Source: a virus. Taken from it: a stretch of 64,000 bases of DNA. The notes beneath the pieces were generated by a model. The model was not told where the DNA came from. It made no database searches and saw only the letters and a program-made list of their open reading frames with translations. The stretch's first letter is position 1, and each line of letters starts with the position of its first letter. The stretch is from IMG/VR virus record IMGVR_UViG_3300034356_001231, positions 23,809-87,808 of that record. One strand, given 5' to 3'. Shown in pieces: positions 1-64,000 of the stretch. Made by a program: the position numbers and the translations under genes.

Positions 1-730
1 ACTACTAGGCGTATCATTCACTGGTATCTATGATAATCCTTTGATGAACGATTACAATGATCCTGAGTTGCCTGCACGTCTAGAACGTCTACGTCAGGTT
101 GCTATTGATACGAATAAGGAATGGAGCGAGAAACTTGGAATTAATCAGTCAGTAGCTATTACCTGCGTTAAACCATCAGGAACAGTCAGTCAATTGGTCC
201 TTAGTCCTTCTGGCATTCATCCAGGCCATGATAGGTACTACATCCGCCGTGTGCGCAGCGACAATAAAGACCCACTCACCAATCATCTTATTTCTGCTGG
301 CGTGCCTCATGAGCCAGACGTTACTAAGCCTCATTCTACTACTGTCTTTAGTTTCCCGATGAGACTACCAGATACTTCAATCACAAGAGAGAATGTATCA
401 GCTATTGACCATCTAGAACTTTGGTTGAAGTATCAGCGTCATTGGTGTGAGCATAAACCATCTGTTACTATTAATGTAACGGAAGCAGAATGGCCACGTG
501 TTGGCGCATGGGTTTATGATCACTTTGATGAAATGTCAGGCGTTTCCTTCCTACCATATGATGGTGGTACATATCGTCAGGCGCCATATGAAACCATCAC
601 AAAAGAAGAGTATGAAAACACAATCATAAATATTCCGACGACTGTTGATTGGGATAACTTGATTGAAATGGTTGACAACGTAGAAGGCGTTCAGACATTG
701 GCTTGTAGTGCAGGAAATTGCGAGATATGA
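1..730 (+). CDS. nrdJ: Class II (adenosylcobalamin-dependent) ribonucleoside-triphosphate reductase, C-terminal part
   Basis: The frame is open from base 2 at the window edge, so the gene begins upstream and only about 242 C-terminal residues are visible. The motif VKPSGTVSQL followed by GIHP and a YYIRRVR segment is typical of monomeric B12-dependent ribonucleotide reductases. The tail ends in two nearby cysteines (ACSAGNCEI), the place of the swinging redox pair. The enzyme reduces ribonucleotides to deoxyribonucleotides for phage DNA synthesis, and the glutaredoxin at 6280 could re-reduce it. The family call is firm. The choice of class II over class I rests on the motif pattern, because the N-terminal half is outside the window. 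Confidence 0.85.
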   Translation, partial: LLGVSFTGIYDNPLMNDYNDPELPARLERLRQVAIDTNKEWSEKLGINQSVAITCVKPSGTVSQLVLSPSGIHPGHDRYYIRRVRSDNKDPLTNHLISAGVPHEPDVTKPHSTTVFSFPMRLPDTSITRENVSAIDHLELWLKYQRHWCEHKPSVTINVTEAEWPRVGAWVYDHFDEMSGVSFLPYDGGTYRQAPYETITKEEYENTIINIPTTVDWDNLIEMVDNVEGVQTLACSAGNCEI

Positions 731-1095
731 GCGAAGAATGGAAAGACGGATACAAACAAGGTTTCCAAGATGGCATGGAAATAGGAAAATTATGGAGGGA
801 CCAGATGGTCCCTCCACCTTCTGTTGGTCGATTAGACTATGGCGAACAGAAATGTAAAGTCTGTGGAATGTCTTTCACTGATAGTCTTGGTAGATTGAAA
901 CCTATGGGATATGTTTGTTCGCATAACAATTGTCCTAGTAGAATTACTTGTAACACAAGCCAACCATATAATTCTTCATGGTCTACTTCTATGGCTGCAT
1001 CTTTAATAAAAGATCCTGGTCCTAGTGATGGTATGTCTTATGAGGAAATTTATGGTTCAGTAATTTATCAACAAAATAAAAATAAGGAAGAATAA
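727..1095 (+). CDS. Small zinc-ribbon-like protein, unknown function
   Basis: The protein has about 122 residues, starting at the ATG that overlaps the reductase stop (ATGA), which suggests translational coupling. A TTG nine bases earlier is a possible alternative start. The N-terminus is charged (EEWKDGYKQGFQDGMEIG). It is followed by a CxxC pair (CKVCGM) and a second CxxxxC pair (CSHNNC), a plausible zinc knuckle. The C-terminal part is Ser/Asn-rich. I do not recognise a family. Its place directly behind nrdJ suggests co-expression with nucleotide metabolism genes. Confidence 0.7.
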   Translation: MSEEWKDGYKQGFQDGMEIGKLWRDQMVPPPSVGRLDYGEQKCKVCGMSFTDSLGRLKPMGYVCSHNNCPSRITCNTSQPYNSSWSTSMAASLIKDPGPSDGMSYEEIYGSVIYQQNKNKEE

Positions 1096-1284
1096 ATGAA
1101 GGTTGACGCAGAATTATTCGATCTTTGTAGAGAATTTATAAAAGAACATAAAATTGAATGTGCAGAAGACATCTATCAGACAGATAGCGTGTCTGAATAT
1201 TCTTTAGAATTTATTGAATCAATCTGTGAATTAATTGGTTATCATGAAGAAGAAGAAATAGAAGACGAAGAATACGAAGATTGA
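1096..1284 (+). CDS. Small acidic protein, unknown function
   Basis: A 62-residue protein whose ATG immediately follows the previous stop. It is strongly acidic, ending in a run of Glu and Asp (HEEEEIEDEEYED), with no membrane segment or recognisable motif. The start has the upstream AAGGAAGAAT sequence as a ribosome-binding site. It sits in a chain of overlapping small genes, as is typical of T4-like early regions. Function is unknown. Confidence 0.7.
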   Translation: MKVDAELFDLCREFIKEHKIECAEDIYQTDSVSEYSLEFIESICELIGYHEEEEIEDEEYED

Positions 1285-1508
1285 TACGTATTGATCCTCC
1301 TATACCTTTGTTAACACCAAAGGGCAAAGCATTAGCGCATTTTCTTATTGATTATGGGTTTGAGCACGATTTATATTGGGTTTGTTTTCAAGAAGAAACT
1401 GGTGAATGTTGGACTTGGAATAATAAAGATATAAGAGCGCAAAAGAATATTACGGCTGGTAGGATAAATATCCCGAAGGAGATTCGGGATGTGGACTTAC
1501 AAAGGTGA
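1281..1508 (+). CDS. Small conserved-looking phage protein, unknown function
   Basis: About 75 residues starting at a TTG that overlaps the previous stop (TTGA). The body contains an aromatic, acidic stretch (YGFEHDLYWVCFQEETGECW) of a kind I associate with small T4-like phage proteins, but I cannot name a family. The last 20 bases overlap the next gene in another frame. The non-ATG start and the overlap suggest translational coupling. Confidence 0.6.
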   Translation: MIRIDPPIPLLTPKGKALAHFLIDYGFEHDLYWVCFQEETGECWTWNNKDIRAQKNITAGRINIPKEIRDVDLQR

Positions 1509-1887
1509 AATCTTAGAAGATATACCAGAAGGCTATGTTGGAATGGTTTATATGATCACCAACATAGCCACTAATAAAAAGTATATCGGCAAAAAGATTT
1601 TTCATTTTACTAAAACAAAACAAGTAAAAGGTAAAAAGAAAAGATCTAAAGTTGAAAGCGACTGGAAAAATTATTATGGCTCCAACAAAGAACTCAATGA
1701 GCATGTGGAGTTGTTTGGAGTCAACAACTTTAAAAGAGAAATTCTGCATCTCTGTGTCAATAAATCTCAAATGTCTTATCTAGAATTACGAGAACAGATA
1801 GATCGTAGAGTATTGGAAACAGAAGAGTATTATAACGAATGGATCTCTGCGAAAGTTCGTAAAACAAAACACTTGACTAATCTATAA
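1489..1887 (+). CDS. GIY-YIG-like nuclease-fold protein (Seg-like)
   Basis: A 132-residue protein with an AAGGAG ribosome-binding site ahead of its ATG. The N-terminus shows a degenerate GIY-YIG signature: GMVYMITN followed about ten residues later by KKYIGKK. Further on are WKNYYGSNKELN and FGVNNFKREIL, the arginine/glutamate region seen in GIY-YIG nucleases. A lysine-rich insert (VKGKKKRSK) lies between. It is shorter than typical Seg homing endonucleases and shows no separate DNA-binding domain. It may be a small nicking enzyme or a domesticated remnant. The fold assignment is likely; activity is uncertain. Confidence 0.65.
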   Translation: MWTYKGEILEDIPEGYVGMVYMITNIATNKKYIGKKIFHFTKTKQVKGKKKRSKVESDWKNYYGSNKELNEHVELFGVNNFKREILHLCVNKSQMSYLELREQIDRRVLETEEYYNEWISAKVRKTKHLTNL

Positions 1888-1900
1888 AATATAGTATAAT
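1873..1900 (+). promoter_or_regulatory. Sigma70-type promoter (TTGACT-16-TATAAT)
   Basis: TTGACT at 1873-1878 and a perfect TATAAT at 1895-1900 are separated by 16 bp. It lies at the end of the GIY-YIG-like gene and 26 bp ahead of the tiny basic gene at 1927, which has a GGAGG ribosome-binding site at 1916-1920. It matches other promoters in the window that begin with TTGACT. Confidence 0.75.
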
Positions 1901-1926
1901 TGGATTATTAACAATGGAGGTGTTAT

Positions 1927-2025
1927 ATGGCATGGCCACATAAGAATCGTCCTCGTAAGGGACGTAGAAAGATCGGCTCTCAGAAACGTAAGGCACGTCG
2001 CCTAAAGGGTCGTAAGCGTAAGTAA
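1927..2025 (+). CDS. Very basic 32-residue protein
   Basis: An ATG with a strong GGAGG site seven bases upstream opens a 32-codon frame ending at TAA 2023-2025. About half of the residues are Lys or Arg (for example RPRKGRRKIGSQKRKARRL), with one Trp near the N-terminus. It has its own consensus-like promoter, so strong expression is expected. Such a peptide could bind nucleic acid or the host transcription or translation machinery, but the function is unknown. It is distinct from ribosomal protein L34, which it resembles only in size and charge. Confidence 0.75.
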   Translation: MAWPHKNRPRKGRRKIGSQKRKARRLKGRKRK

Positions 2026-2047
2026 TAAAATTGAAAGGTGAATAAGT

Positions 2048-2335
2048 ATGAATAAGTTTTTCCTAACAGCAGCATTTGTTCTCGGTCTATCTGGCTCTGC
2101 ATTTGCTCTGCATACCCACGATGAGACACACAACGGTAAGACTGTTGCTGTTCCTGGCGCAACTAAGAGCAATGGCGTTTACGCTCCAGCAGCGCAGTAT
2201 ACTCCGCACGGTCTAGTTGTGACTGCTCCTCCAGGCGCTGACGTTGATGTTGATAACGATGGTAGTGATATTTCAATTGATATTACTCCAAAGGGCAAGC
2301 GTGGCCTTCTTGGGCTTGGCGTTCTAGGTCTATAA
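2048..2335 (+). CDS. Small exported protein, unknown function
   Basis: A 95-residue protein with a clear Sec signal peptide: MNKFFL, a hydrophobic core to about residue 19, then a small-residue cleavage site (SAFA, cut before LHTHDE). The mature part is rich in Gly, Asp and His, with an acidic DVDVDNDGSDI segment and a Gly/Leu-rich tail (RGLLGLGVLGL). GAAAGGTG precedes the start. It belongs to a group of exported phage proteins here (2900, 3290, 17711, 18132). The role is unknown; periplasm or cell envelope is the likely location. Confidence 0.7.
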   Translation: MNKFFLTAAFVLGLSGSAFALHTHDETHNGKTVAVPGATKSNGVYAPAAQYTPHGLVVTAPPGADVDVDNDGSDISIDITPKGKRGLLGLGVLGL

Positions 2336-2337
2336 CA

Positions 2338-2796
2338 ATGAAAAAGCTGAATCTGAATGAAGTAAAAGAATTCATTGTCAATACATCATTGTCAACTAAA
2401 ATTTACATCGGTTCAGATTCAGCACGTCATCGTAAGGGTGATGTTTGGTTTGCTGAATACTGTACTGTTATAGTTGTTCACTATGATGGTAAACATGGTT
2501 GTAAAGTTTTCGGTGAGTTAGAAACCGAAAGAGATTATGACCAGAGGAAAGACAAACCACGCATGCGTCTCATGAATGAAGTAATGAGAACTGCGCAGAT
2601 GTATCTTGAACTTGAAGAAGCTATTGGCGATAGACAAGTTGAAATACATCTGGACATCAACCCTAACGAAAAGCATGGTTCATCATGTGTCATTAGTGAA
2701 GCAGTAGGTTATATCAAAGGAATGTGTAACGTAGTACCTTTCGTAAAACCAAAAGCATTTGCTGCTTCTATTGCAGCTGATAGGCTGCTCGCGTAG
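2338..2796 (+). CDS. RNase H-like protein of the DUF458/YkuK type
   Basis: A 152-residue protein beginning three bases after the preceding stop. It carries the pattern of the DUF458 family: IYIGSDSARHRKGDVWFAEY near the N-terminus, an acidic ERDYDQRKD region, then EIHLDINPNEKHGSS and an AVGYIKGM segment. The DSA, DIN and Glu positions would form an RNase H-fold metal site. Cellular members (YkuK-like) are poorly characterised, so a nuclease role is inferred from fold only. It ends just before the tRNA gene at 2805. Confidence 0.7.
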   Translation: MKKLNLNEVKEFIVNTSLSTKIYIGSDSARHRKGDVWFAEYCTVIVVHYDGKHGCKVFGELETERDYDQRKDKPRMRLMNEVMRTAQMYLELEEAIGDRQVEIHLDINPNEKHGSSCVISEAVGYIKGMCNVVPFVKPKAFAASIAADRLLA

Positions 2797-2804
2797 CCTA
2801 TCTT

Positions 2805-2881
2805 GGGGATGTAGAACAATTGGTTAGTTCCCGCTGCTCATAACAGCGTGGTTGCAGGTTCGAGTCCTGCCATCCCTACCA
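2805..2881 (+). tRNA. tRNA with CAU anticodon (Met or Ile2)
   Basis: It folds as a cloverleaf: acceptor GGGGATG with CATCCCT (first pair G-U), anticodon stem CGCTG/CAGCG around loop CTCATAA, T-arm GCAGG-TTCGAGT-CCTGC, and encoded CCA. The anticodon is at 2839-2841. Met versus lysidine-type Ile cannot be decided by eye. It is the only tRNA on the plus strand here, away from the main array. Confidence 0.9.
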
Positions 2882-2899
2882 TTTCCGAAAGGTTTTATT

Positions 2900-3253
2900 A
2901 TGAATTGTTTGATCCCATTTTTGTGCGCATTAGTTATGAATGCGCCAGATAATAATCATAAATCTAAATATATAAATAAACATTACCAGGGTGGCGGACA
3001 TAACGCCTCTTGGTATAACGACCGGAGCGGACGGACAGCATCCGGCATGCGTCATCACTATGGTGTTGCGCATAGAACTCTACCATTTGGAACAACAGTT
3101 TGCATTAGCAATCCTGCAAATGGTAGATCAGTAGAAGCCGTTGTAACCGATAGAGGGCCATTCGTCAGAGGAAGAACTATTGACGTCAATCAAAACGTGG
3201 CTCGTGCCCTTGGTTTCCGAGGAACCGCACATCTAAATTACCATCCGTGTTAA
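2900..3253 (+). CDS. Exported RlpA-like double-psi beta-barrel protein
   Basis: A 117-residue protein. The ATG at 2900 is preferred over an upstream start inside the tRNA because AAGG lies just ahead of it and the protein then begins with a short hydrophobic signal-like segment. The core GGGHNASWYNDRSGRTASG, LPFGTTVCI, VTDRGPFVRGRTIDV and AARALGF-like pattern is the RlpA/expansin barrel. RlpA proteins bind or cleave peptidoglycan glycan strands and carry a conserved Asp, here in the TDRGPF and RTIDV elements. It may help entry or lysis through the cell wall. It is followed by another exported cell-wall-type protein. Confidence 0.8.
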   Translation: MNCLIPFLCALVMNAPDNNHKSKYINKHYQGGGHNASWYNDRSGRTASGMRHHYGVAHRTLPFGTTVCISNPANGRSVEAVVTDRGPFVRGRTIDVNQNVARALGFRGTAHLNYHPC

Positions 3254-3289
3254 GGGTCGGTTGCACATAACAGAAAGGTAAATCCCAAA

Positions 3290-3811
3290 ATGAAGAAGAT
3301 TATTTTTGCTGCTGTGACAGCAGTAGCTATGCTTGCGATTAGCAGCACAGCTGAAGCACGTCGCTACAGCCAGAATACTCAGTATTCGCAACACGAAGAG
3401 GTAGACTTTGATCCCATTGGCTCTCTCTTCGGAGGAAGTAATTGGAGTGTAACACCACAATTCCGATTACATCCAAAACATGCTGTCTATCATAACAGCC
3501 GTTACCACACTTACTCTCATCATTTTTCTGGCAATATGTCAAGATCAATTGTATCTTATGGTCATATGCTTCAGAATATGGGACTGAGAGTATCCGAACA
3601 TCCAGCATTCGGTGGCGTTCACCATGTTCATCATGGTCATGCGCATTATGCTGGACGTGCGATCGACGTTAATGTTGGTCGTGGCGTATATGAAGCACAT
3701 TCCGGCTATGCTCATAAGTTTGATGCTATTGCAGCACGAGCAAGAGCAGCTGGCTATACAGTACTTTGGCGTGTGGCTGGTCATTTCAACCACATGCACA
3801 TTCAGAAGTAA
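3290..3811 (+). CDS. Exported His-rich M15-type metallopeptidase-like protein
   Basis: A 173-residue protein with a Sec signal peptide (MKKIIFAAVTAVAMLAISS, cut near AEA). The C-terminal half carries HYAGRAIDV and, near the end, HFNHMHIQ. These are the HxxGxAxD and HxH zinc ligands of the M15/D-Ala-D-Ala carboxypeptidase fold. Many other histidines are present. It probably cuts peptidoglycan cross-links in the periplasm. It directly follows the RlpA-like gene, and a strong terminator closes the pair. Exported endolysin-like enzymes are unusual for T4-type phages, which mostly use cytosolic lysozyme and a holin. Confidence 0.7.
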   Translation: MKKIIFAAVTAVAMLAISSTAEARRYSQNTQYSQHEEVDFDPIGSLFGGSNWSVTPQFRLHPKHAVYHNSRYHTYSHHFSGNMSRSIVSYGHMLQNMGLRVSEHPAFGGVHHVHHGHAHYAGRAIDVNVGRGVYEAHSGYAHKFDAIAARARAAGYTVLWRVAGHFNHMHIQK

Positions 3812-3820
3812 TATAAGTAT

Positions 3821-3849
3821 AAGGGTGGCAATGTCCGTGCCACCCTTTT
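3821..3849 (+). terminator. Intrinsic terminator
   Basis: A perfect 10-bp stem (AAGGGTGGCA at 3821-3830 with TGCCACCCTT at 3838-3847), a 7-base loop and a T-run. It closes the exported-protein pair and precedes the ClpP-like gene. Confidence 0.9.
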
Positions 3850-3864
3850 ATCATGGAGGCAAAC

Positions 3865-4431
3865 TTGAACGTAGAAAAAGAGGATAAAAATATAGAAATC
3901 CCTAACATTGAAGATCATCACTACCTATTATTCAACTCGATTTTTGACGCAAGTTCAACAGGCGAAGCAATAAAATTTATTCTCGCTCGTAATCTTATGA
4001 AAAAAGATCGCCCAAAATTCATGAAGATGATCATAAATTCTCCAGGCGGCGAAGTCCCTTCAGCCTTTGCGTTAATTGATACGTTAAAAGGTTCAAAGAT
4101 TCCGGTGTATACATATGGACTTGGTGAAATTGCTTCTTGTGGTCTACTTACGTTCATGGCGGGAACGAAAGGACATCGTTACATTACTAGAAATACCGCA
4201 ATTCTTTCCCATCAGTTCTCATGGGGAACTATTGGCAAAGAACACGAGTTACATGCATCAGTAAAAGAATTTAATAACACCAGTCAACGTATTATAGATC
4301 ATTATAAAAAATGCACTGGCCAGACTGAAGCGACTATCAAGAAATATCTATTACCACCAGAAGATGTTTGGTTAACGCCCAAGGAGGCAGTGAAGTATGG
4401 TATCGCAGACCAAATTGTGGATTTTTACTGA
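3865..4431 (+). CDS. ClpP-like serine protease
   Basis: About 188 residues. The in-frame ATG at 3853 lies upstream of the GGAGG at 3855-3859, so the TTG at 3865, five bases behind that site, is the better start. ClpP features are visible: INSPGGEV (oxyanion strand), GEIASCGLLTFMAG with the nucleophile Ser in ASCG, LSHQFSWG with the catalytic His, and a C-terminal PKEAVKYGIADQIVD. ClpP forms a tetradecameric peptidase, and a phage copy could act in host takeover or prohead processing. Overlap with the next gene suggests coupling. Confidence 0.8.
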   Translation: MNVEKEDKNIEIPNIEDHHYLLFNSIFDASSTGEAIKFILARNLMKKDRPKFMKMIINSPGGEVPSAFALIDTLKGSKIPVYTYGLGEIASCGLLTFMAGTKGHRYITRNTAILSHQFSWGTIGKEHELHASVKEFNNTSQRIIDHYKKCTGQTEATIKKYLLPPEDVWLTPKEAVKYGIADQIVDFY

Positions 4432-4636
4432 GTGGGCAGCAACCTTAATACTAATCATTGGCGTTGCTCTTACATCATGGAACATATATCCAGCTAACAT
4501 ATATATTAGTGCACTAGGTAATTTTTTATGGTTACTTATGGCATTGTATTGGAAAAAGTGGTCTTTGATTGTTATTCAAGTATTCATACTGTTAATATAT
4601 ACAGGTGGTGTAATTAAAGTTTTTATGGGAGTATAA
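4397..4636 (+). CDS. Small membrane protein, about three helices
   Basis: A 79-residue protein with an AAGGAGG site at 4381-4387, starting inside the end of the ClpP-like gene. Three hydrophobic stretches are visible: ATLILIIGVAL, ISALGNFLWLLMALY and LIVIQVFILLIYTGGVI. Short charged turns lie between them. It is probably in the inner membrane. No family is recognised. The tight linkage to ClpP and to the following methyltransferase suggests joint expression only. Confidence 0.7.
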   Translation: MVSQTKLWIFTEWAATLILIIGVALTSWNIYPANIYISALGNFLWLLMALYWKKWSLIVIQVFILLIYTGGVIKVFMGV

Positions 4637-4637
4637 T

Positions 4638-5339
4638 ATGGCAATTATTCGTTTTTCTACCGAAGAAGTGTTCGGTACTGATTCTCAAGAATATGAAATC
4701 CTAACAAATGCAGTAGCTAAAGTAGGCGATACACCAGGAGCAATCGTTGAGATTGGCACTCGTCGTGGTGGTTCTGCTAAGTTGATTATTGATACGCTTG
4801 TCGAGAATGGTAACTCTGATCGTTCTATGTTCTGTATTGATCCTTATGGTAATATTGAAATTGAATGCACCAATCTTAATATGACTATGCACAATCCAGA
4901 CCGCCAAATCGATGGCGATAAGATGTCTAAGGAATTGACATCTCCTCAGCGTTTTGATTATGACAACACCATGCGTAATCGCACTATTCCTTCTCTGTAT
5001 TTCTATGCATACCAGGCAGGTCTTAACTTTTCTTTCTTTTGTCTAGAAGATCACGAGTTCTTTAAGCGTTATGCTGATGGTGTTCCTGTTTATGACGAGT
5101 TTAAAAAGTTAGAAAATGAGTATGCATTTGTTTTCTTTGATGGTCCACATGATAATGAAACGCTACACATTGAATGTGACTTTTTCGTAAAGAGAGCGCC
5201 AGTCGGAGCAGTATACGTATTCGACGATATCTGGATGTATGATCACGATGAGATCGTAGAGAATACTTATCTGTTCCCTAATGGTTTTGAGGTTCTCGAG
5301 AAAAGCAAGATCAAGGCTTCCTACGTCAAGACTAAGTAA
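4638..5339 (+). CDS. Class I SAM-dependent methyltransferase
   Basis: A 233-residue protein. Residues around 37-47 (AIVEIGTRRGGSA) form the SAM-binding loop. FCIDPYG provides the acidic residue after strand 2, and FVFFDGPHD and VYVFDDIW mark the later strands. The pattern resembles the Methyltransf_24/macrocin O-methyltransferase type, often acting on sugars or small molecules. The substrate is unknown. It lies a few kilobases before the sugar-nucleotide cassette, so a sugar substrate is possible. It begins one base after the membrane protein's stop. Confidence 0.7.
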   Translation: MAIIRFSTEEVFGTDSQEYEILTNAVAKVGDTPGAIVEIGTRRGGSAKLIIDTLVENGNSDRSMFCIDPYGNIEIECTNLNMTMHNPDRQIDGDKMSKELTSPQRFDYDNTMRNRTIPSLYFYAYQAGLNFSFFCLEDHEFFKRYADGVPVYDEFKKLENEYAFVFFDGPHDNETLHIECDFFVKRAPVGAVYVFDDIWMYDHDEIVENTYLFPNGFEVLEKSKIKASYVKTK

Positions 5340-5345
5340 TATAGA

Positions 5346-5385
5346 TCCTCCAGGATTATAAATAATACATAACAATTCTGGAGGA
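5346..5385 (+). promoter_or_regulatory. Late promoter inside an RBS-sequestering hairpin
   Basis: TCCTCCAGGATT (5346-5357) pairs with AATTCTGGAGGA (5374-5385), giving a 12-bp stem with one G-U pair. The 3' arm contains the GGAGG ribosome-binding site of the gene at 5389. The T4-type late promoter TATAAATA occupies 5357-5364 at the start of the loop. Late transcripts should start near 5370, lack the 5' arm and leave the site free. Read-through transcripts from upstream would fold it away. Confidence 0.8.
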
Positions 5386-5388
5386 ACC

Positions 5389-6114
5389 ATGCTAAACTTT
5401 GGTAATTATCTATCTGAATTAAAATTGACTCTTCAATATCATGACGAGTTAAATCCTAAGATTTGGAAAACCGAAGATAAGCTAAAACCAGAAGTTCGAC
5501 AGGCGCTTCTGAAGTTTGCTTATACTTGGGCAGATTTTGCCAAGATACCAAAGTCAATGATCGATCATGTTATTATGACAGGCGGTAATGCCAATTATAA
5601 TTACACTAGCAAATCAGACATTGATGTTCATGTTATGGTTGATCGTTCTAAACTCTTCTCGGATCCTAAATTTGTAGAAGAATATTTACAGGACAAAAAA
5701 TCTTTATGGACTCTTACTCATAATGTAGATGTTTATGGTTATCCTCTTGAACCTTACGCTCAAGATAAGACTCTGAAATATCCCAAGAATCAAGGAATAT
5801 ACTGTTTAACAAAAGATGAATGGTTACAGAAACCTAGAAAAATTGACTATGATTTCAAAAACGATCATCTTCTGAAACAAAAAGTTTCACATTACATGCA
5901 TGCAATTGATCATATGATCAACACTAAAATGAATGTTGATGCTTTTGAAAATATGAAGTCTCGTTTCAAAAACATGCGTGCTGCTTCTCTGCAACAATAT
6001 GGTGAATTTGGTAGAGAGAATCTTCTATTTAAAGAGTTACGTAACCGTGGGTACATAGACAAAATGAATAAATATGAAACATCACTCAAAGATAAAGAAC
6101 TCTCTTTAAAATAG
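5389..6114 (+). CDS. Predicted nucleotidyltransferase (pol-beta fold)
   Basis: A 241-residue protein. Near residues 65-83, MTGGNANYNYTSKSDIDVHVMVD matches the GG/S...DxD motif of the polymerase-beta nucleotidyltransferase superfamily. The C-terminal half is Lys- and Arg-rich and helical. Such enzymes add nucleotides to proteins, antibiotics or RNA; the target here is unknown. Translation appears to be delayed to the late phase by the hairpin and late promoter just upstream. The start is fixed by the GGAGG at 5380-5384. Confidence 0.7.
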   Translation: MLNFGNYLSELKLTLQYHDELNPKIWKTEDKLKPEVRQALLKFAYTWADFAKIPKSMIDHVIMTGGNANYNYTSKSDIDVHVMVDRSKLFSDPKFVEEYLQDKKSLWTLTHNVDVYGYPLEPYAQDKTLKYPKNQGIYCLTKDEWLQKPRKIDYDFKNDHLLKQKVSHYMHAIDHMINTKMNVDAFENMKSRFKNMRAASLQQYGEFGRENLLFKELRNRGYIDKMNKYETSLKDKELSLK

Positions 6115-6146
6115 AGCTTTTCTTTTTCTTAAATGTAGTCTATAAT
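6115..6146 (+). promoter_or_regulatory. Possible -10 box TATAAT before the 39-residue gene
   Basis: TATAAT stands at 6141-6146, about 25 bases before the ATG at 6171, but no good -35 box lies at the right distance. A weak CTCT/AGAG hairpin with a T-rich tail at about 6100-6130 may end the previous transcript. Listed as a candidate only. Confidence 0.35.
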
Positions 6147-6170
6147 AGAGTGTCTTAAATGGAGGTTGTT

Positions 6171-6290
6171 ATGACAATGAGCAGCGAACTAGAATTTATG
6201 GTTGAAACAGATATGATTGAACGGGGATATAATCCTTATAACCCAGAAGAAGTCAATATGTATTGGGAGAGCTATTTCAATGGCCATTGA
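6171..6290 (+). CDS. 39-residue protein, unknown function
   Basis: An ATG nine bases behind a GGAGG site (6161-6165) opens a 39-codon frame to TGA 6288-6290. It is acidic and Met/Tyr-rich, ending NMYWESYFNGH. Its last codons overlap the glutaredoxin start in another frame, the usual coupling pattern here. No motif is recognised. The good ribosome-binding site and the overlap support it as real. Confidence 0.65.
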   Translation: MTMSSELEFMVETDMIERGYNPYNPEEVNMYWESYFNGH

Positions 6291-6555
6291 AATCTACTCA
6301 AAGAACAATTGTTCTTTTTGCGAACAAACTAAAAAAATCCTAAAAATTCATGGTAAAGAATATGTCGAATATAAACTCGACGAAGACTTTACACGCGAGA
6401 TCCTTCTTTCAAAATTTCCGGAAGCCAAGACATTTCCGGTTATTGTTGTCGATGGTTTTAATATTGGAGGATTCGAACAACTGAAGAAATATCTCACAGA
6501 AGAAACTTCTGACAACAGAAAGATTCTATTAGAAACCAATTATTATGGAGCTTGA
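6280..6555 (+). CDS. Glutaredoxin
   Basis: A 91-residue protein starting at the ATG at 6280, since the longer frame begins at an unsupported TTG inside the previous gene. It has the thioredoxin-fold active site CSFC near the N-terminus (residues 11-14), the cis-Pro TFPVIVV segment and GGFEQLKKYL for glutathione binding. It is comparable to T4 NrdC. It would supply electrons to the ribonucleotide reductase at the start of the window or to other thiol enzymes. Confidence in the family is high. Confidence 0.9.
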   Translation: MAIEIYSKNNCSFCEQTKKILKIHGKEYVEYKLDEDFTREILLSKFPEAKTFPVIVVDGFNIGGFEQLKKYLTEETSDNRKILLETNYYGA

Positions 6556-6839
6556 TTGTGGTTAAGTACGTAAGAGACACCTTATTGCAAGAACTTCGTA
6601 AGAATGTCATGGCTGTTCATTTTACTAAAGTGAATGGTGAAAAGCGTGAAATGCGTTGCACTCTTATGCCAGAACTTCTTCCGCCAAATTACGTTACCGA
6701 ACAATCAGAAGAAAAAGATTTTCATGGCAAGAACCCAGATGTTCTTGCAGTATGGGATGTGATGAAGGGAGGCTGGCGTTCATTTCGCATTGACTCCATT
6801 GAGTATGTTGAAATGTTAGATCCATATCAATATATGTAG
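6552..6839 (+). CDS. WYL_2/DUF2693-type small beta-barrel protein
   Basis: About 95 residues, starting at TTG (6552) overlapping the glutaredoxin stop, or at GTG 6558. The core KNVMAVHFTKVNGEKREMRCTL followed by a WDVMKGGWRSFRIDSI stretch is the pattern of the SH3-like family often labelled WYL_2 or DUF2693 in T4-like phages. A role in nucleic-acid binding is suggested for the fold but not shown. Tight overlap on both sides suggests operon membership. Confidence 0.65.
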   Translation: MIVVKYVRDTLLQELRKNVMAVHFTKVNGEKREMRCTLMPELLPPNYVTEQSEEKDFHGKNPDVLAVWDVMKGGWRSFRIDSIEYVEMLDPYQYM

Positions 6840-6848
6840 GAGAAACTA

Positions 6849-7211
6849 ATGAACGAAAAGACTTATTGGGGGCATCATCTTATAATTAATGCAGGTGAAT
6901 GTAACCATCAAACAATCACAGATTACAATACGATTTATCAGTTTGCCAAACAGTTGGTAGAGCAGATTGATATGGTCGCATATGGCGAACCACAGATTGT
7001 TAAGTTTGGGCACGGAGATAAGCAAGGTTATACCTTAGTTCAGCTTATTGAAACTAGTAATATTTGTGCACATTTTGTCGACGAAACTAATGATGCCTAC
7101 ATTGATGTCTTTTCTTGTAAGCCATTTGATGAAAAGGTTGTTATCAATCTAGTTAGAACATTCTTTGAAGCAAAGAAATTCGATACGATGTTTATTGACA
7201 GACAAGCGTGA
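6849..7211 (+). CDS. S-adenosylmethionine decarboxylase-like protein
   Basis: A 120-residue protein with the bacterial SpeD layout. Counting residues, Ser70, His75 and Cys90 have exactly the spacing of the catalytic Ser63, His68 and Cys83 of the Thermotoga enzyme. SpeD cleaves itself before the serine to create a pyruvoyl group, then decarboxylates AdoMet for polyamine synthesis. Oddly, the usual Glu before the serine is Thr69 and the residue after it is Asn71 instead of His. Processing may therefore differ, or the protein may have a derived role. GGAGAAACTA precedes the ATG. Confidence 0.75.
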   Translation: MNEKTYWGHHLIINAGECNHQTITDYNTIYQFAKQLVEQIDMVAYGEPQIVKFGHGDKQGYTLVQLIETSNICAHFVDETNDAYIDVFSCKPFDEKVVINLVRTFFEAKKFDTMFIDRQA

Positions 7212-7218
7212 GGATTAT

Positions 7219-8052
7219 ATGGTCGATATGATTTGGTCTGATTTCGATCCGGAATCAGAATATTCAATTAAGCAACGTGAAGCTAAAGCAATAAATGGGC
7301 CAGATTATTGGCCAACTATGCGGGAAGTGTTCAAGCATGATTGTGCTACACTCCCGCTCAATCGTTTTAGATTGTGGGCTTCGTGTCACAATGTTCCTTT
7401 TATTACACAGTATAGAACTTCTCGTTTTGTAGGCGAAGCATTCTATCATGCTGCTCGTGATGCAGAAATCGCAGAAGCTCTTGAAGAAAATTGGATTGGC
7501 GCTCCTGAACATATTCGTCCAGCCCTTAAAGTTACCTCTGACTTCGACACTTCTATGCAGCGTATTCAAGATATAGCTCATTTGTGTATTACTGGATTTG
7601 CGAAGAAACTGAAAGACATGGAATCAATCGTTGAGATTGGTGCAGGTTATGGAGACATGTGTTCAGTTGTTCATGCTTTAGGATTCAAAGGTAAGTATAC
7701 CATTGTTGATATTCCAGAGACTCAACCTATTCAGGCGCACTATCTTGGTAAGCAAGGTATAACTCCGGAGTGGTCATTCGAAGACGATAATGTAACACAT
7801 TCTGATCTTGTTATTGCTACTTGGTCGTTGTCAGAAACACCAGTAGAATATCGTAATGTATTAATGCCAAAGATTGACAAATCTAAAAATTGGCTTATAC
7901 TAGCACAGTCAGAAGTATTTGGTTTGAAAGTTAATGACGATTACTTCAACAATTTCTTCCTAGATAAGGAAGTGGAAAAGATTCCGTTGATCAGTAATGG
8001 TCTTGACGTTTGGGATGGAGGAAATATGTATTATGTTGTACGGAGCGAATAA
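7219..8052 (+). CDS. SAM-dependent methyltransferase, putative sugar O-methyltransferase type
   Basis: A 277-residue protein. The ATG at 7219 follows a GAGGATTAT ribosome-binding site; the longer frame would overlap the previous gene deeply. The SAM-binding loop is ESIVEIGAGYGDMCSVV in the middle, followed by YTIVDIPE and a SDLVIATWSLSE segment. The overall order resembles putative sugar O-methyltransferases. It opens the run of sugar-metabolism genes, and its end overlaps the nucleotidyltransferase start by 20 bases. A substrate in heptose or glycan decoration is likely but inferred from context. Confidence 0.65.
   Translation: MVDMIWSDFDPESEYSIKQREAKAINGPDYWPTMREVFKHDCATLPLNRFRLWASCHNVPFITQYRTSRFVGEAFYHAARDAEIAEALEENWIGAPEHIRPALKVTSDFDTSMQRIQDIAHLCITGFAKKLKDMESIVEIGAGYGDMCSVVHALGFKGKYTIVDIPETQPIQAHYLGKQGITPEWSFEDDNVTHSDLVIATWSLSETPVEYRNVLMPKIDKSKNWLILAQSEVFGLKVNDDYFNNFFLDKEVEKIPLISNGLDVWDGGNMYYVVRSE
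7874..7901 (+). promoter_or_regulatory. Possible intragenic promoter (TTGACA-16-TATACT)
   Basis: TTGACA at 7874-7879 and TATACT at 7896-7901 lie 16 bp apart inside the methyltransferase gene, about 130 bp ahead of the nucleotidyltransferase start. It could give extra transcription of the sugar cassette but may be fortuitous in AT-rich coding DNA. Confidence 0.35.
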
Positions 8053-8527
8053 AACGTTTTATCCTTCCACTGCCGAACCATGTTATAATACCGCTGAAAA
8101 GTGGAAACCAAACATTGGTATTACATTCGGTGCGTTCGATCTTCTGCATGCTGGACATACAACTATGTTACAGCAGTGTAAAAATCAGTGCGATCAGCTG
8201 ATTGTCGGTCTTCAGTCTGACCCTACAATTGATCGTCCAGATACAAAGAATAAACCAATTCAATCTTTATTTGAAAGATACGCGCAGCTTGATGCATGTC
8301 GTTGGGTTGATGCCATCATTCCATATGATTCAGAAAACGATTTATTAAATATACTAAGTATTGCTGATGTAAGAAAAAGGTTTATAGGTGAAGAATACAG
8401 AGGCCAATATATTCATGGTTCTGATATTTGCGCCGCAAGAAATATAGAAATTATTTTTATTGATCGTCAACATGGATTTTCTTCTAGCGAATTGAGAAGG
8501 CGAGTTGCTAATGAGTCACACAGATAA
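8033..8527 (+). CDS. HxGH-type cytidylyl/adenylyltransferase (sugar-nucleotide synthesis)
   Basis: A 164-residue protein starting at ATG 8033, with GGAGG at 8017-8021. It has the signature FGAFDLLHAGH (His39, His42) and, near the C-terminus, the substrate-closing FSSSELRRRV. It matches the RfaE C-domain/TagD superfamily, which transfers AMP or CMP to a sugar- or polyol-phosphate. Among its neighbours the natural substrate is heptose-1-phosphate, giving ADP- or CDP-heptose (inferred). The stop lies inside the next gene, showing tight coupling. Confidence 0.8.
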   Translation: MLYGANKTFYPSTAEPCYNTAEKWKPNIGITFGAFDLLHAGHTTMLQQCKNQCDQLIVGLQSDPTIDRPDTKNKPIQSLFERYAQLDACRWVDAIIPYDSENDLLNILSIADVRKRFIGEEYRGQYIHGSDICAARNIEIIFIDRQHGFSSSELRRRVANESHR

Positions 8528-9095
8528 TTATTTTAATGAAGTTGTTACAATTGCTCAAACTATCGATACAGTCAAGATTGACATATTGGCACAGAAACTT
8601 CGCGATGTTCGTGAAAATAATGGCCGTGTATTTGTTCTTGGCGTTGGTGGTAGTGCTGGTAACGCTTCCCATATGGTCAACGATCTTAGAAAGCTATGTG
8701 GTATCCAGGCATATTGTCCTACCGACAACGTTCCGGAACTCACAGCACGAACTAATGATGAAGGATTCGACACAGTCTTCGAAGAGTATCTAAAGGTAAG
8801 TAGACTTAGTCCTTTTGATGCTATCTTTATTTTATCAGTTGGTGGTGGCAACAAAGAAAAGAACGTATCAGTTGGTCTAATCAATGCTATTGATCTTGCT
8901 GATGCTATTGGCGCTAACATTTTTGGTATAGTTGGCAAGAATGATGGCTATACTTATAAAATGGGCGATTGTGTTGTATGTGTACCTGCTGTTGATAATA
9001 CACGTGTAACTCCTCACTCAGAAGCATTCCAGGGCGTAGTCTGGCATTGCTTAGTTTCTAATCCAATCTTACAGAAGAATGCAACAAAATGGTAA
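8511..9095 (+). CDS. gmhA: SIS-domain sedoheptulose-7-phosphate isomerase (GmhA-like)
   Basis: A 194-residue protein, close to the family length. The ATG at 8511 overlaps the previous gene. It shows VFVLGVGGSAGNASHMVNDL (phosphate loop), LTARTNDEGFDTVFEEYL and the C-terminal EAFQGVVWHCL, all typical of phosphoheptose isomerases. GmhA converts sedoheptulose-7-phosphate to D-glycero-D-manno-heptose-7-phosphate in the cytoplasm, the first step of heptose-nucleotide synthesis. The transaldolase at 9628 could supply its substrate. The family call is strong; exact sugar specificity is inferred. Confidence 0.85.
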   Translation: MSHTDNYFNEVVTIAQTIDTVKIDILAQKLRDVRENNGRVFVLGVGGSAGNASHMVNDLRKLCGIQAYCPTDNVPELTARTNDEGFDTVFEEYLKVSRLSPFDAIFILSVGGGNKEKNVSVGLINAIDLADAIGANIFGIVGKNDGYTYKMGDCVVCVPAVDNTRVTPHSEAFQGVVWHCLVSNPILQKNATKW

Positions 9096-9631
9096 AAGCG
9101 ATATTTCTAGATCGTGATGGCACGATCAATGAACTTGTTCATGGCAGAGAAAACCCAAAGCACGTTTGCCCTTGGTATTTTGCAGAGTTCAATTATATTG
9201 ACGGTATAGAAGAAGCGATTAAAGGGTTTAGAGCTCTTGGCTTTTCTCTTCATGTTGTAACCAATCAGCCGGATGTTGATGATGGTTATACTACTGAAGA
9301 TACTATGAACGCTATTCATAATTGTATCAAAGCAGATTTAAAAGTGGATACAATTCAGGCAGCAAGAACACGTGGCACTGAAGAGTATAAACCTAATCCT
9401 GGTATGCTTAATAATATCATTAAAGAGTGGCATGTTTCAAAGGAACGTAGCTGGATGATTGGCGATACTTGGCGAGACGTAGTAGCAGGTAATAGGGCTG
9501 GCGTTAAGACTATATACCTTGGTGATATATATTCTGCTCCTGAAGAATGGTTGCATATTAAGCCAGACTTCTATGCTAAGAATCTTCTAGAAGCAGTTAA
9601 CATTATTCAACAGAATGTAGGTGGACAATGA
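9089..9631 (+). CDS. gmhB: HAD-family heptose bisphosphate phosphatase (GmhB-like)
   Basis: A 180-residue protein overlapping the isomerase end by 7 bases. It begins with the HAD motif I FLDRDGTI (Asp8, Asp10), followed by VTNQPDV (motif II), YKPNPGM (motif III Lys) and MIGDTWRDVVAGNRAG (motif IV). This is the histidinol-phosphatase/GmhB subgroup. The zinc-binding cysteine loop of E. coli GmhB is not seen, so the enzyme is a variant. It would remove the 7-phosphate from heptose-1,7-bisphosphate, downstream of the GHMP kinase at 11377. Confidence 0.8.
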   Translation: MVKAIFLDRDGTINELVHGRENPKHVCPWYFAEFNYIDGIEEAIKGFRALGFSLHVVTNQPDVDDGYTTEDTMNAIHNCIKADLKVDTIQAARTRGTEEYKPNPGMLNNIIKEWHVSKERSWMIGDTWRDVVAGNRAGVKTIYLGDIYSAPEEWLHIKPDFYAKNLLEAVNIIQQNVGGQ

Positions 9632-10368
9632 TTGAGATTTATGCTGATGGCGCAGACTTTGATGGTATTCTAAAGGCTGCTGAGAATCCAAGGGTTACAG
9701 GATTCACTACTAATCCAACGCTAATGAAGCAAGCTGGCGTTACTGATTATGAGAATTTTGCTAAAGATATTATTAAAGAATTATCAGTTCGTCGTCCAGG
9801 AACTAATATCTCTCTAGAAGTATTTGCTGATGATGTAAATGGAATGTATGATCAGGCAAAGAAGATTGCTTCATGGGGCGAAGAATATGGATACGATGTG
9901 TTTGTTAAAATCCCTGTTACAAACACAAAGGGTGAAAATAATTATGGTTTGATTCGTTTGCTAAACAGTGAAGGTGTAAAGGTAAATGTTACAGCTGTCT
10001 TTACTGTCAATCAGACACGTAACATTCTAGATAATATTACTAATCCAGATGTACCCGTTATCATTTCTATTTTCTCTGGACGTATCGCTGATACACTTCG
10101 CGATCCAGTTTTGTGGACAAAACATTGTGTTGGCGAAGCTATGGACAAGCCAGAAGAATTTGATAAGATTAAGTTCCTTTGGGCTTCGTGTCGCGAACAG
10201 TATCATCTTGTGATGGCTGAACAAGCAGGTTGTAATATTATTACTATGCTTCACGATCAGATCAAGAAGCTAAGTCTAGCTAATAAAGATCTAGATGTAT
10301 TCTCTAAAGAAACTGTTCAAATGTTTTATAATGATGCTGTTGCATCCGGATATAGGATTGAAGTATAA
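9628..10368 (+). CDS. Transaldolase / fructose-6-phosphate aldolase family
   Basis: A 246-residue protein starting with an ATGA overlap. The TalC-like pattern is clear: EIYADGADFDGI, GFTTNPTLMKQ and VFVKIPVT with the Schiff-base lysine Lys94. The C-terminal part carries ITMLHDQIKKL. Transaldolase moves a dihydroxyacetone unit from fructose-6-phosphate to erythrose-4-phosphate, forming sedoheptulose-7-phosphate, the exact GmhA substrate. Cyanophages use a similar enzyme to redirect carbon. Here its position between heptose genes suggests it feeds that pathway (inference). Confidence 0.85.
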   Translation: MIEIYADGADFDGILKAAENPRVTGFTTNPTLMKQAGVTDYENFAKDIIKELSVRRPGTNISLEVFADDVNGMYDQAKKIASWGEEYGYDVFVKIPVTNTKGENNYGLIRLLNSEGVKVNVTAVFTVNQTRNILDNITNPDVPVIISIFSGRIADTLRDPVLWTKHCVGEAMDKPEEFDKIKFLWASCREQYHLVMAEQAGCNIITMLHDQIKKLSLANKDLDVFSKETVQMFYNDAVASGYRIEV

Positions 10369-11372
10369 TGAAGGGATTTGAAGAAAACGAAATTTCAGCT
10401 AAAGCTCAAGGCGGTACAGAAATTGCTAAACGTAAGTTGGCATCAATTATTGACGAAAAGCTGCTTGATAATTTCCAGATTGTTTGTTCACGTCCGAGAG
10501 AATTAGACGAATCTAAGATTCGAATTTTTTGGTGTCATGATATGCCAGAAGATCCAGAGTCTGCTAAGTTCAGAGATACAGAATGGCGTGACAAGTTTCA
10601 CAAATTTGTATTCATTTCTAACTGGCAGTTTCAGCGCTACCAGGGAATGCACGGCATTCCCATGGACAGTAAGTGTATTATTCTAGAGTCTGGTATTGAA
10701 CCAGCACCAGAGTCATGCCTAGAAAAGTCATATGATGATAAGATTAGATTGGTTTATACATCTACACCACAACGTGGTCTAGAGATTCTTGTTCCTGTAT
10801 TTGAATTTCTAAATCAAACACAGGATGACATTCATCTAGATGTATTCTCTTCTTTTAAGATTTATGGATGGGACGAATACGATAAACAGTTCGAACCATT
10901 ATACGAACAGGTTCGTAATAATCCAAACATGACTTATCATGGATTTGTTCCTAACGCAGAACTAAAAGAATATCTAAACAAGTCTCATATATTTGCTTAT
11001 CCTTCTATTTGGCCAGAGACTAGCTGTCGTGCTATGCTAGAAGCAATGTCAGCAGGACTTGTTTGTGTTCATCCAAATCTTGGCGCTCTACCAGAAACTT
11101 CTGGTGCATTGAATGTTATGTACCAAATTGATATGGACAAAAATATGCACGGTAGTATTTTTGCCGGTAATCTCAATGCAGCTATAGAGTTAGTTCGGCA
11201 GAAAAATCAAGACAATATGATTAGATTCAATAAAACATATGTTGATTCTAGATATAATATTGATTTCATCAAAAGCAAATGGGAATTTATGTTAAAAGAT
11301 CTTGTCAAGAGATATCCTGATGAAGATTCAAGAAAGTTTCCTGAAGCTATGTTTACTTATAAGACGAGCTAA
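10368..11372 (+). CDS. GT-B glycosyltransferase (GT4-like)
   Basis: A 334-residue protein; TAATG overlap with the transaldolase. The N-terminus has the GGTE element of GT4-like enzymes. The second domain holds RLVYTSTPQRGLE, YHGFVPNAELKEYLNKSHIFAYPSIWPETSCRAMLEAMSAG and GALPET, where the E-x(7)-E sugar-nucleotide site sits. It transfers a nucleotide-activated sugar. Being embedded among the heptose genes, it probably uses the NDP-heptose made here. The acceptor could be phage DNA, a virion protein or the host surface; the sequence does not decide. Confidence 0.8.
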   Translation: MKGFEENEISAKAQGGTEIAKRKLASIIDEKLLDNFQIVCSRPRELDESKIRIFWCHDMPEDPESAKFRDTEWRDKFHKFVFISNWQFQRYQGMHGIPMDSKCIILESGIEPAPESCLEKSYDDKIRLVYTSTPQRGLEILVPVFEFLNQTQDDIHLDVFSSFKIYGWDEYDKQFEPLYEQVRNNPNMTYHGFVPNAELKEYLNKSHIFAYPSIWPETSCRAMLEAMSAGLVCVHPNLGALPETSGALNVMYQIDMDKNMHGSIFAGNLNAAIELVRQKNQDNMIRFNKTYVDSRYNIDFIKSKWEFMLKDLVKRYPDEDSRKFPEAMFTYKTS

Positions 11373-11376
11373 CAAA

Positions 11377-12366
11377 ATGATCTTAACAAAGACTCCTCTA
11401 CGTGTATCCTTCTTTAGTGGAGGAAGTGATATGCCATCCTTCTACGAGCAGGAGGATGGCGCTGCTCTTTCTGTTACTATTGACAAATTCATTTATGTCT
11501 TTGCTCACAAAGTCCCACATATGGGTGTACGTTGTATGTATGATGACGTTGAAGAGCAACATGATATTGAACAAATGCAGCATGCTATTACTCGTGAGAC
11601 ACTCAAGTATTATAATGTCACAAAGGAACTAACAGTTGCATCCATTTCAGATATTGTCACTAAGGGTTCTGGGCTCGGTTCTTCTTCTGCTTTTACTGTG
11701 GGTTTGGTAAAGGCTCTTTCTTGCACCAAATATGATAATAGCACACGTAAGTACGTTGCTGACATTGCATGTCAGATAGAAATGGATAAGTGCGGCTATC
11801 CTGTTGGTAAGCAAGATCAGTATGCTGCTGCATTTGGTGGAATGAATCTATTTCGTTTCAGAAAAAATGGTGAAGTAGAAGTAGAAGAACTACGTTTAAC
11901 TAATCCTAATGTCGAGGCTCTCGAGAAAAATCTAATGCTTGTTTACTCTGGTAGAAGTAGAAATGCTAATAACATTCTACAAAAGCAGCAAAAAGCAATG
12001 ATGGATAATGATAAATTTAACAAGGTCAAACGCTCTAAAGATAAAGCGTTCGAAGGTATGGATCTAATCCTCAAAGGAAAGATCGATGACTTCGGTAGAC
12101 TACTACACGAATCTTGGTTAGATAAAAAAGGTGTTTGCGAAGAGATCACCCAAGATTATTTCGATAATGTTTATCAAACAGCGATCGAAGCCGGAGCTCT
12201 TGGTGGTAAACTACTGGGTGCTGGTGGTGGAGGATTTTTTATTTTCTACGTGCCAGAAAAATATAGAACATCTGTAGAGGGCGCTATCTCTAATTTTCAT
12301 AAAGAATGCAAAATCTATGATTTCGAATTTTATGGATCCGGTTCTCATATGGTCTACCAGAACTAA
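11377..12366 (+). CDS. hddA: GHMP kinase, heptose-7-phosphate kinase (HddA-like)
   Basis: A 329-residue protein. The ATG at 11377 is chosen because the conserved N-terminus (KTPLRVSFFSGGSDMPSFY) follows directly; a longer frame would overlap the glycosyltransferase. GSGLGSSSA at about residues 97-105 is the GHMP ATP loop, and KLLGAGGGGFFIF is motif 3. The N-terminal pattern is that of D-glycero-alpha-D-manno-heptose-7-phosphate kinases. It would phosphorylate C1 before GmhB removes the 7-phosphate. It closes the cassette, and a new promoter follows. Confidence 0.85.
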   Translation: MILTKTPLRVSFFSGGSDMPSFYEQEDGAALSVTIDKFIYVFAHKVPHMGVRCMYDDVEEQHDIEQMQHAITRETLKYYNVTKELTVASISDIVTKGSGLGSSSAFTVGLVKALSCTKYDNSTRKYVADIACQIEMDKCGYPVGKQDQYAAAFGGMNLFRFRKNGEVEVEELRLTNPNVEALEKNLMLVYSGRSRNANNILQKQQKAMMDNDKFNKVKRSKDKAFEGMDLILKGKIDDFGRLLHESWLDKKGVCEEITQDYFDNVYQTAIEAGALGGKLLGAGGGGFFIFYVPEKYRTSVEGAISNFHKECKIYDFEFYGSGSHMVYQN

Positions 12367-12372
12367 ATACTA

Positions 12373-12401
12373 TTGACTTTTTATATTTTATAAGGTATAA
12401 T
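12373..12401 (+). promoter_or_regulatory. Sigma70-type promoter, leaderless geometry
   Basis: TTGACT (12373-12378), 17 bp, TATAAT (12396-12401). The ATG at 12408 starts on the seventh base after the -10 box, where transcription should begin, so the mRNA is predicted to have no 5' leader. Confidence 0.8.
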
Positions 12402-12407
12402 GTAACT

Positions 12408-12797
12408 ATGAATTCGAATAATGTAGTGAGCTTTCCAAAAGGTAAGACTGTTAGTCGGGATATCACTCTAGAAGATATCCAGCAAAATATGGATATGATG
12501 AGGCATTATCATATCCAAGAAACAATCCAAAACTTAGTACCTATGATTTTCAATCAATTAGATATAGCTGGTTTTGGATTGATTGAAGATGATGTAGACG
12601 TAGATATAAAGGATGGCGCTCTTATAGTCGAAGCATTACGTTCATTAATGCTAAAACACTATGATATGCACCATCCTTTTCAGCAAGTATCAGATGCAAT
12701 CTTTGTACCTCATCCTAAAGAAGAAGGTGCGTTTAAGATTGTAGATAAGATAGAACTAGAACTACTACCAATTAGCGAAACTGAAGAAACCGAATAG
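12408..12797 (+). CDS. T4-like protein of unknown function
   Basis: A 129-residue acidic protein. It begins MNSNNVVSFPKGK and has a helical middle (EDIQQNMDMMRHYHIQETI) and an acidic end. No catalytic motif is seen. The only weak Shine-Dalgarno-like bases (AAGG at 12392) lie inside the promoter spacer and would not be transcribed from it, so translation probably starts on a leaderless transcript. It heads an operon with RNase H, PhoH and the RecB-like exonuclease, suggesting a replication-linked role (inference). Confidence 0.7.
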   Translation: MNSNNVVSFPKGKTVSRDITLEDIQQNMDMMRHYHIQETIQNLVPMIFNQLDIAGFGLIEDDVDVDIKDGALIVEALRSLMLKHYDMHHPFQQVSDAIFVPHPKEEGAFKIVDKIELELLPISETEETE

Positions 12798-12804
12798 GTG
12801 AATT

Positions 12805-13662
12805 GTGATTATCGTTGACTTGAATCAGGTGATGTTGTCAAATTTGTTGATGCAACTTGGCAACCATACCAACGCACAGCTTGAAGAAAATATGGTTCGC
12901 CATATGATCCTAAACTCTTTACGATCATACAAAGTAAAATTTGGCGATGAGTATGGTGAAATGGTTATTGCTTGTGACAACACTAACTATTGGCGTAAGC
13001 AAATCTTTCCTTATTATAAGGCTAATCGTAAGAAGAATATTGAATCTTCCGAACTTGATTGGAAGGCTCTGTTCGAATGCCTTAATAAGATTCGTGCAGA
13101 ACTAAAAGAGTATTTTCCCTATAGAGTAATTGATGTTGAGTCAGCAGAAGCTGATGACATTATTTCCACACTTGTTTCTAAGTTCGGCTCAGAACTAAAT
13201 ACTGGTGAAAAAATTCTAATTCTTTCAGGCGATAAAGACTTCATTCAATTGCACGTATATCCTAACGTAAAACAGTATGATCCTACTCGTAAGAAGTGGG
13301 TTTCTCATGAGGATCCAGAGAGATATCTTCATGAACATATTCTAAAGGGAGATGCCGGAGATGGTGTACCTAATGTGCTTTCTCCTGATAATGTTTTTGT
13401 TGTGGGTGATCGACAAAGACCCCTGACAGCAAAAAAGATGGAAAAGATCATGGGCACTGATCTTGAAGATATGGACACAGTTACCGCCCGTAACTATTCT
13501 CGTAATGTGAGATTGATCGATCTCAGTTTTACTCCAGATCATATCCGCCAAAAGGTTATGGAACAATATGAAGCGCAAGCAAATCGTGATCGTAGCAAAC
13601 TACTAAATTATTTTATAGCAAACAAACTCAAAAACCTTACTGAACATTTGAGTGAATTTTAG
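12805..13662 (+). CDS. rnh: RNase H / 5'-3' exonuclease (T4 Rnh, FEN family)
   Basis: A 285-residue protein starting at GTG 12805, similar in length to T4 RNase H (305). It begins with the metal-binding MIIVDLNQVM. CDNTNYWRKQIFPYYKANRKK is the helical arch region. ESAEADDIISTLV and LSGDKDFIQL supply the acidic cluster, and GDAGDGVPNV is the helix-hairpin element. It removes RNA primers and flaps from lagging strands. The lysine-rich C-terminus may contact the single-strand binding protein or clamp. The family call is strong. Confidence 0.9.
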   Translation: MIIVDLNQVMLSNLLMQLGNHTNAQLEENMVRHMILNSLRSYKVKFGDEYGEMVIACDNTNYWRKQIFPYYKANRKKNIESSELDWKALFECLNKIRAELKEYFPYRVIDVESAEADDIISTLVSKFGSELNTGEKILILSGDKDFIQLHVYPNVKQYDPTRKKWVSHEDPERYLHEHILKGDAGDGVPNVLSPDNVFVVGDRQRPLTAKKMEKIMGTDLEDMDTVTARNYSRNVRLIDLSFTPDHIRQKVMEQYEAQANRDRSKLLNYFIANKLKNLTEHLSEF

Positions 13663-13671
13663 GAGATAATA

Positions 13672-14091
13672 ATGGCTGTCCTTGGGATGTATGAATTTTT
13701 ACACAAGGTTTCTAAACTAAAAAAGACGCAGGAAAAAGTTGATAATCTGAAGGGTAATGATACTATGGCTTTGCGGATTGTTCTGCAGGCTGTGTTCGAT
13801 CCAAATGTCAAGTTCCTCTTACCAGAAGGCGAACCACCTTATAGGCCAAATGAAATCGTAGATCAGCAGCATGTGTTCCACAGAGAAGCTGATAAAATTA
13901 GATATTTCGTCGAAGGATTCTATCCCAATCTCAATCAAATGAAACGTGAAGCAATGTTCGTAGAGTTTCTAGAGAGACTAGATCCCGACGATGCGAAACT
14001 TGTCCTAGCAATGAAGGATAAGAAGATGCCATTTCCCGGCATCACTGTTCAACACGTCAAAGAAGCACTACCAGGGTTAATCGCAGAATGA
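13672..14091 (+). CDS. Conserved T4-like protein (DUF6433-like)
   Basis: A 139-residue protein with GGAGATAAT ahead of the ATG. The N-terminus (MAVLGMYEFLHKVSKLKKTQEKV), the ALRIVLQAVFDPNVKFLLPEG stretch and the C-terminal VQHVKEALPGL follow the layout of a family common in T4-like phages of environmental bacteria. Its function is not established. No catalytic residues stand out. It lies between RNase H and a small basic protein, with an ATGA overlap to the latter. Confidence 0.65.
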   Translation: MAVLGMYEFLHKVSKLKKTQEKVDNLKGNDTMALRIVLQAVFDPNVKFLLPEGEPPYRPNEIVDQQHVFHREADKIRYFVEGFYPNLNQMKREAMFVEFLERLDPDDAKLVLAMKDKKMPFPGITVQHVKEALPGLIAE

Positions 14092-14288
14092 GCAAGTCAG
14101 CACTAAAGAAGTTTAAGAAGAACGATTATTCAGATCACGAAGAATTTCACGACGATCCTCGTGAACGTGAGAACAAACGTAAGGCCAAACGAGTTGAACG
14201 TGCCTTACGTACAAAAGATATCTCTGCTCTAATCGAAGACGATGAAGATTTTATTGACGATATCTCTCAAGATATTTGGAGAGATTGA
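14088..14288 (+). CDS. Small charged protein, unknown function
   Basis: A 66-residue protein that overlaps its neighbours by 4 bases and 1 base. The N-terminal two thirds is basic and helical (KSALKKFKKN, ENKRKAKRVERALR) and the end is acidic (EDDEDFIDDISQDIWRD). It could be a nucleic-acid or protein-binding adaptor. No family is recognised beyond its usual position next to DUF6433-like genes in T4-like phages. Confidence 0.65.
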   Translation: MSKSALKKFKKNDYSDHEEFHDDPRERENKRKAKRVERALRTKDISALIEDDEDFIDDISQDIWRD

Positions 14289-14530
14289 TGCCAACGTATA
14301 AGTTTTTAAATAATGAAACTGGCGAAGAGTATGAAAACTTTATGTCGATATCGGAACTTGATGCATACTTGCAAGAAAATCCACATATCACTCAACTCGT
14401 AAATGGCGCTCCTATGATCCATTCTGGCAGAGGCATGGGCAAACCTGATCAGGGTTTCCGTGATCTGCTTAAACATATGAAGAAGGGAAATAATAAAGGT
14501 ATTACGAGGAGCACTATCAACACATTCTAA
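14288..14530 (+). CDS. FmdB-head-like small protein
   Basis: An 80-residue protein. The ATG at 14288 overlaps the previous stop and gives the typical start MPTYKFLNNETGEEYENFMSI. This resembles the beginning of FmdB-type zinc-ribbon proteins, but the cysteines are absent. The C-terminus is Gly- and Lys-rich (GRGMGKPDQGFRDLLKHMKKG). Unknown function; it probably binds another protein or nucleic acid. It is followed nine bases later by PhoH. Confidence 0.6.
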   Translation: MPTYKFLNNETGEEYENFMSISELDAYLQENPHITQLVNGAPMIHSGRGMGKPDQGFRDLLKHMKKGNNKGITRSTINTF

Positions 14531-14538
14531 GGGGTAAA

Positions 14539-15300
14539 ATGGAAGAAGAACATACAACAAAGAGATTAACCCGTAAAGAAAAAAGACTTCTTCGCCAACA
14601 AGGAAAACCTGTTAAAGAAAATTATCAAGAAAAATTAAATTTCAATTTAAGGCATTTTGATCCTCTGACAGAAAACCAAAGATGTACGTTTAAGGCGTTC
14701 TCTGAGGAAAAAAATTTAATGTTGCATGGCATTGCAGGAACAGGCAAATCCTTCATGGCCATGTATCTATCTCTTAAACAAGTATTGGGAAATCCTGACT
14801 GTTCTTTTAAAAAGATTGTTATCGTGCGCACAGTGGTGCCCACCAGAGACATGGGGTTTTTGCCAGGTAATTCCAAAGAGAAAACTAAAGTATATGAAGC
14901 TCCCTATTACGCAATCTGTAATGAATTATTTGGTAGAGGAGACGCATACGACTATCTTAAAAATAAGAACCTTGTTGAGTTTATTTCTACATCTTTTATA
15001 CGTGGTATTACTCTTAATGATTGTATAGTTATTGTTGATGAGATGCAGAACGCAACTCTTCATGAGTTAGACTCTGTCATCACTCGTATTGGCCATAATT
15101 GTAAAGTCATATTCTGTGGTGATTTCAGGCAAACAGACTTTACTAGAGAGCATGAGAAAAACGGATTGACGGATTTCATGAGAATTGTCAAATCTATGAG
15201 ATCGTTTTCGTTGATAGAGTTCAATGCAGAAGATATCGTAAGGTCTGCTCTTGTAAAAGAATATATAGTTCTAAAGGACAAAATGAGGATCATAACATGA
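14539..15300 (+). CDS. phoH: PhoH-like P-loop ATPase
   Basis: A 253-residue protein with GGGGTAAA before the ATG. Walker A is GIAGTGKSF at residues 64-72, Walker B is IVIVDEMQNAT, and the downstream CGDFRQTDF loop follows. These are the marks of the PhoH family, common in marine and T4-like phages. The N-terminal 50 residues are Lys/Arg-rich. PhoH is an ATPase with proposed RNA helicase or phosphate-stress roles; the phage role is unsettled. An ATGA overlap couples it to the next gene. Confidence 0.85.
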   Translation: MEEEHTTKRLTRKEKRLLRQQGKPVKENYQEKLNFNLRHFDPLTENQRCTFKAFSEEKNLMLHGIAGTGKSFMAMYLSLKQVLGNPDCSFKKIVIVRTVVPTRDMGFLPGNSKEKTKVYEAPYYAICNELFGRGDAYDYLKNKNLVEFISTSFIRGITLNDCIVIVDEMQNATLHELDSVITRIGHNCKVIFCGDFRQTDFTREHEKNGLTDFMRIVKSMRSFSLIEFNAEDIVRSALVKEYIVLKDKMRIIT

Positions 15301-15968
15301 GCGAATCTTTTAATTTTTCCGACTACTGGCCAAAACCAGATCTTGGTAAACTCTATCACTACAAAGGTTTCAATCCCGCTGATCAAAAATATATTGAATG
15401 GGTTGTATGGAATTCAGGAGAGAATGGAATATTCTTTCAAGAAGATTATCATGATAGCAAATGGACAGCTACTTGGGTAATGAATTACCAATACTATGAC
15501 TCAAATAATAACTATCTTGGAGTTATGGAAACAGCCGACATTTATCCAAAATATTCTTATCAATTCTGGGCAAATTTCAGAACGACTTCTTTCGTAAAAG
15601 GATATGAAATTCCATGGGGTGGATTGCAGAAAGTTGGAGATTTAATAGACAAACCTTTAAAAATATCTTTCTTCAATTCTACATTCTTTACATTTCCTTC
15701 GCCAGGTAGGCAGGTCGTTAAGTTCGAAGCTAGACATCCAACTTATGTAAATAAGAATGGTGTGCTATATAATGATGTTCTAGAAGTAACATATGACCAA
15801 ACCTTCGGCGAAAAGACAGCTGGCGCTAGAAGCTGGTTCGCTAAGGATTTTGGTATCGTTGAGACCCAATGGCGTTGGAAGGGGCAAGATATTGGTGATA
15901 TTTTGCCAATGACAATACGTATTGATAATGGATATATAGATGAAAACAAATACCCAGTTTGGACGTAA
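15297..15968 (+). CDS. Protein of unknown function, beta-rich
   Basis: A 223-residue protein starting in an ATGA overlap with phoH. It is very rich in aromatic residues (YWPKPDLGKLYHYKGFNP, WTATWVMNYQYYD, FWANFRTTSF), with no signal peptide or membrane helix. Regular alternation suggests a beta-sandwich. I do not recognise a family. It overlaps the following exonuclease by 29 bases. Being in the early replication-type operon, it is not obviously structural. Confidence 0.6.
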   Translation: MSESFNFSDYWPKPDLGKLYHYKGFNPADQKYIEWVVWNSGENGIFFQEDYHDSKWTATWVMNYQYYDSNNNYLGVMETADIYPKYSYQFWANFRTTSFVKGYEIPWGGLQKVGDLIDKPLKISFFNSTFFTFPSPGRQVVKFEARHPTYVNKNGVLYNDVLEVTYDQTFGEKTAGARSWFAKDFGIVETQWRWKGQDIGDILPMTIRIDNGYIDENKYPVWT

Positions 15969-16617
15969 ATTATTTAAACATAATCTAGTACCAGAAGTTG
16001 AGATAGATACTCAGACTATAGATGGCAAAAGATATTATGTGTTACCGAACGGAGAAAAATTCCGTTCGGTAACGACTGTATTAGATGGAGCGTTAGACAA
16101 AACAGCACTAATGGAGTGGAAGAAGCGTGTCGGTCACGAAGAAGCTCAAAAGATTTCTACGCAAGCTGCTCGTCGTGGAACCGCCGTACATTCCATCGCA
16201 GAACGTTATGTGCTCAATGAAGAGAACCATCTTCGGGGTGCTATGCCTTCTGGAATTGATGCTTTCAAGGGCATTCAAACGTTATTAGACAAACATGTAG
16301 ATAACATTCTCGGCGTAGAGTTACCTTTATATTCGGTTGCTCTTAGGACTGCCGGGCGTTGTGATCTTATTGCAGAGTTTAATGGAACCCCTTCTATCAT
16401 TGATTTTAAAACAAGTCGTAAGTTAAAGAAAGAAGAATGGATTGAATCTTATTTTCTTCAAGCCACAACTTATTCTCTAATGTTCGAACGTATGTATAAA
16501 ATACATGTTCCGCAGATCGCAATACTTATAGCTGTAGATCATGAAGAACCACAGCTATTCGTGAAAGATCGTGGAGATTATGTTAATAGAGTATTAGAGA
16601 TATTCACAAAAGAATAG
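15940..16617 (+). CDS. RecB-like PD-(D/E)XK exonuclease
   Basis: A 225-residue protein. Motifs in order: RSVTTVLDGALDKTALMEWKKRVG, AARRGTAVHSIAERY, TAGRCDLIAEFNGTPSIIDFKTSRK and FLQATTYSLMF. This is the core of the PD-(D/E)XK fold, with catalytic Asp in RCDLI, Asp and Lys in IDFKTS, and Gln in the QATTY helix. It resembles the MGME1-like single-strand exonucleases found in T4-like phages. It probably acts in recombination or genome processing. The last bases overlap a convergent gene. Confidence 0.8.
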   Translation: MKTNTQFGRKLFKHNLVPEVEIDTQTIDGKRYYVLPNGEKFRSVTTVLDGALDKTALMEWKKRVGHEEAQKISTQAARRGTAVHSIAERYVLNEENHLRGAMPSGIDAFKGIQTLLDKHVDNILGVELPLYSVALRTAGRCDLIAEFNGTPSIIDFKTSRKLKKEEWIESYFLQATTYSLMFERMYKIHVPQIAILIAVDHEEPQLFVKDRGDYVNRVLEIFTKE

Positions 16618-16918
16618 CTGCAATAATTCCTAAAATTATTATAGTCCAGAATAAATCTGATATACTACCTTTAGGTTTTCTGCCTCTTTTTCTACGATAT
16701 CCCCCAGTAGTTTTACTAGTAGTATACCATGAATTCGGCCCAACCTTTAATGATTGGGTCGTTCTAGATCTTCCAGTTTTTTGATTGGTTGAGTAGGTAG
16801 TTCTCATACCTTTCTCACCATAAGAGGTAGATGTGGTTATACCTCTTTTACCACCCCATGAAGTAGTGGTTCTAACTGGTCCGGTTTTCTTTGTGATTCG
16901 AGTTCTTACATTTCCCAT
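16604..16918 (-). CDS. Basic Thr/Arg/Gly-rich protein with C-terminal membrane anchor
   Basis: A 104-residue protein. Most of it is a low-complexity, Thr/Ser/Arg/Gly-rich stretch (RTTTSWGGKRGITTSTSY and similar phrases repeating), ending with GSISDLFWTIIILGIIAAILL, a single hydrophobic helix. The topology suggests a tail-anchored protein. A T4-type late promoter lies immediately upstream, so it is a late product. The repetitive SYGEKG/TTYST phrases could bind nucleic acid or the cell wall. Function is unknown. Its end overlaps the convergent exonuclease gene by 14 bases. Confidence 0.65.
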   Translation of the reverse strand: MGNVRTRITKKTGPVRTTTSWGGKRGITTSTSYGEKGMRTTYSTNQKTGRSRTTQSLKVGPNSWYTTSKTTGGYRRKRGRKPKGSISDLFWTIIILGIIAAILL

Positions 16919-16923
16919 ATATC

Positions 16924-16931
16924 TATTTATA
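16924..16931 (-). promoter_or_regulatory. T4-type late promoter TATAAATA (leaderless geometry)
   Basis: TATAAATA on the minus strand ends five bases before the ATG of the gene at 16918. T4 late transcription starts about six bases after this box, so transcript and ATG would begin together. No Shine-Dalgarno sequence is visible. It lies within the end of the deaminase gene. Confidence 0.6.
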
Positions 16932-17340
16932 GGTTATTGACACCGTAAAAACTTTCTTGATCAGTGGAATATACCGTACGTTTAATGCCAAAATGTTCTA
17001 TAGCTTTCTGGCAACCAGGGCAAGGTTCAGCCAACCCAGTCACCCAGTTAGTATCTCCCTTGTTTTGTTTCTTAACACGGTAGACATATAGGGTGGCATC
17101 TTTTAGATCGTCTTCATCGACAACCTTCAACGCTTTGATAATACAATCTACCTCTGCATGTTTAAAGATCGCATCGTTATTCTTTGCGAATCTTTTTTGT
17201 AGAGGATGAGACTTATCTGAGTTGAAACCGACAGAGATAATCTCGTTACGAATAACAAGACACGCTGCCAGTTTCATTTTCATATTGTTGGAAGTAGCAA
17301 GTCTACGGACAAAGTCCATATATTTTTTATCACGAGACAT
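16927..17340 (-). CDS. Cytidine/dCMP deaminase-family protein
   Basis: A 137-residue protein with the zinc-binding pair of the family: HAEVDCI (His61, Glu63) and PCPGC (Cys107, Cys110). The order and spacing match deoxycytidylate deaminases and related nucleotide deaminases. Conversion of dCMP to dUMP would feed thymidylate synthesis. It is shorter than T4 Cd (about 190) and lacks its extra zinc ligands, so a different nucleoside, tRNA or free-base substrate is possible. It sits at the downstream end of the minus-strand tRNA region. Confidence 0.75.
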   Translation of the reverse strand: MSRDKKYMDFVRRLATSNNMKMKLAACLVIRNEIISVGFNSDKSHPLQKRFAKNNDAIFKHAEVDCIIKALKVVDEDDLKDATLYVYRVKKQNKGDTNWVTGLAEPCPGCQKAIEHFGIKRTVYSTDQESFYGVNNL

Positions 17341-17356
17341 TACATACCATAAGAAT

Positions 17357-17430
17357 TGGAGCGGGCGAAGGGAATCGAACCCTCGTCTTTAGTTTGGAAG
17401 ACTATGGCTCTGCCATTGAGCTACACCCGC
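17357..17430 (-). tRNA. tRNA-Gly (TCC)
   Basis: Cloverleaf with acceptor GCGGGTG/CGCCCGC, anticodon loop CTTCCAA, a T-arm with TTCGATT and encoded CCA. One mismatch at the outer anticodon-stem pair. Reads GGA/GGG. Confidence 0.9.
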
Positions 17431-17432
17431 AA

Positions 17433-17540
17433 TTAGTTCACACTTGTCATTATATTGATATCGCTTACAACAAAACCAATTACAATTGTTATAAGAAAGA
17501 AACAAACAATCTTTATAATAGCACTAGTCTTGTGATCCAT
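17433..17540 (-). CDS. 35-residue single-span membrane protein
   Basis: Between two tRNAs, an ATG at 17540 with AAGGAAATATATT upstream opens a 35-codon frame ending TAA at 17433. The peptide has a short charged head (MDHKTSAIIK), one hydrophobic helix (IVCFFLITIVIGFVV) and a polar tail. It should sit in the inner membrane. Tiny membrane proteins of phages often modulate host functions or lysis, but nothing specific is known here. The good ribosome-binding site, placed neatly between tRNAs, supports it. Confidence 0.6.
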   Translation of the reverse strand: MDHKTSAIIKIVCFFLITIVIGFVVSDINIMTSVN

Positions 17541-17557
17541 AATATATTTCCTTTAGT

Positions 17558-17632
17558 TGGCTCGGGGACCTGGACTCGAACCAAGAACGACTGAGTCAGA
17601 GTCAGCAGTTTTACCAATTAAACTATCCCCGA
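17558..17632 (-). tRNA. tRNA-Gln (CTG)
   Basis: Acceptor TCGGGGA/TCCCCGA, anticodon loop CTCTGAC, T-loop TTCGAGT, encoded CCA. Sister of the Gln(TTG) gene at 18933, with a nearly identical acceptor and D-arm. Confidence 0.9.
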
Positions 17633-17633
17633 A

Positions 17634-17709
17634 TGGTGCTGGCAGAAGGAATCGAACCCTCGACCTGATGCTTACAAGGCAACTGCTCTACCGTCTGAGC
17701 TATACCAGC
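17634..17709 (-). tRNA. tRNA-Thr (TGT)
   Basis: Acceptor GCTGGTA/TGCCAGC, anticodon loop CTTGTAA, T-loop TTCGATT, encoded CCA. Its 5' end lies one base from the exported-protein gene at 17711. Confidence 0.9.
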
Positions 17710-17710
17710 A

Positions 17711-18130
17711 TTAATACGCAGGAACCAAACAACTCTGAACCAGATCTGCCCCACCAAACAACTGGCCGAACAAATCATAAGGATCAACATACATTGCACA
17801 GTTCCGAGAAGCTGCTACAGGAACGTTCAGTGGATATCCTGGCGGCGAATAAATGTTAGACGCTTCTGGTGTTGGAACGTAACTATAAACAGGAACCAAC
17901 GGTGCAGGCTGAACAGGAACTACTACAGGAACTGCGATCGTTGAACTAATAGGTCCAGGACCAGCAGGAAGATACTCGACCGCTACCGGAACAGGAACGG
18001 TCTTTACAACCTTCTTGACTATTGGTCTTTGAACATTGATATTGCAGTTGTTACATTGATCAATGTTGTAGTTTCCGGCCAAAGCAGGAGTTGTAAGCAT
18101 AAGAGCAAATGCTAATACTAGCTTTTTCAT
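17711..18130 (-). CDS. Exported Pro/Val-rich protein
   Basis: A 139-residue protein. The ATG at 18130 gives a clean signal peptide (MKKLVLAFALMLTTPALA, cut before GNY); the longer open frame upstream overlaps the previous gene. The mature protein has two cysteines close together (DQCNNCNI), a long Pro/Val-rich section (VKTVPVPVAVEYLP, VVVPVQPAPLVPVYSYVP) and two later cysteines. It probably spans or lines the periplasm or outer surface. It forms a pair with the Gly/Tyr-rich gene at 18132. No family is recognised. Confidence 0.7.
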   Translation of the reverse strand: MKKLVLAFALMLTTPALAGNYNIDQCNNCNINVQRPIVKKVVKTVPVPVAVEYLPAGPGPISSTIAVPVVVPVQPAPLVPVYSYVPTPEASNIYSPPGYPLNVPVAASRNCAMYVDPYDLFGQLFGGADLVQSCLVPAY

Positions 18131-18131
18131 C

Positions 18132-18416
18132 TTAGTACCCGTAGTAATAATAACGACGAGGATTGTAGTAATAAGCAGGAGGAGCATATGGTGCATAGTA
18201 TCCACCACCATAAGCTGGATAACCATATCCATACCCATAACCCTGCGAAGCAATAGCTCCACCAATTACACCACCAAGAATAGCAGCACCAGCCATTGCT
18301 CCATAGGCTGCACCATAACCATAACCATATCCATATCCGCCCCAATACTGAGCGTTAGCAGGTTGGGCAGTAGTGATACCAAAAACCAGTAGTAATGCAA
18401 CAGCAAACTTTTTCAT
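18132..18416 (-). CDS. Exported Gly/Tyr-rich protein with glycine-zipper segment
   Basis: A 94-residue protein. The start at 18416 follows a GGAG site and gives a signal peptide (MKKFAVALLLVFGITTAQPANA). Then come alternating Gly-Tyr repeats (YWGGYGYGYGYG), a glycine-zipper stretch (AGAAILGGVIGGAIAS) and a Tyr/Pro-rich tail ending RRYYYYGY. Glycine zippers insert in membranes, so it may form an outer-membrane or envelope plug. A late promoter at 18463 suggests expression at the end of infection, perhaps in lysis or superinfection exclusion (inference). Confidence 0.7.
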   Translation of the reverse strand: MKKFAVALLLVFGITTAQPANAQYWGGYGYGYGYGAAYGAMAGAAILGGVIGGAIASQGYGYGYGYPAYGGGYYAPYAPPAYYYNPRRYYYYGY

Positions 18417-18462
18417 TTCTCTTCTCCATAGGAAGTGGACTAACCATGGGCCCACACGAGTC

Positions 18463-18470
18463 TATTTATA
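18463..18470 (-). promoter_or_regulatory. T4-type late promoter TATAAATA
   Basis: The minus strand reads TATAAATA about 45 bases before the ATG of the Gly/Tyr-rich gene, whose ribosome-binding site (TATGGAG) follows. It lies between that gene and tRNA-Asn, separating the exported pair from tRNA transcription. Confidence 0.7.
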
Positions 18471-18484
18471 GCGACCAACCTAAA

Positions 18485-18559
18485 TGGCTCCCTGAGAAGG
18501 ATTCGAACCTCCGACCAAGTGATTAACAGTCACCTGCGCTACCGCTGCGCCACCAGGGA
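18485..18559 (-). tRNA. tRNA-Asn (GTT)
   Basis: Acceptor TCCCTGG/TCAGGGA, anticodon loop CTGTTAA, T-loop TTCGAAT, encoded CCA. The stop of the 65-residue gene falls inside its 5' part. Confidence 0.9.
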
Positions 18560-18736
18560 AAAGAACCAATAACCGCCACCAAACAACATAACCAAAAAGA
18601 TAATGTTCCAACAGATATCGTTGATCATATCTTTCTTTACTTGACACATCACTCGATCGCAACCGATTGGATACGTTCGAGTTACTCGAGAACACTCTCT
18701 ACAGACATAATAGTTAGGGAAGTTCATATCATTCAT
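18539..18736 (-). CDS. Small protein with CxxC motif and membrane helix
   Basis: A 65-residue protein starting at ATG 18736, seven bases from a perfect -10 box, so probably leaderless. A zinc-knuckle-like CRECSRVTRTYPIGCDRVMC stretch is followed by a hydrophobic segment (ICWNIIFLVMLFGGGYWFF). Its last 7 codons run into the tRNA-Asn gene, so transcription of this gene also carries the tRNA. A second in-frame ATG is at codon 4. Function is unknown. Confidence 0.65.
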   Translation of the reverse strand: MNDMNFPNYYVCRECSRVTRTYPIGCDRVMCQVKKDMINDICWNIIFLVMLFGGGYWFFSLVAQR

Positions 18737-18742
18737 ATTTAT

Positions 18743-18770
18743 ATTATACCCTAGAACTGCAAAAAGTCAA
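18743..18770 (-). promoter_or_regulatory. Sigma70-type promoter, leaderless geometry
   Basis: Minus strand: TTGACT (18765-18770), 16 bp, TATAAT (18743-18748), with TCTAGGG directly before the -10 box as at 21613. The ATG of the 65-residue gene is the seventh base after the box. A TATAAATA string overlaps at 18736-18743 and could add late activity. Confidence 0.8.
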
Positions 18771-18771
18771 G

Positions 18772-18847
18772 TGGTGCTGTCGGAGAGAATCGAACTCCCG
18801 ACATGCGCATTACTAATGCGCTGCTCTACCAACTGAGCTACGACAGC
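18772..18847 (-). tRNA. tRNA-Thr (AGT), unusual A34
   Basis: Acceptor GCTGTCG/CGACAGC, perfect anticodon stem GCGCA/TGCGC around TTAGTAA, T-loop TTCGATT, encoded CCA. The anticodon AGT has adenosine at the wobble base, rare in bacteria outside tRNA-Arg. Confidence 0.85.
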
Positions 18848-18853
18848 ATTTAA

Positions 18854-18927
18854 TGGCACTGGCACCAGGTATCGATCCTAGTCTACAAGATCCACAATCT
18901 CGTGTGCTACCTTTACACTATGCCAGC
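18854..18927 (-). tRNA. tRNA-His (GTG)
   Basis: Acceptor GCTGGCA/TGCCAGT, anticodon stem CGAGA/TCTTG around TTGTGGA, encoded CCA. The T-loop is the unusual ATCGATA, and no templated G-1:C73 pair is evident. Confidence 0.8.
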
Positions 18928-18932
18928 AAAAC

Positions 18933-19007
18933 TGGATCGGGGACTAGGACTCGAACCTAGAAAGTCGGAACCAAAATCCGACGTTATGCCAATTTAACTA
19001 TCCCCGA
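18933..19007 (-). tRNA. tRNA-Gln (TTG)
   Basis: Acceptor TCGGGGA/TCCCCGA, anticodon stem TCGGA/TCCGA around TTTTGGT, T-loop TTCGAGT, encoded CCA. Confidence 0.9.
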
Positions 19008-19008
19008 A

Positions 19009-19085
19009 TGGTGTCTCGAGTAGGAGTCAAACCTACAGCCTTCGGTTTCGTAGACCGATGCTCTATTCAGTTGAGCTATCGAGAC
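19009..19085 (-). tRNA. tRNA-Arg (ACG)
   Basis: Acceptor GTCTCGA/TCGAGAC, anticodon stem TCGGT/ACCGA around CTACGAA, T-loop TTTGACT, encoded CCA. A34 is normal for this isotype. Confidence 0.9.
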
Positions 19086-19086
19086 A

Positions 19087-19164
19087 TGGTGCCCTCGGTC
19101 GGATTCGAACCGACACTAGCGATGATTTTGAGTCAACGGCCTCTGCCAATTGGGCTACGAGGGC
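19087..19164 (-). tRNA. tRNA with CAA anticodon (Leu), short variable arm
   Basis: Acceptor GCCCTCG/CGAGGGC, anticodon loop CTCAAAA (CAA, codon UUG), T-loop TTCGAAT, encoded CCA. The variable loop is short, unlike normal tRNA-Leu. Its 5' third is almost identical to that of the gene at 19362. Confidence 0.8.
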
Positions 19165-19169
19165 ATAAA

Positions 19170-19272
19170 TGATTGCGACAGGAATCGAACCTGTATCTCT
19201 GCCTTTTCTGTCCATATTGAATGTCTCCAATAGGCTCTTACATAGAGTGCTTTCCCATTAAACTACACAATC
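19170..19272 (-). tRNA. Aberrant tRNA-like gene, isotype undetermined
   Basis: Acceptor GATTGTG/CGCAATC, a D-arm and a perfect T-arm (ACAGG-TTCGATT-CCTGT) frame about 103 bases, but there is no encoded CCA and no proper anticodon arm. The central part is expanded and can form an extra hairpin (CCTATTG with CAATATGG). It could be a degenerate tRNA, an extreme long-variable-arm tRNA or a tRNA with a small insertion. Confidence 0.5.
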
Positions 19273-19275
19273 AAA

Positions 19276-19351
19276 TGGTGCTTCCCCTTTGAATCAAACA
19301 AAGTCCTTCTGTTCTTCAGACAGACGTGCGCATCAGCTACACCAGAGAAGC
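19276..19351 (-). tRNA. tRNA-Phe (GAA)
   Basis: Acceptor GCTTCTC/GGGAAGC, anticodon stem TCTGT/ACAGA around CTGAAGA, T-arm CTTTG-TTTGATT-CAAAG, encoded CCA. Confidence 0.88.
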
Positions 19352-19361
19352 ATATTTATAT

Positions 19362-19438
19362 TGGTGCGCCTGGTAAGACTCGAACTTACAACATCTGGTT
19401 TCTAAGACCAGCGCCTCTACCAATTGGGCTACGAGGGC
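19362..19438 (-). tRNA. tRNA with TAG anticodon (Leu), mosaic acceptor stem
   Basis: Anticodon stem CTGGT/ACCAG around CTTAGAA, T-loop TTCGAGT, encoded CCA, short variable loop. The 5' acceptor arm GCCCTCG pairs badly with the 3' arm CAGGCGC (two mismatches). The 5' half copies the gene at 19087, which suggests a recombinant tRNA. Confidence 0.75.
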
Positions 19439-19447
19439 ATTATAATA

Positions 19448-19501
19448 AGTTGTCTGGTGCGCTATTCTATTCTAATAAGACATAGTGGAAGCGTGACAAC
19501 T
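19448..19501 (-). repeat. Inverted repeat between tRNAs, possible tRNA remnant
   Basis: AGTTGTC (19448-19454) and GACAACT (19495-19501) are complementary, with a second inner pairing GCGCT/AGCGT. The enclosed minus-strand sequence contains GCGCACCA, the 3' end of the neighbouring tRNA-Leu. It looks like a rearranged tRNA fragment or a small structured RNA. Confidence 0.5.
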
Positions 19502-19509
19502 CTGTTTTC

Positions 19510-19585
19510 TGGTGCGAGATGACAGGATCGAACTGCCGACATTCTGCGTGTAAAACAGACGCTCTCCCAACTGAGCTAATCTCGC
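19510..19585 (-). tRNA. tRNA-Val (TAC)
   Basis: Acceptor GCGAGAT/ATCTCGC, anticodon loop TTTACAC, T-loop TTCGATC, encoded CCA. Confidence 0.9.
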
Positions 19586-19590
19586 ATTAA

Positions 19591-19666
19591 TGGTCTAGGT
19601 GGCTGGACTTGAACCAACAGCCTTCCCGCCCCAAACGGGATGCTCTGCCAATTGAGCTACACCTAG
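19591..19666 (-). tRNA. tRNA-Pro (TGG)
   Basis: Acceptor CTAGGTG/CACCTAG, anticodon stem TCCCG/CGGGA around TTTGGGG, T-loop TTCAAGT, encoded CCA. Confidence 0.9.
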
Positions 19667-19673
19667 ATAAAAC

Positions 19674-19748
19674 TGGATGCGGACCCATGAGTCGAACATG
19701 GCTCTCTTGCTTATGAGACAAGAATGGTCTCCGGACCACCTGACCGCA
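19674..19748 (-). tRNA. tRNA with CAT anticodon (Met or Ile2), T at position 73
   Basis: Anticodon stem CTTGT/GCAAG around CTCATAA, T-loop TTCGACT, encoded CCA. The base before CCA is T and the acceptor has one mismatch, both unusual for Met tRNAs. Confidence 0.8.
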
Positions 19749-19830
19749 AAACTTGCTGTCCCTCACGCCTTGGGACGAATGTTGTCTAGCATTACGACAC
19801 TCCATAAAGGCTGTGTATCTAGATCAAACA
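19749..19830 (-). other. 82-base spacer in the tRNA array, no gene seen
   Basis: A GTCCC...GGGAC hairpin (minus strand) and no T-arm or convincing frame. It may be the remains of a lost tRNA. Confidence 0.3.
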
Positions 19831-19905
19831 TGGTGCTGATAGTTGGAATTAAACCAACCTATAACGTCTTATGAGAACGCCTCGACCTCTTGCCGACCTA
19901 CCAGC
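19831..19905 (-). tRNA. tRNA with CAT anticodon (Met or Ile2)
   Basis: Acceptor GCTGGTA/TATCAGC, anticodon loop CTCATAA, T-arm GTTGG-TTTAATT-CCAAC (odd T-loop), encoded CCA. This is the third CAU tRNA of the window. Confidence 0.85.
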
Positions 19906-19909
19906 GAAT

Positions 19910-19999
19910 TGGCGGAGTGGTGGCGGAATCGAACCCCTGGCCTTTCGGCTCTACTGGTTTTCAAGACCAGACTAGTATCCCCGACTAGATACGCACTCC
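19910..19999 (-). tRNA. tRNA-Ser (TGA)
   Basis: A class II tRNA with a long variable arm (GCC-GAAA-GGC). Acceptor GGAGTGC/CACTCC region, anticodon stem CTGGT/ACCAG around CTTGAAA, discriminator G, encoded CCA. Confidence 0.92.
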
Positions 20000-20053
20000 A
20001 ATTATTCTACCTTTATAAGAGCCTCCCCGCTACCCAGCGTCACGACCATATGA

Positions 20054-20129
20054 TGGAGGATCCGGTCGGACTCGAACCGACAGCCTTGGGATTAAAAGTC
20101 CCTTGCACCACCTATTGTGCTACGGATCC
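20054..20129 (-). tRNA. tRNA-Lys (TTT)
   Basis: Acceptor GGATCCG/CGGATCC, anticodon loop CTTTTAA, T-arm GTCGG-TTCGAGT-CCGAC, encoded CCA. Confidence 0.9.
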
Positions 20130-20134
20130 ATAAA

Positions 20135-20210
20135 TGGTAGACCGAGAGGGATTCGAACCCACGACAAAGGGATTAAGAGTCCCCTGCTCTACCAACTGAG
20201 CTATCGGTCC
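20135..20210 (-). tRNA. tRNA-Lys (CTT)
   Basis: Acceptor GGACCGA/TCGGTCT, anticodon stem GGGGA/TCCCT around CTCTTAA, T-loop TTCGAAT, encoded CCA. With the TTT gene, both Lys codons are covered. Confidence 0.9.
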
Positions 20211-20216
20211 ATAAAC

Positions 20217-20291
20217 TGGTGACCCCAACGAGATTCGAACTCGTATTGACGGCTTGAAAGGCCGCTGTCCTAACCATTAGACGATGGGGCC
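20217..20291 (-). tRNA. tRNA-Glu (TTC)
   Basis: Acceptor GGCCCCA/TGGGGTC, anticodon stem GCGGC/GCCGT around CTTTCAA, T-arm ACGAG-TTCGAAT-CTCGT, encoded CCA. Confidence 0.92.
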
Positions 20292-20292
20292 G

Positions 20293-20366
20293 TGGTGCTT
20301 CCTGATGGTATCGATCCAACGTCTATCGCTTATCAAGCGATTGCTCTACCTTTGAGCTAAGGAAGC
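20293..20366 (-). tRNA. tRNA-Ile (GAT)
   Basis: Acceptor GCTTCCT/AGGAAGC, anticodon stem ATCGC/GCGAT around TTGATAA, T-loop ATCGATA, encoded CCA. Confidence 0.9.
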
Positions 20367-20367
20367 A

Positions 20368-20444
20368 TGGAGTGGATGATGGGACTCGAACCCACATATT
20401 AAGGTTTTGCAGACCTCTACCTAACCAATTCGGTGCACATCCAC
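20368..20444 (-). tRNA. tRNA-Cys (GCA)
   Basis: Acceptor GTGGATG/CATCCAC, anticodon loop CTGCAAA, T-loop TTCGAGT, discriminator T (the Cys identity base), encoded CCA. First tRNA of the array, directly after a terminator. Confidence 0.92.
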
Positions 20445-20446
20445 AT

Positions 20447-20471
20447 AAAAAAGGCGGCCACTAGGACCGCC
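20447..20471 (-). terminator. Intrinsic terminator before the tRNA array
   Basis: On the minus strand GGCGG (20467-20471) pairs with CCGCC (20453-20457), followed by TTTTTT. It ends the HTH-gene transcript three bases before tRNA-Cys, so the array is read by leakage or by other promoters. Confidence 0.85.
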
Positions 20472-20478
20472 CTCTCGA

Positions 20479-20742
20479 TTAGAGACCAGCGGCCAGCGCT
20501 CGATATCCAGCAGCAATCAACTTGCGGCTTGGTTTACCAGCACGATACTTAGCGACAGTTTCGCCCTTTGAGTTCTTGCGCTCATTTAGATAAATCGCAT
20601 AACCCATCTGACGAATCTGATAAACAGCGTCATGCGGATTAGCAACACCATAACGAGTCTTAATCTGCTGAGCAGTTAGTTCCTCGCCACGACCTACAAG
20701 AGCCTCAAAAACCTTCTCAACCTTTGTAACATTAGCAACCAT
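20479..20742 (-). CDS. Small helix-turn-helix protein
   Basis: An 87-residue basic protein. TAQQIKTRYGVANPHDAVYQIRQMGYAIYL reads as a winged or simple helix-turn-helix, with a beta-wing of NERKNSKGETVAKYR. It resembles small HTH domain proteins of phages (HTH_39 type). A GGAG site precedes the start. It may regulate phage or host transcription. It is the last gene before the terminator and the tRNA array. Confidence 0.7.
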   Translation of the reverse strand: MVANVTKVEKVFEALVGRGEELTAQQIKTRYGVANPHDAVYQIRQMGYAIYLNERKNSKGETVAKYRAGKPSRKLIAAGYRALAAGL

Positions 20743-20759
20743 TATATACTTTCTCCATA

Positions 20760-20933
20760 TTAAAATATGTCAACAACTCGGCCATTCGAATCAACTGCAC
20801 GAATCCGAGCATTCGGAAACTGCCACTGCAGCTGACGCATCCCATCTCGATACAAGAGAGGAACATTTTGAGTATACGAATACGTACGCCAGTTACCCGT
20901 CTGATCTTGAAGCTGGATTTCGATCATGTCCAT
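20760..20933 (-). CDS. 57-residue protein, unknown function
   Basis: The ATG at 20933 follows AGGAG with eight bases between, and the frame runs to TAA at 20760. The peptide starts MDMIEIQLQDQTGNWRTYSY and ends NARIRAVDSNGRVVDIF, a compact beta-like pattern. A TTGACT-17-TAAGAT promoter lies 31 bases upstream, inside the next gene. It is shorter than a typical gene-calling cutoff. Frame, ribosome-binding site and promoter agree, so I consider it real. Function is unknown. Confidence 0.7.
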   Translation of the reverse strand: MDMIEIQLQDQTGNWRTYSYTQNVPLLYRDGMRQLQWQFPNARIRAVDSNGRVVDIF

Positions 20934-20950
20934 ATCCGTATCTCCTGTCT

Positions 20951-21151
20951 TTAGCTTAACTTAATCTTACTATAGTCTTCGATAAAAGTCAAGACATTTT
21001 TTAGATCAGAGAAGATAAACTTCTTATTCTGCCAATCGTCGTTATGATCGTTGCCAGAGACCTCGACCATCCAACCGTTTTCATAACGGTTGACGGTAAT
21101 CGTTTCAGAAACATTCATGAATACTTCTGCAAGTTCAATATCCGTAGCCAT
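20951..21151 (-). CDS. Small protein, unknown function
   Basis: A 66-residue protein, acidic, starting MATDIELAEVFMNVSETITV. An aromatic beta-like section (RYENGWMVEVSGNDHNDDW) is followed by a helical tail. No motif is recognised. The promoter for the following gene lies inside its 3' end. Part of the short early-gene run between RegA and the tRNAs. Confidence 0.6.
   Translation of the reverse strand: MATDIELAEVFMNVSETITVNRYENGWMVEVSGNDHNDDWQNKKFIFSDLKNVLTFIEDYSKIKLS
20964..20992 (-). promoter_or_regulatory. Sigma70-type promoter (TTGACT-17-TAAGAT)
   Basis: Minus strand: TTGACT at 20987-20992 and TAAGAT at 20964-20969, 17 bp apart, followed about 30 bases later by the 57-residue gene. The TTTT after the -35 box is shared with sister promoters. 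Confidence 0.65.
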
Positions 21152-21159
21152 CTATTTAG

Positions 21160-21588
21160 TCATCCTCTTCGAGATTTTGTTCCAACCGTAGTTAAATCTA
21201 CATTCGGACCAGCATATTGTAGACCGCCCTTATTATAAAGGGGCATCACCAGACTCGCTTTTTTCAGGATCTCCTGTTGAACGTGCTCTGGTTCTTTATG
21301 AAGGTTTGTCATAATATCTCGCTTCGAACAATCACCAGCGACTAGCTTCTTATTGTCGTATTCGCGAGTAGAACGATCAACCACCATAGACTCATTATAC
21401 TCTTTTCTGAAGGATAAGTCAAGCGATTTTTTGTCTTTTTTGGAACGAATTTGATCTGGGTGAAGACCCTTTGATAACAACCATCTATCATGGTCGGATA
21501 CGAGCTTGGACTTAGCTGTATTCTTACGGCTCTGCTTACGTTTACTAACAGTCGTCGTATAGTAAGCGGGAAGGATATGCATAGACAT
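21160..21588 (-). CDS. Conserved-looking phage protein with internal leaderless start
   Basis: A 142-residue basic protein beginning MSMHILPAYYTTTVSKRKQS, a start I associate with small proteins in many large phages. AGGAG is eight bases upstream, with a promoter at 21613. The first half is Lys/Arg-rich; the second half is more acidic. A second perfect promoter inside the frame (21394-21422) places the in-frame Met68 codon exactly at its transcription start. Two products, of 142 and about 75 residues, are therefore predicted. Function is unknown. Confidence 0.7.
   Translation of the reverse strand: MSMHILPAYYTTTVSKRKQSRKNTAKSKLVSDHDRWLLSKGLHPDQIRSKKDKKSLDLSFRKEYNESMVVDRSTREYDNKKLVAGDCSKRDIMTNLHKEPEHVQQEILKKASLVMPLYNKGGLQYAGPNVDLTTVGTKSRRG
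21394..21422 (-). promoter_or_regulatory. Intragenic sigma70-type promoter with leaderless in-frame ATG
   Basis: Minus strand: TTGACT (21417-21422), exactly 17 bp, TATAAT (21394-21399), then six bases and an ATG (21385-21387) in frame with the surrounding gene. The geometry equals that at 12373 and 18743. Confidence 0.7.
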
Positions 21589-21612
21589 TAGGTTTTCTCC
21601 TACTGTCCTATT

Positions 21613-21641
21613 AATATACCCTAGATCCAGAAAAAAGTCAA
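21613..21641 (-). promoter_or_regulatory. Sigma70-type promoter (TTGACT-17-TATATT)
   Basis: Minus strand: TTGACT (21636-21641), 17 bp ending TCTAGGG, TATATT (21613-21618). It serves the gene starting at 21588 and overlaps the end of the gene before it. Confidence 0.75.
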
Positions 21642-21841
21642 GCGATAACTTCTAGTATTTTTTGAAGTTTTTCTACTGAAGGTTTATATTCGTTCTCAAG
21701 TATTTGCCTAGCGTAGCTATGATTTTCATATTCCATTTCTTTTAAATACTTATACCTAGAATCGATGACTGCTTCTAATACTATTGGTAATAGTTCCGAA
21801 GTGGGTATGAATACTTGTCCGTCACTGTATATCTTCGACAT
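21638..21841 (-). CDS. Small helical protein, unknown function
   Basis: A 67-residue protein, start MSKIYSDGQVFIPTSELLP, then a mostly helical, charged region (SRYKYLKEMEYENHSYARQILENE). No motif is recognised. It overlaps the end of the upstream gene by 20 bases, and its own end carries the -35 box of the next promoter. Confidence 0.6.
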   Translation of the reverse strand: MSKIYSDGQVFIPTSELLPIVLEAVIDSRYKYLKEMEYENHSYARQILENEYKPSVEKLQKILEVIA

Positions 21842-22172
21842 CCGTGTTATCCTTGCTGCTCTCTACCATAATATACCTGGCTTCAGGATGTAATTCCATA
21901 TAAGCGTCAAGTAATTTCCTTACGCTATATAGTCTTTTTGAAATGTCTCTTATTGTATTATGGACTGCTTGATCGTTGACGCCTTCTTCAAGATCGGTTA
22001 GAGCAGCATCTAGATTCATATCTACTGAATAATCAACTTGCCATTTGAAAAAACTACCATCCTTATCCATTTCCTCGTTCAATTTACTGGGTGGAAATAG
22101 TATTTCTTTGATCTGTTCTAATCGTTCTTCGGCTGGTGTATTAATTTTCTTTTCAATTTTAAATGGCCACAT
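21822..22172 (-). CDS. T4-like protein of unknown function
   Basis: A 116-residue protein starting MWPFKIEKKINTPAEERLEQ. Helical, with an acidic centre (AALTDLEEGVNDQAVHNTIRD) and an acidic tail. No membrane segment or catalytic motif. It follows regA in the same direction with a 16-base gap, so it probably belongs to the clamp/regA transcript. Confidence 0.65.
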   Translation of the reverse strand: MWPFKIEKKINTPAEERLEQIKEILFPPSKLNEEMDKDGSFFKWQVDYSVDMNLDAALTDLEEGVNDQAVHNTIRDISKRLYSVRKLLDAYMELHPEARYIMVESSKDNTDVEDIQ

Positions 22173-22188
22173 AATATAATTCCTTCAA

Positions 22189-22590
22189 TTACTTTTTCTT
22201 ACGACCCATATTATACTTAGTCTCTAAAGTCCATTCATTTTTTTCTTTATGATTAATAATTTTTATTTGACTCATAGATGCCAATGGTTCATTAATTCTA
22301 TCGGGTTCTACTACTTTCAACAAACCCCATTCTTGGAGTAAGTGAATTATTTTGTTTCGACGACCTTTATCCTCTTCTGAGAAATTAGAAGGTTTGCCAT
22401 CAATGATAAACATTTCTTTGAAATGAACAATATAATATTTTCCTTGCTTATGGAAAATATGACAAGATTGATAAATTTTCTTTTCTCTGCGCGAAGCAAC
22501 ACCTATGCGTGTTAACGTTTCTTTGATCTTAAGAAAATCTTCTTCCTCGGCAATCTTCACCTCAATTAAAGAATCTAAAAATTCATTCAT
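22189..22590 (-). CDS. regA: Translational repressor RegA
   Basis: A 133-residue protein, close to T4 RegA (122). Characteristic pieces are TRIGVASRREKKIYQSCHIF, GKYYIVHFKEMFIIDGK and EEDKGRRNKIIHLLQEWGL. RegA binds the ribosome-binding sites of early mRNAs, including the clamp and clamp-loader genes, and lowers their translation late in infection. The order gp45-gp44-gp62-regA is as in T4. The extra Lys-rich C-terminus (YNMGRKKK) is a difference. Confidence 0.88.
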   Translation of the reverse strand: MNEFLDSLIEVKIAEEEDFLKIKETLTRIGVASRREKKIYQSCHIFHKQGKYYIVHFKEMFIIDGKPSNFSEEDKGRRNKIIHLLQEWGLLKVVEPDRINEPLASMSQIKIINHKEKNEWTLETKYNMGRKKK

Positions 22591-23081
22591 TTGACTCCAC
22601 CTTTATTATTTTTATTCCTTATAATTTCTAATTGTTCCGCCGTAAGAATCTTCAATGCTTCTTTAGTGCGCACAATATTATATTTATAATAATTAGAAAC
22701 TAAGGTTTGGAGTTCTTCTTTCTTCTTTCTGGATTTCTTTTCCTCTTCGGTTTCTTTGATGCCTTTCATCTTTTTCTTACGAATTGAATAATAAAGATAA
22801 TCGTAATGCATCTGATCTGTCACGTTATAATGACAATTCATTTCGTTGGCGTAGAGGATTGTTTCTCGATAATTCGATAAGACGTTATTAGTTCTCCATT
22901 GACTATAATCCATATCAATGTCAACTGGGGTTTTACCAGAGGTAATTGAATTTTCATACCGCCAATCATATCTTTCTTTCTTGGTTTCTATAGAATGTTT
23001 TGCCCAATTGCCAAAGAATCCAACAGCTTCTTTTTCAGGGGTTCTCTCCTCCAATAATACATTAAGAAACTTAGTAGCCAT
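22587..23081 (-). CDS. 62: Clamp loader small subunit gp62
   Basis: A 164-residue protein (T4 gp62: 187). It begins MATKFLNVLLEERTPEKEAVGF and has a basic helical middle (SIRKKKMKGIKETEEEKKSRKKKE). Its position between gp44 and regA is canonical, and it overlaps both. One gp62 with four gp44 subunits opens the gp45 clamp on DNA. Sequence divergence is high, so identity rests partly on gene order. Confidence 0.8.
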   Translation of the reverse strand: MATKFLNVLLEERTPEKEAVGFFGNWAKHSIETKKERYDWRYENSITSGKTPVDIDMDYSQWRTNNVLSNYRETILYANEMNCHYNVTDQMHYDYLYYSIRKKKMKGIKETEEEKKSRKKKEELQTLVSNYYKYNIVRTKEALKILTAEQLEIIRNKNNKGGVK

Positions 23082-24019
23082 TACACAAACTCACAATCAA
23101 TCATTACCTGAACCAGGAATGCCATGAAATTAATTTCTGCATTGGCAGCAAATGCATTTTGATATTGGTATCTAGCAATAAGTAATACTAGAACAGGAGC
23201 CGAGTTCTTAGTACAAATGTCAGATGACAATTCATAGAACTGATTGTAAAGATAGTTAACATCAGTGTCTAAATTATTCTTAACCCATTTACGGATCTCT
23301 GTATAGTTTTGCTGCTTCAGTAGAGCAATAAGATCCTTGATTGAAGCCTCTGTCATATTCGCTAGAATACCAGAATCAATCTTACCCGTTGCTGAATAAC
23401 GCTGAAGCTCATTAAGAACACGGCGCCAATCTGGAAAATGTTTATTGATTACTTCAGCAACAACAGCCTTATCGTATTCAATCTTTTCGTTTTCCAGAAT
23501 AAAAGTAACACGTTTGAAGAACTGCGTAGCAAGTTTGGCCATGGCCTTTTTGCTAATTTTAAAATCAATTACTGAACATCTTGAATGTAACGGCTCAATG
23601 ATGCGGTTTTTGAAATTACAGGTGAGAATGAAGCCGCAATTCCTCGAGAATTCCTCCATAAAATTTCGAAGTGCGGGTTGAGTAGAATTGGCATTAAGAT
23701 AGTCCGCTTCATCAAGGATGACATATTTCCTTCCACCCGAAAGTGACACTGATGAGGCAAAGTTGAGAATTTCATTTCTAAGCGTGTCGATATTTCCATT
23801 CATAGATCCATTAATGACGATATAATCACAACCAAGTTGTTCAAGCATAGCACGTGCTACGGTCGTCTTTCCGACACCTGCTGTTCCTGCTAGAATTAGA
23901 TTAGGGATATTCTTTTGTTCAACAAACTGTTGAAATGTTTGTTTAAGATCGCAAGGAAGAATAGTTTCTTCAATAGTTTTTGGGCGATACTTTTCAGTCC
24001 AGATAAAGTGTTCATCCAT
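23081..24019 (-). CDS. 44: Clamp loader large subunit gp44 (AAA+ ATPase)
   Basis: About 312 residues. The ATG at 24019 is preferred because GGAG stands before it; an in-frame ATG at 24034 lacks a site. The N-terminus WTEKYRPKTIEE is standard for clamp loaders. AGTAGVGKTTVA is Walker A, VILDEADYL is Walker B, and ILTCNFKNRIIEPLHSRC contains sensor 1 and the arginine region. It loads the sliding clamp with gp62. The + strand homing endonuclease begins 86 bases upstream. Confidence 0.93.
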   Translation of the reverse strand: MDEHFIWTEKYRPKTIEETILPCDLKQTFQQFVEQKNIPNLILAGTAGVGKTTVARAMLEQLGCDYIVINGSMNGNIDTLRNEILNFASSVSLSGGRKYVILDEADYLNANSTQPALRNFMEEFSRNCGFILTCNFKNRIIEPLHSRCSVIDFKISKKAMAKLATQFFKRVTFILENEKIEYDKAVVAEVINKHFPDWRRVLNELQRYSATGKIDSGILANMTEASIKDLIALLKQQNYTEIRKWVKNNLDTDVNYLYNQFYELSSDICTKNSAPVLVLLIARYQYQNAFAANAEINFMAFLVQVMIDCEFV

Positions 24020-24036
24020 GTCAAAACTCTCCATTA

Positions 24037-24044
24037 TATAAATA
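24037..24044 (+). promoter_or_regulatory. T4-type late promoter for the homing endonuclease
   Basis: TATAAATA on the plus strand, 61 bases before the GIY-YIG endonuclease ATG, in the gap upstream of gp44. A leader with possible AGCGT/ACGCT and GTAGG/CCTAC pairing follows. Late expression of homing endonucleases is known in T4 (I-TevI). Confidence 0.7.
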
Positions 24045-24104
24045 AGCGTAGGTCACGGGACGCCAATCCCTACCTACTCTAACGCTAAACAGGAGCGCCA
24101 GCAT

Positions 24105-24623
24105 ATGATTATATATAAAATCACCAACCTTATCAATGGTAAATTTTACGTAGGTAAGTCCACAAAAACTACCGAAGAAAGATTTAAGCGTCATTATTAC
24201 AATCACAAATCTGGTAACACCTATCTCTATAAGTCGATGAGAAAACATGGCTTCGATAATTTTGTTATTGAAACAATAGAAGAAACCACATATATCGACG
24301 AAAGAGAAAAGTTCTGGATTTCAGAACTGGCGCCACATTACAATATGACAAAAGGAGGAGATGGCGGTGATACTTCTAGCTCTCCAAATTTTATCGAAGG
24401 CATAAAGAAAAGACCGCCACCACCTCCCACTTATGGTATGCTCGGAAAGAAACAATCTGATAAGTTTTTTGAAGCTATCAGAAAATCCAATAGTCGCCCA
24501 GTTATGTGCGAAGGAAAAAGATATGCTTCTATCAACGAAGCTCAAGAAGCATATCCTGGTATTTCTATTCGCAAAAGATTAGACAATCCAAAGTATTCCG
24601 AGTTTTATAGATTAGAAAGTTGA
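24105..24623 (+). CDS. GIY-YIG homing endonuclease
   Basis: A 172-residue protein on the opposite strand to all neighbours. The N-terminus IYKITNLINGKFYVGKS is a complete GIY-YIG motif. It is followed by RFKRHYYNHKSG, the conserved Arg region, KHGFDNFVIETIEE, with the catalytic Glu region, and LAPHYNMTKGGDGG. The C-terminal part resembles NUMOD-type DNA-binding pieces (SDKFFEAIRKSNSRPV, YASINEAQEAY). It probably cuts phage DNA lacking the insert and spreads itself. It sits between gp44 and gp45, and its end overlaps the 3' end of gp45. Confidence 0.88.
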   Translation: MIIYKITNLINGKFYVGKSTKTTEERFKRHYYNHKSGNTYLYKSMRKHGFDNFVIETIEETTYIDEREKFWISELAPHYNMTKGGDGGDTSSSPNFIEGIKKRPPPPPTYGMLGKKQSDKFFEAIRKSNSRPVMCEGKRYASINEAQEAYPGISIRKRLDNPKYSEFYRLES

Positions 24624-25265
24624 GCTTGATTCAACTGCAATATAATATTCTACATCATCACGCACAAAATGCGAAATGCCCTTTGATGAGATATTAACAT
24701 CATAATCGCCAGGAATAATCTTAATATTCTCAGCCTTAAAAATTGCCTTGAACGCCTTATCAGTCTCGCCAATCTGGATAGAATAAACGTCGCCAGAAGG
24801 ATTCTTAGAATCAGCAGCCTGAAGATATAGATTCTTACCGTCGCCCATGACAACAATCTCCGGTAGAGCAAGAATGCCAGAAGCCTTCTCAACATCCCGT
24901 AGATTATCATTAGTTAAACGGAAAGTAACGTCAACCGAAGGGAGATTGATTTCTCTGTCCGGAGCCTTTGTTACCGTGGTTTCGTCAGCATAAACATAAT
25001 GAGTCTTACGATTGTTGTCAGAAATATCAACAGACTTATCTCCAAACTTAAAATCTGGATCAGTAAAAGTGCTAACGATCGAGATGAAACGATCGAGATT
25101 ATAGATTGCAAATCGCTTATCAAAATCTGTCTTTACCTTTGCCTTTGCCATGATTGTCTTGGTTGGCGAAATAGTCTTAAGAACATTACCTTCCTGGATA
25201 ACAATGGAAGGATTAATCTTAGCAAAATTCTTAAGAACATTAACTGTATCTGTATCAATCTTCAT
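24612..25265 (-). CDS. 45: Sliding clamp gp45
   Basis: A 217-residue protein (T4 gp45: 228). It begins MKIDTDTVNVLKNFAKINPSI and has the repeating clamp-fold halves, with SGDVYSIQIGETDKAFKAIFK and a final DDVEYYIAVESSSTF. The trimeric ring holds the polymerase on DNA and, with gp33/gp55, activates late transcription. A GGAGAAAATAC site precedes it. The last bases overlap the convergent endonuclease. Confidence 0.92.
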   Translation of the reverse strand: MKIDTDTVNVLKNFAKINPSIVIQEGNVLKTISPTKTIMAKAKVKTDFDKRFAIYNLDRFISIVSTFTDPDFKFGDKSVDISDNNRKTHYVYADETTVTKAPDREINLPSVDVTFRLTNDNLRDVEKASGILALPEIVVMGDGKNLYLQAADSKNPSGDVYSIQIGETDKAFKAIFKAENIKIIPGDYDVNISSKGISHFVRDDVEYYIAVESSSTF

Positions 25266-25281
25266 AATGTATTTTCTCCTA

Positions 25282-26154
25282 TCACTTGTTCTTTGATTTC
25301 ATCATTTTCTTTGACTTCAATGCTCCAGGATCAGCAGTAGCTGAAGCACCAATCGAAGCAAGGTCAGCAAGCGAACCACCAAATATGTAAGTTCCAACAT
25401 GCTGCATCTTCATCCATGGACAGAACCATGTCTTAAGATCAATTGCCTGCGCCTTTTGACAGAACCAATAATCTTCTGAAAGATAACGCTTAGATACCGG
25501 ATCAATTTCTGCCTGGAAGAACTGAAGAATCTCACGGCTACCATCAAAATGCTCAGTGCGAACATGATCAGGCTTGTAAGAATACTGATCCTTATATGCG
25601 TCATAGAACTTAGTCATGGCCTTCTTAGAAACCATCATGAATCCAGTTCCGATCTCGAGAACTTCAACTGGCTCTGCGATTGGAATAGAAGTCTGATGAC
25701 CCTTGGGATTGAAAACATAATCACCAACGAAACGCTCTAGAACGTTTGGATCATCATCAGCAACACCCTTATCTACAGCGTGCTTAATCTTTTCCCAAGA
25801 GATACACTTCTTAGGATATGGGCCACCAATAATGTCATACTTATCTTCTTCAAGAGCCTGCAGAGACATTAGAGCAATAACATCCTGTGGATTGAATCCG
25901 ATGTCAGAATCAATAAACATTAGATGCTGTGATTCAGAACGCATAAACTCATCACAACAATAGTTACGAGCTCGAGTAATTAGCGATTCATTGAACAAAT
26001 AATAAAACTGAAGAGGAATACCATACTGCGTACATAGAGCAGAAAGATCTGCACACGAACGAGCAAACATACCAGCGCACTGTCCGCCATACATTGGTGT
26101 GGCGACAAATAACTTGCGCTCTCTTAGTTTTTCAATTGGGATCTTAATTTCCAT
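25282..26154 (-). CDS. GT-A-type glycosyltransferase
   Basis: A 290-residue protein. The start KLFVATPMYGGQCAGMFA is typical of this phage family. HLMFIDSDIGF supplies the DxD metal motif, and EIGTGFMMVSKKAM and a later EDYWFCQKA section mark the acceptor side. It transfers a sugar from a nucleotide donor. It sits between the clamp gene and the hypermodification cluster, so DNA-base glycosylation is a fair guess, but virion glycosylation is equally possible. Family confidence is high; acceptor unknown. Confidence 0.75.
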   Translation of the reverse strand: MEIKIPIEKLRERKLFVATPMYGGQCAGMFARSCADLSALCTQYGIPLQFYYLFNESLITRARNYCCDEFMRSESQHLMFIDSDIGFNPQDVIALMSLQALEEDKYDIIGGPYPKKCISWEKIKHAVDKGVADDDPNVLERFVGDYVFNPKGHQTSIPIAEPVEVLEIGTGFMMVSKKAMTKFYDAYKDQYSYKPDHVRTEHFDGSREILQFFQAEIDPVSKRYLSEDYWFCQKAQAIDLKTWFCPWMKMQHVGTYIFGGSLADLASIGASATADPGALKSKKMMKSKNK

Positions 26155-26166
26155 AATATACCTTTC

Positions 26167-26355
26167 TTATGCTGTAATAGTATTATGATATTTACAAGTG
26201 TTACAATGAACTTTTTTTCTAGGAGGGTTTGATAGTAAGACGATGCCAGGTTCAGACAAAACTAATTCATCACCACAAGCTGGACACTGAATGCCAGTGC
26301 CATGCCTTTCTCTCAATAATCTTTTCTCTTCTTCGTATTCCTCAATAGTCTTCAT
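26167..26355 (-). CDS. Small zinc-ribbon protein
   Basis: A 62-residue protein with two CxxC pairs, CPACGDEL and CNTCKY, about 31 residues apart, typical of a zinc ribbon. The N-terminus is Glu/Arg-rich (EEYEEEKRLLRERHG). An ATGA-type overlap links it to the preceding gene. It may bind DNA or a protein partner; no specific family. Confidence 0.65.
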   Translation of the reverse strand: MKTIEEYEEEKRLLRERHGTGIQCPACGDELVLSEPGIVLLSNPPRKKVHCNTCKYHNTITA

Positions 26356-26699
26356 TTCCTATCCTTATAATGATCTGCATAAAGCATCATTATAACATAA
26401 TGAAGAACTTTTAGCAAGTCATCTTTATTGCTGCCATGCTTTTTACCATAGCGCCAAAGATATTTGATAGCAGTGTTTCGGAAGGTAGGCATAGAATCAC
26501 CAAGAGCAAGCCACACATCGAAACATTCTATATTCTCTTCTTCAGTCATATAATGCTGCCCATATGTCTTATCTATATAGGCGTGGAAATCAGCAATAAT
26601 CTGATCTTCCATATATTTGTATTTAGGCGCAACCTTTCCAGCAACATCCAATTTATAACTAACACCTGATGGTATTTCACTATATAACCTGCTCATCAT
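26352..26699 (-). CDS. DUF3310-like protein
   Basis: A 115-residue protein. The segment RNTAIKYLWRYGKKHGSNKDDLLKVLHYVIMML is the signature of the DUF3310 family, common in phage nucleotide or replication modules, with a helical arrangement of acidic and basic residues. Function is not established. It overlaps the P-loop kinase gene by four bases, so it is co-transcribed with the hypermodification cluster. Confidence 0.65.
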   Translation of the reverse strand: MMSRLYSEIPSGVSYKLDVAGKVAPKYKYMEDQIIADFHAYIDKTYGQHYMTEEENIECFDVWLALGDSMPTFRNTAIKYLWRYGKKHGSNKDDLLKVLHYVIMMLYADHYKDRK

Positions 26700-27232
26700 G
26701 CCTCCAAATATTTCATAATGTAATCCACAATAATCTTCTGATCTTCTTTGTTATTGTTTTTAAATTTAACAGTGTTAAACATAAGAGTCATATTCGTTAG
26801 AATATTTGCAATCTTAGTTTCTCTTCCCTGTAACCAAGTTTCGTTTTGGTTACTTCCACGCTCCTTATAACGTTCTTGCCGAACAGCTTTATCGGTTTCT
26901 AGATAAATTATATCAGTGTTATAATTGTTCACACAATGTTCTAAGAACGTTGATGTGAAAAGACGGTCGCCCTCAAAAAGAACAACCGAATCTTTATGCA
27001 AACTTGCTAAGAATTTAACTGCTTCTGGCTGAACTGCCATAGACATACGATCTGTTCCAGAGAAAGTTTCACCTTCGTCATACTTACCCAAAATATAATT
27101 ACAATCATATTGAAGATACGGAACAAGTTTTACTTCATCATAAACTTTTATCCAATTAAATTTCGAAATAATTTCTTTCATTAAAGTAGATTTGCCAGCA
27201 CCTGGCTCGCCACCAATCGCAAATACAAGCAT
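26696..27232 (-). CDS. P-loop kinase, candidate hydroxymethyluracil DNA kinase
   Basis: A 178-residue protein with Walker A GGEPGAGKST (Lys14). VVLFEGDRLFTSTF is Walker-B-like, and a lid-like RYKERGSNQNETWLQGRETK contains several Arg residues. The size and shape fit nucleotide/DNA kinases used in thymine hypermodification, where the enzyme phosphorylates 5-hydroxymethyluracil in DNA. That role is inferred from the adjacent aGPT-Pplase and TET/JBP genes; alone it would be just a small-molecule kinase. Its start overlaps the aGPT-Pplase stop. Confidence 0.65.
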   Translation of the reverse strand: MLVFAIGGEPGAGKSTLMKEIISKFNWIKVYDEVKLVPYLQYDCNYILGKYDEGETFSGTDRMSMAVQPEAVKFLASLHKDSVVLFEGDRLFTSTFLEHCVNNYNTDIIYLETDKAVRQERYKERGSNQNETWLQGRETKIANILTNMTLMFNTVKFKNNNKEDQKIIVDYIMKYLEA

Positions 27233-28230
27233 TATGTAAACCTTTCAAGTCCGACCTTTTCAGGCTCAACAAACAAACCTGTGCAGTCTAGAATACCATT
27301 CTCACTATACAAAGCCATTTTACTATTGTTTATGTGATTAGTCAATAGTTTATTATTTAGAGTTTCATTACGAGCGTCCCACATTGGTTGCCAATCAATA
27401 CCATCCCATCCATCTTTTTCACACTGAGTAATTTCTTCAGCCTGACGATCTAGATAATAACCAAGATATCGACCATGTTTTACTCTGAATAACTTTTTAA
27501 AAGAACAGAGACATGTTTCCATATCAAAATAATCAGTGTCAGGAAAGTCTTTCTTAACTTCTTCTAGAATTAGATACGCCTGTGCTTCCAGATAAGCAAG
27601 TTGACTGACATCTAATTTTTTATCAATCCATTCAGGCTTACCAAGAGCGAAGCATAAACCATTGCGGTGAGATCTTGAGCCAGAATAATCTTCAAGCATT
27701 AGACTGCTCGGTTCAATTGGTAAACCGCAACATTGCTTTAATGTTTGCATGTAGAACCAAGTTGAATATCTACCAAACTTATGAAAGTTTCCCTTGACCT
27801 CGTCCCATAGTAAACTGAAACTTAATTTAGGGCTACCCGGAGCAAGGAAATCTTTAAACGCTTCTGCTTGCGATCTATCACCAACCCAGTTTTTATAAGA
27901 TTCAAACTGAGCAGGTAGATGGCCTTTGTTCCATTTAGTATCTGTTTGATACCGTAGACGTTTATAATTCTTACTGTTCCAATCTTTCAAACGATCAAGA
28001 CCAACAAGTTCCATATCAGGAAACTCGTTCCAGATAACCCACGTTGTCGGAAAATGATACGTTGTACCGTAGATCCAAGCAATCCAGAGTTTCTGTTCTC
28101 TGTTATGTTCGAACCTACGGAACAAGTAATTGGTCATAAAGATAGCGGGGTCGCAATCCTTAATGGAAAGCGACCACCGATACCAGTTTATAAAATCTTG
28201 CTTACGCTGCTTTACGATTTGCTGGTTCAC
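27232..28230 (-). CDS. aGPT-Pplase family protein (amino acid:DNA transferase type)
   Basis: A 332-residue protein with the pattern FINWYRWSLSIKDCDPA, EQKLWIAWIYGTTYH, WVIWNEFPD, RLRYQTDTKWNKGH and GSRSHRNGLCFALG. I recognise this as the alpha-glutamyl/putrescinyl-thymine pyrophosphorylase family, members of which attach amino acids to activated hydroxymethyluracil in phage DNA. Conserved His, Arg and Asp residues are abundant but catalytic ones are not mapped here. It overlaps the ParB-fusion gene by 29 bases and the kinase by 1, so the three are surely co-expressed. Confidence 0.7.
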   Translation of the reverse strand: MNQQIVKQRKQDFINWYRWSLSIKDCDPAIFMTNYLFRRFEHNREQKLWIAWIYGTTYHFPTTWVIWNEFPDMELVGLDRLKDWNSKNYKRLRYQTDTKWNKGHLPAQFESYKNWVGDRSQAEAFKDFLAPGSPKLSFSLLWDEVKGNFHKFGRYSTWFYMQTLKQCCGLPIEPSSLMLEDYSGSRSHRNGLCFALGKPEWIDKKLDVSQLAYLEAQAYLILEEVKKDFPDTDYFDMETCLCSFKKLFRVKHGRYLGYYLDRQAEEITQCEKDGWDGIDWQPMWDARNETLNNKLLTNHINNSKMALYSENGILDCTGLFVEPEKVGLERFT

Positions 28231-29542
28231 TTATTACCTTATTTGTCCTGGTGTCCCAGAAGCAAGGAAGAAATTCCAACTCGATCCATTCAAGTTTAGC
28301 AATGGCCAAACATTCACGGACTTCTTGCTCAAGAACATCTCTCTCAAGATATTCTTCAACATTCTTAAAGTGAATGAATATTTTGCCTTTCGGATTATTT
28401 CTTGCCGAGGGACGATTCTTTGTCTTTTGGCGCAAACTATTTACCACACCACCAATACCCGAGTGAATGACAGTGCTTATAGACTGACTGATACAACCAG
28501 CATAAGGATTTTCTGCAAGGTAAGAATTTACCTTCTTCTTCAGATCCTTATCTACCCAGTTATAGAAATTATACTTGCTGTTAATTTCGTTAGTGAAATA
28601 ACGATCTTTAGCAGCGCTGATCAAACTCTTTAGAGACTTCTCAGAGAATTCTCCAAGATAAAGATCAAATACAATTTCTTCCATTTCATCTGAATCAAAA
28701 GGAATTCCATCGACATAAAGAGCTTCAATCTTGCGCTTCACATCTTCCTTAGAATTACCTTCCTTGACAACTGGCTCGTGATTCATAAGAACCCCGAAAT
28801 GATCCATAATAGAAGGATCATCAAGGAATTCGTCAGAATTAATATAAATTACGGGCACAGTTGCCCATTTAGCTTCAATTGCTGCACTGAGCGTATGATT
28901 ACCATCAAGAATCTTTTTCTTGCCGTCACGGAAAACAACAACCACAATAGGATTGATATGCTGATTGGCACGCTCTGGATCGTTCATACGATCTACAAGT
29001 TTATTTACATGATGATTATGACGTAGCTTAAAACGAATTTGAATTCGTTCGAAATTCGCCAACTCTCCAACGTAAACATTATGGACTTCATAATGTTTCT
29101 TGATTTTGTTTTCTTTTACCTTATTTGCAATCGATCGAGCAAGACGAATATGCTCCTTATACGTAGATCTAGCTTTTTCGATAATGAAATCTGTAGAAAT
29201 ACATCGGCTAACGATCTCTCGCATTTTATCTGTGACGTGCGAAAGACTACATCCAGCACCACCACCATTTGTCTTATTATACATATCTGGGTTATTACGA
29301 GCATCTAATACATCAAGCATATAATGCTCGAGCGAGATACACTGTTCTAATGTGCCTTCAAAAAATTCTACTCGACGAAGAAACCCTTTGTTCCAGGCAT
29401 CATTAAACGCTGGATCAGTAGAGCTCGAAGTGTAATAGTCTGAAACATTCTTATCAGAAAGTTTATGATAACCTACATAGACAATCTTAGTAGTTTCACG
29501 ATTATACCAAAGATAACAAATAGCCTGTTTTGCAGTTTTCAT
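28202..29542 (-). CDS. GIY-YIG / ParB-Srx-like fusion protein
   Basis: A 446-residue protein. Residues 1-100 show a GIY-YIG-like fold (ICYLWYNRE, IVYVGYHKLSDK, a later YNKTNGGGAG). Around residues 190-240, INPIVVVVFRDGKKKILDGNHTLSA followed by WATVPVIYIN is a ParB/sulfiredoxin-like domain with the conserved DGNHT loop. The C-terminal 200 residues are helical and unassigned. ParB-type folds bind nucleotide triphosphates or act as kinases or nucleases; the role here is unknown. It has its own upstream promoter and lies inside the hypermodification cluster. Confidence 0.7.
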   Translation of the reverse strand: MKTAKQAICYLWYNRETTKIVYVGYHKLSDKNVSDYYTSSSTDPAFNDAWNKGFLRRVEFFEGTLEQCISLEHYMLDVLDARNNPDMYNKTNGGGAGCSLSHVTDKMREIVSRCISTDFIIEKARSTYKEHIRLARSIANKVKENKIKKHYEVHNVYVGELANFERIQIRFKLRHNHHVNKLVDRMNDPERANQHINPIVVVVFRDGKKKILDGNHTLSAAIEAKWATVPVIYINSDEFLDDPSIMDHFGVLMNHEPVVKEGNSKEDVKRKIEALYVDGIPFDSDEMEEIVFDLYLGEFSEKSLKSLISAAKDRYFTNEINSKYNFYNWVDKDLKKKVNSYLAENPYAGCISQSISTVIHSGIGGVVNSLRQKTKNRPSARNNPKGKIFIHFKNVEEYLERDVLEQEVRECLAIAKLEWIELEFLPCFWDTRTNKVISEPANRKAA

Positions 29543-29604
29543 AGGTCACTCCTTTTTGGACCGTTTCAAAATATTGGGCTTCCTTTACATCACCCAATAA
29601 ACAT

Positions 29605-29633
29605 ATACTACCACTATTCTGCGAAAATGTCAA
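29605..29633 (-). promoter_or_regulatory. Sigma70-type promoter (TTGACA-17-TAGTAT)
   Basis: Minus strand: TTGACA (29628-29633), 17 bp, TAGTAT (29605-29610). The gap to the fusion gene start (29542) holds an AAAGGAGTGACC ribosome-binding site. It gives the lower half of the hypermodification cluster its own transcription. Confidence 0.65.
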
Positions 29634-30186
29634 GTCCTTTATATTCGACGAAGAGCTCTACGCAGCCTCCCTTTCCTTTTTTCGTTGCAGCCTTATAGAT
29701 TATATCGTCGAGAGAGTAATCAATCTTCTCGAATTCCGAAGAATTAATCTTAAACATAGCCAATAGACATCCACTTTTCTGTTTACCTACGAATTGTATG
29801 CCTAGTTTTTTGTAGAACGGTATAGCTGGAATTTCCGAAGAAACTCTGAAATAATGTGCGCTCGAATAGAAAGCGTAATACAAAGAATGATTGCATAGCT
29901 TTCTAGCAACTCCTTTGTTCCTATGCGCATAAAAAGTATGAAGCAATTGAAGGTTAGCCGTATAAGGTTTACGTTTCGAAATAGTTGTGAGAATGGCTCC
30001 GGCAAGGTCATCGCCTTCCCAGAGCCCAACAACTTCATTCCATTTGTCTAGCATGTCGCATTTAGCAACAAATGTTTTGGCAAACTTATCTTCTTTACGA
30101 TCGCTAATGTTTGCTATAAATTGTTCTTTTGTAACTGTTTTAAACTGCAATGAACTCTCGGGATTTCTTTCCTCGCTCTTTTCCAT
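29614..30186 (-). CDS. GNAT-family acetyltransferase
   Basis: About 190 residues. The ATG at 30186 has GGGAG upstream. LLHTFYAHRNKGVARKLCNHSLYYAFYSSAHYFRVSSEIPAIPFYKKLGIQFVG carries the GNAT acetyl-CoA loop (R/KxGVA) and the following FYKKLGF strand. It overlaps the amidoligase gene by 47 bases. In a DNA-modification cluster it could acylate the amine of a hypermodified thymine (inference); alternatives are acetylation of a host protein or an antibiotic. Confidence 0.65.
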   Translation of the reverse strand: MEKSEERNPESSLQFKTVTKEQFIANISDRKEDKFAKTFVAKCDMLDKWNEVVGLWEGDDLAGAILTTISKRKPYTANLQLLHTFYAHRNKGVARKLCNHSLYYAFYSSAHYFRVSSEIPAIPFYKKLGIQFVGKQKSGCLLAMFKINSSEFEKIDYSLDDIIYKAATKKGKGGCVELFVEYKGLDIFAE

Positions 30187-31012
30187 ATTTTGTTTTCTCC
30201 CATGACGTATAAATCTCGTGATCATATTTTAGTTCTGGAAATTTATAATCGCCTTCAAGAAGAATTTGTAGAACATCTGGGCCATTATTGAGCGCAGCGT
30301 CTATAAACGCTTCAACAAATCTAAATGAATCTTCTAACTCTCTACGGTCAAAAGAATTACGGAAACAACGGAACTCAATAGTTCCTGTGTGTTTCATACA
30401 ATATGTATTAATTGCATAACGGAAAGGACGACCCATAGAAACGCCATCTTTACCTGCGCAATGTAACTTAATAAAGTGTTCAAAGTCGGTTGTAAGATTA
30501 ATAATGTTGTTGCACATATAATCAGGCATCAACCTACCACAATCTAACTTCAAATAAGTCTTTGCTGTTTTTGTAGAAGCCATATCTGGGTGCAATCTAA
30601 ATGCATGGATACGATCAACTACTACATGTTGATTTTCTTTGATGTATGCAACCAACCGTTTGAGCGCATCAACATCTTCTTTTAGACCTGGAACATATAC
30701 ATGAACATGATTATGAGAAATACAATTACTAGTAGGATTGTTACCGTGCGATTTATAAAAATCAAGAATCTCAAAAATTCTGTCAACCTGTTCCTTCCAA
30801 GTTTTCGTTGGTCTTACATTAATTTCGCCGCCAAATGGTGGTTCAATACCAAGAGGATCACAAGCGATACCACGATAAGGTGGATTGAGATTCACTACGT
30901 CAGTTTCTGAAAATTCCCATTTACCTAAATGTTCTGGAAGTGGGAGACGACGATCAACATCCCCCACTTCCATTTCAAACCCCCATGTGAAGTCTTTTTT
31001 GTTATATGTCAT
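30140..31012 (-). CDS. Amidoligase-type COOH-NH2 ligase
   Basis: A 290-residue protein. FTWGFEMEVGD at the start is the E-x-E metal motif. GGEINVRPT, NHVHVYVPG and GTIEFRCFRNS complete the pattern of the amidoligase family (glutamine-synthetase-like fold), which forms amide or peptide bonds. It directly follows a class II glutamine amidotransferase, a natural source of ammonia or partner. In this cluster the likely substrate is the carboxylate of an amino-acid-modified base (inference). Confidence 0.7.
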   Translation of the reverse strand: MTYNKKDFTWGFEMEVGDVDRRLPLPEHLGKWEFSETDVVNLNPPYRGIACDPLGIEPPFGGEINVRPTKTWKEQVDRIFEILDFYKSHGNNPTSNCISHNHVHVYVPGLKEDVDALKRLVAYIKENQHVVVDRIHAFRLHPDMASTKTAKTYLKLDCGRLMPDYMCNNIINLTTDFEHFIKLHCAGKDGVSMGRPFRYAINTYCMKHTGTIEFRCFRNSFDRRELEDSFRFVEAFIDAALNNGPDVLQILLEGDYKFPELKYDHEIYTSWEKTKYGKERGKKSREFIAV

Positions 31013-31692
31013 TGCAAATCCTCAATAGCAGGAAACTCATACTTATTATAGCTTACAATTTTGAAATTTTCAACAATAAAATGTTCATACATAGAAGCAG
31101 TAACTTGAACGTCAAGACCGCTTCTTTTCAGAATATCTCTGGTAGAAGCAAATATAATACCGTTCTCATTGTAAGAATAATGAAGTGGTCGAGATTCATT
31201 CCGGAATGCGGTAAGAACTTTATCCTTGTCAATAGTGCAAACAGACATGCTTGCAGGATGAAACTTATGTAAAGGAACTTCACCAGTTTCTAAACAACGT
31301 AAAATTAATTCGCTATCGTTCTTTGTAATTACATCATATCCAAAAGTTTGTTTCCATTGTTCTGGATCTTCTTGAGAAATGACTCCATTGTGGACAATAG
31401 AAAGTTCTTCAGTAGCCATTGGTTGATTGTAAGCAAGATCGCTCGTTGAGTAACGAACATGGCCAATGCAATAAAGATTGCCATCTTCGTTTACCCAACT
31501 GGGAATATCCTGATTGTTGATAAAGGTACAGGCGTTCACAGGTTCTTTGATAGTATGAACCTTACTGTTCTTTACATATGATACTCCTGTAGCGTGCTTG
31601 CCACGAATCATTGATTGAATAAAAAGCCGACGAACAAGTTCGAATTCGTGCTCGCTCGGTTTCTTTATAGCTATTCCTAATACTCCACACAT
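31009..31692 (-). CDS. Class II glutamine amidotransferase domain protein
   Basis: A 227-residue protein beginning MCGVLGI, with the nucleophile Cys2 exposed after Met removal. RGKHATGVSYV, GHVRYST and SIVHNGVI are the glutaminase signatures (GATase_6 type). It hydrolyses glutamine to glutamate and ammonia for a partner enzyme, here probably the adjacent amidoligase, with which it overlaps by four bases. No synthase domain is fused. It also overlaps the stop of the dioxygenase gene upstream (TAATG). Confidence 0.8.
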   Translation of the reverse strand: MCGVLGIAIKKPSEHEFELVRRLFIQSMIRGKHATGVSYVKNSKVHTIKEPVNACTFINNQDIPSWVNEDGNLYCIGHVRYSTSDLAYNQPMATEELSIVHNGVISQEDPEQWKQTFGYDVITKNDSELILRCLETGEVPLHKFHPASMSVCTIDKDKVLTAFRNESRPLHYSYNENGIIFASTRDILKRSGLDVQVTASMYEHFIVENFKIVSYNKYEFPAIEDLQ

Positions 31693-33062
31693 TAGAAAAA
31701 TGATTCCAATGAAGCCACTTCGTCTTTGCCGTAAGGATCTTTCATTCCATGAGCGTGAAGATAATCATACCATTCTTGCTCTTCCCACATTCCAGGAGAA
31801 ACACCATTCCACAATGGACGATGTAATGGATGATCTTTATTCATACGACGTTCTTCCACAAATTGCTTACGCAGCAATTCATAGTCATATGATTTCAACT
31901 CAAGCATTTTCTCACGGAAATAGCAGACTACAGATATGCGCTCACAAGAAGGATCATCAGGCTTATTAAGCACGATAGGAGTATTACCATGGATAATCTC
32001 ATGGTTGTTAACGAGTAACAAATCGCCAGGACGCACATTAACAGCGATACGATACTCAGGAAATATAAGATAACCACCAGTATATTCTCCAGAACCAAGA
32101 ACAAGTAGATTAGATAAACCAGAATCAAGATCACCAGCATCTCGATGACATGCTGTCCGAAAAGTCTTGTTCACAGTCAATGTAGTAAACACTGTTTCAG
32201 GAACAAGAAACCTTGGATCAAGTTTATCTGCTGCAGCTTTCTGATTGCCCCAACGCCAAGGAAGTAATTCTCTAAAACCTTTATTCAGTGTTTGGAGAAA
32301 TGGATACGCCTTTGAAAACAATTCTGGATGGTTTTCAGTATATGCAGTAGCACGACCATACGGAATACGTGGGTATCGATCGTACCAACCAGCAACGCCC
32401 GAAAACACTGACTTTGCATAGTTAGTAGTTGATGCCCACTTTTCAGCAACCTTTCTCGCCTCTGCACGCACTTCTTCGTTTGGTTTATTAGATAAACCAT
32501 CAACCCATTTATCAAACCAACCATGATATTCCGGATACACTTTCTGGACTTCTGAACGTAACCATACAGTACCACGAGTTTCATCTGCAGGTTTAAATTT
32601 AGGATCTGCATACTTAGCGCGAATAGATGCAACTGAATTGTCATCAATTACCTTTGCACCATCATCCATAAGAAAGTCTAAAATCTCCTGTTGATAAGGA
32701 GTAACCCAATCACGACCACCACGACCTTCACATGCTAGCATGTCACCACGAGGACCAGCAGCAAGACCACGATTTTGAGATTCAGTAGCTGCTTGCCTTA
32801 GACCTTCATATGCCTGATCGCATTCTTCTTTAGTGAAGTAGTTCTTACGAAACTTAAATGCAATACGTAATTCATCGTTGCCTTTATCGCAATCTTCGCA
32901 TTCTTTAGTCCCACAATCTGCTTTGGTAAGCGGATCACATAGCGGTGGCATATAACAATCAGTATCTTCTTCAATCAAAATATCATAATGACTCTCGTCA
33001 ACGAAAGTGCCAAGAAGATGTTCACAATCATGTTTTTGACGAGCAACAATACGTCTTACCAT
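31692..33062 (-). CDS. TET/JBP-family 2-oxoglutarate/Fe(II) dioxygenase
   Basis: A 456-residue protein; the ATG at 33062 follows GGAG, and a GTG three bases upstream is the alternative start. The core TLTVNKTFRTACHRDAGD carries the HxD iron ligands (His306, Asp308). LVNNHEIIHGN gives the distal His and RISVVCYF the 2-oxoglutarate Arg (about 375). LSNLLVLGSGEYTGGYL matches JBP/TET proteins. A CxxxxCxxC cluster near residues 50-60 may bind zinc. JBP/TET enzymes oxidise the methyl group of thymine or 5-methylcytosine; here oxidation of thymine to 5-hydroxymethyluracil is the likely first modification step. Confidence 0.75.
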   Translation of the reverse strand: MVRRIVARQKHDCEHLLGTFVDESHYDILIEEDTDCYMPPLCDPLTKADCGTKECEDCDKGNDELRIAFKFRKNYFTKEECDQAYEGLRQAATESQNRGLAAGPRGDMLACEGRGGRDWVTPYQQEILDFLMDDGAKVIDDNSVASIRAKYADPKFKPADETRGTVWLRSEVQKVYPEYHGWFDKWVDGLSNKPNEEVRAEARKVAEKWASTTNYAKSVFSGVAGWYDRYPRIPYGRATAYTENHPELFSKAYPFLQTLNKGFRELLPWRWGNQKAAADKLDPRFLVPETVFTTLTVNKTFRTACHRDAGDLDSGLSNLLVLGSGEYTGGYLIFPEYRIAVNVRPGDLLLVNNHEIIHGNTPIVLNKPDDPSCERISVVCYFREKMLELKSYDYELLRKQFVEERRMNKDHPLHRPLWNGVSPGMWEEQEWYDYLHAHGMKDPYGKDEVASLESFF

Positions 33063-33442
33063 CACTTATCTCCGTATAGAACACTTTTAATATCTGGAGC
33101 AGTCCAGCCTTCGGGTTTCAAAATCTTACCATCATCACGACGAACTACTTTACCGTCTACTAGTTTTTCCATGTTAGATCTATGGACTTCGTTGAAGACT
33201 CTGTCCAATGGAATCCCATAAGATGCAGCAGTGCCACAAACAATGTAAATAATATCAGCAAGCTCTTTGGCGACATTCTCTAGATCATCCTTATCTTCAC
33301 CATCAAAATATTCTTCTACTTCTTCTTTTAAAAGTTTACGACGCAATACACGTTCATTCTCATCAGGAAATTCAGGCACTTCGCTGACATTCTGACCGAC
33401 TGCTGTTTGAAACTTTTTTACTTCTTGAAACATATTAGACAT
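33062..33442 (-). CDS. MazG-like nucleotide pyrophosphohydrolase
   Basis: A 126-residue protein with the all-alpha NTP-pyrophosphatase motif: LLKEEVEEYFDGED followed by VAKELADIIYIVCGTAASYG, giving the ExxE-x(n)-ExxD metal site. Such enzymes hydrolyse (d)NTPs or ppGpp-type nucleotides. In a phage that modifies thymine, removing canonical or inhibitory nucleotides, or lowering the stringent alarm, are both plausible. It overlaps the dioxygenase start (TGATG). Confidence 0.8.
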   Translation of the reverse strand: MSNMFQEVKKFQTAVGQNVSEVPEFPDENERVLRRKLLKEEVEEYFDGEDKDDLENVAKELADIIYIVCGTAASYGIPLDRVFNEVHRSNMEKLVDGKVVRRDDGKILKPEGWTAPDIKSVLYGDK

Positions 33443-33998
33443 AGATCCACTCCGGAGGGTTACGTTTTTTCCATTTATGAAGATGTGTTTTACCCATCTT
33501 ATAATAGTTACGATAATTTATTATTGGGTCAGAGTCAATAATATATTCTGGCGCCATACACGAAGGCATGGTAGTCATATCATACTCTTGTAAATTTTTA
33601 GGTGGAGAAGCCAACGTCGCTGATATTTCTCCATAACACTTATGCGTCTTTTCATAACGATAGGTATACTCTTGCATCAACGCAAAGAAATGATCTACCA
33701 ACCAATTGTAATTCTCGACGCTACTGCGAGCCCATACAGCAGATGGGTGATTGATGTGCGTAGCTGAATATATAATTTGTTCGCGCGAGTCATTTAGTAA
33801 CCACCATTTTTTCTTGCGTGTTTTAATTTTACCATCTTCCTGCTCAACCTGCACCTCGAGTTGAATTTCTCGACCGTCTAGTAAACGATGTGCTGTAGAA
33901 AGCAACTGAGCGGATTCGAGGATCATCTTAACAACATGACGATCTACCATCCACTCGGCTGCTTCCACGGGGTTATCAGAAATATAGAAAATATTCAT
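33435..33998 (-). CDS. Conserved T4-like phage protein, unknown function
   Basis: A 187-residue protein starting MNIFYISDNPVEAAEWMVDRHVVKMILESAQLLSTAHRLLDG, a pattern I recall from many T4-like and cyanophage genomes without assigned function. The conserved DRHVVKM and AVWARSS pieces hint at a helical enzyme or nucleic-acid-binding fold. The C-terminus ends PPEWIYV. The ATG at 33998 overlaps the stop of a 37-residue gene, so the two are coupled. Confidence 0.65.
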   Translation of the reverse strand: MNIFYISDNPVEAAEWMVDRHVVKMILESAQLLSTAHRLLDGREIQLEVQVEQEDGKIKTRKKKWWLLNDSREQIIYSATHINHPSAVWARSSVENYNWLVDHFFALMQEYTYRYEKTHKCYGEISATLASPPKNLQEYDMTTMPSCMAPEYIIDSDPIINYRNYYKMGKTHLHKWKKRNPPEWIYV

Positions 33999-34108
33999 TT
34001 TTTTCTCATATACCAATAAACAAATATTGCGAACACAATTAGTATAAACCATTGTTCATAATATTCAAGCATTAAATTCAGTTTATAGAAATTAAAAAAA
34101 TGATTCAT
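33995..34108 (-). CDS. 37-residue single-span membrane protein
   Basis: Between the deformylase and the 33435 gene a 37-codon frame starts at ATG 34108 (overlapping the deformylase stop) and ends at TGA 33995 (overlapping the next ATG). The product has a polar head, then a hydrophobic helix (WFILIVFAIFVYWYM) and a basic end RKK, so it should lie in the inner membrane. ATGA-type overlaps on both sides argue strongly that it is translated. Function is unknown. Confidence 0.7.
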   Translation of the reverse strand: MNHFFNFYKLNLMLEYYEQWFILIVFAIFVYWYMRKK

Positions 34109-34572
34109 TGTTTCCACTTTCTCATTGCTTGGTCTCGATGAAACTTGTTAGCTCTATCATAAAAACGAATGCCTTGCAAGTGATCATATTCGTGTTGAAA
34201 TACTCTAGCAGACATACCTATAAACTGTTTTGTCAAACTATCTCCATTAGGAGTATTGAATCGAACACGAACTACTGTTGGTCTTTTAATTTTAACTACT
34301 AATCCAGGATAAGATAAACACCCTTCCTCGAGAACTACGTCGTCTTTAGATTGACTAACTATCTTAGGATTATAACAAACAAAATTTTCCGGAGCTCCAC
34401 GCATAGCGAAAATACGATAAGGCACTCCTACTTGGTTTGCTGCCACTCCAAGACCATTGTTCTCATACATAAATTTGATGAGACTCTGCGCGAAATCAAT
34501 CGGATCGAAGGGAGGATCTTTAAAATCGAATTCTTCACATTGTTCTAAAAGATATCTATCATCTAGTTTCAT
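34105..34572 (-). CDS. def: Peptide deformylase
   Basis: A 155-residue protein with all three deformylase motifs: GLGVAANQ (residues 40-47), EGCLS (83-87, Cys85 as metal ligand) and QHEYDHLQG (His127, Glu128, His131). It removes the formyl group from nascent proteins, probably securing processing of abundant phage proteins after host shut-off. The start is supported by GAGG seven bases upstream. Phage deformylases often lack the C-terminal tail; this one is short too. Confidence 0.92.
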   Translation of the reverse strand: MKLDDRYLLEQCEEFDFKDPPFDPIDFAQSLIKFMYENNGLGVAANQVGVPYRIFAMRGAPENFVCYNPKIVSQSKDDVVLEEGCLSYPGLVVKIKRPTVVRVRFNTPNGDSLTKQFIGMSARVFQHEYDHLQGIRFYDRANKFHRDQAMRKWKQ

Positions 34573-34601
34573 ATTATAACCTCGATTTTCATTTTAGTCA
34601 A
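34573..34601 (-). promoter_or_regulatory. Promoter-like sequence overlapping the def start
   Basis: Minus strand: TTGACT (34596-34601), 17 bp, TATAAT (34573-34578), immediately followed by the def ATG. Its transcripts would begin inside def codon 3, so they could serve only the genes downstream of def. It may be fortuitous. Confidence 0.4.
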
Positions 34602-34603
34602 TA

Positions 34604-36304
34604 TTATTGTATCTGAGAGAAATTTTTATTTTTCACGAATTTCAATACGTTATTGAACTTCTCGTTCAAATGTTCTTTGTGCGATATAATGATAATATTA
34701 CTATCTTTGGATATCTCACGAATAATATTCATAAGATAATCTGTTGCATTTTGGTCCAAAGAAGAATCGAACACTTCGTCCATTATTAAAAGATTTGTGC
34801 TTATTGAGTTACGAAGTTTGGCAATTGCTCTCCATGTAAACAATAAAGCCAAATCAATTTTCTGTTTCTCTCCTTCAGAGAAAGATGCGTATGAAAAATC
34901 ATCTCTATATCTAGACTTGATTGTTTCGTTAAAATTTTCATCGAGTTCAAACGAAACAAAAAAATCCATAGAAGAAAGGTATTTATTAATCAATTTGTTA
35001 ATGACAGGAATATACTGCCTAATAATTTTAGATTTAATTCCTGTATCTTTTAATAAAACTGTTGCTGCGCTCAAAACTTCTTTTTCTTCGCTTAATTCAT
35101 TATATCTAGTTTCTAACGCATTCAATTCTTTTTCGTAGTCTACTATTTTAACATCAACCACTTCATTTTTATCTTTTAGATTTTCTATCTCTTGATTCAA
35201 TTGTTCGATATATTTGTTTAAAGAATTTATTGTTGTTTTGTATTCAACTCTTTCCATTTCAAATTTCTGAATATCATTGTTCATATTCATAATTTGTTTT
35301 AGGCGGTTATTAGCAGTTTCATACTCTAAAGATAATAACTTCAACCCTTCTTCAGTATCTTTGATCTGAGAAGTTTTTTCCTCTATAGTTTTGTCTCTAA
35401 AATTTTTATCAATATTTTGTTTACATGTGGGGCAATTTTCGTGATTACTAAAGAAAACAACATCTTGATTTAGAATGGCTACTTTTGCTTCTATCTGATG
35501 ACGAAGTTTAGAGAGTTTTTCTAGTTTTCTAGAAACGCTATCATTGTCGCCAATATCTTTCTTACAAATTTCTATTTGTTTTGTTATTCTATCAATTTTA
35601 TTAGTATACTCTTGGATTTTTTTATTGGTGTCTTTTATGTTTTTTTCTTTTTCCTCTACCAATTTATTATTATTAATCTGAAGTTCTTGCAAATGACTTT
35701 TAGTCAATTCAATTTTAGAGTTGACTAGTTTTTTAGAAGTATTAACTTCGTAGATATTTTCACTGTTTATAAGAACTTTATCTTTTAATATAGAATTCAT
35801 AACAGTAAAGATTTGAAGGTCTAATAGATCCTCAATAATTTCTCTACGCTGACCAGAAGACAACTGCATAAAAGGCTGAAAGGTAGCTGAACCTAGAACA
35901 ACTACCTGCGAAAAAGATTTATGATTTACTTTGATAATTTGTTTTTCTAAAAGTTCCTGGTAATCTTTCATCTCAGCGTTTTGATTTAAAAGATTACCGT
36001 TCTGATATACTTCAAAAACAGTTGGCTTTATACCACGAACAATCTTATACTCTTTAGAACCTATAGAAAATTCTATTTCTACCAAGCAGTTCTTTTGTGT
36101 GATTGAATTTACAAGTTGTGGTTTGTTTATCTTTCGGAACGGTTTACCAAAAAGACCAAAACTCAACGCATCTAGAATCGTAGACTTCCCAGCCCCATTC
36201 TGTCCAACAATGAGTGTAGTCTCTTTGCTTGCTAAATTGATTTCTGTAAAAACGTTTCCAGTCGAAAGGAAGTTCTTCCATTTTAATTTCTTAAAGTGAA
36301 TCAT
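34604..36304 (-). CDS. 46: Recombination nuclease subunit gp46 (SMC/Rad50-like)
   Basis: A 566-residue protein (T4 gp46: 560). Walker A is IVGQNGAGKST near residue 37. Long coiled-coil arms flank a zinc hook CPTC (NHENCPTCKQ). The C-terminal ABC signature is ASFSEGEKQKIDLAL, and LLIMDEVFDSSLD is Walker B. With gp47 it resects DNA ends for recombination-dependent replication and host DNA degradation. It overlaps gp47 by four bases. Confidence 0.95.
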   Translation of the reverse strand: MIHFKKLKWKNFLSTGNVFTEINLASKETTLIVGQNGAGKSTILDALSFGLFGKPFRKINKPQLVNSITQKNCLVEIEFSIGSKEYKIVRGIKPTVFEVYQNGNLLNQNAEMKDYQELLEKQIIKVNHKSFSQVVVLGSATFQPFMQLSSGQRREIIEDLLDLQIFTVMNSILKDKVLINSENIYEVNTSKKLVNSKIELTKSHLQELQINNNKLVEEKEKNIKDTNKKIQEYTNKIDRITKQIEICKKDIGDNDSVSRKLEKLSKLRHQIEAKVAILNQDVVFFSNHENCPTCKQNIDKNFRDKTIEEKTSQIKDTEEGLKLLSLEYETANNRLKQIMNMNNDIQKFEMERVEYKTTINSLNKYIEQLNQEIENLKDKNEVVDVKIVDYEKELNALETRYNELSEEKEVLSAATVLLKDTGIKSKIIRQYIPVINKLINKYLSSMDFFVSFELDENFNETIKSRYRDDFSYASFSEGEKQKIDLALLFTWRAIAKLRNSISTNLLIMDEVFDSSLDQNATDYLMNIIREISKDSNIIIISHKEHLNEKFNNVLKFVKNKNFSQIQ

Positions 36305-37359
36305 TCAATTGTCAATGCCTCATGATATAACTCTACAATTTTATTTTCTAATTTGTTCTTATCAACGCCTTTTACTTCGGCGCCAGTAATGTATTTTTTA
36401 AAAATTTCAATTGTAGATTCAGCTTCATCAATAATATCATCGTCATCTTCCAAATCAAGATTAAGATGATCTTCTACGATTTGTATGTCCACAGGATTTT
36501 GTTTTTCAATATTCTCTATAAATTTTTCAAACCAATAAGGATTATTCTTTTCAGTGATTATAATTTTAATTATCTTATTAGCAAATTGAGTATAGTCGAT
36601 TTCGGAGTCTACAAATTTAGTATCTCCGTCATTATACCAGAACTTATGAAACATCTTATACGGGTTTTCAATAAAAGTTAATTGTCTCGTTTCTGTGTCA
36701 AAGATATGAAACCCTCGAGGATCGTTATAATCAGACCAAGTATACTCTGCAGGAGAACCGAGATAATTAATATTACCACGGTTTGAACGATGATGAAAAT
36801 GCCCAGAACAAACAATATCAAACCGTCCAAAAAGTGACGGATCGTCTCCATGAGAAACGATTGATCCTTTAAACATTTCAAATCCTTCCAGTTCCAAATG
36901 ACCGAAAGCAATTTGTGCATCTGTTTCCTTAATTAGTTTGAAGGAATGCTGTTTATTGTCATCACAAATCCAAGGAATTAATAGAATCTTGGTTTCACCG
37001 AACATTACTTCGGTTGCTTTATCATAGATATTTATCTCATACTTACGAAAAAGTTCGTTAAAAGATGACACCTCATTAGTATTTTTATGATATGTGTCAT
37101 GATTGCCGAGTATCTGATGCCATTTTAATCCACGTTCAATAGCTGGTTCAATCAAATCTTTTCTTAAACGATACGCAGTATTGATGTTGATATATTTTCG
37201 GCGATCCACAATATCGCCGCAATGCACAACAGTTTTAATATTATTTTCGTCGATATATCTATAGAATACATTATCATAGAACCTTTTCATATAGTCATGA
37301 AAGACTAGAGAGTCATTACGAACACCAGCATGACTATCGGTTAAAAGAGCGATTTTCAT
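36301..37359 (-). CDS. 47: Recombination nuclease subunit gp47 (Mre11-like)
   Basis: A 352-residue protein (T4 gp47: 339). The metallophosphoesterase motifs are in order: LLTDSHAGV, HCGDIVDRR, ILGNHDTYH and CSGHFHHRS. It is the nuclease partner of gp46. Its start overlaps the end of the small 37334 gene, and its stop overlaps gp46, showing one transcript. Confidence 0.95.
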   Translation of the reverse strand: MKIALLTDSHAGVRNDSLVFHDYMKRFYDNVFYRYIDENNIKTVVHCGDIVDRRKYININTAYRLRKDLIEPAIERGLKWHQILGNHDTYHKNTNEVSSFNELFRKYEINIYDKATEVMFGETKILLIPWICDDNKQHSFKLIKETDAQIAFGHLELEGFEMFKGSIVSHGDDPSLFGRFDIVCSGHFHHRSNRGNINYLGSPAEYTWSDYNDPRGFHIFDTETRQLTFIENPYKMFHKFWYNDGDTKFVDSEIDYTQFANKIIKIIITEKNNPYWFEKFIENIEKQNPVDIQIVEDHLNLDLEDDDDIIDEAESTIEIFKKYITGAEVKGVDKNKLENKIVELYHEALTIE

Positions 37360-37516
37360 TTTTAGAACTTGCCTTTACAACAGCAGCCGTAACATAATCA
37401 CGAATAGCATCTAGACGTAGCAATAGATTTGCTCTTTCGTTTTCTCGAATATTTTTGTCGTTTAATCTATTAACAATATCCTGAACGACAACAGGTACTA
37501 AATGATCATTCTTCAT
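37334..37516 (-). CDS. Small helical protein between gp55 and gp47
   Basis: A 60-residue protein starting MKNDHLVPVVVQDIVNRLNDK and Arg/Asn-rich thereafter. It overlaps gp55 and gp47 by about 11 and 26 bases. T4 carries small genes in the same interval (the 55.x group), but I cannot assign a homologue. No motif is visible. Confidence 0.6.
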   Translation of the reverse strand: MKNDHLVPVVVQDIVNRLNDKNIRENERANLLLRLDAIRDYVTAAVVKASSKNENRSFNR

Positions 37517-38048
37517 TTTCTTCCACCTCTGAAAATTTTTCTACTCCAGTAAGTTTACTCTCTTTTTTAGATTTAGTCAACTTATCTTCAAACGAACGCA
37601 CTATGTCTGACGAATACTCATTAGATTTCAAATGCATAGCATGCCCCGAATTTTCTACAATTTCGCTAAACAAATGAGAGTTCTCGAAATTCTTATGTTT
37701 TATATATGTCTGTTTCTTTTCTTTTTGTATTCTTCGAAGAAAGGCGTTCCATGCAATCTGTGTAAAATAAGCAAATGGATTGTTTGTTTTGTCTGGATTA
37801 AAATTATCAACTGCAGATATACAATCCATGATACCATCAGAAATCATTTCTTGTTTGTATGTATATCCTGAGAAGTTTGGTTTCTTAGCAAGATTATTAC
37901 ATATAAGGATAATCGATTCTCCAATATAGTTAGGCACTTGCGGTTTATCTGCATCGTGTTCCAGAGCATGTTGCAAATCATTCTTGTAATGGATCATGGC
38001 GCCATATAAAGTTTTGTTATTGATATAATTTTTTACCTTAGCCATCAT
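37506..38048 (-). CDS. 55: Late-gene sigma factor gp55
   Basis: A 180-residue protein (T4 gp55: 185). YIGESIILICNNLAKKPNFSGYTYKQEMISDGIMDCISAVDNFNP and FAYFTQIAWNAFLRRIQKEKKQ correspond to sigma region 2, the only part retained in T4-type late sigma factors. With the clamp it directs host RNA polymerase to TATAAATA promoters, several of which are visible in this window. Transcribed from a promoter inside the preceding gene (38167). Confidence 0.9.
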   Translation of the reverse strand: MMAKVKNYINNKTLYGAMIHYKNDLQHALEHDADKPQVPNYIGESIILICNNLAKKPNFSGYTYKQEMISDGIMDCISAVDNFNPDKTNNPFAYFTQIAWNAFLRRIQKEKKQTYIKHKNFENSHLFSEIVENSGHAMHLKSNEYSSDIVRSFEDKLTKSKKESKLTGVEKFSEVEENEE

Positions 38049-38057
38049 TCCTCACTT

Positions 38058-38429
38058 TTAAAAAATTACGAATAAAAAGAAACATACTAAAGATATTAAA
38101 AACCCAAAGACAGTTTCAGATATTGTGTGACTGTTAGTTTCAATAAGCGCATAAGCAAATATAGATAGTATACCTAAACAAGCTATAAAAGTCAATAACT
38201 TATTTGATAAAAAAGAAGCCCATAACAATATAATTGTTGCCATTGCCATATGTCCACTGGGGCTATACGGCTGTAGAATTATTTTTAAAAAACCAGTTAT
38301 TACCACTGAAGAGAGAAAAGACAATACGAATCTAAAATTGTTTGTCAAAATAAAAACAATATACGCTAGATAGAAAGCGATATTAATGTTTCCTATTTCA
38401 AGTATCTTTCTCAAAATTTCTATTGACAT
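38058..38429 (-). CDS. PAP2-like membrane phosphatase
   Basis: About 123 residues. The ATG at 38429 has AGGA just upstream; a GTG at 38441 is the alternative. Four or five hydrophobic segments are visible. YSPSGHMAMAT carries the PSGH motif of PAP2 lipid phosphatases, and NSHTISETVFG resembles the second motif's His, but the usual SR pair is missing and Glu replaces Asp. It may dephosphorylate lipid or undecaprenyl carriers or be an inactive relative. It is unusual next to gp55. Confidence 0.55.
   Translation of the reverse strand: MSIEILRKILEIGNINIAFYLAYIVFILTNNFRFVLSFLSSVVITGFLKIILQPYSPSGHMAMATIILLWASFLSNKLLTFIACLGILSIFAYALIETNSHTISETVFGFLISLVCFFLFVIF
38167..38195 (-). promoter_or_regulatory. 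Sigma70-type promoter ahead of gp55
   Basis: Minus strand: TTGACT (38190-38195), 17 bp, TATACT (38167-38172), inside the PAP2-like gene and about 120 bp before gp55. It shares the TTGACTTTT start and TAGG before the -10 with other early-type promoters here. Confidence 0.7.
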
Positions 38430-38451
38430 TTTTCCTGACACCCAGTATAAT
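38423..38451 (+). promoter_or_regulatory. Perfect consensus promoter in antisense direction
   Basis: TTGACA (38423-38428), 17 bp, TATAAT (38446-38451) on the plus strand, at the gap between the PAP2-like gene and uvsW, both of which are minus. No coding frame follows; it would yield RNA antisense to uvsW. Confidence 0.55.
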
Positions 38452-38471
38452 CATTAATGCGCTGATTGAAA

Positions 38472-39917
38472 TTAAATATCCAATTGAACCTTATAGATCT
38501 TGTACTCAAACTTCTCTTCGTTATATATCTTTATTCTCTCCATGAAATGGAGTAAGGTATAGTTCTTCTTACTCTTCCAAGACATGTCGTCAGCTATATC
38601 AAAAAGGGTAGCAGAAGTTTTCGTATCAGACTTACGTAGTCCACGGCCAATTGACTGTAGATTCCTAATGCGAGACTTGCTTGGGCTACTAAAAATAATA
38701 TTATGGAGATTCTTAATATTGACTCCGGTGCTAAAAGTACCAAAAGAAGCGACAATAATAGCATTGTGATCATTTTCGACAACCTTTCTAATTTGTTCTC
38801 TATCGTCGCCAGATATATCTCCTGAAACGAAATATACAGGACGATTATTATTTTGTAACATATTAGCTAGATGAATACCATGCTTTTCTACAAATTGATA
38901 TAATACTAAAGTATTACCCTTTAACGATAACGCAAGATTCTTAATGAATTTATTTCTTGATTCTAACCTTACAAGGTAATCCATTTCAGCTTGATAATCG
39001 TTTGCTCGAGCAATCATCTGTCTAATTTCATCCGGATATGACAAAACAATAGCTTTAATTTTAAAATCAGCAAGATGTTTTTGATCAATAAGTTCTTTTG
39101 TGGTTGTTACTTTTCTGACTGCTCCGAAGAGTCCCTCAAGGACGAGGCGGTGGGTTTCAGTACCATCCAATGTTCCGGTAAATCCAAAACGATAACGGCA
39201 TCCGGACATCTTAGTAAGTATAGAAGTAAGAGATTTTGCTTTGAAGAGATGAGCTTCGTCTCCGATGACAACATCAAAGTTTGCAAAGAATTCTTTAGGT
39301 AGCTTGTATACGCTTTGCCAAGTTGTGATTGTGATCGGTTTTGTTGATCCCTTATCCTGTCCAGCGAACACACGATGAACAAAAGTATCGGAGTCAAAAC
39401 CATAGTCAGCAAAATCACTGGCAAGCTGACTAACAAGAGAAGTAGTTGGTACAATAATAAGAGTGCGTTTCGCATAATACCTCACAAGTAAATAAATGAT
39501 AAATGACTTACCAGAAGCTGTGGGAGAAAGCATTAATGCTCTACGTTCTCTTACAGCATGAACAAAAGCATCCAACTGGTAATCTCTTGGCTGCATCGTA
39601 GGTTTTATTTTTTCAACAAACTCTTTAGCTTCCTTTAAAGAAAAGTTCTCAGAAGCAAAATCTGAAAGATATTCTAGTTCATAGTTTCTAGATTTACAAA
39701 ATTCTTCTACATATTTTGTTAAACCAGCATACAACAAACCAGTCATGGCATTTAACAAGCGTATCTTACCATCCCAAAATTTAGAACGATAAGCGGGCAT
39801 GAATTTAGCGCCAGGAACAGTGAACGTAAAGAATTCGCTCATTTCCATCATAATGCTTGGTTCGGCTTTTACTTTAATATAAACTTCGTCGAACCTTTCG
39901 ATTTGCACTATATCCAT
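38472..39917 (-). CDS. uvsW: DNA/RNA helicase UvsW
   Basis: A 481-residue superfamily 2 helicase (T4 UvsW: about 500). The N-terminus matches the substrate-recognition domain. LMLSPTASGKSFIIYLL is motif I, VVIGDEAHLF is the DEAH motif II, FGFTGTLDG is motif III, and SIGRGLRKSD is motif VI. UvsW unwinds R-loops and branch-migrates recombination intermediates, switching replication from origin-driven to recombination-driven. Gene order next to uvsY is as expected. Confidence 0.93.
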   Translation of the reverse strand: MDIVQIERFDEVYIKVKAEPSIMMEMSEFFTFTVPGAKFMPAYRSKFWDGKIRLLNAMTGLLYAGLTKYVEEFCKSRNYELEYLSDFASENFSLKEAKEFVEKIKPTMQPRDYQLDAFVHAVRERRALMLSPTASGKSFIIYLLVRYYAKRTLIIVPTTSLVSQLASDFADYGFDSDTFVHRVFAGQDKGSTKPITITTWQSVYKLPKEFFANFDVVIGDEAHLFKAKSLTSILTKMSGCRYRFGFTGTLDGTETHRLVLEGLFGAVRKVTTTKELIDQKHLADFKIKAIVLSYPDEIRQMIARANDYQAEMDYLVRLESRNKFIKNLALSLKGNTLVLYQFVEKHGIHLANMLQNNNRPVYFVSGDISGDDREQIRKVVENDHNAIIVASFGTFSTGVNIKNLHNIIFSSPSKSRIRNLQSIGRGLRKSDTKTSATLFDIADDMSWKSKKNYTLLHFMERIKIYNEEKFEYKIYKVQLDI

Positions 39918-40351
39918 TAAGCACCCATTGTAAATTTCTGCCAGTCAATCGCATTTTTTATCACGAAATTTCTATTCATAATAGACTTGATAATTGAATC
40001 TAGCAGTTCTATTTTTTCTTGTTGATAACCAATCTTAAGAGATAGATTGATAATGTCTTGGTCGGCTTCTAGATACATAGGAATATCGCTTTTAAGCACC
40101 ATTCCTTTTGGAGGGAGCTTCCAACCCTTGTCTTTAGTTTCTTCGTTCGGCCCCTGAGTCAAAAACTCATACTTATCTAGTTTGAGTTGTCTCATGTCAG
40201 CTTCATGTTTTCGAAGAAGCATTTTCTCCTTAACATATATCTGATAGTATTTATGGTGAAGTTTTGGGATGTTTAGAGCTTCTTCGCCCAGTTCAGTTTT
40301 ATCAATTTTAGTGTCGGTTTGCCAATGTTCTAGTATTTCATCTATATTCAT
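39917..40351 (-). CDS. uvsY: Recombination mediator UvsY
   Basis: A 144-residue protein (T4 UvsY: 137). It is all-helical and charged, with LHHKYYQIYVKEKMLLRKHEADMRQLKLDKYEFLTQG and the ending NAIDWQKFTMGA, which matches the UvsY type. UvsY loads the UvsX recombinase on gp32-covered DNA. It overlaps uvsW by one base. Confidence 0.88.
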   Translation of the reverse strand: MNIDEILEHWQTDTKIDKTELGEEALNIPKLHHKYYQIYVKEKMLLRKHEADMRQLKLDKYEFLTQGPNEETKDKGWKLPPKGMVLKSDIPMYLEADQDIINLSLKIGYQQEKIELLDSIIKSIMNRNFVIKNAIDWQKFTMGA

Positions 40352-40374
40352 AATAATCTCACAGGTTAAATAAT

Positions 40375-40896
40375 TTAGATTTTAATAATATTATAGTATG
40401 TATATTTGAAAGAAGCAGTAGCTGTAATATAATTTACATCGCTATCAATTGTATTGAATTCAAGCCCAGATAGAGAAACAGGATATCCGTCAACGTAAAC
40501 AATTTCATAATTGGCTGATTTGGTGCTAGATAAAACTATAACAGAAATATCTGAGTATATGCCTTCGCCAGTCCATTCTTTTTTGTCTGCAATGTTTTTA
40601 TACTGTTCAAACTCTTCTGGCTTGCCTAATCCTGTTATCCAATTATGAATCTCGAGATAGTTTTGTAAATCTTCATCAACCTTAAATGTTATATTTAATT
40701 CACCATAAGTCAAATGTTCTCCCGGCAATGGTATATTTACGAAGGGATTTGGTGATACTGCTGGCGGTAGATTGATTGCCGGTATGTTTACTTTCTGAAT
40801 AAAGAAGTTTACATGTGGAGCTTTCTTAATCTGAAACTTGAAATTCAGAGGGGAAAGAAAGTTTCTATTAGATGGTGTGTTATCTATAGCTGACAT
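40375..40896 (-). CDS. Virion-type protein, tail-tube-like
   Basis: A 173-residue protein. FKFQIKKAPHVNFFIQKVNIPAINLP and LTYGELNITFKVDEDLQNYLEIHNWITGLG resemble tail-tube/gp19-type proteins of T4-like phages, which share the beta-barrel and a helix after VDEDL. It is not the main tube protein (at 48259). It may be a second tube-fold or completion protein. It lies between uvsY and the gp23 region and is followed upstream by a terminator. Confidence 0.55.
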   Translation of the reverse strand: MSAIDNTPSNRNFLSPLNFKFQIKKAPHVNFFIQKVNIPAINLPPAVSPNPFVNIPLPGEHLTYGELNITFKVDEDLQNYLEIHNWITGLGKPEEFEQYKNIADKKEWTGEGIYSDISVIVLSSTKSANYEIVYVDGYPVSLSGLEFNTIDSDVNYITATASFKYTYYNIIKI

Positions 40897-40904
40897 GTTT
40901 TTCT

Positions 40905-40931
40905 CTAAAAAAGTGGGGGTGATTAGCCCCC
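40905..40931 (-). terminator. Intrinsic terminator after the GIY-YIG gene
   Basis: On the minus strand GGGGG (40927-40931) and CCCCC (40915-40919) form a stem, followed by a T-rich run. It ends the endonuclease transcript and shields the 40375 gene. Confidence 0.8.
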
Positions 40932-41650
40932 TAGTCTGATGTTGTTAGATCTTTGCCTAACGATTTATTTAGTCTATAATCTTCCCAACGTTTTTTTGAT
41001 GCTTCTTTTAGTTTTCTCTTTTGATTTTCTGCCCAGACAGGGTCACTCCATCTATTCTTCAGTTGTGTGGAACATAGTTTATCTTGTTCTTCTCTTGTCA
41101 TAGTTTTTTTGGGTTCTGCTCTTTTTCTTGAACCATTATTCCATTGTTCTTTCATTCGAATAGAATTTTGTTGTTTCCATTCTTCTGTATGTTTTTTACC
41201 TAGTTTTGCTTGTCGAAGTTTTTCTTTGTGCTCTTCTGAGAATTTTCTGCCTTTGTTCGCTGTAGATATTTTATCAGCAGTTTCAGGAGAACATGGACCT
41301 GTAGATTTGCCTTTTTTAGAATGAGAAATTTTTTGTCCGATAGTTTTTACTGACTCTGGATACTGATGCCAAGGATTGCCGTTTTTAGTATCAAGGTTAT
41401 AATATCTAATTTTCTTTTCCTCAGGTTTCATCATATTCAAATAACGTTGTTCCTCAAGATACATTTGTTCTCTGCTAAGATTAGTTTTAAGAACTTTTCT
41501 TCTGAAATCTTGTGGCCTTCTTTTATATGAGTCTCTCATCCAATTAGAAGAACAGATATATCCGTCTGTTTCTGTTCCCCAATGACAACCAACATAATAG
41601 CGTTTATGTTTAACATCATACCAGATATATACAAACCCATACTTTTCCAT
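40931..41650 (-). CDS. GIY-YIG homing endonuclease with NUMOD3 motifs
   Basis: A 239-residue protein next to the gp23 gene. GFVYIWYDVKHKRYYVGCHWG is the GIY-YIG motif, and the conserved Arg/Glu region follows. From about residue 108 several NUMOD3-like repeats are visible (KISHSKKGKSTGPCSP, KISTANKGRKFSEEHK, KLRQAKLGKKHTEE), as in DNA-binding tails of intron endonucleases. It would nick or cut near conserved capsid or neighbouring genes. Bounded by terminators on both sides, it is likely a mobile insertion. Confidence 0.88.
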   Translation of the reverse strand: MEKYGFVYIWYDVKHKRYYVGCHWGTETDGYICSSNWMRDSYKRRPQDFRRKVLKTNLSREQMYLEEQRYLNMMKPEEKKIRYYNLDTKNGNPWHQYPESVKTIGQKISHSKKGKSTGPCSPETADKISTANKGRKFSEEHKEKLRQAKLGKKHTEEWKQQNSIRMKEQWNNGSRKRAEPKKTMTREEQDKLCSTQLKNRWSDPVWAENQKRKLKEASKKRWEDYRLNKSLGKDLTTSD

Positions 41651-41664
41651 TAATATTTCTCCAT

Positions 41665-41700
41665 AAAAAAATACCTGGGAACTTTCGAAAGTTCCCAGGT
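41665..41700 (-). terminator. Terminator after gp23: 28-base perfect palindrome
   Basis: ACCTGGGAACTTTC (41673-41686) is exactly complementary to GAAAGTTCCCAGGT (41687-41700). Reading on the minus strand the hairpin is followed by T-rich TATTTTTTT. It probably stops the heavy capsid-gene transcription. Confidence 0.85.
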
Positions 41701-41722
41701 TTATTTAGTCATATTACTGACG

Positions 41723-41747
41723 CTTTTTAGTGAATAACACTAAAAAG
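41723..41747. repeat. Second hairpin downstream of gp23
   Basis: CTTTTTAGTG (41723-41732) and CACTAAAAAG (41738-41747), a perfect 10-bp stem with loop AATAA, just below the gp23 stop. It may protect the 3' end of the mRNA or aid termination. Confidence 0.6.
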
Positions 41748-41755
41748 TATAGTGA

Positions 41756-43132
41756 CTACATCAAATTATTTACGATCACACGACGATAATATTTGTTAGT
41801 GCTAATAACATTAGAACGACCAAGGCCCTGGTTAGTGCCTTCGGCGAATGGGTTTGCAACCATGCCGTAACGAGTCTTAAAGCCGATCTTTGGCTGGAAG
41901 GATGACTGATCAACAGCACGAACCATCTGTAGTGGAACGTATGGGCAGTAGAATAGACCAGCGTCGAAAGCTGATGAACCCTTATAGCCAACTGTTAGAT
42001 AGTTACCGCCTAGAGCGTATGGATCGATATAAACACGTAGACGACCATTTAGGATACCAGCGAAGGTATTTCCTGTATCGTCAACCTGTAGGTTATTTGA
42101 GTTAAGAGCAGGAGCGTAGTCAAGAACACCAGCCATCTGTAGAGCAGAAGCAACGTCTGAAGAACAGATAACGATGTTACCCTTACCACGACGAGTCTGC
42201 TTGGCGATCTGGTTAGCTTCACGCTCTAGCTGGAACATTAGACCCTTGAACTTTTCAACTGACCAACGACCGTTTGAGTCAGTATCAAGATCGAAGACAC
42301 CAGCTGTAGTAACGTTATCCTGAGCGCCAGCTTCAGCAGTGAAGTTAATAGTACGAACAACTTCACGGTTGATTTCGGCTAGGATTTCAGCTGATAGAAT
42401 ATTGGCTAGTTCTGTTTCAGCGTCTAGACCATGGATTGCCTTAAGATCCTGAGCAAGTTCCATAGTATACTCTGCCTTTAGAGCACGAGTGTTAGCAGTT
42501 ACAGTAACCTTCTCAATTGAGAATGCCATCTGTGGGAAAGCTGTATTTGAATCAGTTCCAAGAGCTTCAGCCTGGAAAGTTGACATACCAGCACCAGTGT
42601 TATATGTATTAACAGCTGTTAGTGGTGTAGTGTTAGTAGCACCTGGAATTGTACCAACGAACTTCTGACCGAAGGTGTTAGCGCCAGATGTAACAGAAGA
42701 GAACTGAGTGTTAACTTCGTTATAGAATGTTTCTGCGCCAGCGTTGTTATAGCTAGTTGTATTAGCATAACGTGAACGCATAGCGAAAATGAGGCCAGTT
42801 GGGCCAGTCATTGGCTGAACGCCGCAGATGTCGTAAGCAATTAGATTTGGCATTGCACGACGAACTAGAGAAATAAGAACTGGATCGAAAGTATCGATGC
42901 CGCCTGTTCCCTGAGTTGAGCTTGAAGCGCCCATTAGGTTTGTGTGAACAAGTGAACTTGTTTCTGTTAGTGTCTGATAGTCACCATGAGCTGCTGATTC
43001 ACGGAGAGCCTTCTCTGTGTTCTCAAGCATAACTGCTGTGACTGAACGGCGGTGCTGGTCCTTAATGGCGCCAAGAGCGTCATGGTCTAGGACTGGAGCC
43101 CACTTGTTTTGAATTTCCTCAGCTAGATACAT
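41756..43132 (-). CDS. 23: Major capsid protein gp23
   Basis: A 458-residue protein (T4 gp23: 521). It contains the conserved FDPVLISLVRRAMPNLIAYDICGVQPMTGPTGLIFAMRSRY segment, the insert region rich in Thr/Asn/Gly, and the C-terminal KIGFKTRYGMVANPF. The N-terminal portion is probably removed by the gp21 protease. It forms the capsid hexamers. A strong late promoter lies 35 bases upstream, and the start has AGGAAAACC as its site. Confidence 0.95.
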   Translation of the reverse strand: MYLAEEIQNKWAPVLDHDALGAIKDQHRRSVTAVMLENTEKALRESAAHGDYQTLTETSSLVHTNLMGASSSTQGTGGIDTFDPVLISLVRRAMPNLIAYDICGVQPMTGPTGLIFAMRSRYANTTSYNNAGAETFYNEVNTQFSSVTSGANTFGQKFVGTIPGATNTTPLTAVNTYNTGAGMSTFQAEALGTDSNTAFPQMAFSIEKVTVTANTRALKAEYTMELAQDLKAIHGLDAETELANILSAEILAEINREVVRTINFTAEAGAQDNVTTAGVFDLDTDSNGRWSVEKFKGLMFQLEREANQIAKQTRRGKGNIVICSSDVASALQMAGVLDYAPALNSNNLQVDDTGNTFAGILNGRLRVYIDPYALGGNYLTVGYKGSSAFDAGLFYCPYVPLQMVRAVDQSSFQPKIGFKTRYGMVANPFAEGTNQGLGRSNVISTNKYYRRVIVNNLM

Positions 43133-43166
43133 TTAGGTTTTCCTTTCTTAGAAATACACTTTATCT

Positions 43167-43174
43167 TATTTATA
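43167..43174 (-). promoter_or_regulatory. T4-type late promoter for gp23
   Basis: TATAAATA on the minus strand, 35 bases ahead of the gp23 ATG, with a typical leader and AAAGGAAAAC site. Confidence 0.85.
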
Positions 43175-43179
43175 ATATA

Positions 43180-44340
43180 TTACTTTTTAACTGTTCTGGA
43201 GATAGCGTCTAGATAGCGACCAACTGTTGGATCGATATTCTTAGTTACAGCTACTTCTCCTTCAAATGTTTCTTCTTCAATTGAAGAACTTGAAGTTGCT
43301 TCATTCTTAAAGTAGTTTTCCTTGACAATCATTAGCTTCTTAGCATAAACGTCAAGATCGCCGTCGAACTCAATTCCTTCAACTAGAGCAGCAAACTTTT
43401 CTTGTTGTGTCAATGCTAGATCGGAAGCAAGACTCTCAACGATATCCTGTCTTTCGTTCTCAACAACAAAGTTTCTTAGCTCAACGTTTTCTGTAATTGT
43501 TTCGTCAAGTTTTGCTTCTAGAGCTTCAACCTTCTCAGCCATAGCCTCTAGAACATCAACCTTTTCTTCTGGGACACTGATGTAGTGTTCAGCGAATAGG
43601 TTCTTCAATCCTTCCATGAACTCTTCAGCAAGTTCATTACGTAGGGTTGATTCGATAGCTACTTCGTTTTCTTTCATCCAGTTCTCAACAACATAATCGA
43701 GATATGTGTCGAGCTTTGATGTCATCTCTTCAGCAATTGAAGAAACTTCTTCCTGTAGCTTTGTTTCAAATTCTTCTTCAAGACGTGTCTGCTCTGCAAT
43801 AACTCTTACGGAAACTGCAGCTTCGAATAGAGTAGCAACGTTGTCTTTAAATTCTTCTGATAGATCCTGACCGTTAAACATTTCTTCAATGTCTTCGCGG
43901 ACATTTAGTTTTGGCATAGCGTCACGTGTCTTTGGAGCTGACTTAGCAGTTGCATCAGATGGCTTCATGTCAATAGTTGACTGATTGTGACCTGACTTGT
44001 CGCCAACACCCCAATCCTTACCTGGACCATACTGAGCTTGAACCTGATTGAAGAAATCGACAAGATCTGACTTGCCCATGCCAGCCATAACATTCATTAC
44101 TGAAGTCATTGCTTTTAGTTTTGGCATTGGATCTGAATGACGAGCGGCTGGATGAAGTGAAGATGCAGCAAGAGTTTCCTCGTCAACTGTTTCTTCTCCC
44201 ATCTTCTTACAAGAAGATTCCTTTTCTTCTTTTTCCTCTTCTTCCTCTTCCTCTTCCTCATGATGCTTCTTCTTGCCCTTTACCTTGGCTTCCTCAAGAG
44301 CATTTAGAGCTTCAAGATCGAATTCTTCGTTATTAGCCAT
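43180..44340 (-). CDS. 22: Prohead scaffold core protein gp22
   Basis: A 386-residue protein, larger than T4 gp22 (269). It is extremely acidic and helical, with a Glu-run near the N-terminus, repeated coiled-coil stretches (VEALEAKLDETITENVELRN) and a C-terminal EVAVTKNIDPTVGRYLDAIS typical of gp22. It assembles the inner core on which gp23 forms the prohead and is then degraded by gp21. Its own late promoter stands at 44373. The N-terminal extension is the main difference. Confidence 0.85.
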   Translation of the reverse strand: MANNEEFDLEALNALEEAKVKGKKKHHEEEEEEEEEKEEKESSCKKMGEETVDEETLAASSLHPAARHSDPMPKLKAMTSVMNVMAGMGKSDLVDFFNQVQAQYGPGKDWGVGDKSGHNQSTIDMKPSDATAKSAPKTRDAMPKLNVREDIEEMFNGQDLSEEFKDNVATLFEAAVSVRVIAEQTRLEEEFETKLQEEVSSIAEEMTSKLDTYLDYVVENWMKENEVAIESTLRNELAEEFMEGLKNLFAEHYISVPEEKVDVLEAMAEKVEALEAKLDETITENVELRNFVVENERQDIVESLASDLALTQQEKFAALVEGIEFDGDLDVYAKKLMIVKENYFKNEATSSSSIEEETFEGEVAVTKNIDPTVGRYLDAISRTVKK

Positions 44341-44372
44341 TTAAATAGTCTCCTATTAAAGAAATTTACAAT

Positions 44373-44380
44373 TATTTATA
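44373..44380 (-). promoter_or_regulatory. T4-type late promoter for gp22
   Basis: TATAAATA on the minus strand, 33 bases ahead of the gp22 ATG, overlapping the stop of gp21. Confidence 0.8.
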
Positions 44381-45047
44381 ATTTTTTGTTTTTTACGATT
44401 AGAGAAGTGAGATAGTTCTCAAATAAGTTCAATTTCTGTTCTTCAAGTTGTCTTTTACTCAAAGAATGAATATTCTTCTTCATTTCATGAAGTTTTTCTT
44501 CATGCCACGAACCTTTGACTGGGTCGTAAATCCATTCAACGTTTTCCATAATACCATTTACGAAACATCCTGGTCCACTGGGATCAGAAACAATATCAAC
44601 TGTTGAAAGTTTGAAATCAGGTTGAACGATCATGGCGCCATTTGATTCTTTTAATGAACCCATACCACGTGTAGAAACGCCAAGTTGTCCGCCTGATTCT
44701 AGGAGACCACGAGCAATCTCACCCATAGGTGTTGATGTAATTTTGGCCTTACCGTTTACATAGTTACCATCCCACTTTAATTCGGTAATGATATGAGAAA
44801 CACGATCTAGATTGATAGTTGGACCTGATGGATGATTTAATTCGCCGAATGCTCTTTTTGCATTAACTACTTCACGAATATATCTTGACACTTCGTTTTC
44901 AAGAATATCTTTCTTATACAATCTACCGTTTTTATTTTTCTCTTCAGCAGTCATAAAGCGTCCCATAATATAATGGTGCTTCTTACCGTCTTCAGATCTT
45001 TCGGTAATATATTGAGTGTCTTCGTTTAATTCGGCGATGAGTTTCAT
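44376..45047 (-). CDS. 21: Prohead protease gp21
   Basis: A 223-residue protein (T4 gp21: 212). GRFMTAEEKNKNGRLYKKDILENEV and AFGELNHPSGPTINLDRVSHII carry the catalytic His of the herpesvirus-type maturation protease fold. GGQLGVSTRGMGSL carries the Ser. The protease matures gp22, gp23 and core proteins within the prohead. Clear family match. Confidence 0.93.
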   Translation of the reverse strand: MKLIAELNEDTQYITERSEDGKKHHYIMGRFMTAEEKNKNGRLYKKDILENEVSRYIREVVNAKRAFGELNHPSGPTINLDRVSHIITELKWDGNYVNGKAKITSTPMGEIARGLLESGGQLGVSTRGMGSLKESNGAMIVQPDFKLSTVDIVSDPSGPGCFVNGIMENVEWIYDPVKGSWHEEKLHEMKKNIHSLSKRQLEEQKLNLFENYLTSLIVKNKKL

Positions 45048-45050
45048 CTG

Positions 45051-45296
45051 TTATCCTCTGTATGCTACTGGAGTTGCTAATAGGCCAGTGCCTTGTAAAC
45101 CGTCTGTTAAACCTTTAGCAACAATGACAGGTGCTGTATTGGTTACAGTTGTATTAGCATAAACAACACCATTTGCGTATGAAATATTTAAAACTGCTGC
45201 AGCGCCAGTAGCAACCACTCTACAAAGATTAGCAGTATTTGAAAAAGTGTTAGCTGTTGAAATGCTAACCTCTGGTCCTAAAAGTTTTATAACCAT
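45051..45296 (-). CDS. Small Ala/Thr/Asn-rich virion-region protein
   Basis: An 81-residue protein beginning MVIKLLGPEVSISTANTFSNT and rich in Ala, Thr and Val; beta-type alternation suggests a small structural protein. It sits between gp21 and the 45296 gene, three bases from gp21, and overlaps the next one by one base. It has no T4 counterpart I can name. Possibly a head decoration or spike-like protein. Confidence 0.6.
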   Translation of the reverse strand: MVIKLLGPEVSISTANTFSNTANLCRVVATGAAAVLNISYANGVVYANTTVTNTAPVIVAKGLTDGLQGTGLLATPVAYRG

Positions 45297-46141
45297 TATA
45301 AAGTCCCCACATCTAGTCTACCTGTTGACCATCCAGCAGCGCCTGGTCCAGCATAATCAGTATTAGTTGCTGGGCCAGATTCAGATTGGCCGTGCATTTT
45401 CCACGCTTTAGCATATAGAACTTGCGTTCCTTTTTCTTTACCATACTGTTTTATGAAACGTTCTTTGTTTGACTTGATCCAAGATTCAATTTTTTTACTT
45501 GGTGGAGCAACTTCTTGGATATCTTCTTCTTTTAGCTTTGCTTTAGCTACAGAAGAACCACGCTCGCCAGCTTCGATATCACGTTTTGCTAATCCCGCAG
45601 ACATTGTTCTAGCTCCACCAAACATAGAGCCAGTAGATTTTAATTGATTATACTGTTTCTTGCCTGGTTTTAGTTTTGTTACTGGTTTGTCAGAAGCAGC
45701 TGCTATAGCAGCAAGTTGTTTAGTAACTTTCTTATGCGCTACATCTTCAACACGTCCTTCTGAAACATGTTTTTTATCGGTAAGCATTTTCTTGCCTTTA
45801 TATCTTGGTTCTTGATCGGAACCAGATGGGCAAGCAGCTTCGCCGTGAACTTCGCACATCACACCTTCATTGGTTTGATTACATGCAGCTTCATAAACTC
45901 CATCTTTCTGGAATTTATACTTTGAAGTCTTTTCACCACCACCCTTCTTACCCTTGAATGCAGCTTCTGCATCATATGGGTAATCATGAGTCTCAGTGTC
46001 ATGTTTCTTTACAAAGGCAACGCCATCTTTAGCATTCCACTGATATAAATTCTTATCGTCAATATCTGGCGGAGCAACTGTAGTTTTATTTACTCCAGCG
46101 AACTGGCCTTTACCAGCAATATCTCTAAGTTTCTTCGCCAT
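45296..46141 (-). CDS. Lys/Gly-rich head-region protein
   Basis: A 281-residue basic protein. The first part contains four cysteines (EAACNQTNEGVMCEVHGEAAC), a possible metal site. The middle is Lys/Ala-rich (KKVTKQLAAIAAASDKPVTKLKPGKKQYNQ), and a helical KKIESWIKSNKERFIKQYGKEKGTQVLYAKAWKMHG closes it. The position between portal and protease is where T4 has the core proteins gp67/gp68. It may be an internal or core protein (inference from order). Confidence 0.6.
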   Translation of the reverse strand: MAKKLRDIAGKGQFAGVNKTTVAPPDIDDKNLYQWNAKDGVAFVKKHDTETHDYPYDAEAAFKGKKGGGEKTSKYKFQKDGVYEAACNQTNEGVMCEVHGEAACPSGSDQEPRYKGKKMLTDKKHVSEGRVEDVAHKKVTKQLAAIAAASDKPVTKLKPGKKQYNQLKSTGSMFGGARTMSAGLAKRDIEAGERGSSVAKAKLKEEDIQEVAPPSKKIESWIKSNKERFIKQYGKEKGTQVLYAKAWKMHGQSESGPATNTDYAGPGAAGWSTGRLDVGTL

Positions 46142-46376
46142 TATCCTCTTCCTCTGAGTTATCTATTTCTTGTTCTTGTTCTTCAGCATCATCTTCATAT
46201 TCGACTTCTGGTTCGTAACCATACATCTGTTGAGCAATTTGTATTTTCTTATTCTCAATAGCTGTAGAGATACGATCAACAATCAAGTCATTAAATGCTG
46301 CTTCAAAATCTGTTGGCTTCTGATCTAATGCAGAAATAACTAAGTCATCTAATTCATATTTATTAACGTCAGTCAT
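46125..46376 (-). CDS. Prohead core protein, gp67/gp68-like
   Basis: An 83-residue protein. VISALDQKPTDFEAAFNDLIVDRISTAIENKK is typical of the small T4-like head core protein following the portal. The C-terminal third is almost pure Glu/Asp. It likely helps set the prohead core shape and is cleaved by gp21. It overlaps the following gene by 17 bases. Confidence 0.75.
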   Translation of the reverse strand: MTDVNKYELDDLVISALDQKPTDFEAAFNDLIVDRISTAIENKKIQIAQQMYGYEPEVEYEDDAEEQEQEIDNSEEEDNGEET

Positions 46377-46392
46377 TTACATTCATCCTTTA

Positions 46393-48201
46393 TTATTGTT
46401 CTGTAGCTCTAACAGAACCTCTTTGTACTAGTTCTGGATTCTTTGCTAATACTTGTACCGCTGCTTTATATTTTGCTTCATCTGCCATAGTTCTATTAGC
46501 CTTTGGCATTTTCTTCATTTGATCTACGATTATTTCAGCGTTTCTAACTTGTTCCATTTTTTGTGCTAGTTCTGGATCTTGACCTTGCGAACCTTCAACA
46601 CCTGGTTGAAGTTGCTGTTCTTGCATACCTTGCATCTGTTGATTCTGCATTTCAGCTTGCTGTAATAACATTTCATTATTAATAATAGCTGGATTAATCC
46701 ATCTGTTTTCGCCTTGATCCGCCATTTGTGATTCTGTATTGATTTGTTTATCGTTCTTTGCTATATCATCGTCAGACTGTTGAAGAACGTTTTTACGAAC
46801 CCATTCATGACTGTAATACTTACCAACCATATCCTGAATATTTCTTGCTTGGTTTATACGACCTTCAAGAATTTCAGCGTCTTTAAGTTCTGTAAAATAG
46901 TTATCCTTAGCAAAGTCAAAACGAATATCGTCGACGATGTAATTCCAATCTTCAATAGTAGTAACACCCTTGAGGATTAGTTGTTTCTTCAACATTTCTA
47001 GGAATAGGTTTGAGAATCTTCCTCTCAAACGAATACAAAAACGATTAAACTTTAACTCGTCTCTTGTAATTTCTGTGGCTCTACCAACTGAAAATAGAGC
47101 GTCTGAATTAAGTCTTGACACTGGAACATTAAGCGCCTGTAAGAACTTCTTTTGAAAGTATAAAACGTCGTCCATCTGTCCCAATGTCTGACCGCCTGGT
47201 AGGGTAGTAACCTCCGTACCTCTACCACCTTCACGACGAGGTAGCCAGTAATCCTCTAGCATCGTCATGAATTTGCGGTCATCTCTAATGTCGCCTGTCT
47301 GGGCGTCATAGATTAATCTGTTTTTATGCTTAACCATAATATCACGAACGTACTGCTCTGCCTTCATCTTAGGCAGATTACCAACATCGATATACCAAAT
47401 ACGTCTTTCGGGCGCACGAGCAAGGCGATAAATCACTAAGGCGTCTTCCAGGGTGCGCAACTGGTTTAGCGGTTTAATAGCTTTATGCAGATAGGAAAGA
47501 ACCATTGTGCCTTGATTGTCTGTTAGACCTGACACAACATGTAGAATAGAATCTTTAGCAATCTTTAAACCAGTAGTTGATGGACCGACTGCTTTATTAC
47601 CGAAATTGAAACCTTTGTCGTTAAAGATAAAATATTCATTAACTGTTTTGGTAACAATTGCATCGCCTGGATTGTTGGCTTGAATTTTTTTCTTTTGAAC
47701 TTCGCGGACTTTACGGATCTTTCTTGGATCAACGTAACGAACTTCTTTGATACCAGCTGATGGATTATTGTCATCAATAATAACATGATAATATAAACGA
47801 CCATCAATATACCAGCGTCTATAAATTTCATATGCATATTTGTTGAAACCTAAAAGGTTCAAACAATGCTGAAACTCGTCTCTAATGATTTTTTTAATAT
47901 TGTCTTTGACGTTTAATTGTTCTAGATTAATTTGAACAATATGTTCTTCATCAATTGAAATAGACTCATTGACAATTTCATCAACAGCTGCATCACATTC
48001 TGGTTGTAATGACATCTCACGATATTTTGTAACTAGTTCTGCTTCAGATCTTACTGTACCATCAAGATCAACATAAGTGCCAAAAGCACCACCTGCTGAT
48101 ACGACAACAGCACCATCGTCCGAGTCCTTTGGTGGAGCGAACGACGGTAGCTCTGGGTCTGGTCTTTTTTTTCTGAATTCGAAACCGAATAATTCTGCCA
48201 T
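46393..48201 (-). CDS. 20: Portal vertex protein gp20
   Basis: A 602-residue protein (T4 gp20: 524). It contains the well-known conserved stretches REMSLQPECDAAVDEIVNE, YYHVIIDDNNP, GIKEVRYVDPRKIRKVRE, IYRLARAPERRIWYIDVGNLPK and LPGGQTLGQMDDVLYFQKKF. Twelve copies form the DNA entry ring and packaging docking site. The C-terminus adds a Gln-rich stretch (QQAEMQNQQMQGMQEQQ) longer than in T4. Very confident. Confidence 0.96.
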   Translation of the reverse strand: MAELFGFEFRKKRPDPELPSFAPPKDSDDGAVVVSAGGAFGTYVDLDGTVRSEAELVTKYREMSLQPECDAAVDEIVNESISIDEEHIVQINLEQLNVKDNIKKIIRDEFQHCLNLLGFNKYAYEIYRRWYIDGRLYYHVIIDDNNPSAGIKEVRYVDPRKIRKVREVQKKKIQANNPGDAIVTKTVNEYFIFNDKGFNFGNKAVGPSTTGLKIAKDSILHVVSGLTDNQGTMVLSYLHKAIKPLNQLRTLEDALVIYRLARAPERRIWYIDVGNLPKMKAEQYVRDIMVKHKNRLIYDAQTGDIRDDRKFMTMLEDYWLPRREGGRGTEVTTLPGGQTLGQMDDVLYFQKKFLQALNVPVSRLNSDALFSVGRATEITRDELKFNRFCIRLRGRFSNLFLEMLKKQLILKGVTTIEDWNYIVDDIRFDFAKDNYFTELKDAEILEGRINQARNIQDMVGKYYSHEWVRKNVLQQSDDDIAKNDKQINTESQMADQGENRWINPAIINNEMLLQQAEMQNQQMQGMQEQQLQPGVEGSQGQDPELAQKMEQVRNAEIIVDQMKKMPKANRTMADEAKYKAAVQVLAKNPELVQRGSVRATEQ

Positions 48202-48211
48202 TTATTTCTCC

Positions 48212-48239
48212 AAAAGTTGGAGGGAGTTAACTCCCTCCA
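48212..48239 (-). terminator. Terminator-like palindrome after gp19
   Basis: A 22-base perfect palindrome (48218-48239, core GGAGGGAGTTAACTCCCTCC) in the gp19-gp20 gap, followed on the minus strand by CTTTT. It probably limits read-through from the abundant tube gene into gp20. Confidence 0.7.
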
Positions 48240-48258
48240 TTCACATAGTTTAGTTTAT

Positions 48259-48870
48259 TTAGACTATTGGTCCGATATCAGTTTGAGCGAGATATGGTGT
48301 GACTTTACCAGCTGTCTTGACTGAAGTGTCTTCAATTACTGGTAGCCAGTAATCGTAAGCAAAGTTTACAGTAAACTCTTCAACAGCGTTCTGCGAATCC
48401 CATCCTAGTGTAATGCCACTAAGCTGAGTTGGGAATGCACCAATTAGCTGATAAACACGAAGTACTTCGCCATCCTTAGCAAACTGTGTAACGTCAACAG
48501 CGAATGCTTTATATTGTTCAAAAGCAGCTTCTGGTAGACGAATATTTGTCTGCATCGTATTGATAGCATTCTGCCATGCTTCAAACATTGAACGTACAGA
48601 GAAATCTTCATCGTTCATTACTGTAATTGACCAATCAGCAAAAGATCTTTCGCCAGCCAACTTAATTCTACGACCGAAATATGGAACTTCAATCTGAGAA
48701 ATTGTTGACTCTGGTAGCTCTGCTGCTCTACAAGTGAAAACTAGCTTTTTAAATGCTTCAGGATTCAATGGTAGAGTAGGAGGCGGTGTTATTTGGACTT
48801 GGAAGAGGGAGGGGCGAGCGCCCCCCCATGGTAGTCCATTTACTTTAAAAGAGTTAATATTAAAAGCCAT
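48259..48870 (-). CDS. 19: Tail tube protein gp19
   Basis: A 203-residue protein, starting MAFNINSFKVNGLPWGGARPSLFQV, with CRAAELPESTISQIEVPYFGRRIKLAGERSFADWSITVMNDEDFSVR and a C-terminal TVNFAYDYWLPV. This is a clear match to T4-type tube subunits (163 in T4). It stacks in hexamers within the gp18 sheath to form the DNA conduit. It lies next to gp18 as expected; a variant AATAAATA late-promoter-like string precedes it. Confidence 0.92.
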   Translation of the reverse strand: MAFNINSFKVNGLPWGGARPSLFQVQITPPPTLPLNPEAFKKLVFTCRAAELPESTISQIEVPYFGRRIKLAGERSFADWSITVMNDEDFSVRSMFEAWQNAINTMQTNIRLPEAAFEQYKAFAVDVTQFAKDGEVLRVYQLIGAFPTQLSGITLGWDSQNAVEEFTVNFAYDYWLPVIEDTSVKTAGKVTPYLAQTDIGPIV

Positions 48871-48902
48871 CTATTTTACTCCTAGAATATTTTATCTATT
48901 TA

Positions 48903-51509
48903 TTAAAACTTACCGATAACTTCAGAGAACTGAACACCAGTTGGAACAGCAACGAAGTTAAGCTGGATAAAGTTAATGCTTCTAGCAGGTTTAATATAGA
49001 TGTCTCCAACAAACTGATTGCTGTCAATAATTTGTGGAGTGTTGTTTGTATCATCACATACAACATAGAAATCAGTAATACCACGACGACCTTTAATAGT
49101 GCGTAGATATGGTGTTACAAGGTTTCTAAACTGTGCTCTTGTGAAAGCATCGTTGAATTCGAACAACTGATACTTAGCTGCAGTAGCAATTGCCTTTTCA
49201 AGAACAATGAACAATCTGCGAACATTGATACGATCAAAGGCAGATGGCTTGTCCTGTAGGGTTTTATCTCCATATAGAACAGTTCCCTGACCTGGGAATG
49301 TTACAACAGGATTGATACCGTTACTATAAAGAATGTCGCGCTCTGCTTTGCGTGGATTGAATGCTAGTTTTACTAGATTCTTAATTTGACCACGGTTGAA
49401 ACCAGCTGGCGACCACCAAGCGTCATTAGTAGTATCTGTTCTTGCGCAGATACCAGCAATGTCACCGTTTAGTGGAACCCAACGATAAACGTCATTATAA
49501 CGATCATATTGATACTTATAACCTGAATCCATGATAGCGTATGAAGAACTATTAAGAGATCCTCTCCATGCTTTAAGATCCACAGCTTCGTCGCCGACGT
49601 TATTAAGGACTGTTGAACGATCAGGAGATACTAGAACCACACAATCTCTTCTAGAATTGACTATGTTATCGATTAGATAATTAGCCAACTGGAAATTATT
49701 GACTGTTCTTCCACCTACTGCAGTAGTTCCGCCAATAGGCTTTCCTTGGATAACTAGAGAAATATCGATATCCTCGGCTGACTGGAATAGATCATAAGCT
49801 GAACCTAGGATAGCAATTGTTGCTGATGATTCATTAAGACCGTCAGCTCCATGAGCAAGGGTTATATTAGCAGGAGCAGTAGCTGATGAAGAAACTACAT
49901 TTAGTGCTGATGCAGAAGGAGCAATACTACGGTCATTAGCCCAACGAATATAATTAGAATTCTGATTAATTACGTCTTTGTAGTAATTACCAGTTCCATC
50001 ATTATTCTTGCCATCAGTAGCACGTGATAGACCTCTATAAACCTCAAGAATTGTTCCTGGTGTTCCTGAGAATTTTCCACCATCATCAACAACTACGACG
50101 TGAAGTTCGTCTTGTGCAGAAGTGTTACCATTGGCTAGTACGAAATCAGACTGACCTGGTGCAACGTCTACGACATTGAAGAATTCCCAATAACGATCAA
50201 TAGTATTGCTGACAAAATCAGTTCTTAGTCTGTAAGAATCTTCAAGATTAATTCTGACTACAGTGGTGTTTGCCACTAGAGTTGAATTTGCACCAGAAGT
50301 AGTAGTTAGATCAATTTCATCGCCAAATGGTGTTAGCGATAGTTTTAATCCAGAAGAATTAGCCTGAATTACATGGTAGTTAATACCCTGTGTTAGACCG
50401 GTAATTTGACTGTTTCCAGCTGTGTTAGAATAGTTAACAATATCGCCGTTTGAGTATGGATTACTTGCAATAGTAATGAAGTTAGAAGTATTTGATACAT
50501 CCAAGCCACTGAAACCAATAGTTGAAGTATTAATGAAACTTGCATTACTTCCTACTGATACTGACTGAACCATCAAATATTGCTGATTGATTGAACTATT
50601 ACCAGCAAGAACTTGATCGCCGTTTGCCAACTTAGTTGCAACACTGTTTGCTGCAGCATTTGTAGTGCCAGCAAACTTAATAGTTGCTACGTTTGAACCA
50701 AGGCGGAATTCAATACGAGCATTAGCAGTTACGCCACTACCAGCAACATTAGCGCCAGTTAGAGCGATTGTTGAATTGAAGCTCTCTGCTGTGTCGCAAA
50801 TTCCAACTCTTAGAGAATTACCCATGTCGCCTGGGAATCTTGCAACGTAAATAACGTCTGGATCAAAGTTGCCATCTTTATCAGCATAATCATTGTCGTT
50901 TTTGACTACCTGATTTACTAGGTTAGCAACAAACCCATTAGCGCCCATTGCTGAAGAACCTGGCTCTAGAGCTACAGCAGTATAAGCTGAAGCTGGATGA
51001 GCAAAGTAGAAACTTACGCCATTCTGTGTAGCAGTTACATTGCTTGAAAGGGTTACTGAAGATGAGTTCTTAGAAAGTACTGAAATTGTTGAAAGCACTG
51101 CAGTGTTTACTGAGCTATTACCAAAAGTAATGCTAGCATTTGAACATTGAGTAAGATACATTCCTACTAAAATGTTAGATGTATCGGCAATCAAAACAAC
51201 ATTATTAGCGCCATCAGTGTTACCAGAAACTACAGGAGTGGCTCCGGTTACATCAGCAGCACGTGAAACCCAAAGGCGATTAGTATATGATAGAAAGTTC
51301 GCCGCTGTGAAAAATGTTTCGCCGTTAAAATTGGTTGGTTTACCAAATCGAGTAACTAGCGCATTTTCAGAGTCGATTAAAACTCTTTCTCCGATTGGAC
51401 CCCAACGAAAAACGCCAGCAAAGGCGCCATCAGTTGTGGCAACTGAAGGAACCACTGTTGTAAGGTCGATCTCAGATACATTAACACCAGGTGATAGTTG
51501 AAAAGCCAT
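48903..51509 (-). CDS. 18: Tail sheath protein gp18
   Basis: An 868-residue protein, longer than T4 gp18 (659). The conserved ends are clear: MAFQLSPGVNVSEIDLTTVVPSVATTDGAFAGVFRWGP at the start and RKAERDILYSNGINPVVTFPGQGTVLYGDKTLQ, INVRRLFIVLEKAI and YIKPARSINFIQLNFVAVPTGVQF at the end. A long Asn/Ser/Thr-rich middle (about residues 120-480) accounts for the extra length and probably forms surface-exposed insertion domains. It contracts to drive the tube through the envelope. Confidence 0.95.
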   Translation of the reverse strand: MAFQLSPGVNVSEIDLTTVVPSVATTDGAFAGVFRWGPIGERVLIDSENALVTRFGKPTNFNGETFFTAANFLSYTNRLWVSRAADVTGATPVVSGNTDGANNVVLIADTSNILVGMYLTQCSNASITFGNSSVNTAVLSTISVLSKNSSSVTLSSNVTATQNGVSFYFAHPASAYTAVALEPGSSAMGANGFVANLVNQVVKNDNDYADKDGNFDPDVIYVARFPGDMGNSLRVGICDTAESFNSTIALTGANVAGSGVTANARIEFRLGSNVATIKFAGTTNAAANSVATKLANGDQVLAGNSSINQQYLMVQSVSVGSNASFINTSTIGFSGLDVSNTSNFITIASNPYSNGDIVNYSNTAGNSQITGLTQGINYHVIQANSSGLKLSLTPFGDEIDLTTTSGANSTLVANTTVVRINLEDSYRLRTDFVSNTIDRYWEFFNVVDVAPGQSDFVLANGNTSAQDELHVVVVDDGGKFSGTPGTILEVYRGLSRATDGKNNDGTGNYYKDVINQNSNYIRWANDRSIAPSASALNVVSSSATAPANITLAHGADGLNESSATIAILGSAYDLFQSAEDIDISLVIQGKPIGGTTAVGGRTVNNFQLANYLIDNIVNSRRDCVVLVSPDRSTVLNNVGDEAVDLKAWRGSLNSSSYAIMDSGYKYQYDRYNDVYRWVPLNGDIAGICARTDTTNDAWWSPAGFNRGQIKNLVKLAFNPRKAERDILYSNGINPVVTFPGQGTVLYGDKTLQDKPSAFDRINVRRLFIVLEKAIATAAKYQLFEFNDAFTRAQFRNLVTPYLRTIKGRRGITDFYVVCDDTNNTPQIIDSNQFVGDIYIKPARSINFIQLNFVAVPTGVQFSEVIGKF

Positions 51510-51555
51510 TTTTATTTTCTCCCTATTACGAGAACATTCGTATATTTGTTTTTTG

Positions 51556-51563
51556 TATTTATA
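51556..51563 (-). promoter_or_regulatory. T4-type late promoter for gp18
   Basis: TATAAATA on the minus strand, 47 bases ahead of the gp18 ATG, in the short gap after the terminase gene. A GGGAG site follows. Confidence 0.8.
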
Positions 51564-51575
51564 AAAAGGGCTTTT

Positions 51576-53216
51576 TTAGAAGTCTTGCGGATGATTCCAC
51601 ATCCAAGAGTCGCCTACAAATCTTTCATATTCTTCCTCAACGAAATCATCTCTCCCAGAATCTACAAAGCCGAATGGGGCCAAATCTTGCTCCATATCAT
51701 CTTCAGTTTTGTCTCTCAGTGACATAAGAGTATTAATATTAGTATAATCTTTAAAATATTGTTGGTCTGAAAGCCAAGCAAATAGAACCAAACACATTAC
51801 CAAATCGTCGTGTTTCCCTGGCTCGGCTTCATACGAAGTTCCTTTTTTAGAAAAGGTTCCTAACTCGCTAATCGTGTTTATATCGTTAACGATTAATTGA
51901 TTCTGTTCTATAAGTAGCTTTAATATAGAACAACCTATAGATTTGACGATTTTAGTGGTACGGATACCTTTATCAACGCTCCCTCCACCAAATCCAGTTG
52001 TGATCCTTTTACCAGATCTTCCTGCATTCTCAGTAAAAAGAACATTCTCATAACCAAAATCATAGTTTAATGAAGTTGAAACTTGTTCGCCAATATCATT
52101 TACTTCAACCAACACAGAGGCGTTATTATATGCCTTAGCAGTTCTATGAATAATATCAGCATAATCTAAAGGAGTGATAGCATTATTTCTATAAACTCCG
52201 ACCTGTTGGTAAGGCATATTTGTAACATCTATAAGCTGAAACGCTGAATAGTCTAATCCTTTGCCTCTAGAAACGTCGCATACCATCATATATACATGAT
52301 TCGGTTCTACTGGCTTGAATTGAGTCAAACCATCTTTTTGTAAGATAGGGTTACTAGAAACCAGTTCTTTGAGTTTCCAACCAGCAATAAGTGTTCCTGA
52401 TGACCCCAAGAACTCACAATTGTATTCCTGATCAAACTTCTCTAGGTCGAAGTTCATACCTGCTATGGTTTCAGATTTCCATTTTTCATCTCTACCTGGA
52501 ACACTAGTCCAGTGAACAAGAATAGGATGATAACCATTTTGACCTTTTTGAGCATTAGCCCAAGTAGCGTGGAAATGATTTAGACCATTAGGGGTAGAAA
52601 CTAGAATAATCTTTGATTCTGAACCTGATGAGATAGTAGGATAAACCGATGTGAAAAATTCGTCCCAATTTTCAATGAACGCTGCTTCGTCGATGAATAG
52701 AAGGTTGATAGTATAACCACGGATGGCGCTGGCTGAAGTTGCCGCTGCCAAAACACGAGAATTGTTTTCTAGAACAAACGAACCTTTGTTCCATTCAACC
52801 ACACCCTGCTGTAGCCATTTAGGTAGATGTTGATAGGCGAGCTGAACTCGACCTAGAATTTCTCGAGCCGTATCACCTTTATTCGCCAAAAGAGCAACTG
52901 TTTTATCAGGATGGAAAATGATATACCAAAGGATGAATGCGCAAGTTGTTGTTGATTTACCAGCCTGACGAGCAGTTGTGACTATAGAATAACGATTATC
53001 TTTGAAAGATCTAACCATATCCTTCTGATAATCATACATTTTAAAACTTGTAAGACCCTCGTTAATTGAGATGATCTTCATATAATTTTCAGTAAAATAG
53101 ATAGGATCTTGTTGACACTTAACATACTCCTGGACTAATTCCGGAGTCCATTCAATGTTCTGATTAGTTTTCTTTAATAGAACATTACCCTTATAACCGC
53201 CAGTCAATTCATTCAT
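51576..53216 (-). CDS. 17: Terminase large subunit gp17
   Basis: A 546-residue protein (T4 gp17: 610). The ATPase part has TTARQAGKSTTTCAF (Walker A) and LLFIDEAAFIENW (Walker B). The nuclease part has VCDVSRGKGLDYSAF, LVEVNDIG and KHDDLVMCLVLFAW with the catalytic Asp residues. It pumps DNA into the prohead through gp20 and cuts the concatemer. The start overlaps the gp16 stop. Confidence 0.96.
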   Translation of the reverse strand: MNELTGGYKGNVLLKKTNQNIEWTPELVQEYVKCQQDPIYFTENYMKIISINEGLTSFKMYDYQKDMVRSFKDNRYSIVTTARQAGKSTTTCAFILWYIIFHPDKTVALLANKGDTAREILGRVQLAYQHLPKWLQQGVVEWNKGSFVLENNSRVLAAATSASAIRGYTINLLFIDEAAFIENWDEFFTSVYPTISSGSESKIILVSTPNGLNHFHATWANAQKGQNGYHPILVHWTSVPGRDEKWKSETIAGMNFDLEKFDQEYNCEFLGSSGTLIAGWKLKELVSSNPILQKDGLTQFKPVEPNHVYMMVCDVSRGKGLDYSAFQLIDVTNMPYQQVGVYRNNAITPLDYADIIHRTAKAYNNASVLVEVNDIGEQVSTSLNYDFGYENVLFTENAGRSGKRITTGFGGGSVDKGIRTTKIVKSIGCSILKLLIEQNQLIVNDINTISELGTFSKKGTSYEAEPGKHDDLVMCLVLFAWLSDQQYFKDYTNINTLMSLRDKTEDDMEQDLAPFGFVDSGRDDFVEEEYERFVGDSWMWNHPQDF

Positions 53217-53616
53217 TGTTCTTCATATCCTTAAGAACTTTTTGTAACTCTGCTGTCGATCCTACAAATAGATTGTTATTGATAGTCTGAGCTTTTTCGC
53301 TTATAGGAGAATCCTTAGCGTCAATGTCTCTTATTTTTGTTTGTAATTCTAACAGTTCTTTATTGGTGTTGACAACTGTATCCATCAACTTAGCAAGAAC
53401 TTCGAACGCACGTGGATGCTGCGATTGACCAGCTATTTCAGATAGCTTATCAATTGCTTCTTGACCTGTTTGAATAACTTCATAAAGATTAGCTCTGGCT
53501 GCTTCGAAATCATTTCTAGCAGAATCATCATGAGCTTTTGCTATCAAATTGTCAATTTGTTTTTCATATTGTAACGGAGTAAGAGATTTATCCGTTTCAT
53601 CATTTTTTTCTGTCAT
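53209..53616 (-). CDS. 16: Terminase small subunit gp16
   Basis: A 135-residue protein (T4 gp16: 164). Helical and charged, with LTPLQYEKQIDNLIAKAHDDSARNDFEAARANLYEVIQTGQEAI and HPRAFEVLAKLMDTVVNTNKELLELQ, the pattern of T4-type small terminases. It binds DNA and regulates gp17. Position and overlap confirm it. Confidence 0.9.
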   Translation of the reverse strand: MTEKNDETDKSLTPLQYEKQIDNLIAKAHDDSARNDFEAARANLYEVIQTGQEAIDKLSEIAGQSQHPRAFEVLAKLMDTVVNTNKELLELQTKIRDIDAKDSPISEKAQTINNNLFVGSTAELQKVLKDMKNNE

Positions 53617-54470
53617 TCAATCTCATCAGTGTTATAAATTTGAGTTATGAAACCATAATCATCGTCGGAATTTATTTCAATATAAGGCACAGTTCCTGTG
53701 TTGGCGTTTGGACCTCCATAGTAATTTATAGGATTGCCATTAGCGTCTAAACCTGGCTGAACTGTTACCTTCTCGGCCATTTGAGTTATACCTCTACCCT
53801 GAGCGGCAGTATTTGTAGAAGGTATATAAAACTGTGTTCTAACGAACTTAATAATACCAGAGGATTTAACAGGTCCGTAAAGATAACCTTTCAATACAAA
53901 ATCCAACTGCCAAATTATAGCTCTTCTTTCAGTATATGCTCCATCATAATTATCAGAATAACTAATGTTATTTAGAATGATTGGTATGTCCATTGTAACA
54001 TTAACTTCTGGAATTAAATTACAAGTAGTTGTCCAATCTGGAGTAAAATACGGAAGTATCTGTTCAATAATTTTAGTTCCATCTTCAGCGTTTTTAGCGT
54101 AGATAAAAACCTTAAAATCTATATTGTAAGGAACAGGATTATATTGATATTTGAACTTATCAGCGTCAGTAGCGTCTTTGACAGAAACCTTACCAATAGT
54201 GTTTAATTTTCTAGAGCCATCATAAACCATTTTGCCCATCTCGAAAGAGATCATAGGCAATGGCGCTACTGCTGTTTGAGCGTCTAAACCTGGATCTTGT
54301 GTAATACGAGCCAGCATTTTATCTTTAGGAGCGTATGTAATTGGAACCCTTAAAAGAGCAGTAACATCCCCAGCTGTGTTTGTTCTAGTAATTCGAATCT
54401 GATTTAGCAAAGTTCCCATAAGAATTACATATTTTCTTATAAGACCAAAATAAAACGGCGAACCAAACAT
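53613..54470 (-). CDS. 15: Tail completion protein gp15
   Basis: A 285-residue protein (T4 gp15: 272), starting MFGSPFYFGLIRKYVILMGTLLNQI, a typical beginning, then RIPITYAPKDKML-like and PMISFEMGKMVYDGSRK segments. It caps the tail and joins it to the head through gp13/gp14. One-base overlap with gp14. Clear by sequence and order. Confidence 0.9.
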   Translation of the reverse strand: MFGSPFYFGLIRKYVILMGTLLNQIRITRTNTAGDVTALLRVPITYAPKDKMLARITQDPGLDAQTAVAPLPMISFEMGKMVYDGSRKLNTIGKVSVKDATDADKFKYQYNPVPYNIDFKVFIYAKNAEDGTKIIEQILPYFTPDWTTTCNLIPEVNVTMDIPIILNNISYSDNYDGAYTERRAIIWQLDFVLKGYLYGPVKSSGIIKFVRTQFYIPSTNTAAQGRGITQMAEKVTVQPGLDANGNPINYYGGPNANTGTVPYIEINSDDDYGFITQIYNTDEIE

Positions 54471-55198
54471 TAAATTTTACCTTCGCTAAATGGATCTATT
54501 GAACTAAAGTCTACAAATAAATCTGACTCTTGTTGTATTTCTTCGTTATCAGAAGCATGTATAAGATCGTTCATTGAAGAATTTTCCAGAACTATATAAT
54601 CTCCGTCTTCAGTCAAAATAGGCAATTCATTCGAGCTTTCTTCTTTGATAGTCCAATCAAGAATATTGATATCATATTTTTTCTGAATAGCATCTATTTC
54701 AGGAATACCGGTATTGATAAGTTCGCCTGAATACTCAAATACTTCACAAGTCATTTCCCATGTTTGTAAAGCGCCAAGCTGGTAAAACATCTCGTACTTA
54801 TTTACATATTTTATTTGAAAAGCTCTTTGATTCAATGGAAACCAAATTAGGTCGCCTTCGTTTGGTCTTACCTGAGTAGTAAACTCTCCGACTTCATCGT
54901 TAAAAATTCTACGAGCGACCGAGAACACAACCTGATTACGGATTTCAACGCCAAACTTAGAAAGGAATTCTTGATCGCCGCTGAAACCATCAATAGATTT
55001 GATATACATTTCTATTGGGTAAGCTACTTCATATGACGATTGATCGTCTGCTCCATACACATCATCATAATTGTTCAATTTACGAGGAATGTAGTATATA
55101 TCGTGACCATATATTTTTATTGACTCAATAATTAAATTCTCAAGAAGCAGCTGCTCCTGAGATGCTTGAAAATTATTGAAGAAAAAATTAGTGGCCAT
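54470..55198 (-). CDS. 14: Neck protein gp14
   Basis: A 242-residue protein (T4 gp14: 256). MATNFFFNNFQASQEQLLLENLIIESIKIYGHDIYYIPR is the standard start, and VRPNEGDLIWFPLNQRAFQIKYVNK and WEMTCEVFEYSGE follow. It completes the head-tail connector with gp13. The acidic C-terminus is poorly conserved. Confidence 0.9.
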   Translation of the reverse strand: MATNFFFNNFQASQEQLLLENLIIESIKIYGHDIYYIPRKLNNYDDVYGADDQSSYEVAYPIEMYIKSIDGFSGDQEFLSKFGVEIRNQVVFSVARRIFNDEVGEFTTQVRPNEGDLIWFPLNQRAFQIKYVNKYEMFYQLGALQTWEMTCEVFEYSGELINTGIPEIDAIQKKYDINILDWTIKEESSNELPILTEDGDYIVLENSSMNDLIHASDNEEIQQESDLFVDFSSIDPFSEGKI

Positions 55199-55200
55199 AA

Positions 55201-55941
55201 TTATCCAATCATGTCTACAGCTGGTAGCGAGTATGTGTAAATCATTTCACGCTCTAGATCTGCTCTTTCCTGAGTGGCTTCATCGTATATTTTTTGACCA
55301 TTAAAAGTCAGTCCACCTGGCATTTTCATACCTTCAAACTTCTTAAGGTTTTGACCCCATTGCTGTTTGATTAAACAAGCAGCATATCTTAGTAACCAAC
55401 GATCGCTCCAAGCATCAGTATAAACAGCAGGATCAACAACTTGATATGCTTCAACGATTAAATAATTACCCACAGCAACTTGATCCCAAGACATGTCGAT
55501 ATAAAGTCTATTAATGTGTCTATTGTATCTAAGTGGCTGTTGGCCAACTAGCATCTGTTCTAGAAACTGAACATGATTCATGGCCATATAATATGGCACC
55601 ATAGAAACTGATGTTAAAGTGTAAAGATCATTCAACGCAATCTGGTAACGAATATTAAAAAGATTGTTTAAACCTAATGCAGAACCAAGAGGAAAAATGT
55701 TTACAGCTCCAATAATATTTTCTGGAAGCGTAATATACTTGTTGTCTATATCAGTTTGATCAATTTGTTTTTTGTAATATGTTTTTTCAGAACCATCAAA
55801 GTGATAATCCCAATAATATCTCAGAGCTTCGTCGATACGATCGGAAACTTGATCATCGTCAACGTTGATTTCAATAACTGGTTTACCCAATCTTCGTAAA
55901 CAATTTTCAACAAATTCTGCTCTTGATGTTGGGATTGCCAT
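55201..55941 (-). CDS. 13: Neck protein gp13
   Basis: A 246-residue protein (T4 gp13: 309). MAIPTSRAEFVENCLRRLGKPVIEINVDDDQVSDRIDEALRYYWDYHFDG is characteristic of the family. SVSMVPYYMAMNHVQFLEQML and the C-terminal AACLIKQQWGQNLKKFEG also fit. It seals the portal after packaging. It is shorter at the C-terminus than T4's. Confidence 0.92.
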   Translation of the reverse strand: MAIPTSRAEFVENCLRRLGKPVIEINVDDDQVSDRIDEALRYYWDYHFDGSEKTYYKKQIDQTDIDNKYITLPENIIGAVNIFPLGSALGLNNLFNIRYQIALNDLYTLTSVSMVPYYMAMNHVQFLEQMLVGQQPLRYNRHINRLYIDMSWDQVAVGNYLIVEAYQVVDPAVYTDAWSDRWLLRYAACLIKQQWGQNLKKFEGMKMPGGLTFNGQKIYDEATQERADLEREMIYTYSLPAVDMIG

Positions 55942-56145
55942 TTATTGTTCCTGATTTTCTGAGTAACTATTCCACTTAGCGAGCGGACATCTAGATTCGG
56001 GGAATATAGTTTTTAATTTCATAAAACAACCGCATTCTTTACATGTAAAAAATGTCTTATCGAATTTTTCGCATTGATTGCAAACTTCTAATCTTTCTTT
56101 AGATTTTTTACTTCTTTCTTTCCAAACTTCTTTAACGTCTTTCAT
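55942..56145 (-). CDS. Small zinc-ribbon protein beside gp13
   Basis: A 67-residue protein. Cysteine pairs CNQCEKFD and CKECGCFMKLK, plus a later Cys, suggest a zinc ribbon. The N-terminus is Lys/Glu-rich (KEVWKERSKKSKERLEV). Such small ribbons are frequent beside neck genes of T4-like cyanophages, but the role is unknown. It ends exactly at the gp13 start. Confidence 0.65.
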   Translation of the reverse strand: MKDVKEVWKERSKKSKERLEVCNQCEKFDKTFFTCKECGCFMKLKTIFPESRCPLAKWNSYSENQEQ

Positions 56146-56147
56146 GA

Positions 56148-56705
56148 CTATTTATCAATCACAAGTTCGTTAAATAAATTCTGCAATTCTAATAATTGTG
56201 TTTTGTCTATTTTATCTAAGTCTTCGGGTCTAGTTTCTAATAATCCGTATTCTTTTATTTTTTTATAATATTTTGATAACAATTCATCAAAATTCTCAGG
56301 TTTTTTAATCCAATTATTAGAAGAAACAGACCAAACGTAATAATTGCCATCGTCAGGCGCAGAATACGGCGCATTCATAATTTTTCTCATGTTCTCATTA
56401 TAATCTTTTACAGATTGAATAGCTAATTGTATTATTTCTTCTTCAGAAAGCGATGTTATTTCGTAATGATCTGTCCATATTTCAGTATTGTATTCTTTAG
56501 ATAACTCCTCGTCACTAATATAATGAACAGAAGAAAGTTTTTGATGAATTGCGACGTCTGGTAATGGCTTTCTTATAAATCTAGCATAACCTTCTGGTGG
56601 ATTGTCAGGATCAAAATCTGAAAAAAGTAATCTCATGTTCCATTCTGCAATCGGGTGCTCATATGGTTTATTGTTTTTAATTTGAATAAAAAATTTTTCT
56701 GTCAT
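56148..56705 (-). CDS. Tail-fibre-region protein, possible assembly chaperone
   Basis: A 185-residue protein. The ATG at 56705 (GGAG six bases ahead) is chosen; an upstream in-frame ATG lies inside the previous gene. FFIQIKNNKPYEHPIAEWNMRL and the YVWSVSSNNWIKKPENF signature resemble tail-fibre assembly or chaperone-type phage proteins. The rest is acidic and helical. It directly follows the glycine-rich adhesin candidate, a place where T4-like phages often keep a fibre chaperone. Not certain. Confidence 0.55.
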   Translation of the reverse strand: MTEKFFIQIKNNKPYEHPIAEWNMRLLFSDFDPDNPPEGYARFIRKPLPDVAIHQKLSSVHYISDEELSKEYNTEIWTDHYEITSLSEEEIIQLAIQSVKDYNENMRKIMNAPYSAPDDGNYYVWSVSSNNWIKKPENFDELLSKYYKKIKEYGLLETRPEDLDKIDKTQLLELQNLFNELVIDK

Positions 56706-56707
56706 GT

Positions 56708-57424
56708 TTAACTCCAAGATATCAAAACAGAACCATTGGCACCTGTTCCACCGGTGCCGCCGCCCCAGTCACGATTTCCTCCACCACCTGCGCCGCCCTG
56801 TCCTACTACTACTTGATAACTTGTTGACCAAGTAGGATGACCCGCTGTAGAATTGAAAGTCCAAGATTTAGTCTGTCTATTTCCTGTACCACCCGACCGG
56901 CCGCCGCATCCACCATTAGGAGATCCACCAGCACCACCTGCGCCTCCGCCAGCGCCTTGATCAGTACCACCAGAACCAGTTCCGTTTCCTCCCCCAGGAC
57001 CACTTCCGCCGCATTCGGGTGCACTATTTCCACCAAACCCGCCTCCTCCAATTACTGGAGTTGAAGAAACAAATCTTGATTCTCCGCCATTTGTGCCAGG
57101 CAAACCAGGGCAATTGCCTAAAAACCCGCATGGGTAAAAAAATGTTCCGCCACCTCCACCGCCGCCACCAGCACCTCTGACATCAACATTTAATGTTTGA
57201 TATGGAAGAGTTAGAAATGTATACGTTCCAGGAGTGCTGTAACTATTACTTCCTGCTACAGGTTTGCCTCGTGCATTTGTCATACTTATCTGAGCTGCAC
57301 TAGTAGGAACATCTAATAAAATTCTAACATTAGTATCATTTAAACTTATTTGAGCTGTTGCATTGTTATAAACAATACTTGCAATGTCAGAAAATGATAT
57401 AGCGCCTGAACTAGGAGTTGGCAT
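56708..57424 (-). CDS. Glycine-rich tail-fibre adhesin candidate
   Basis: A 238-residue protein. The first 80 residues (ISFSDIASIVYNNATAQISL, ISMTNARGKPVAG) form a small attachment domain like that of other phage glycine-rich proteins. The remainder is dominated by poly-Gly runs separated by short loops (GAGGGGGGGG, GGGNGTGSGG, GAGGAGGSPNGGCGGRSGG). This is the architecture of receptor-binding adhesins with polyglycine II helices at the fibre tip (Salmonella phage S16 gp38 type). Two cysteine-bearing loops are present. It overlaps the long fibre gene start by one base. Confidence 0.65.
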   Translation of the reverse strand: MPTPSSGAISFSDIASIVYNNATAQISLNDTNVRILLDVPTSAAQISMTNARGKPVAGSNSYSTPGTYTFLTLPYQTLNVDVRGAGGGGGGGGTFFYPCGFLGNCPGLPGTNGGESRFVSSTPVIGGGGFGGNSAPECGGSGPGGGNGTGSGGTDQGAGGGAGGAGGSPNGGCGGRSGGTGNRQTKSWTFNSTAGHPTWSTSYQVVVGQGGAGGGGNRDWGGGTGGTGANGSVLISWS

Positions 57425-60372
57425 TATTTATTCTCCAACATTTTTTTAAGTTCGTCAATTTGATTTTGTTGTTCTTTGATTGCTTCGATTAGAATTGCAA
57501 ACAAACCTCTATCGCGCAAAGATAGATAACCGTCTTCGCCTTCACGAACTAGATCTGGAAATACTTCTTGGACGTTCTGTGCAATCAAACCAATATCATT
57601 ATTGATACCAGCAAAATCACGTTCAGCGGTTCCTTTTTTCCAATTATAAGTAACGCCTTGAAGTCTTTTTACTTTATCTAGTGTGTTTGAAAATGGTGTA
57701 ATATTTTCCTTTAATCTTTCGTCAGAAACCGAACCAAATGCAGTAATATTACCATTGGCCACGAAATTACCACTTGGATCTAATGCGGCCTTTGCTGAAC
57801 CACCGGCTACAAAATAAACAGAGGCGCTAACAGAAGTACCCACAAAAAGACCAGAAGAATTTACTGCGATTTGGGCTGTTTGTGTATTTTGAGTAGCGTT
57901 TGTGAATTGTAATATAGCAGTATTTGAGTCACTACCACCGCCTGGATAAATTCTAATACCATAATCACCAGAGCCAGTCCTAAAAACTCCACCAAGACTG
58001 GTTATATTATGATGAGTAGCAAATACCGCTGAATTAATTATAACATTACCATTAGCTTGCACACTCATAACGTTAGCGCCACTAGAATTAGCAGCTACAA
58101 ACGGTAGACCGCCATTAGATCTAGCATAGACTCCAGTGCCATTACTTTGATTAAAGAAATATCCTGCAACTGAAGAAGAATCAGTTGTTGGTTGTGTGAA
58201 CCCTGCAACAGCCCAACCACCGCCAACATTGGCAGAGCCAAGAACGCCTATACCAGCTCCAGAAACTCCAAGAACAGCGAAACCATTAGCGTTGTATCCA
58301 CCAATAGCAGCTCCGCCTTTGTTGTTAGAATTATTAAATGTGTTACTATTATAAGTTACTGTTAGACCATTAATGTCTAGGTTAGTAGCATTACCAGAAG
58401 GTCCAGCAATAGTTACCAAAGCATTAGGGGTAGCAGTACCAATACCAATATTACCGTTAGCTGAAATACTCATAAATTCTACAGTATTATTAGCAGCAAC
58501 GAATGGTCTACCAGTTCTGGATTGAGCGTAAACACCAACGCCAGCATTAGCTATACCTGCTAAAGCTGTTTCTGACCCAAAATAGGTTTGAAAATAACCA
58601 CCATATCCAGTATTAGCATAACCAGCAACAGCAACAGATGTTGTACCAAAAGTGTTAGATACACCAATAATTCCAGCAAAACCATTTTCAGTTTTGGAGT
58701 TCAAACCATTACCTGTATTGGATTGAAAATAACCAGCTCCTCTACCATCGGTGCTAATTACCGTAATTCTTTCGCCAGGAGTAGCAGTGCCAATACCAAT
58801 GCTACCATTACTAGCGATACGCATACCTTTGTTATCAGAAGACCATGGTCCAATGACCAAAGCGCCAGTATCAGCCGAACCATCAGAATATATTAAAGTA
58901 TGATCATTAGTTTGTACTAATGGATTCCAAGAGCCAACGGTCGACCGACTGTTCAACATGGACCAATATAAACCTTCATCCAAATATATTTCGCCCGCAG
59001 AGGCTGCGCCCGAACTTCTGGTTATATGTAATCTAGTTCTAGGCGATGAATTGCTGAAACCAATGTTGCCATTAGCTTCAACAGACATAAATTCTACAGT
59101 AGCATTAGAAGCAACGAAAGGTCTACCACCTGTTGAGGCCGCCGCTCTAACGCCAATACCATTACTTTGGTTAAGAAAAAAGCCTGCATGTGCAGAAGAA
59201 TTAGTTGTTGCATGAGCATAACCTGCAACAGCAACACCACCACCAGAGTTAGCAACTCCAACAATACCTATACCAGCGCTAGATCTACCAAGAACAGCAA
59301 AACCATTGGCGTTATACCCACCAATAGCAGCTCCGCCTACATTAGAAGAACTGGTGAATGTGTTACTATTATAAGTTACTGTTAGGCCGTTAATGTCTAG
59401 GTTAGTAGCATTAGTGGTTGGGCCTACAATAGTCACCAGAGCATTAGGGGTGGCAGTGCCTATACCAATATTACCGTTAGCGACTATTCGGGCTGCTGTG
59501 CCAAAAGTAGAAGTATTAGTTGACACTACTAGCGAAACAGCGTTTACTAAAGTAGAATTAGCAGTGAAAGAAGTACCAACTGTATGACTGGCTGCATTAA
59601 TGATTCCAGTGTAAACACCAGTAGCATTAGCAATTGTTGACGTTCCTACAGAATGTACTGCTGCATTAATTATAGGAGTATAAACACCAGTAGAATTAGC
59701 AATTGTTAATGTTCCTACAGAATGTACTGCTGCGTTAATTATAGGAGTATAAACACCAGTAGAATTAGCTATTGTAGAAGTTCCAACTGTATAAGAAGCA
59801 GCGTTTATACTAGTAGTATTGATTGAACCATTAACGACTAATTTAACTGCAGGGGTTGAATCGCCTATACCAATATTACCATTAGCTGAAATGCTCATAT
59901 ATTCTGCAGTATTACTAGCAGCAACGAATGGTCTACCGCCAAAAGATCTAGCATAGACTCCAGTGCCATTACTTTGATTAAAGAAATATCCTGCAATTGA
60001 AGAAGAATCTGCCGTTGAATGGGCGTAACCTGCAACTCCTTGACCGCCACCAACGTTAGCAGCACCAATAACGCCTATACCGGCCCCTGATTTACCAAGA
60101 ACACCAAAACCATTAGCGTTATAACCACCAATAGCTGCAGCACCAGTATTTACCGAACTAGTGAATGTGTTACTATTATAAGTTACAGTCAAACCATTAA
60201 TATTTAAATTAGTTGCGTTAGTGGTCGGACCTACAATAGTCACCAGAGCATTAGGGGTAGCAGTGCCAACGCCGACGTTGCCATTGGCAACTATATATAC
60301 TGAGTTACCTATTGTGACGTTATTAGTTCCGGTAACTAGACCATTTTTTACGACGAAATCTTTATCTGCCAT
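57424..60372 (-). CDS. Long tail-fibre protein with S74 intramolecular chaperone
   Basis: A 982-residue protein. The body is a chain of beta-type repeats such as GVGTATPNALVTI followed by NATNLNINGLTVTYNSNTF and GAAIGGYNANGFGVLG, plus the shorter INAAVHSVGT-STIANSTGVYTP units. The C-terminus (about residues 881-982: SVSDERLKENI, FAGINNDIGLIAQNVQEVFP) is the peptidase S74 trimerising chaperone, which cleaves itself off after folding. It probably forms a trimeric fibre contacting the host. Near-identical repeats make it prone to recombination and length change. Confidence 0.85.
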   Translation of the reverse strand: MADKDFVVKNGLVTGTNNVTIGNSVYIVANGNVGVGTATPNALVTIVGPTTNATNLNINGLTVTYNSNTFTSSVNTGAAAIGGYNANGFGVLGKSGAGIGVIGAANVGGGQGVAGYAHSTADSSSIAGYFFNQSNGTGVYARSFGGRPFVAASNTAEYMSISANGNIGIGDSTPAVKLVVNGSINTTSINAASYTVGTSTIANSTGVYTPIINAAVHSVGTLTIANSTGVYTPIINAAVHSVGTSTIANATGVYTGIINAASHTVGTSFTANSTLVNAVSLVVSTNTSTFGTAARIVANGNIGIGTATPNALVTIVGPTTNATNLDINGLTVTYNSNTFTSSSNVGGAAIGGYNANGFAVLGRSSAGIGIVGVANSGGGVAVAGYAHATTNSSAHAGFFLNQSNGIGVRAAASTGGRPFVASNATVEFMSVEANGNIGFSNSSPRTRLHITRSSGAASAGEIYLDEGLYWSMLNSRSTVGSWNPLVQTNDHTLIYSDGSADTGALVIGPWSSDNKGMRIASNGSIGIGTATPGERITVISTDGRGAGYFQSNTGNGLNSKTENGFAGIIGVSNTFGTTSVAVAGYANTGYGGYFQTYFGSETALAGIANAGVGVYAQSRTGRPFVAANNTVEFMSISANGNIGIGTATPNALVTIAGPSGNATNLDINGLTVTYNSNTFNNSNNKGGAAIGGYNANGFAVLGVSGAGIGVLGSANVGGGWAVAGFTQPTTDSSSVAGYFFNQSNGTGVYARSNGGLPFVAANSSGANVMSVQANGNVIINSAVFATHHNITSLGGVFRTGSGDYGIRIYPGGGSDSNTAILQFTNATQNTQTAQIAVNSSGLFVGTSVSASVYFVAGGSAKAALDPSGNFVANGNITAFGSVSDERLKENITPFSNTLDKVKRLQGVTYNWKKGTAERDFAGINNDIGLIAQNVQEVFPDLVREGEDGYLSLRDRGLFAILIEAIKEQQNQIDELKKMLENK
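58040..60290 (-). repeat. Large protein-level repeats in the fibre gene
   Basis: Three near-copies of a roughly 130-residue unit (…NALVTI…NINGLTVTYNSNTF…IGGYNANGF…FNQSNGTGVYARS…RPFVA) are encoded at about 58040-58470, 59000-59480 and 59890-60290. DNA identity looks high in stretches (for example the repeated GTGTTACTATTATAAGTTAC). Confidence 0.75.
59580..59806 (-). repeat. Short tandem repeats (about 69 bases) in the fibre gene
   Basis: Four tandem units encode variations of GVYTPIINAAVHSVGTSTIA with only a few changes. Similar units recur in the fibre gene at the window's end (63898-64000). Confidence 0.75.
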
Positions 60373-60457
60373 GGTTCCCTATCCCCTTGTTGGCTTTGTT
60401 TTTATAATATTTAGTCATATCCAAGGTTAGATTGCTCGCTCTATGTTGTAAATAGAT
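60373..60457 (-). promoter_or_regulatory. Fibre gene leader, no clear promoter
   Basis: An 85-base gap between fibre-associated genes. It holds the AGGGGATAGGG site of the fibre gene and the string ATATGACTAAATA, also seen below gp23 (about 41701-41713). It might be a variant late promoter; nothing firmer is visible. Confidence 0.3.
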
Positions 60458-60703
60458 TTATTGTAATCCTAATGCTTCTTTCAATTCGTCAATAGTTAGA
60501 CCAACACGCTGCAGTTTTTCCTGAACTGTTGGTTCTGGTAATGATTCTGGTAATGGTTCAGGCTCTTCTGGTTTGTTACCTTTTTTTAACCATGCCTGAT
60601 ATTCTGCCCATTCTTCTGGATTATTGGGACCTAATATCATACCATCTGTTAGTCTTACAACCGCATTTGTATGGAGCCTTGATTTATAATTAAGTTTTGT
60701 CAT
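60458..60703 (-). CDS. Small acidic tail-region protein
   Basis: An 81-residue protein, MTKLNYKSRLHTNAVVRLTDGMILGPNNPEEW followed by a Pro/Glu-rich linker (KPEEPEPLPESLPEPTVQEK) and a final helix (GLTIDELKEALGL). The helix with DEL resembles ends of tail-fibre chaperones. It lies between fibre genes; probably an assembly factor. No firm family. Confidence 0.55.
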   Translation of the reverse strand: MTKLNYKSRLHTNAVVRLTDGMILGPNNPEEWAEYQAWLKKGNKPEEPEPLPESLPEPTVQEKLQRVGLTIDELKEALGLQ

Positions 60704-61287
60704 TAGTTATATCCATATGCTCTTACTGTCCCTGTGATGTTTCCTGATGATGCATACATTTGAAATCCGGTTATAGCAACCGTTGATGCTGTATACCATC
60801 CTCCACCAATATACAAAGCAGTATATCCTGTCGTGTATGTCGGACCATTAACTTTGTAATCCCAAGTTTTATAAGTAGAACCCGTCACATTATAAAGATA
60901 CATAGTACCACATATACCAGATCCACCACTGGCTGTTGTAATGAAATATGACGGATAAGTCATTGTTAATTGTGTTGCTGACACTGAATGGAATGCACCA
61001 GTATTGGTATTGTATAAACCATAACCCATACTTTGATAACCAGCCGCTGCGTTGAGATATGCGCCGCCACCATATAACTGAAAATAAAGAGTCACCGACT
61101 GAGTTACAGGCAACAGATTTTCAAACACCAATTCGTAATTTCTATAACCAGAAAGAACAGTAGTAGCGAGAGAAGCGACATTCGTGCCGGTGATCGTAGT
61201 AACCAAGTTTCTTGATCCATTACCGGTTGCCACAATACTGTTATCCGGATATGTGATACCACTGGTGCCGTTTATAGTGATCGCCAT
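60703..61287 (-). CDS. Tail-fibre-type protein
   Basis: A 194-residue protein beginning MAITINGTSGITYPDNSI, a start common to phage fibre and tail proteins. It is followed by beta-strand-rich, Tyr/Gly/Thr-rich sequence (YFQLYGGGAYLNAAAGYQSMGYGLYNTNTG). Probably a small structural fibre or adhesin component. A one-base overlap links it to the 60458 gene. Moderately confident about class only. Confidence 0.6.
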   Translation of the reverse strand: MAITINGTSGITYPDNSIVATGNGSRNLVTTITGTNVASLATTVLSGYRNYELVFENLLPVTQSVTLYFQLYGGGAYLNAAAGYQSMGYGLYNTNTGAFHSVSATQLTMTYPSYFITTASGGSGICGTMYLYNVTGSTYKTWDYKVNGPTYTTGYTALYIGGGWYTASTVAITGFQMYASSGNITGTVRAYGYN

Positions 61288-61291
61288 CTAG

Positions 61292-61702
61292 TTACTGCCC
61301 ACAAGTAAGCGTTAAAAGTTCTTCAAGAGTAGTCGTAGAATCCACTACCTGAGTAATGTTACGAAGGCGGTTCTTTTCAGCAACAATAGCAGTTGTATCA
61401 GCACCAGTCTCTAATGCCTTCATAAAAAGAACATCCTGTGCGGCCAACAATGGAGCACGTTCTGAACGAAGACGGTTCTTTGTGATCTCTTGGGCCTTAG
61501 TAAAGTTTACTGTTACTTCCTTAGCATCTATTTCCCAGGCATCAGTAAACTCTATATGCTCTGGAAGGTCAGAGGTATCAACAATACGAGCAAGATTACC
61601 TAGACCACCTTTGTCTAAAATCTCTTGTGCTGAAAATTCTTTGGAAGGCGAGGTGATAGCAACACCACCCTGTCCATTCTGTGAAATGATTACCTGTGTC
61701 AT
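61292..61702 (-). CDS. Tail assembly chaperone-like protein
   Basis: A 136-residue protein. The C-terminal half, AQEITKNRLRSERAPLLAAQDVLFMKAL and RNITQVVDSTTTLEELLTL, matches the helical domain seen at the end of the 62119 protein and in phage tail assembly chaperones. The N-terminus has QVIISQNGQGGVAITSP. It probably helps fold or attach fibres and is not part of the mature virion (inference). Confidence 0.65.
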   Translation of the reverse strand: MTQVIISQNGQGGVAITSPSKEFSAQEILDKGGLGNLARIVDTSDLPEHIEFTDAWEIDAKEVTVNFTKAQEITKNRLRSERAPLLAAQDVLFMKALETGADTTAIVAEKNRLRNITQVVDSTTTLEELLTLTCGQ

Positions 61703-61714
61703 TTTATCTCCTGA

Positions 61715-62119
61715 TTAGTTGGCCATGATACCAAAGTTTAATGAGAACGAGTCAACATACGTATCACCATTATTATCACAGTTATTGACTCTTGTTGTGC
61801 TTGTCGTTTTGGCACCATATGTATTACTTGCTGACAGCAATTCCGAGAATACGGCGGCGGCAGCAGTAGTACCGGAACCAGTATGAACCGTTGATCCAAA
61901 AACACAATAGTTAGCATCAGCTACGGCAGATGCAAAGTTTTGAGTATAATCGCCAGTGCCGTTTCTTGTAACAGAACTAAGGTTGAATGATGATCTTACT
62001 GTCGCACCACCTGCACCATTGGTATTTGACCATACTTTGGCGCTACCTCTAATAACAGTAGTGGCACTACCATTGATTGAACCATCAGATATTGTGGTTA
62101 CTGTTAATGTACCTGGCAT
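61715..62119 (-). CDS. Small fibre-like protein, paralogue of 62988 gene
   Basis: A 134-residue Thr/Ser/Asn-rich protein. MPGTLTVTTISDG, AKVWSNTNGAGGATVRSSFNLSSVTRNGTGDYT and ADANYCVFGS recur almost unchanged in the 62988 protein. These sequences resemble C-terminal domains of phage tail spikes and fibres. It overlaps its upstream neighbour by one base. Likely a secreted or virion tip domain. Confidence 0.6.
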   Translation of the reverse strand: MPGTLTVTTISDGSINGSATTVIRGSAKVWSNTNGAGGATVRSSFNLSSVTRNGTGDYTQNFASAVADANYCVFGSTVHTGSGTTAAAAVFSELLSASNTYGAKTTSTTRVNNCDNNGDTYVDSFSLNFGIMAN

Positions 62120-62895
62120 TATACTTCCTTATCCAAATAGTCTGGCCAAACCGCTTCTAGTTCTTCTATCGTTCTGGCTGCTTCTAATTCTGGTAACTGT
62201 GTAACGTCTCTTAGTAATTGCTTACGGTTAGCAATGGCCTTTTGATCTTCTGGCGTTCCTCTTTCCAACGCTATAAAATATTGTGTGTCAAGTTTAGGAA
62301 ACAGTAGTTCTCTAGCCTGTCTCATTCTGTTCTTCCATATATCTTTCGCTTTATCAAGATCTATAGATATAAGTTGTTCTTCTGTATCTGATAGGCGCCA
62401 CGCATTTCTATATGTCTGGTCGACCGGTATATCTTCCCTTGTAACAATTCTATACATTTGTCGGTTATACTTGTAATCAGGATGCCATACTCTTGCTGGT
62501 ATGTCTTTCTTCAGAATATACTCAATGGCCTCTTCTTCTGTCATAGGGCCAATTGGTTCTGGTAACAAGTATTCTTTATAATCTATAACCTTTTCGCCAG
62601 TGATCTTCTTTTCTAGGTATATCTGTTGTGCTTCGAAGAATGTTGTTACAATCTTTTCACCATCTTCGGTGGTCAATTCTAGTTTCATATTATGTTGGTG
62701 TTCGACCGAAGGAAGAATACCACCATGTAAAGCGCATGCCATCCATTCTGGTGCTACACATACCTCACATACTGGATGATCTGGATATGCAGGGTCTTCA
62801 TAAACAATAACATATTTGGATTGATATGGTTCAAGGTTTTCAGACGCCCAATGTAACCTGGTAAACATATCTACATTACGAAAATCTGGTGTCAC
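62119..62895 (-). CDS. Tail assembly chaperone-domain protein
   Basis: A 258-residue protein starting at GTG 62895, with AAGGAG ahead of it. The first 100 residues contain two cysteine/histidine groups (HPVCEVCVAPEWMACALHGGIL). A middle section, ARVWHPDYKYNRQMYRIVTRED, follows. The end, KNRMRQARELLFPKLDTQYFIALERG and LRDVTQLPELEAARTIEELEAVWP, is the tail-assembly-chaperone helical domain also present at 61292. It probably aids fibre or tail assembly. A T4 equivalent is not evident. Confidence 0.6.
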   Translation of the reverse strand: MTPDFRNVDMFTRLHWASENLEPYQSKYVIVYEDPAYPDHPVCEVCVAPEWMACALHGGILPSVEHQHNMKLELTTEDGEKIVTTFFEAQQIYLEKKITGEKVIDYKEYLLPEPIGPMTEEEAIEYILKKDIPARVWHPDYKYNRQMYRIVTREDIPVDQTYRNAWRLSDTEEQLISIDLDKAKDIWKNRMRQARELLFPKLDTQYFIALERGTPEDQKAIANRKQLLRDVTQLPELEAARTIEELEAVWPDYLDKEV

Positions 62896-62987
62896 TTAGT
62901 TCTCCTTATCTATTAATTATTATATAAACTCTGAAAAAAACAGTTCAAGGGCCGCCAGAAAAATATATAAAGCATTTAATTATAATC

Positions 62988-63383
62988 CTATCTTACTAAA
63001 TTTGTAGAACAATATACAGGATCTCTAGCGCCACCGGCGCCATCGGATACAAATACTCTAACAAGACTTACGGTGAGTCCCCAACATATAGCTTGTCCGT
63101 CATTAGCAGGGCCAGTAGCTGTATTGGTAAACGAATAGTTAGCAACCGCAGAATAATTTGCATCATTAATCGCATTCGAAATATTAACTGTGTAATCTCC
63201 ACCACCATTTCGAACAGCACTGGAAACATTAAAACTCGCTCTAATAACAGCCGAACCTGTTGATCCGTTAAAGTTGCACCAACTTCTACACAACTGTCCA
63301 ATTTCAGTTCCACTGGTGTTCTGAAAAACTGTTGGCGTCGAAAGACCAGATTTAATCGTATCTGCTACTATTGTTCCTGCCAT
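62988..63383 (-). CDS. Small fibre-like protein, paralogue of 61715 gene
   Basis: A 131-residue protein, MAGTIVADTIKSGLSTPTVFQ, then GSAVIRASFNVSSAVRNGGGDYTVNISNAINDANYSAV, shared with the 61715 protein. Cysteines near residues 32 and 36 and at the end (VYCSTNLVR). The class is a phage tail tip or fibre domain; the duplicated pair suggests diversification of receptor contacts. Confidence 0.6.
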   Translation of the reverse strand: MAGTIVADTIKSGLSTPTVFQNTSGTEIGQLCRSWCNFNGSTGSAVIRASFNVSSAVRNGGGDYTVNISNAINDANYSAVANYSFTNTATGPANDGQAICWGLTVSLVRVFVSDGAGGARDPVYCSTNLVR

Positions 63384-63411
63384 AATATTTCCTTTATATT
63401 ATTTATTATCA

Positions 63412-64000
63412 TTATACAATTGTCCAAGTGGAACCAGTTGGAACCGTAACAGTTACGCTAGTATTTACAGTAATAGGACCAGCTGACATAGCGTTTTTAC
63501 CAGTTGTTATGGTATAATTTGATGTAATGTTATTAGAAAATTCAATGAAAGCGTCAACGCCCATGTTACCAGCAACTTGTAGTTTGACTGCTGGTGACGT
63601 GTTACCAATACCAACGTTACCACTATTTAATACAGTAATATATTCACTAAACGTATTCTGTGATGTATTAGATGCTGGATATGCACCTATTCTAACAGCT
63701 ACAGTGTCTGATTTTCTACCATAGAGGGCTGTAGCCCAAGCGGTACTTTGTAAAGAACCAGTGTCTCCATAATGAAGTTCTGCACCAAAACCTCTGTCTG
63801 TCCAAAATGTAATACCAGCATTTCTAACAGTATTTGCTGTCGAAGCACCGCTTTGTACCTGAACGCCAAAAGTTGAGTTAGCAATAAAGTTAGATCCAAC
63901 TGTGTGACTAGCCGCATTAACAACACCAGTGTAAACACCAGTAGCGTTTGCGATGGTTGATGTACCTACTGTATGACTGGCAGCATTAACAACACCAGTG
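63412..64000 (-). CDS. Tail-fibre protein, C-terminal part (gene continues beyond window)
   Basis: An open frame on the minus strand runs from the window edge to TAA at 63412, giving about 196 residues without a start. It begins with TGVVNAASHTVGTSTIANAT units, repeats shared with the 982-residue fibre. Then come an aromatic domain (ITFWTDRGFGAELHYGDTG), a LNSGNVGIGNTSPAVKLQVAG repeat and the end TVNTSVTVTVPTGSTWTIV, typical of phage fibre C-termini. Its 5' end lies outside the window. Confidence 0.8.
   Translation of the reverse strand, partial: TGVVNAASHTVGTSTIANATGVYTGVVNAASHTVGSNFIANSTFGVQVQSGASTANTVRNAGITFWTDRGFGAELHYGDTGSLQSTAWATALYGRKSDTVAVRIGAYPASNTSQNTFSEYITVLNSGNVGIGNTSPAVKLQVAGNMGVDAFIEFSNNITSNYTITTGKNAMSAGPITVNTSVTVTVPTGSTWTIV

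Follow-up and report, generated by a model that had tools for sequence, protein, structure and literature searches.

The window, that is the whole 64,000-nucleotide stretch that was analysed (positions 23,809 to 87,808 of the virus record IMGVR_UViG_3300034356_001231), contains a hypermodification cluster with the gene order TET/JBP-GATase-amidoligase-like-GNAT-slot-ADDT-kinase. The slot is occupied by a gene encoding a GIY-YIG/ParB-Srx fusion protein. The operon and the parts of the fusion are as follows:

31692..33065, minus strand: TET/JBP dioxygenase (PF12851, 4.6e-23)
31009..31692, minus strand: class II glutamine amidotransferase, GATase (PF13522, 3.6e-12)
30140..31012, minus strand: amidoligase-like protein (PF12224 at 0.053 only, below the cutoff)
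29614..30225, minus strand: GNAT acetyltransferase, upstream neighbour of the fusion gene (PF13673, 2.3e-7)
29549..29554, minus strand: Shine-Dalgarno-like AAGGAG ahead of the ATG of the fusion gene, read from the sequence
28202..29542, minus strand: GIY-YIG/ParB-Srx fusion gene, 446 aa, ATG start
29255..29542, minus strand: GIY-YIG nuclease domain, residues 1-96, with Y10, Y22, Y37, E72 and N89 conserved
29099..29254, minus strand: predicted helical linker, residues 97-148 (AF2 model)
28757..29098, minus strand: predicted ParB/sulfiredoxin fold, residues 149-262, with Q168xR170, DGNHT 213-217 and F249GxxxN254
28571..28756, minus strand: helix-turn-helix-like block, residues 263-324 (fold matches; middling Z for the block alone)
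28205..28570, minus strand: predicted C-terminal alpha/beta region, residues 325-446 (AF2 model; no trusted relative)
27232..28230, minus strand: ADDT (aGPT-PPlase-like amino acid:DNA transferase), downstream neighbour of the fusion gene (PF18724, 3.5e-24)
26696..27232, minus strand: P-loop nucleotide kinase, candidate base kinase (PF18751, 9.8e-13)

A sequence-only reading of the window had assigned positions 28202-29542 to one 446-residue protein. These coordinates are correct, and the minus strand is added here. The same reading had set the gene directly before an aGPT-Pplase in a hypermodification cluster, which is confirmed by the PF18724 match of the ADDT and by the overlap of the ADDT start with the 3' end of the fusion gene (29 nt). 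In 46/46 loci scored, the fusion gene overlaps the called start of ADDT. The fusion gene recurs in five other IMG/VR viral contigs with 0, 2, 2, 2 and 3 nucleotide differences. Together with the AAGGAG box, this recurrence indicates that the reading frame is real, and the near-identical copies rule out an assembly artefact as its source.

The full-length fusion protein has no GIY-YIG match in Pfam or PHROG scans. Residues 1-126 alone match phrog_314 'homing endonuclease' (2.1e-8). An HMM derived from 11 phage Seg-like proteins scores the fusion at 36.0 bits, the best of 2000 shuffles reaching 9.4; the score is 21.6 bits (9.0 in shuffles) after removal of three members found with this query, and 15.2 bits (8.8 in shuffles) after removal of a fourth. 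Residues 5-96 of the model align with the I-TevI catalytic domain (1mk0) with Z 6.9 over 83 aa at 2.9 A, a middling match by itself, as is any Z under 8 taken alone. The motifs CYLWYNRE and VYVGYHKLSDK, quoted earlier in support of an N-terminal nuclease region, are found in the protein.

Conservation was counted in 58 unique full-length fusions, down to about 20% identity, with one row lacking the N terminus; unique ParB- or GIY-bearing ORFs shorter than 400 aa (13/71) were left out. Y10 and Y37 are present in 57/57 proteins, E72 in 58/58 and N89 in 56/58. The YIG tyrosine, Y22, is present in the window protein and in 46/57 family members; the other 11/57 have Asn or Val, and thus some fusion copies may be inactive. 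At the expected place of the catalytic arginine, which we take to be R27 in I-TevI, there is no conserved Arg; position 26 is H, K or R in 53/57 proteins. The fold, the GIY tyrosine, the catalytic glutamate, the asparagine and the YIG tyrosine thus place the domain in the GIY-YIG superfamily. Its type is that of the Seg-like homing enzymes of phages.

This module favours the main rival explanation, a free-standing homing endonuclease, in which the ParB/HTH part would serve for DNA targeting and the operon would be only a safe landing site. Such an enzyme would cut relatives that lack the gene or carry another version in the slot, and spread by recombination. A homing origin or function is live, and on balance we consider this explanation rather unlikely. 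The catalytic domain is common to the fusion and to I-TevI/Seg homing endonucleases, whereas the fusion is tied to a single operon slot. To our knowledge, neither these enzymes nor endonuclease II (EndoII) of T4 has a ParB/Srx part, and an NTP-binding part of this type is not among known homing modules.

The AF2 model made with 48 related sequences has a mean pLDDT of 88.6; a model from the single sequence (pLDDT 37.4) was discarded. Structure prediction had been set beforehand as the check on both domain assignments, and both folds were recovered, the first resembling I-TevI and the second ParB.CDP and sulfiredoxin. The ParB part matches phrog_5778 (3.1e-8) and ParB-like PHROGs (3e-6 and 1e-5). 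A profile search of PDB sequences retrieved Noc (4.5e-4) and SbnI (1.3e-3); the search with a single fusion sequence gave nothing credible. Residues 150-257 align with ParB.CDP (6sdk) with Z 10.6 over 96 aa at 2.4 A, residues 151-252 with sulfiredoxin (6ky4) with Z 9.0, and residues 149-323 with KorB with Z 10.9 at 4.6 A. The best Foldseek match in PDB is also ParB.CDP (2.9e-4). The model thus points to a ParB/sulfiredoxin fold, and the earlier assignment of such a domain agrees with the PHROG, profile and fold matches. The KorB and Noc matches extend into the helix-turn-helix-like block, to residues 313-323, and a Mos1 match spans residues 262-319. Matches of residues 326-446 to the AAA+ proteins ClpX and HslU (Z about 5) were judged to be chance.

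The fusion is not a canonical ParB partition protein of the ParABS type, as it scores 15.2 bits against TIGR00180 parB_part, where the cutoff is 58.45. PADLOC gave no match for the fusion protein. Among the 58 fusions, Q168, G214 and N254 are invariant, and R170 is present in 54/58. Position 217 of the DGxxR-type motif is Thr in the window protein and in 38/58 proteins, and Arg in 20/58. In SspE the corresponding Arg is described as needed for GTP hydrolysis (PMC13251355), and thus hydrolysis may be absent from proteins with Thr.

The profile and fold searches with the ParB part also retrieved free serine kinase (SerK) and SbnI. One possibility is that the domain is a phosphotransferase, like SerK, SbnI or sulfiredoxin, making the modified base, and the position of the gene in a pathway operon would agree with that. 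However, the operon encodes its own kinase, many operons have no fusion, and the GIY-YIG domain has no place in a biosynthetic step. This explanation seems very improbable.

A functional parallel may exist in bacterial defence. As far as described, the ParB-like GTPase of SspE licenses an HNH domain on self-marked DNA ('recognize-hydrolyze-activate', PMC13251355), and SspE, GmrSD and BrxU resemble the fusion in joining a ParB-like NTPase to a nuclease tied to DNA modification (PMC13251355, PMC4619093). Three motifs, namely a QR pair, DGQHR and FxxxN, are reported for the DGQHR domain and GmrS (PMC4619093); the motifs QxR, DGNHT and FGxxxN of the fusion are close to these but not the same. SspE, GmrSD and BrxU are bacterial defence proteins with DUF262 and a C-terminal HNH domain, whereas the fusion is viral and has an N-terminal GIY-YIG domain, and a sequence-profile search of it gave no match to DUF262 (PF03235) at E up to 1. 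Two features of the SspE/GmrSD family, DUF262 by sequence profile and the DGQQR/DGQHR motif with Arg, are thus not found in the fusion protein of the window.

IMG/VR was scanned with the ParB part and then with the whole fusion, yielding 39 fusion loci. GNAT is directly ahead of the fusion in all of them (34 loci and five of the window's own virus). ADDT is the next gene in 30/34 loci, the remaining four pieces stopping there, and in the other five. Broken copies occur: the fusion gene has a frameshift in L060, and L092 and L093 contain truncated genes with the GIY part only. The fusion proteins form an old and conserved family of uncultured phages that is fixed to one operon slot. The pairing of domains had been called unusual. 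With 39 loci it is widespread in uncultured phages; searches of the literature gave no description of a GIY-YIG-ParB fusion or of the GNAT-ADDT slot, although an earlier mention is possible.

A tblastn search of 50,697 phage records produced no match at 1e-5. At E up to 10 the best matches were 0.3 or worse and served as leads only; one of them, a protein of great length from a Vibrio phage, was discarded. The divergent fusion of L187 used as a query retrieved no relative in cultured phages. One scan of limited sensitivity of 84,980 bacterial and archaeal genomes gave 114 pattern matches and no relative.

The contents of the slot were compared in two sets of 80 contigs, the best 80 of 205 relatives found by the amidoligase-like protein and the best 80 of 99 found by ADDT. 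As only the best-ranked relatives were kept, divergent operons are under-sampled, and both sets contain near-identical contigs. The GNAT-ADDT pair is absent from 5/80 and 21/80 contigs, respectively. Among the 75 scorable contigs of the first set, 38 have GIY-ParB, nine an HNH-like-ParB fusion, two the GIY part only and eight other short ORFs; 16 slots are empty, and two contain a 425-nt gap with no ORF of 100 aa. The 59 scorable contigs of the second set have 31 GIY-ParB, 11 HNH-like-ParB, 15 empty slots and two gaps without ORFs. The empty sites of L173 and L122 align with the filled L168 and L060 on both sides to about the slot (88-93% in the flanks). Thus the slot is optional and exchangeable, and the fusion is dispensable for keeping the modification genes.

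The ParB-like region of the HNH-like proteins is related to that of the GIY fusion (hhalign 87%, 3.9e-6). They are assigned to HNH by an invariant DHI...N...N..KG pattern and by the match of one member to phrog_1035 'endonuclease VII' (0.0033); the family has no Pfam match, its profile gave nothing against PDB, and L074 and L159 were placed in it by HMM only. The nearest cultured relatives of the HNH segment are located within an rnlA gene that is split, and between tail genes. This also favours the homing explanation; both nuclease types resemble homing endonucleases. The exchange of GIY-YIG for an HNH-like domain with retention of the ParB-like part is counted for a nuclease-arm reading, in which the fusion cuts DNA lacking the phage's modification.

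On a tree of ADDT proteins built by a quick method (83 rows: 47 GIY-ParB, 21 empty, nine HNH-like-ParB and six other), the slot states are clustered yet often switched, with at least 22 changes compared to a mean of 32.6 in shuffles. Such interleaving of empty, GIY-ParB and HNH-like-ParB sites is consistent with homing, as is the occupied/empty polymorphism at a single site. Spread to unrelated sites is not seen: 39/39 fusion loci are in the single slot and 0/39 elsewhere, which speaks against homing. On the other hand, site-faithful homing genes exist. Loss and replacement of the gene in near-identical viruses is as expected both of a weapon against undecorated DNA and of a selfish homing gene.

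Operons with 96-100% identical neighbouring proteins can bear fusions only 22-23% identical. The identities for the amidoligase, GNAT, ADDT, GATase and kinase are 1.00, 0.99, 0.98, 1.00 and 1.00 in L026/L080 (fusions 0.23), 1.00, 0.96, 0.99, 0.98 and 0.98 in L047/L104 (fusions 0.22), and 0.99, 0.89, 0.98, 0.99 and 1.00 in L042/L140 (fusions 0.29); these are the most extreme pairs listed, and other near-identical pairs have the same or closer fusions. For instance, L104/L105, L067/L068 and L166/L198 share the fusion (1.00 each). The DNA of L026 and L080 is 99.6% identical through 11 nt beyond the GNAT stop and becomes alignable again 20 nt into ADDT. Divergence between L047 and L104 occurs almost exactly at the start and stop of the slot gene, with flanks 98.7% and 99.3% identical over 300 nt per side; other pairs are less alike. 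Divergence that begins and ends within about 20 nt of the ends of the slot gene, in L026/L080 and similarly in L047/L104, again favours homing, and phage nuclease genes have been described at genetic-exchange boundaries (PMC10448857). However, L047 and L104 carry different versions between nearly identical flanks, and thus a target in the flanks would lie in the carrier's own genome.

The co-variation of the seven genes was analysed in 32 operons: of the 47 GIY-ParB rows of the tree, 43 were compared, 35 had all seven genes, and near-duplicates were removed. Distances between fusions track those of the amidoligase (rho 0.65) and GNAT (rho 0.63; p 0.0005 each) and do not follow those of ADDT (0.03), GATase (0.04) or kinase (0.00), and hardly those of TET (0.13). 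A second co-varying block consists of TET, GATase, ADDT and kinase (rho 0.53-0.78). ADDT adjoins the fusion as GNAT does, yet shows no co-variation with it. Thus, within the operon, the segment from the amidoligase through GNAT to the slot has had a separate history. If the amidoligase and GNAT fix the final decoration, the nuclease would go with the decoration in a sensor-like manner; an alternative is one-sided linkage.

The same co-variation would also agree with a regulator or quality-control factor similar to DndB, whose ParB part would sense NTP or modified DNA and repress or target the enzymes, with the GIY-YIG domain supplying DNA binding, or nicking for access. Indeed, it is claimed that the ParB-fold DndB regulates its own modification operon negatively and in an ATP-dependent manner (PMC10853773), and I-TevI is described as acting also as a transcriptional repressor (PMC10448857). 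However, the catalytic Glu is retained in 58/58 fusions, the slot may be empty without loss of its neighbours, and the nuclease type is swapped in an unchanged operon. We regard a regulatory role as quite unlikely.

Stand-alone relatives of the ParB part, represented by phrog_5778, were found in cyanophages. In ACG-2014b, genes for an N6-adenine methyltransferase (PF02086, 1.1e-58) and a PDDEXK_11 nuclease (2.7e-11) are followed by the ParB gene. The genes of S-RIM12 are arranged likewise (PDDEXK_11 2.1e-10, methylase by annotation), and in S-RIM2 a methyltransferase (2.1e-31) follows the ParB gene. Three of the five stand-alone loci from IMG/VR (L030, L032, L033) are adjoined by a phrog_799 DNA methyltransferase, and L033 also has an EcoRI-like segment (PF02963, 3.9e-7) within the same ORF; in L031 PF02086 is found two genes further on, and L034 has only a weak upstream methyltransferase match (Eco57I, 0.035). 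The ParB module thus occurs repeatedly alongside a modifier, and at some loci alongside a nuclease as well, which is a further argument against homing and one for the nuclease-arm reading. An answer for the fusion may therefore explain several systems.

Part of this picture is in print. The occurrence of ParB near DNA-modifying enzymes has been reported, its function being described as unknown (PMC12783734), and the thymidine-hypermodification cluster of Rhodococcus phage Tonitrus contains a ParB-like gene together with TET-like, aGPT-Pplase2 and 5-hmU kinase genes (PMC11955845). The Tonitrus gene is described there as having a parB-like nuclease domain, and that description mentions no GIY-YIG fusion (PMC11955845). 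Fusions of the ParB-CTPase fold with other domains, including HNH, are published for bacteria, with binding of CTP, ATP or GTP; 'GIY' is absent from the main text of that paper (PMC12704722). For the GIY-YIG-ParB fusion and its operon slot, no publication was found.

Among phage enzymes, DenA (EndoII) of T4 is reported to initiate degradation of unmodified host DNA (PMC9960720). Like the fusion, it is a phage-coded GIY-YIG nuclease of a phage with modified DNA (PMC9960720); the chemistry of modification differs, and the likeness is one of description. In our best reading, the fusion would work in the manner of T4 EndoII or SspE/GmrSD while being a member of neither group. Odn of ICP1, as described, combines a GIY-YIG-family nuclease with a DNA-binding domain, is swapped with CRISPR-Cas at one locus and serves as a weapon (PMC8263062). 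It differs from the fusion in that its DNA-binding part is RepA_N, its target is the replication origin of a satellite, and there is no modification operon in that account (PMC8263062). The example of Odn shows that the weapon and homing views are compatible, as a homing gene may become domesticated (PMC8263062, PMC10448857).

The sequence-only reading had offered cutting of unmodified DNA, sensing of modified bases and a nucleotide-dependent switch as possible roles. All three fit, the tie to modification being one of genome context and co-variation only. We give a probability of about one half to the reading that combines them, in which the fusion supplies the NTP-gated nuclease arm to a 'modify and attack' hypermodification system encoded by the phage. 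The bases of the phage itself would be decorated by the enzymes of the operon (TET/JBP, kinase, ADDT, GATase, amidoligase-like and GNAT). The ParB/HTH part would load on DNA and gate cutting by the NTP state and the status of the bases, and the GIY-YIG domain would then nick or cut undecorated DNA, be it the host chromosome, plasmids or co-infecting phages, with decorated phage DNA spared. Versions of the fusion would be exchanged as hosts or rival phages adapt to each. As the slot is empty in 16/75 and 15/59 of the scorable contigs among the best-ranked relatives, the attack would be non-essential. The fold and conserved motifs, the constant place behind GNAT, the overlap with ADDT and the co-variation with the amidoligase and GNAT speak for this reading; Thr at position 217, the replaced YIG tyrosine of some relatives, the broken copies and the frequent exchange, which would suit homing as well, speak against it.

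More generally, though this is possible rather than probable, phages may carry restriction-hypermodification systems, consisting of a decorating operon and an exchangeable NTP-gated nuclease cassette (GIY-YIG-ParB, HNH-ParB and others), whose many divergent versions would be kept circulating in near-identical viruses by competition between phages or between phage and host. The usual view of hypermodified phage bases is that they protect passively against host nucleases. If the nuclease-arm reading is true, decoration would be the immunity half of an attack system, beyond armour against host restriction, and a swappable nuclease in the modifying operon would make modified bases a 'self' mark, as in a virus-run restriction-modification. 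The near-isogenic operons with 22-23% identical nucleases, HNH-like replacements and empty slots form a natural experiment.

The operon around the slot, the place between the GNAT and amino acid:DNA transferase (ADDT) genes, shows in the viral loci L025-L217 separate histories for two blocks, amidoligase-GNAT-slot versus TET-GATase-ADDT-kinase. In the relatives L154-L157, L163 and L201 ADDT is present and the GNAT-ADDT pair is absent from the piece read. The slot elsewhere, and the region upstream of the operon, contain:

L101 1678-2103, and L213: GNAT-ADDT gap of 425 nt without any ORF of 100 aa
L130 7423-8016, L133 2843-3421, L100 7424-8014, and L136, L137, L103: slot proteins of 192-197 aa
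L120 7421-7975, and L121: slot protein of 184 aa, T5orf172/GIY-YIG-like in appearance
Window 34105-34572, minus strand: peptide deformylase gene upstream of the operon (PF01327, 2.1e-37)

The gap is possibly a remnant. The 192-197 aa proteins are unassigned, those of them that were scanned matching no function-naming family; the 184-aa protein scores 17.0 bits against PF10544, below the cutoff of 20.

Stand-alone ParB-like proteins occur in phage gene groups together with a methyltransferase and a nuclease or unassigned small protein (L033 2-1922, L010 81-2400, L030 755-2894, L032 455-2452). These groups are restriction-modification-like, and in L033 a single ORF combines the methyltransferase with an EcoRI-like segment.

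The window also contains a free-standing GIY-YIG gene, distinct from the fusion:

Window 24105-24623, plus strand: GIY-YIG gene (PF01541, 1.8e-9)

Its neighbours are minus-strand genes, and such placement amid genes of the opposite strand is a setting typical for a homing endonuclease.
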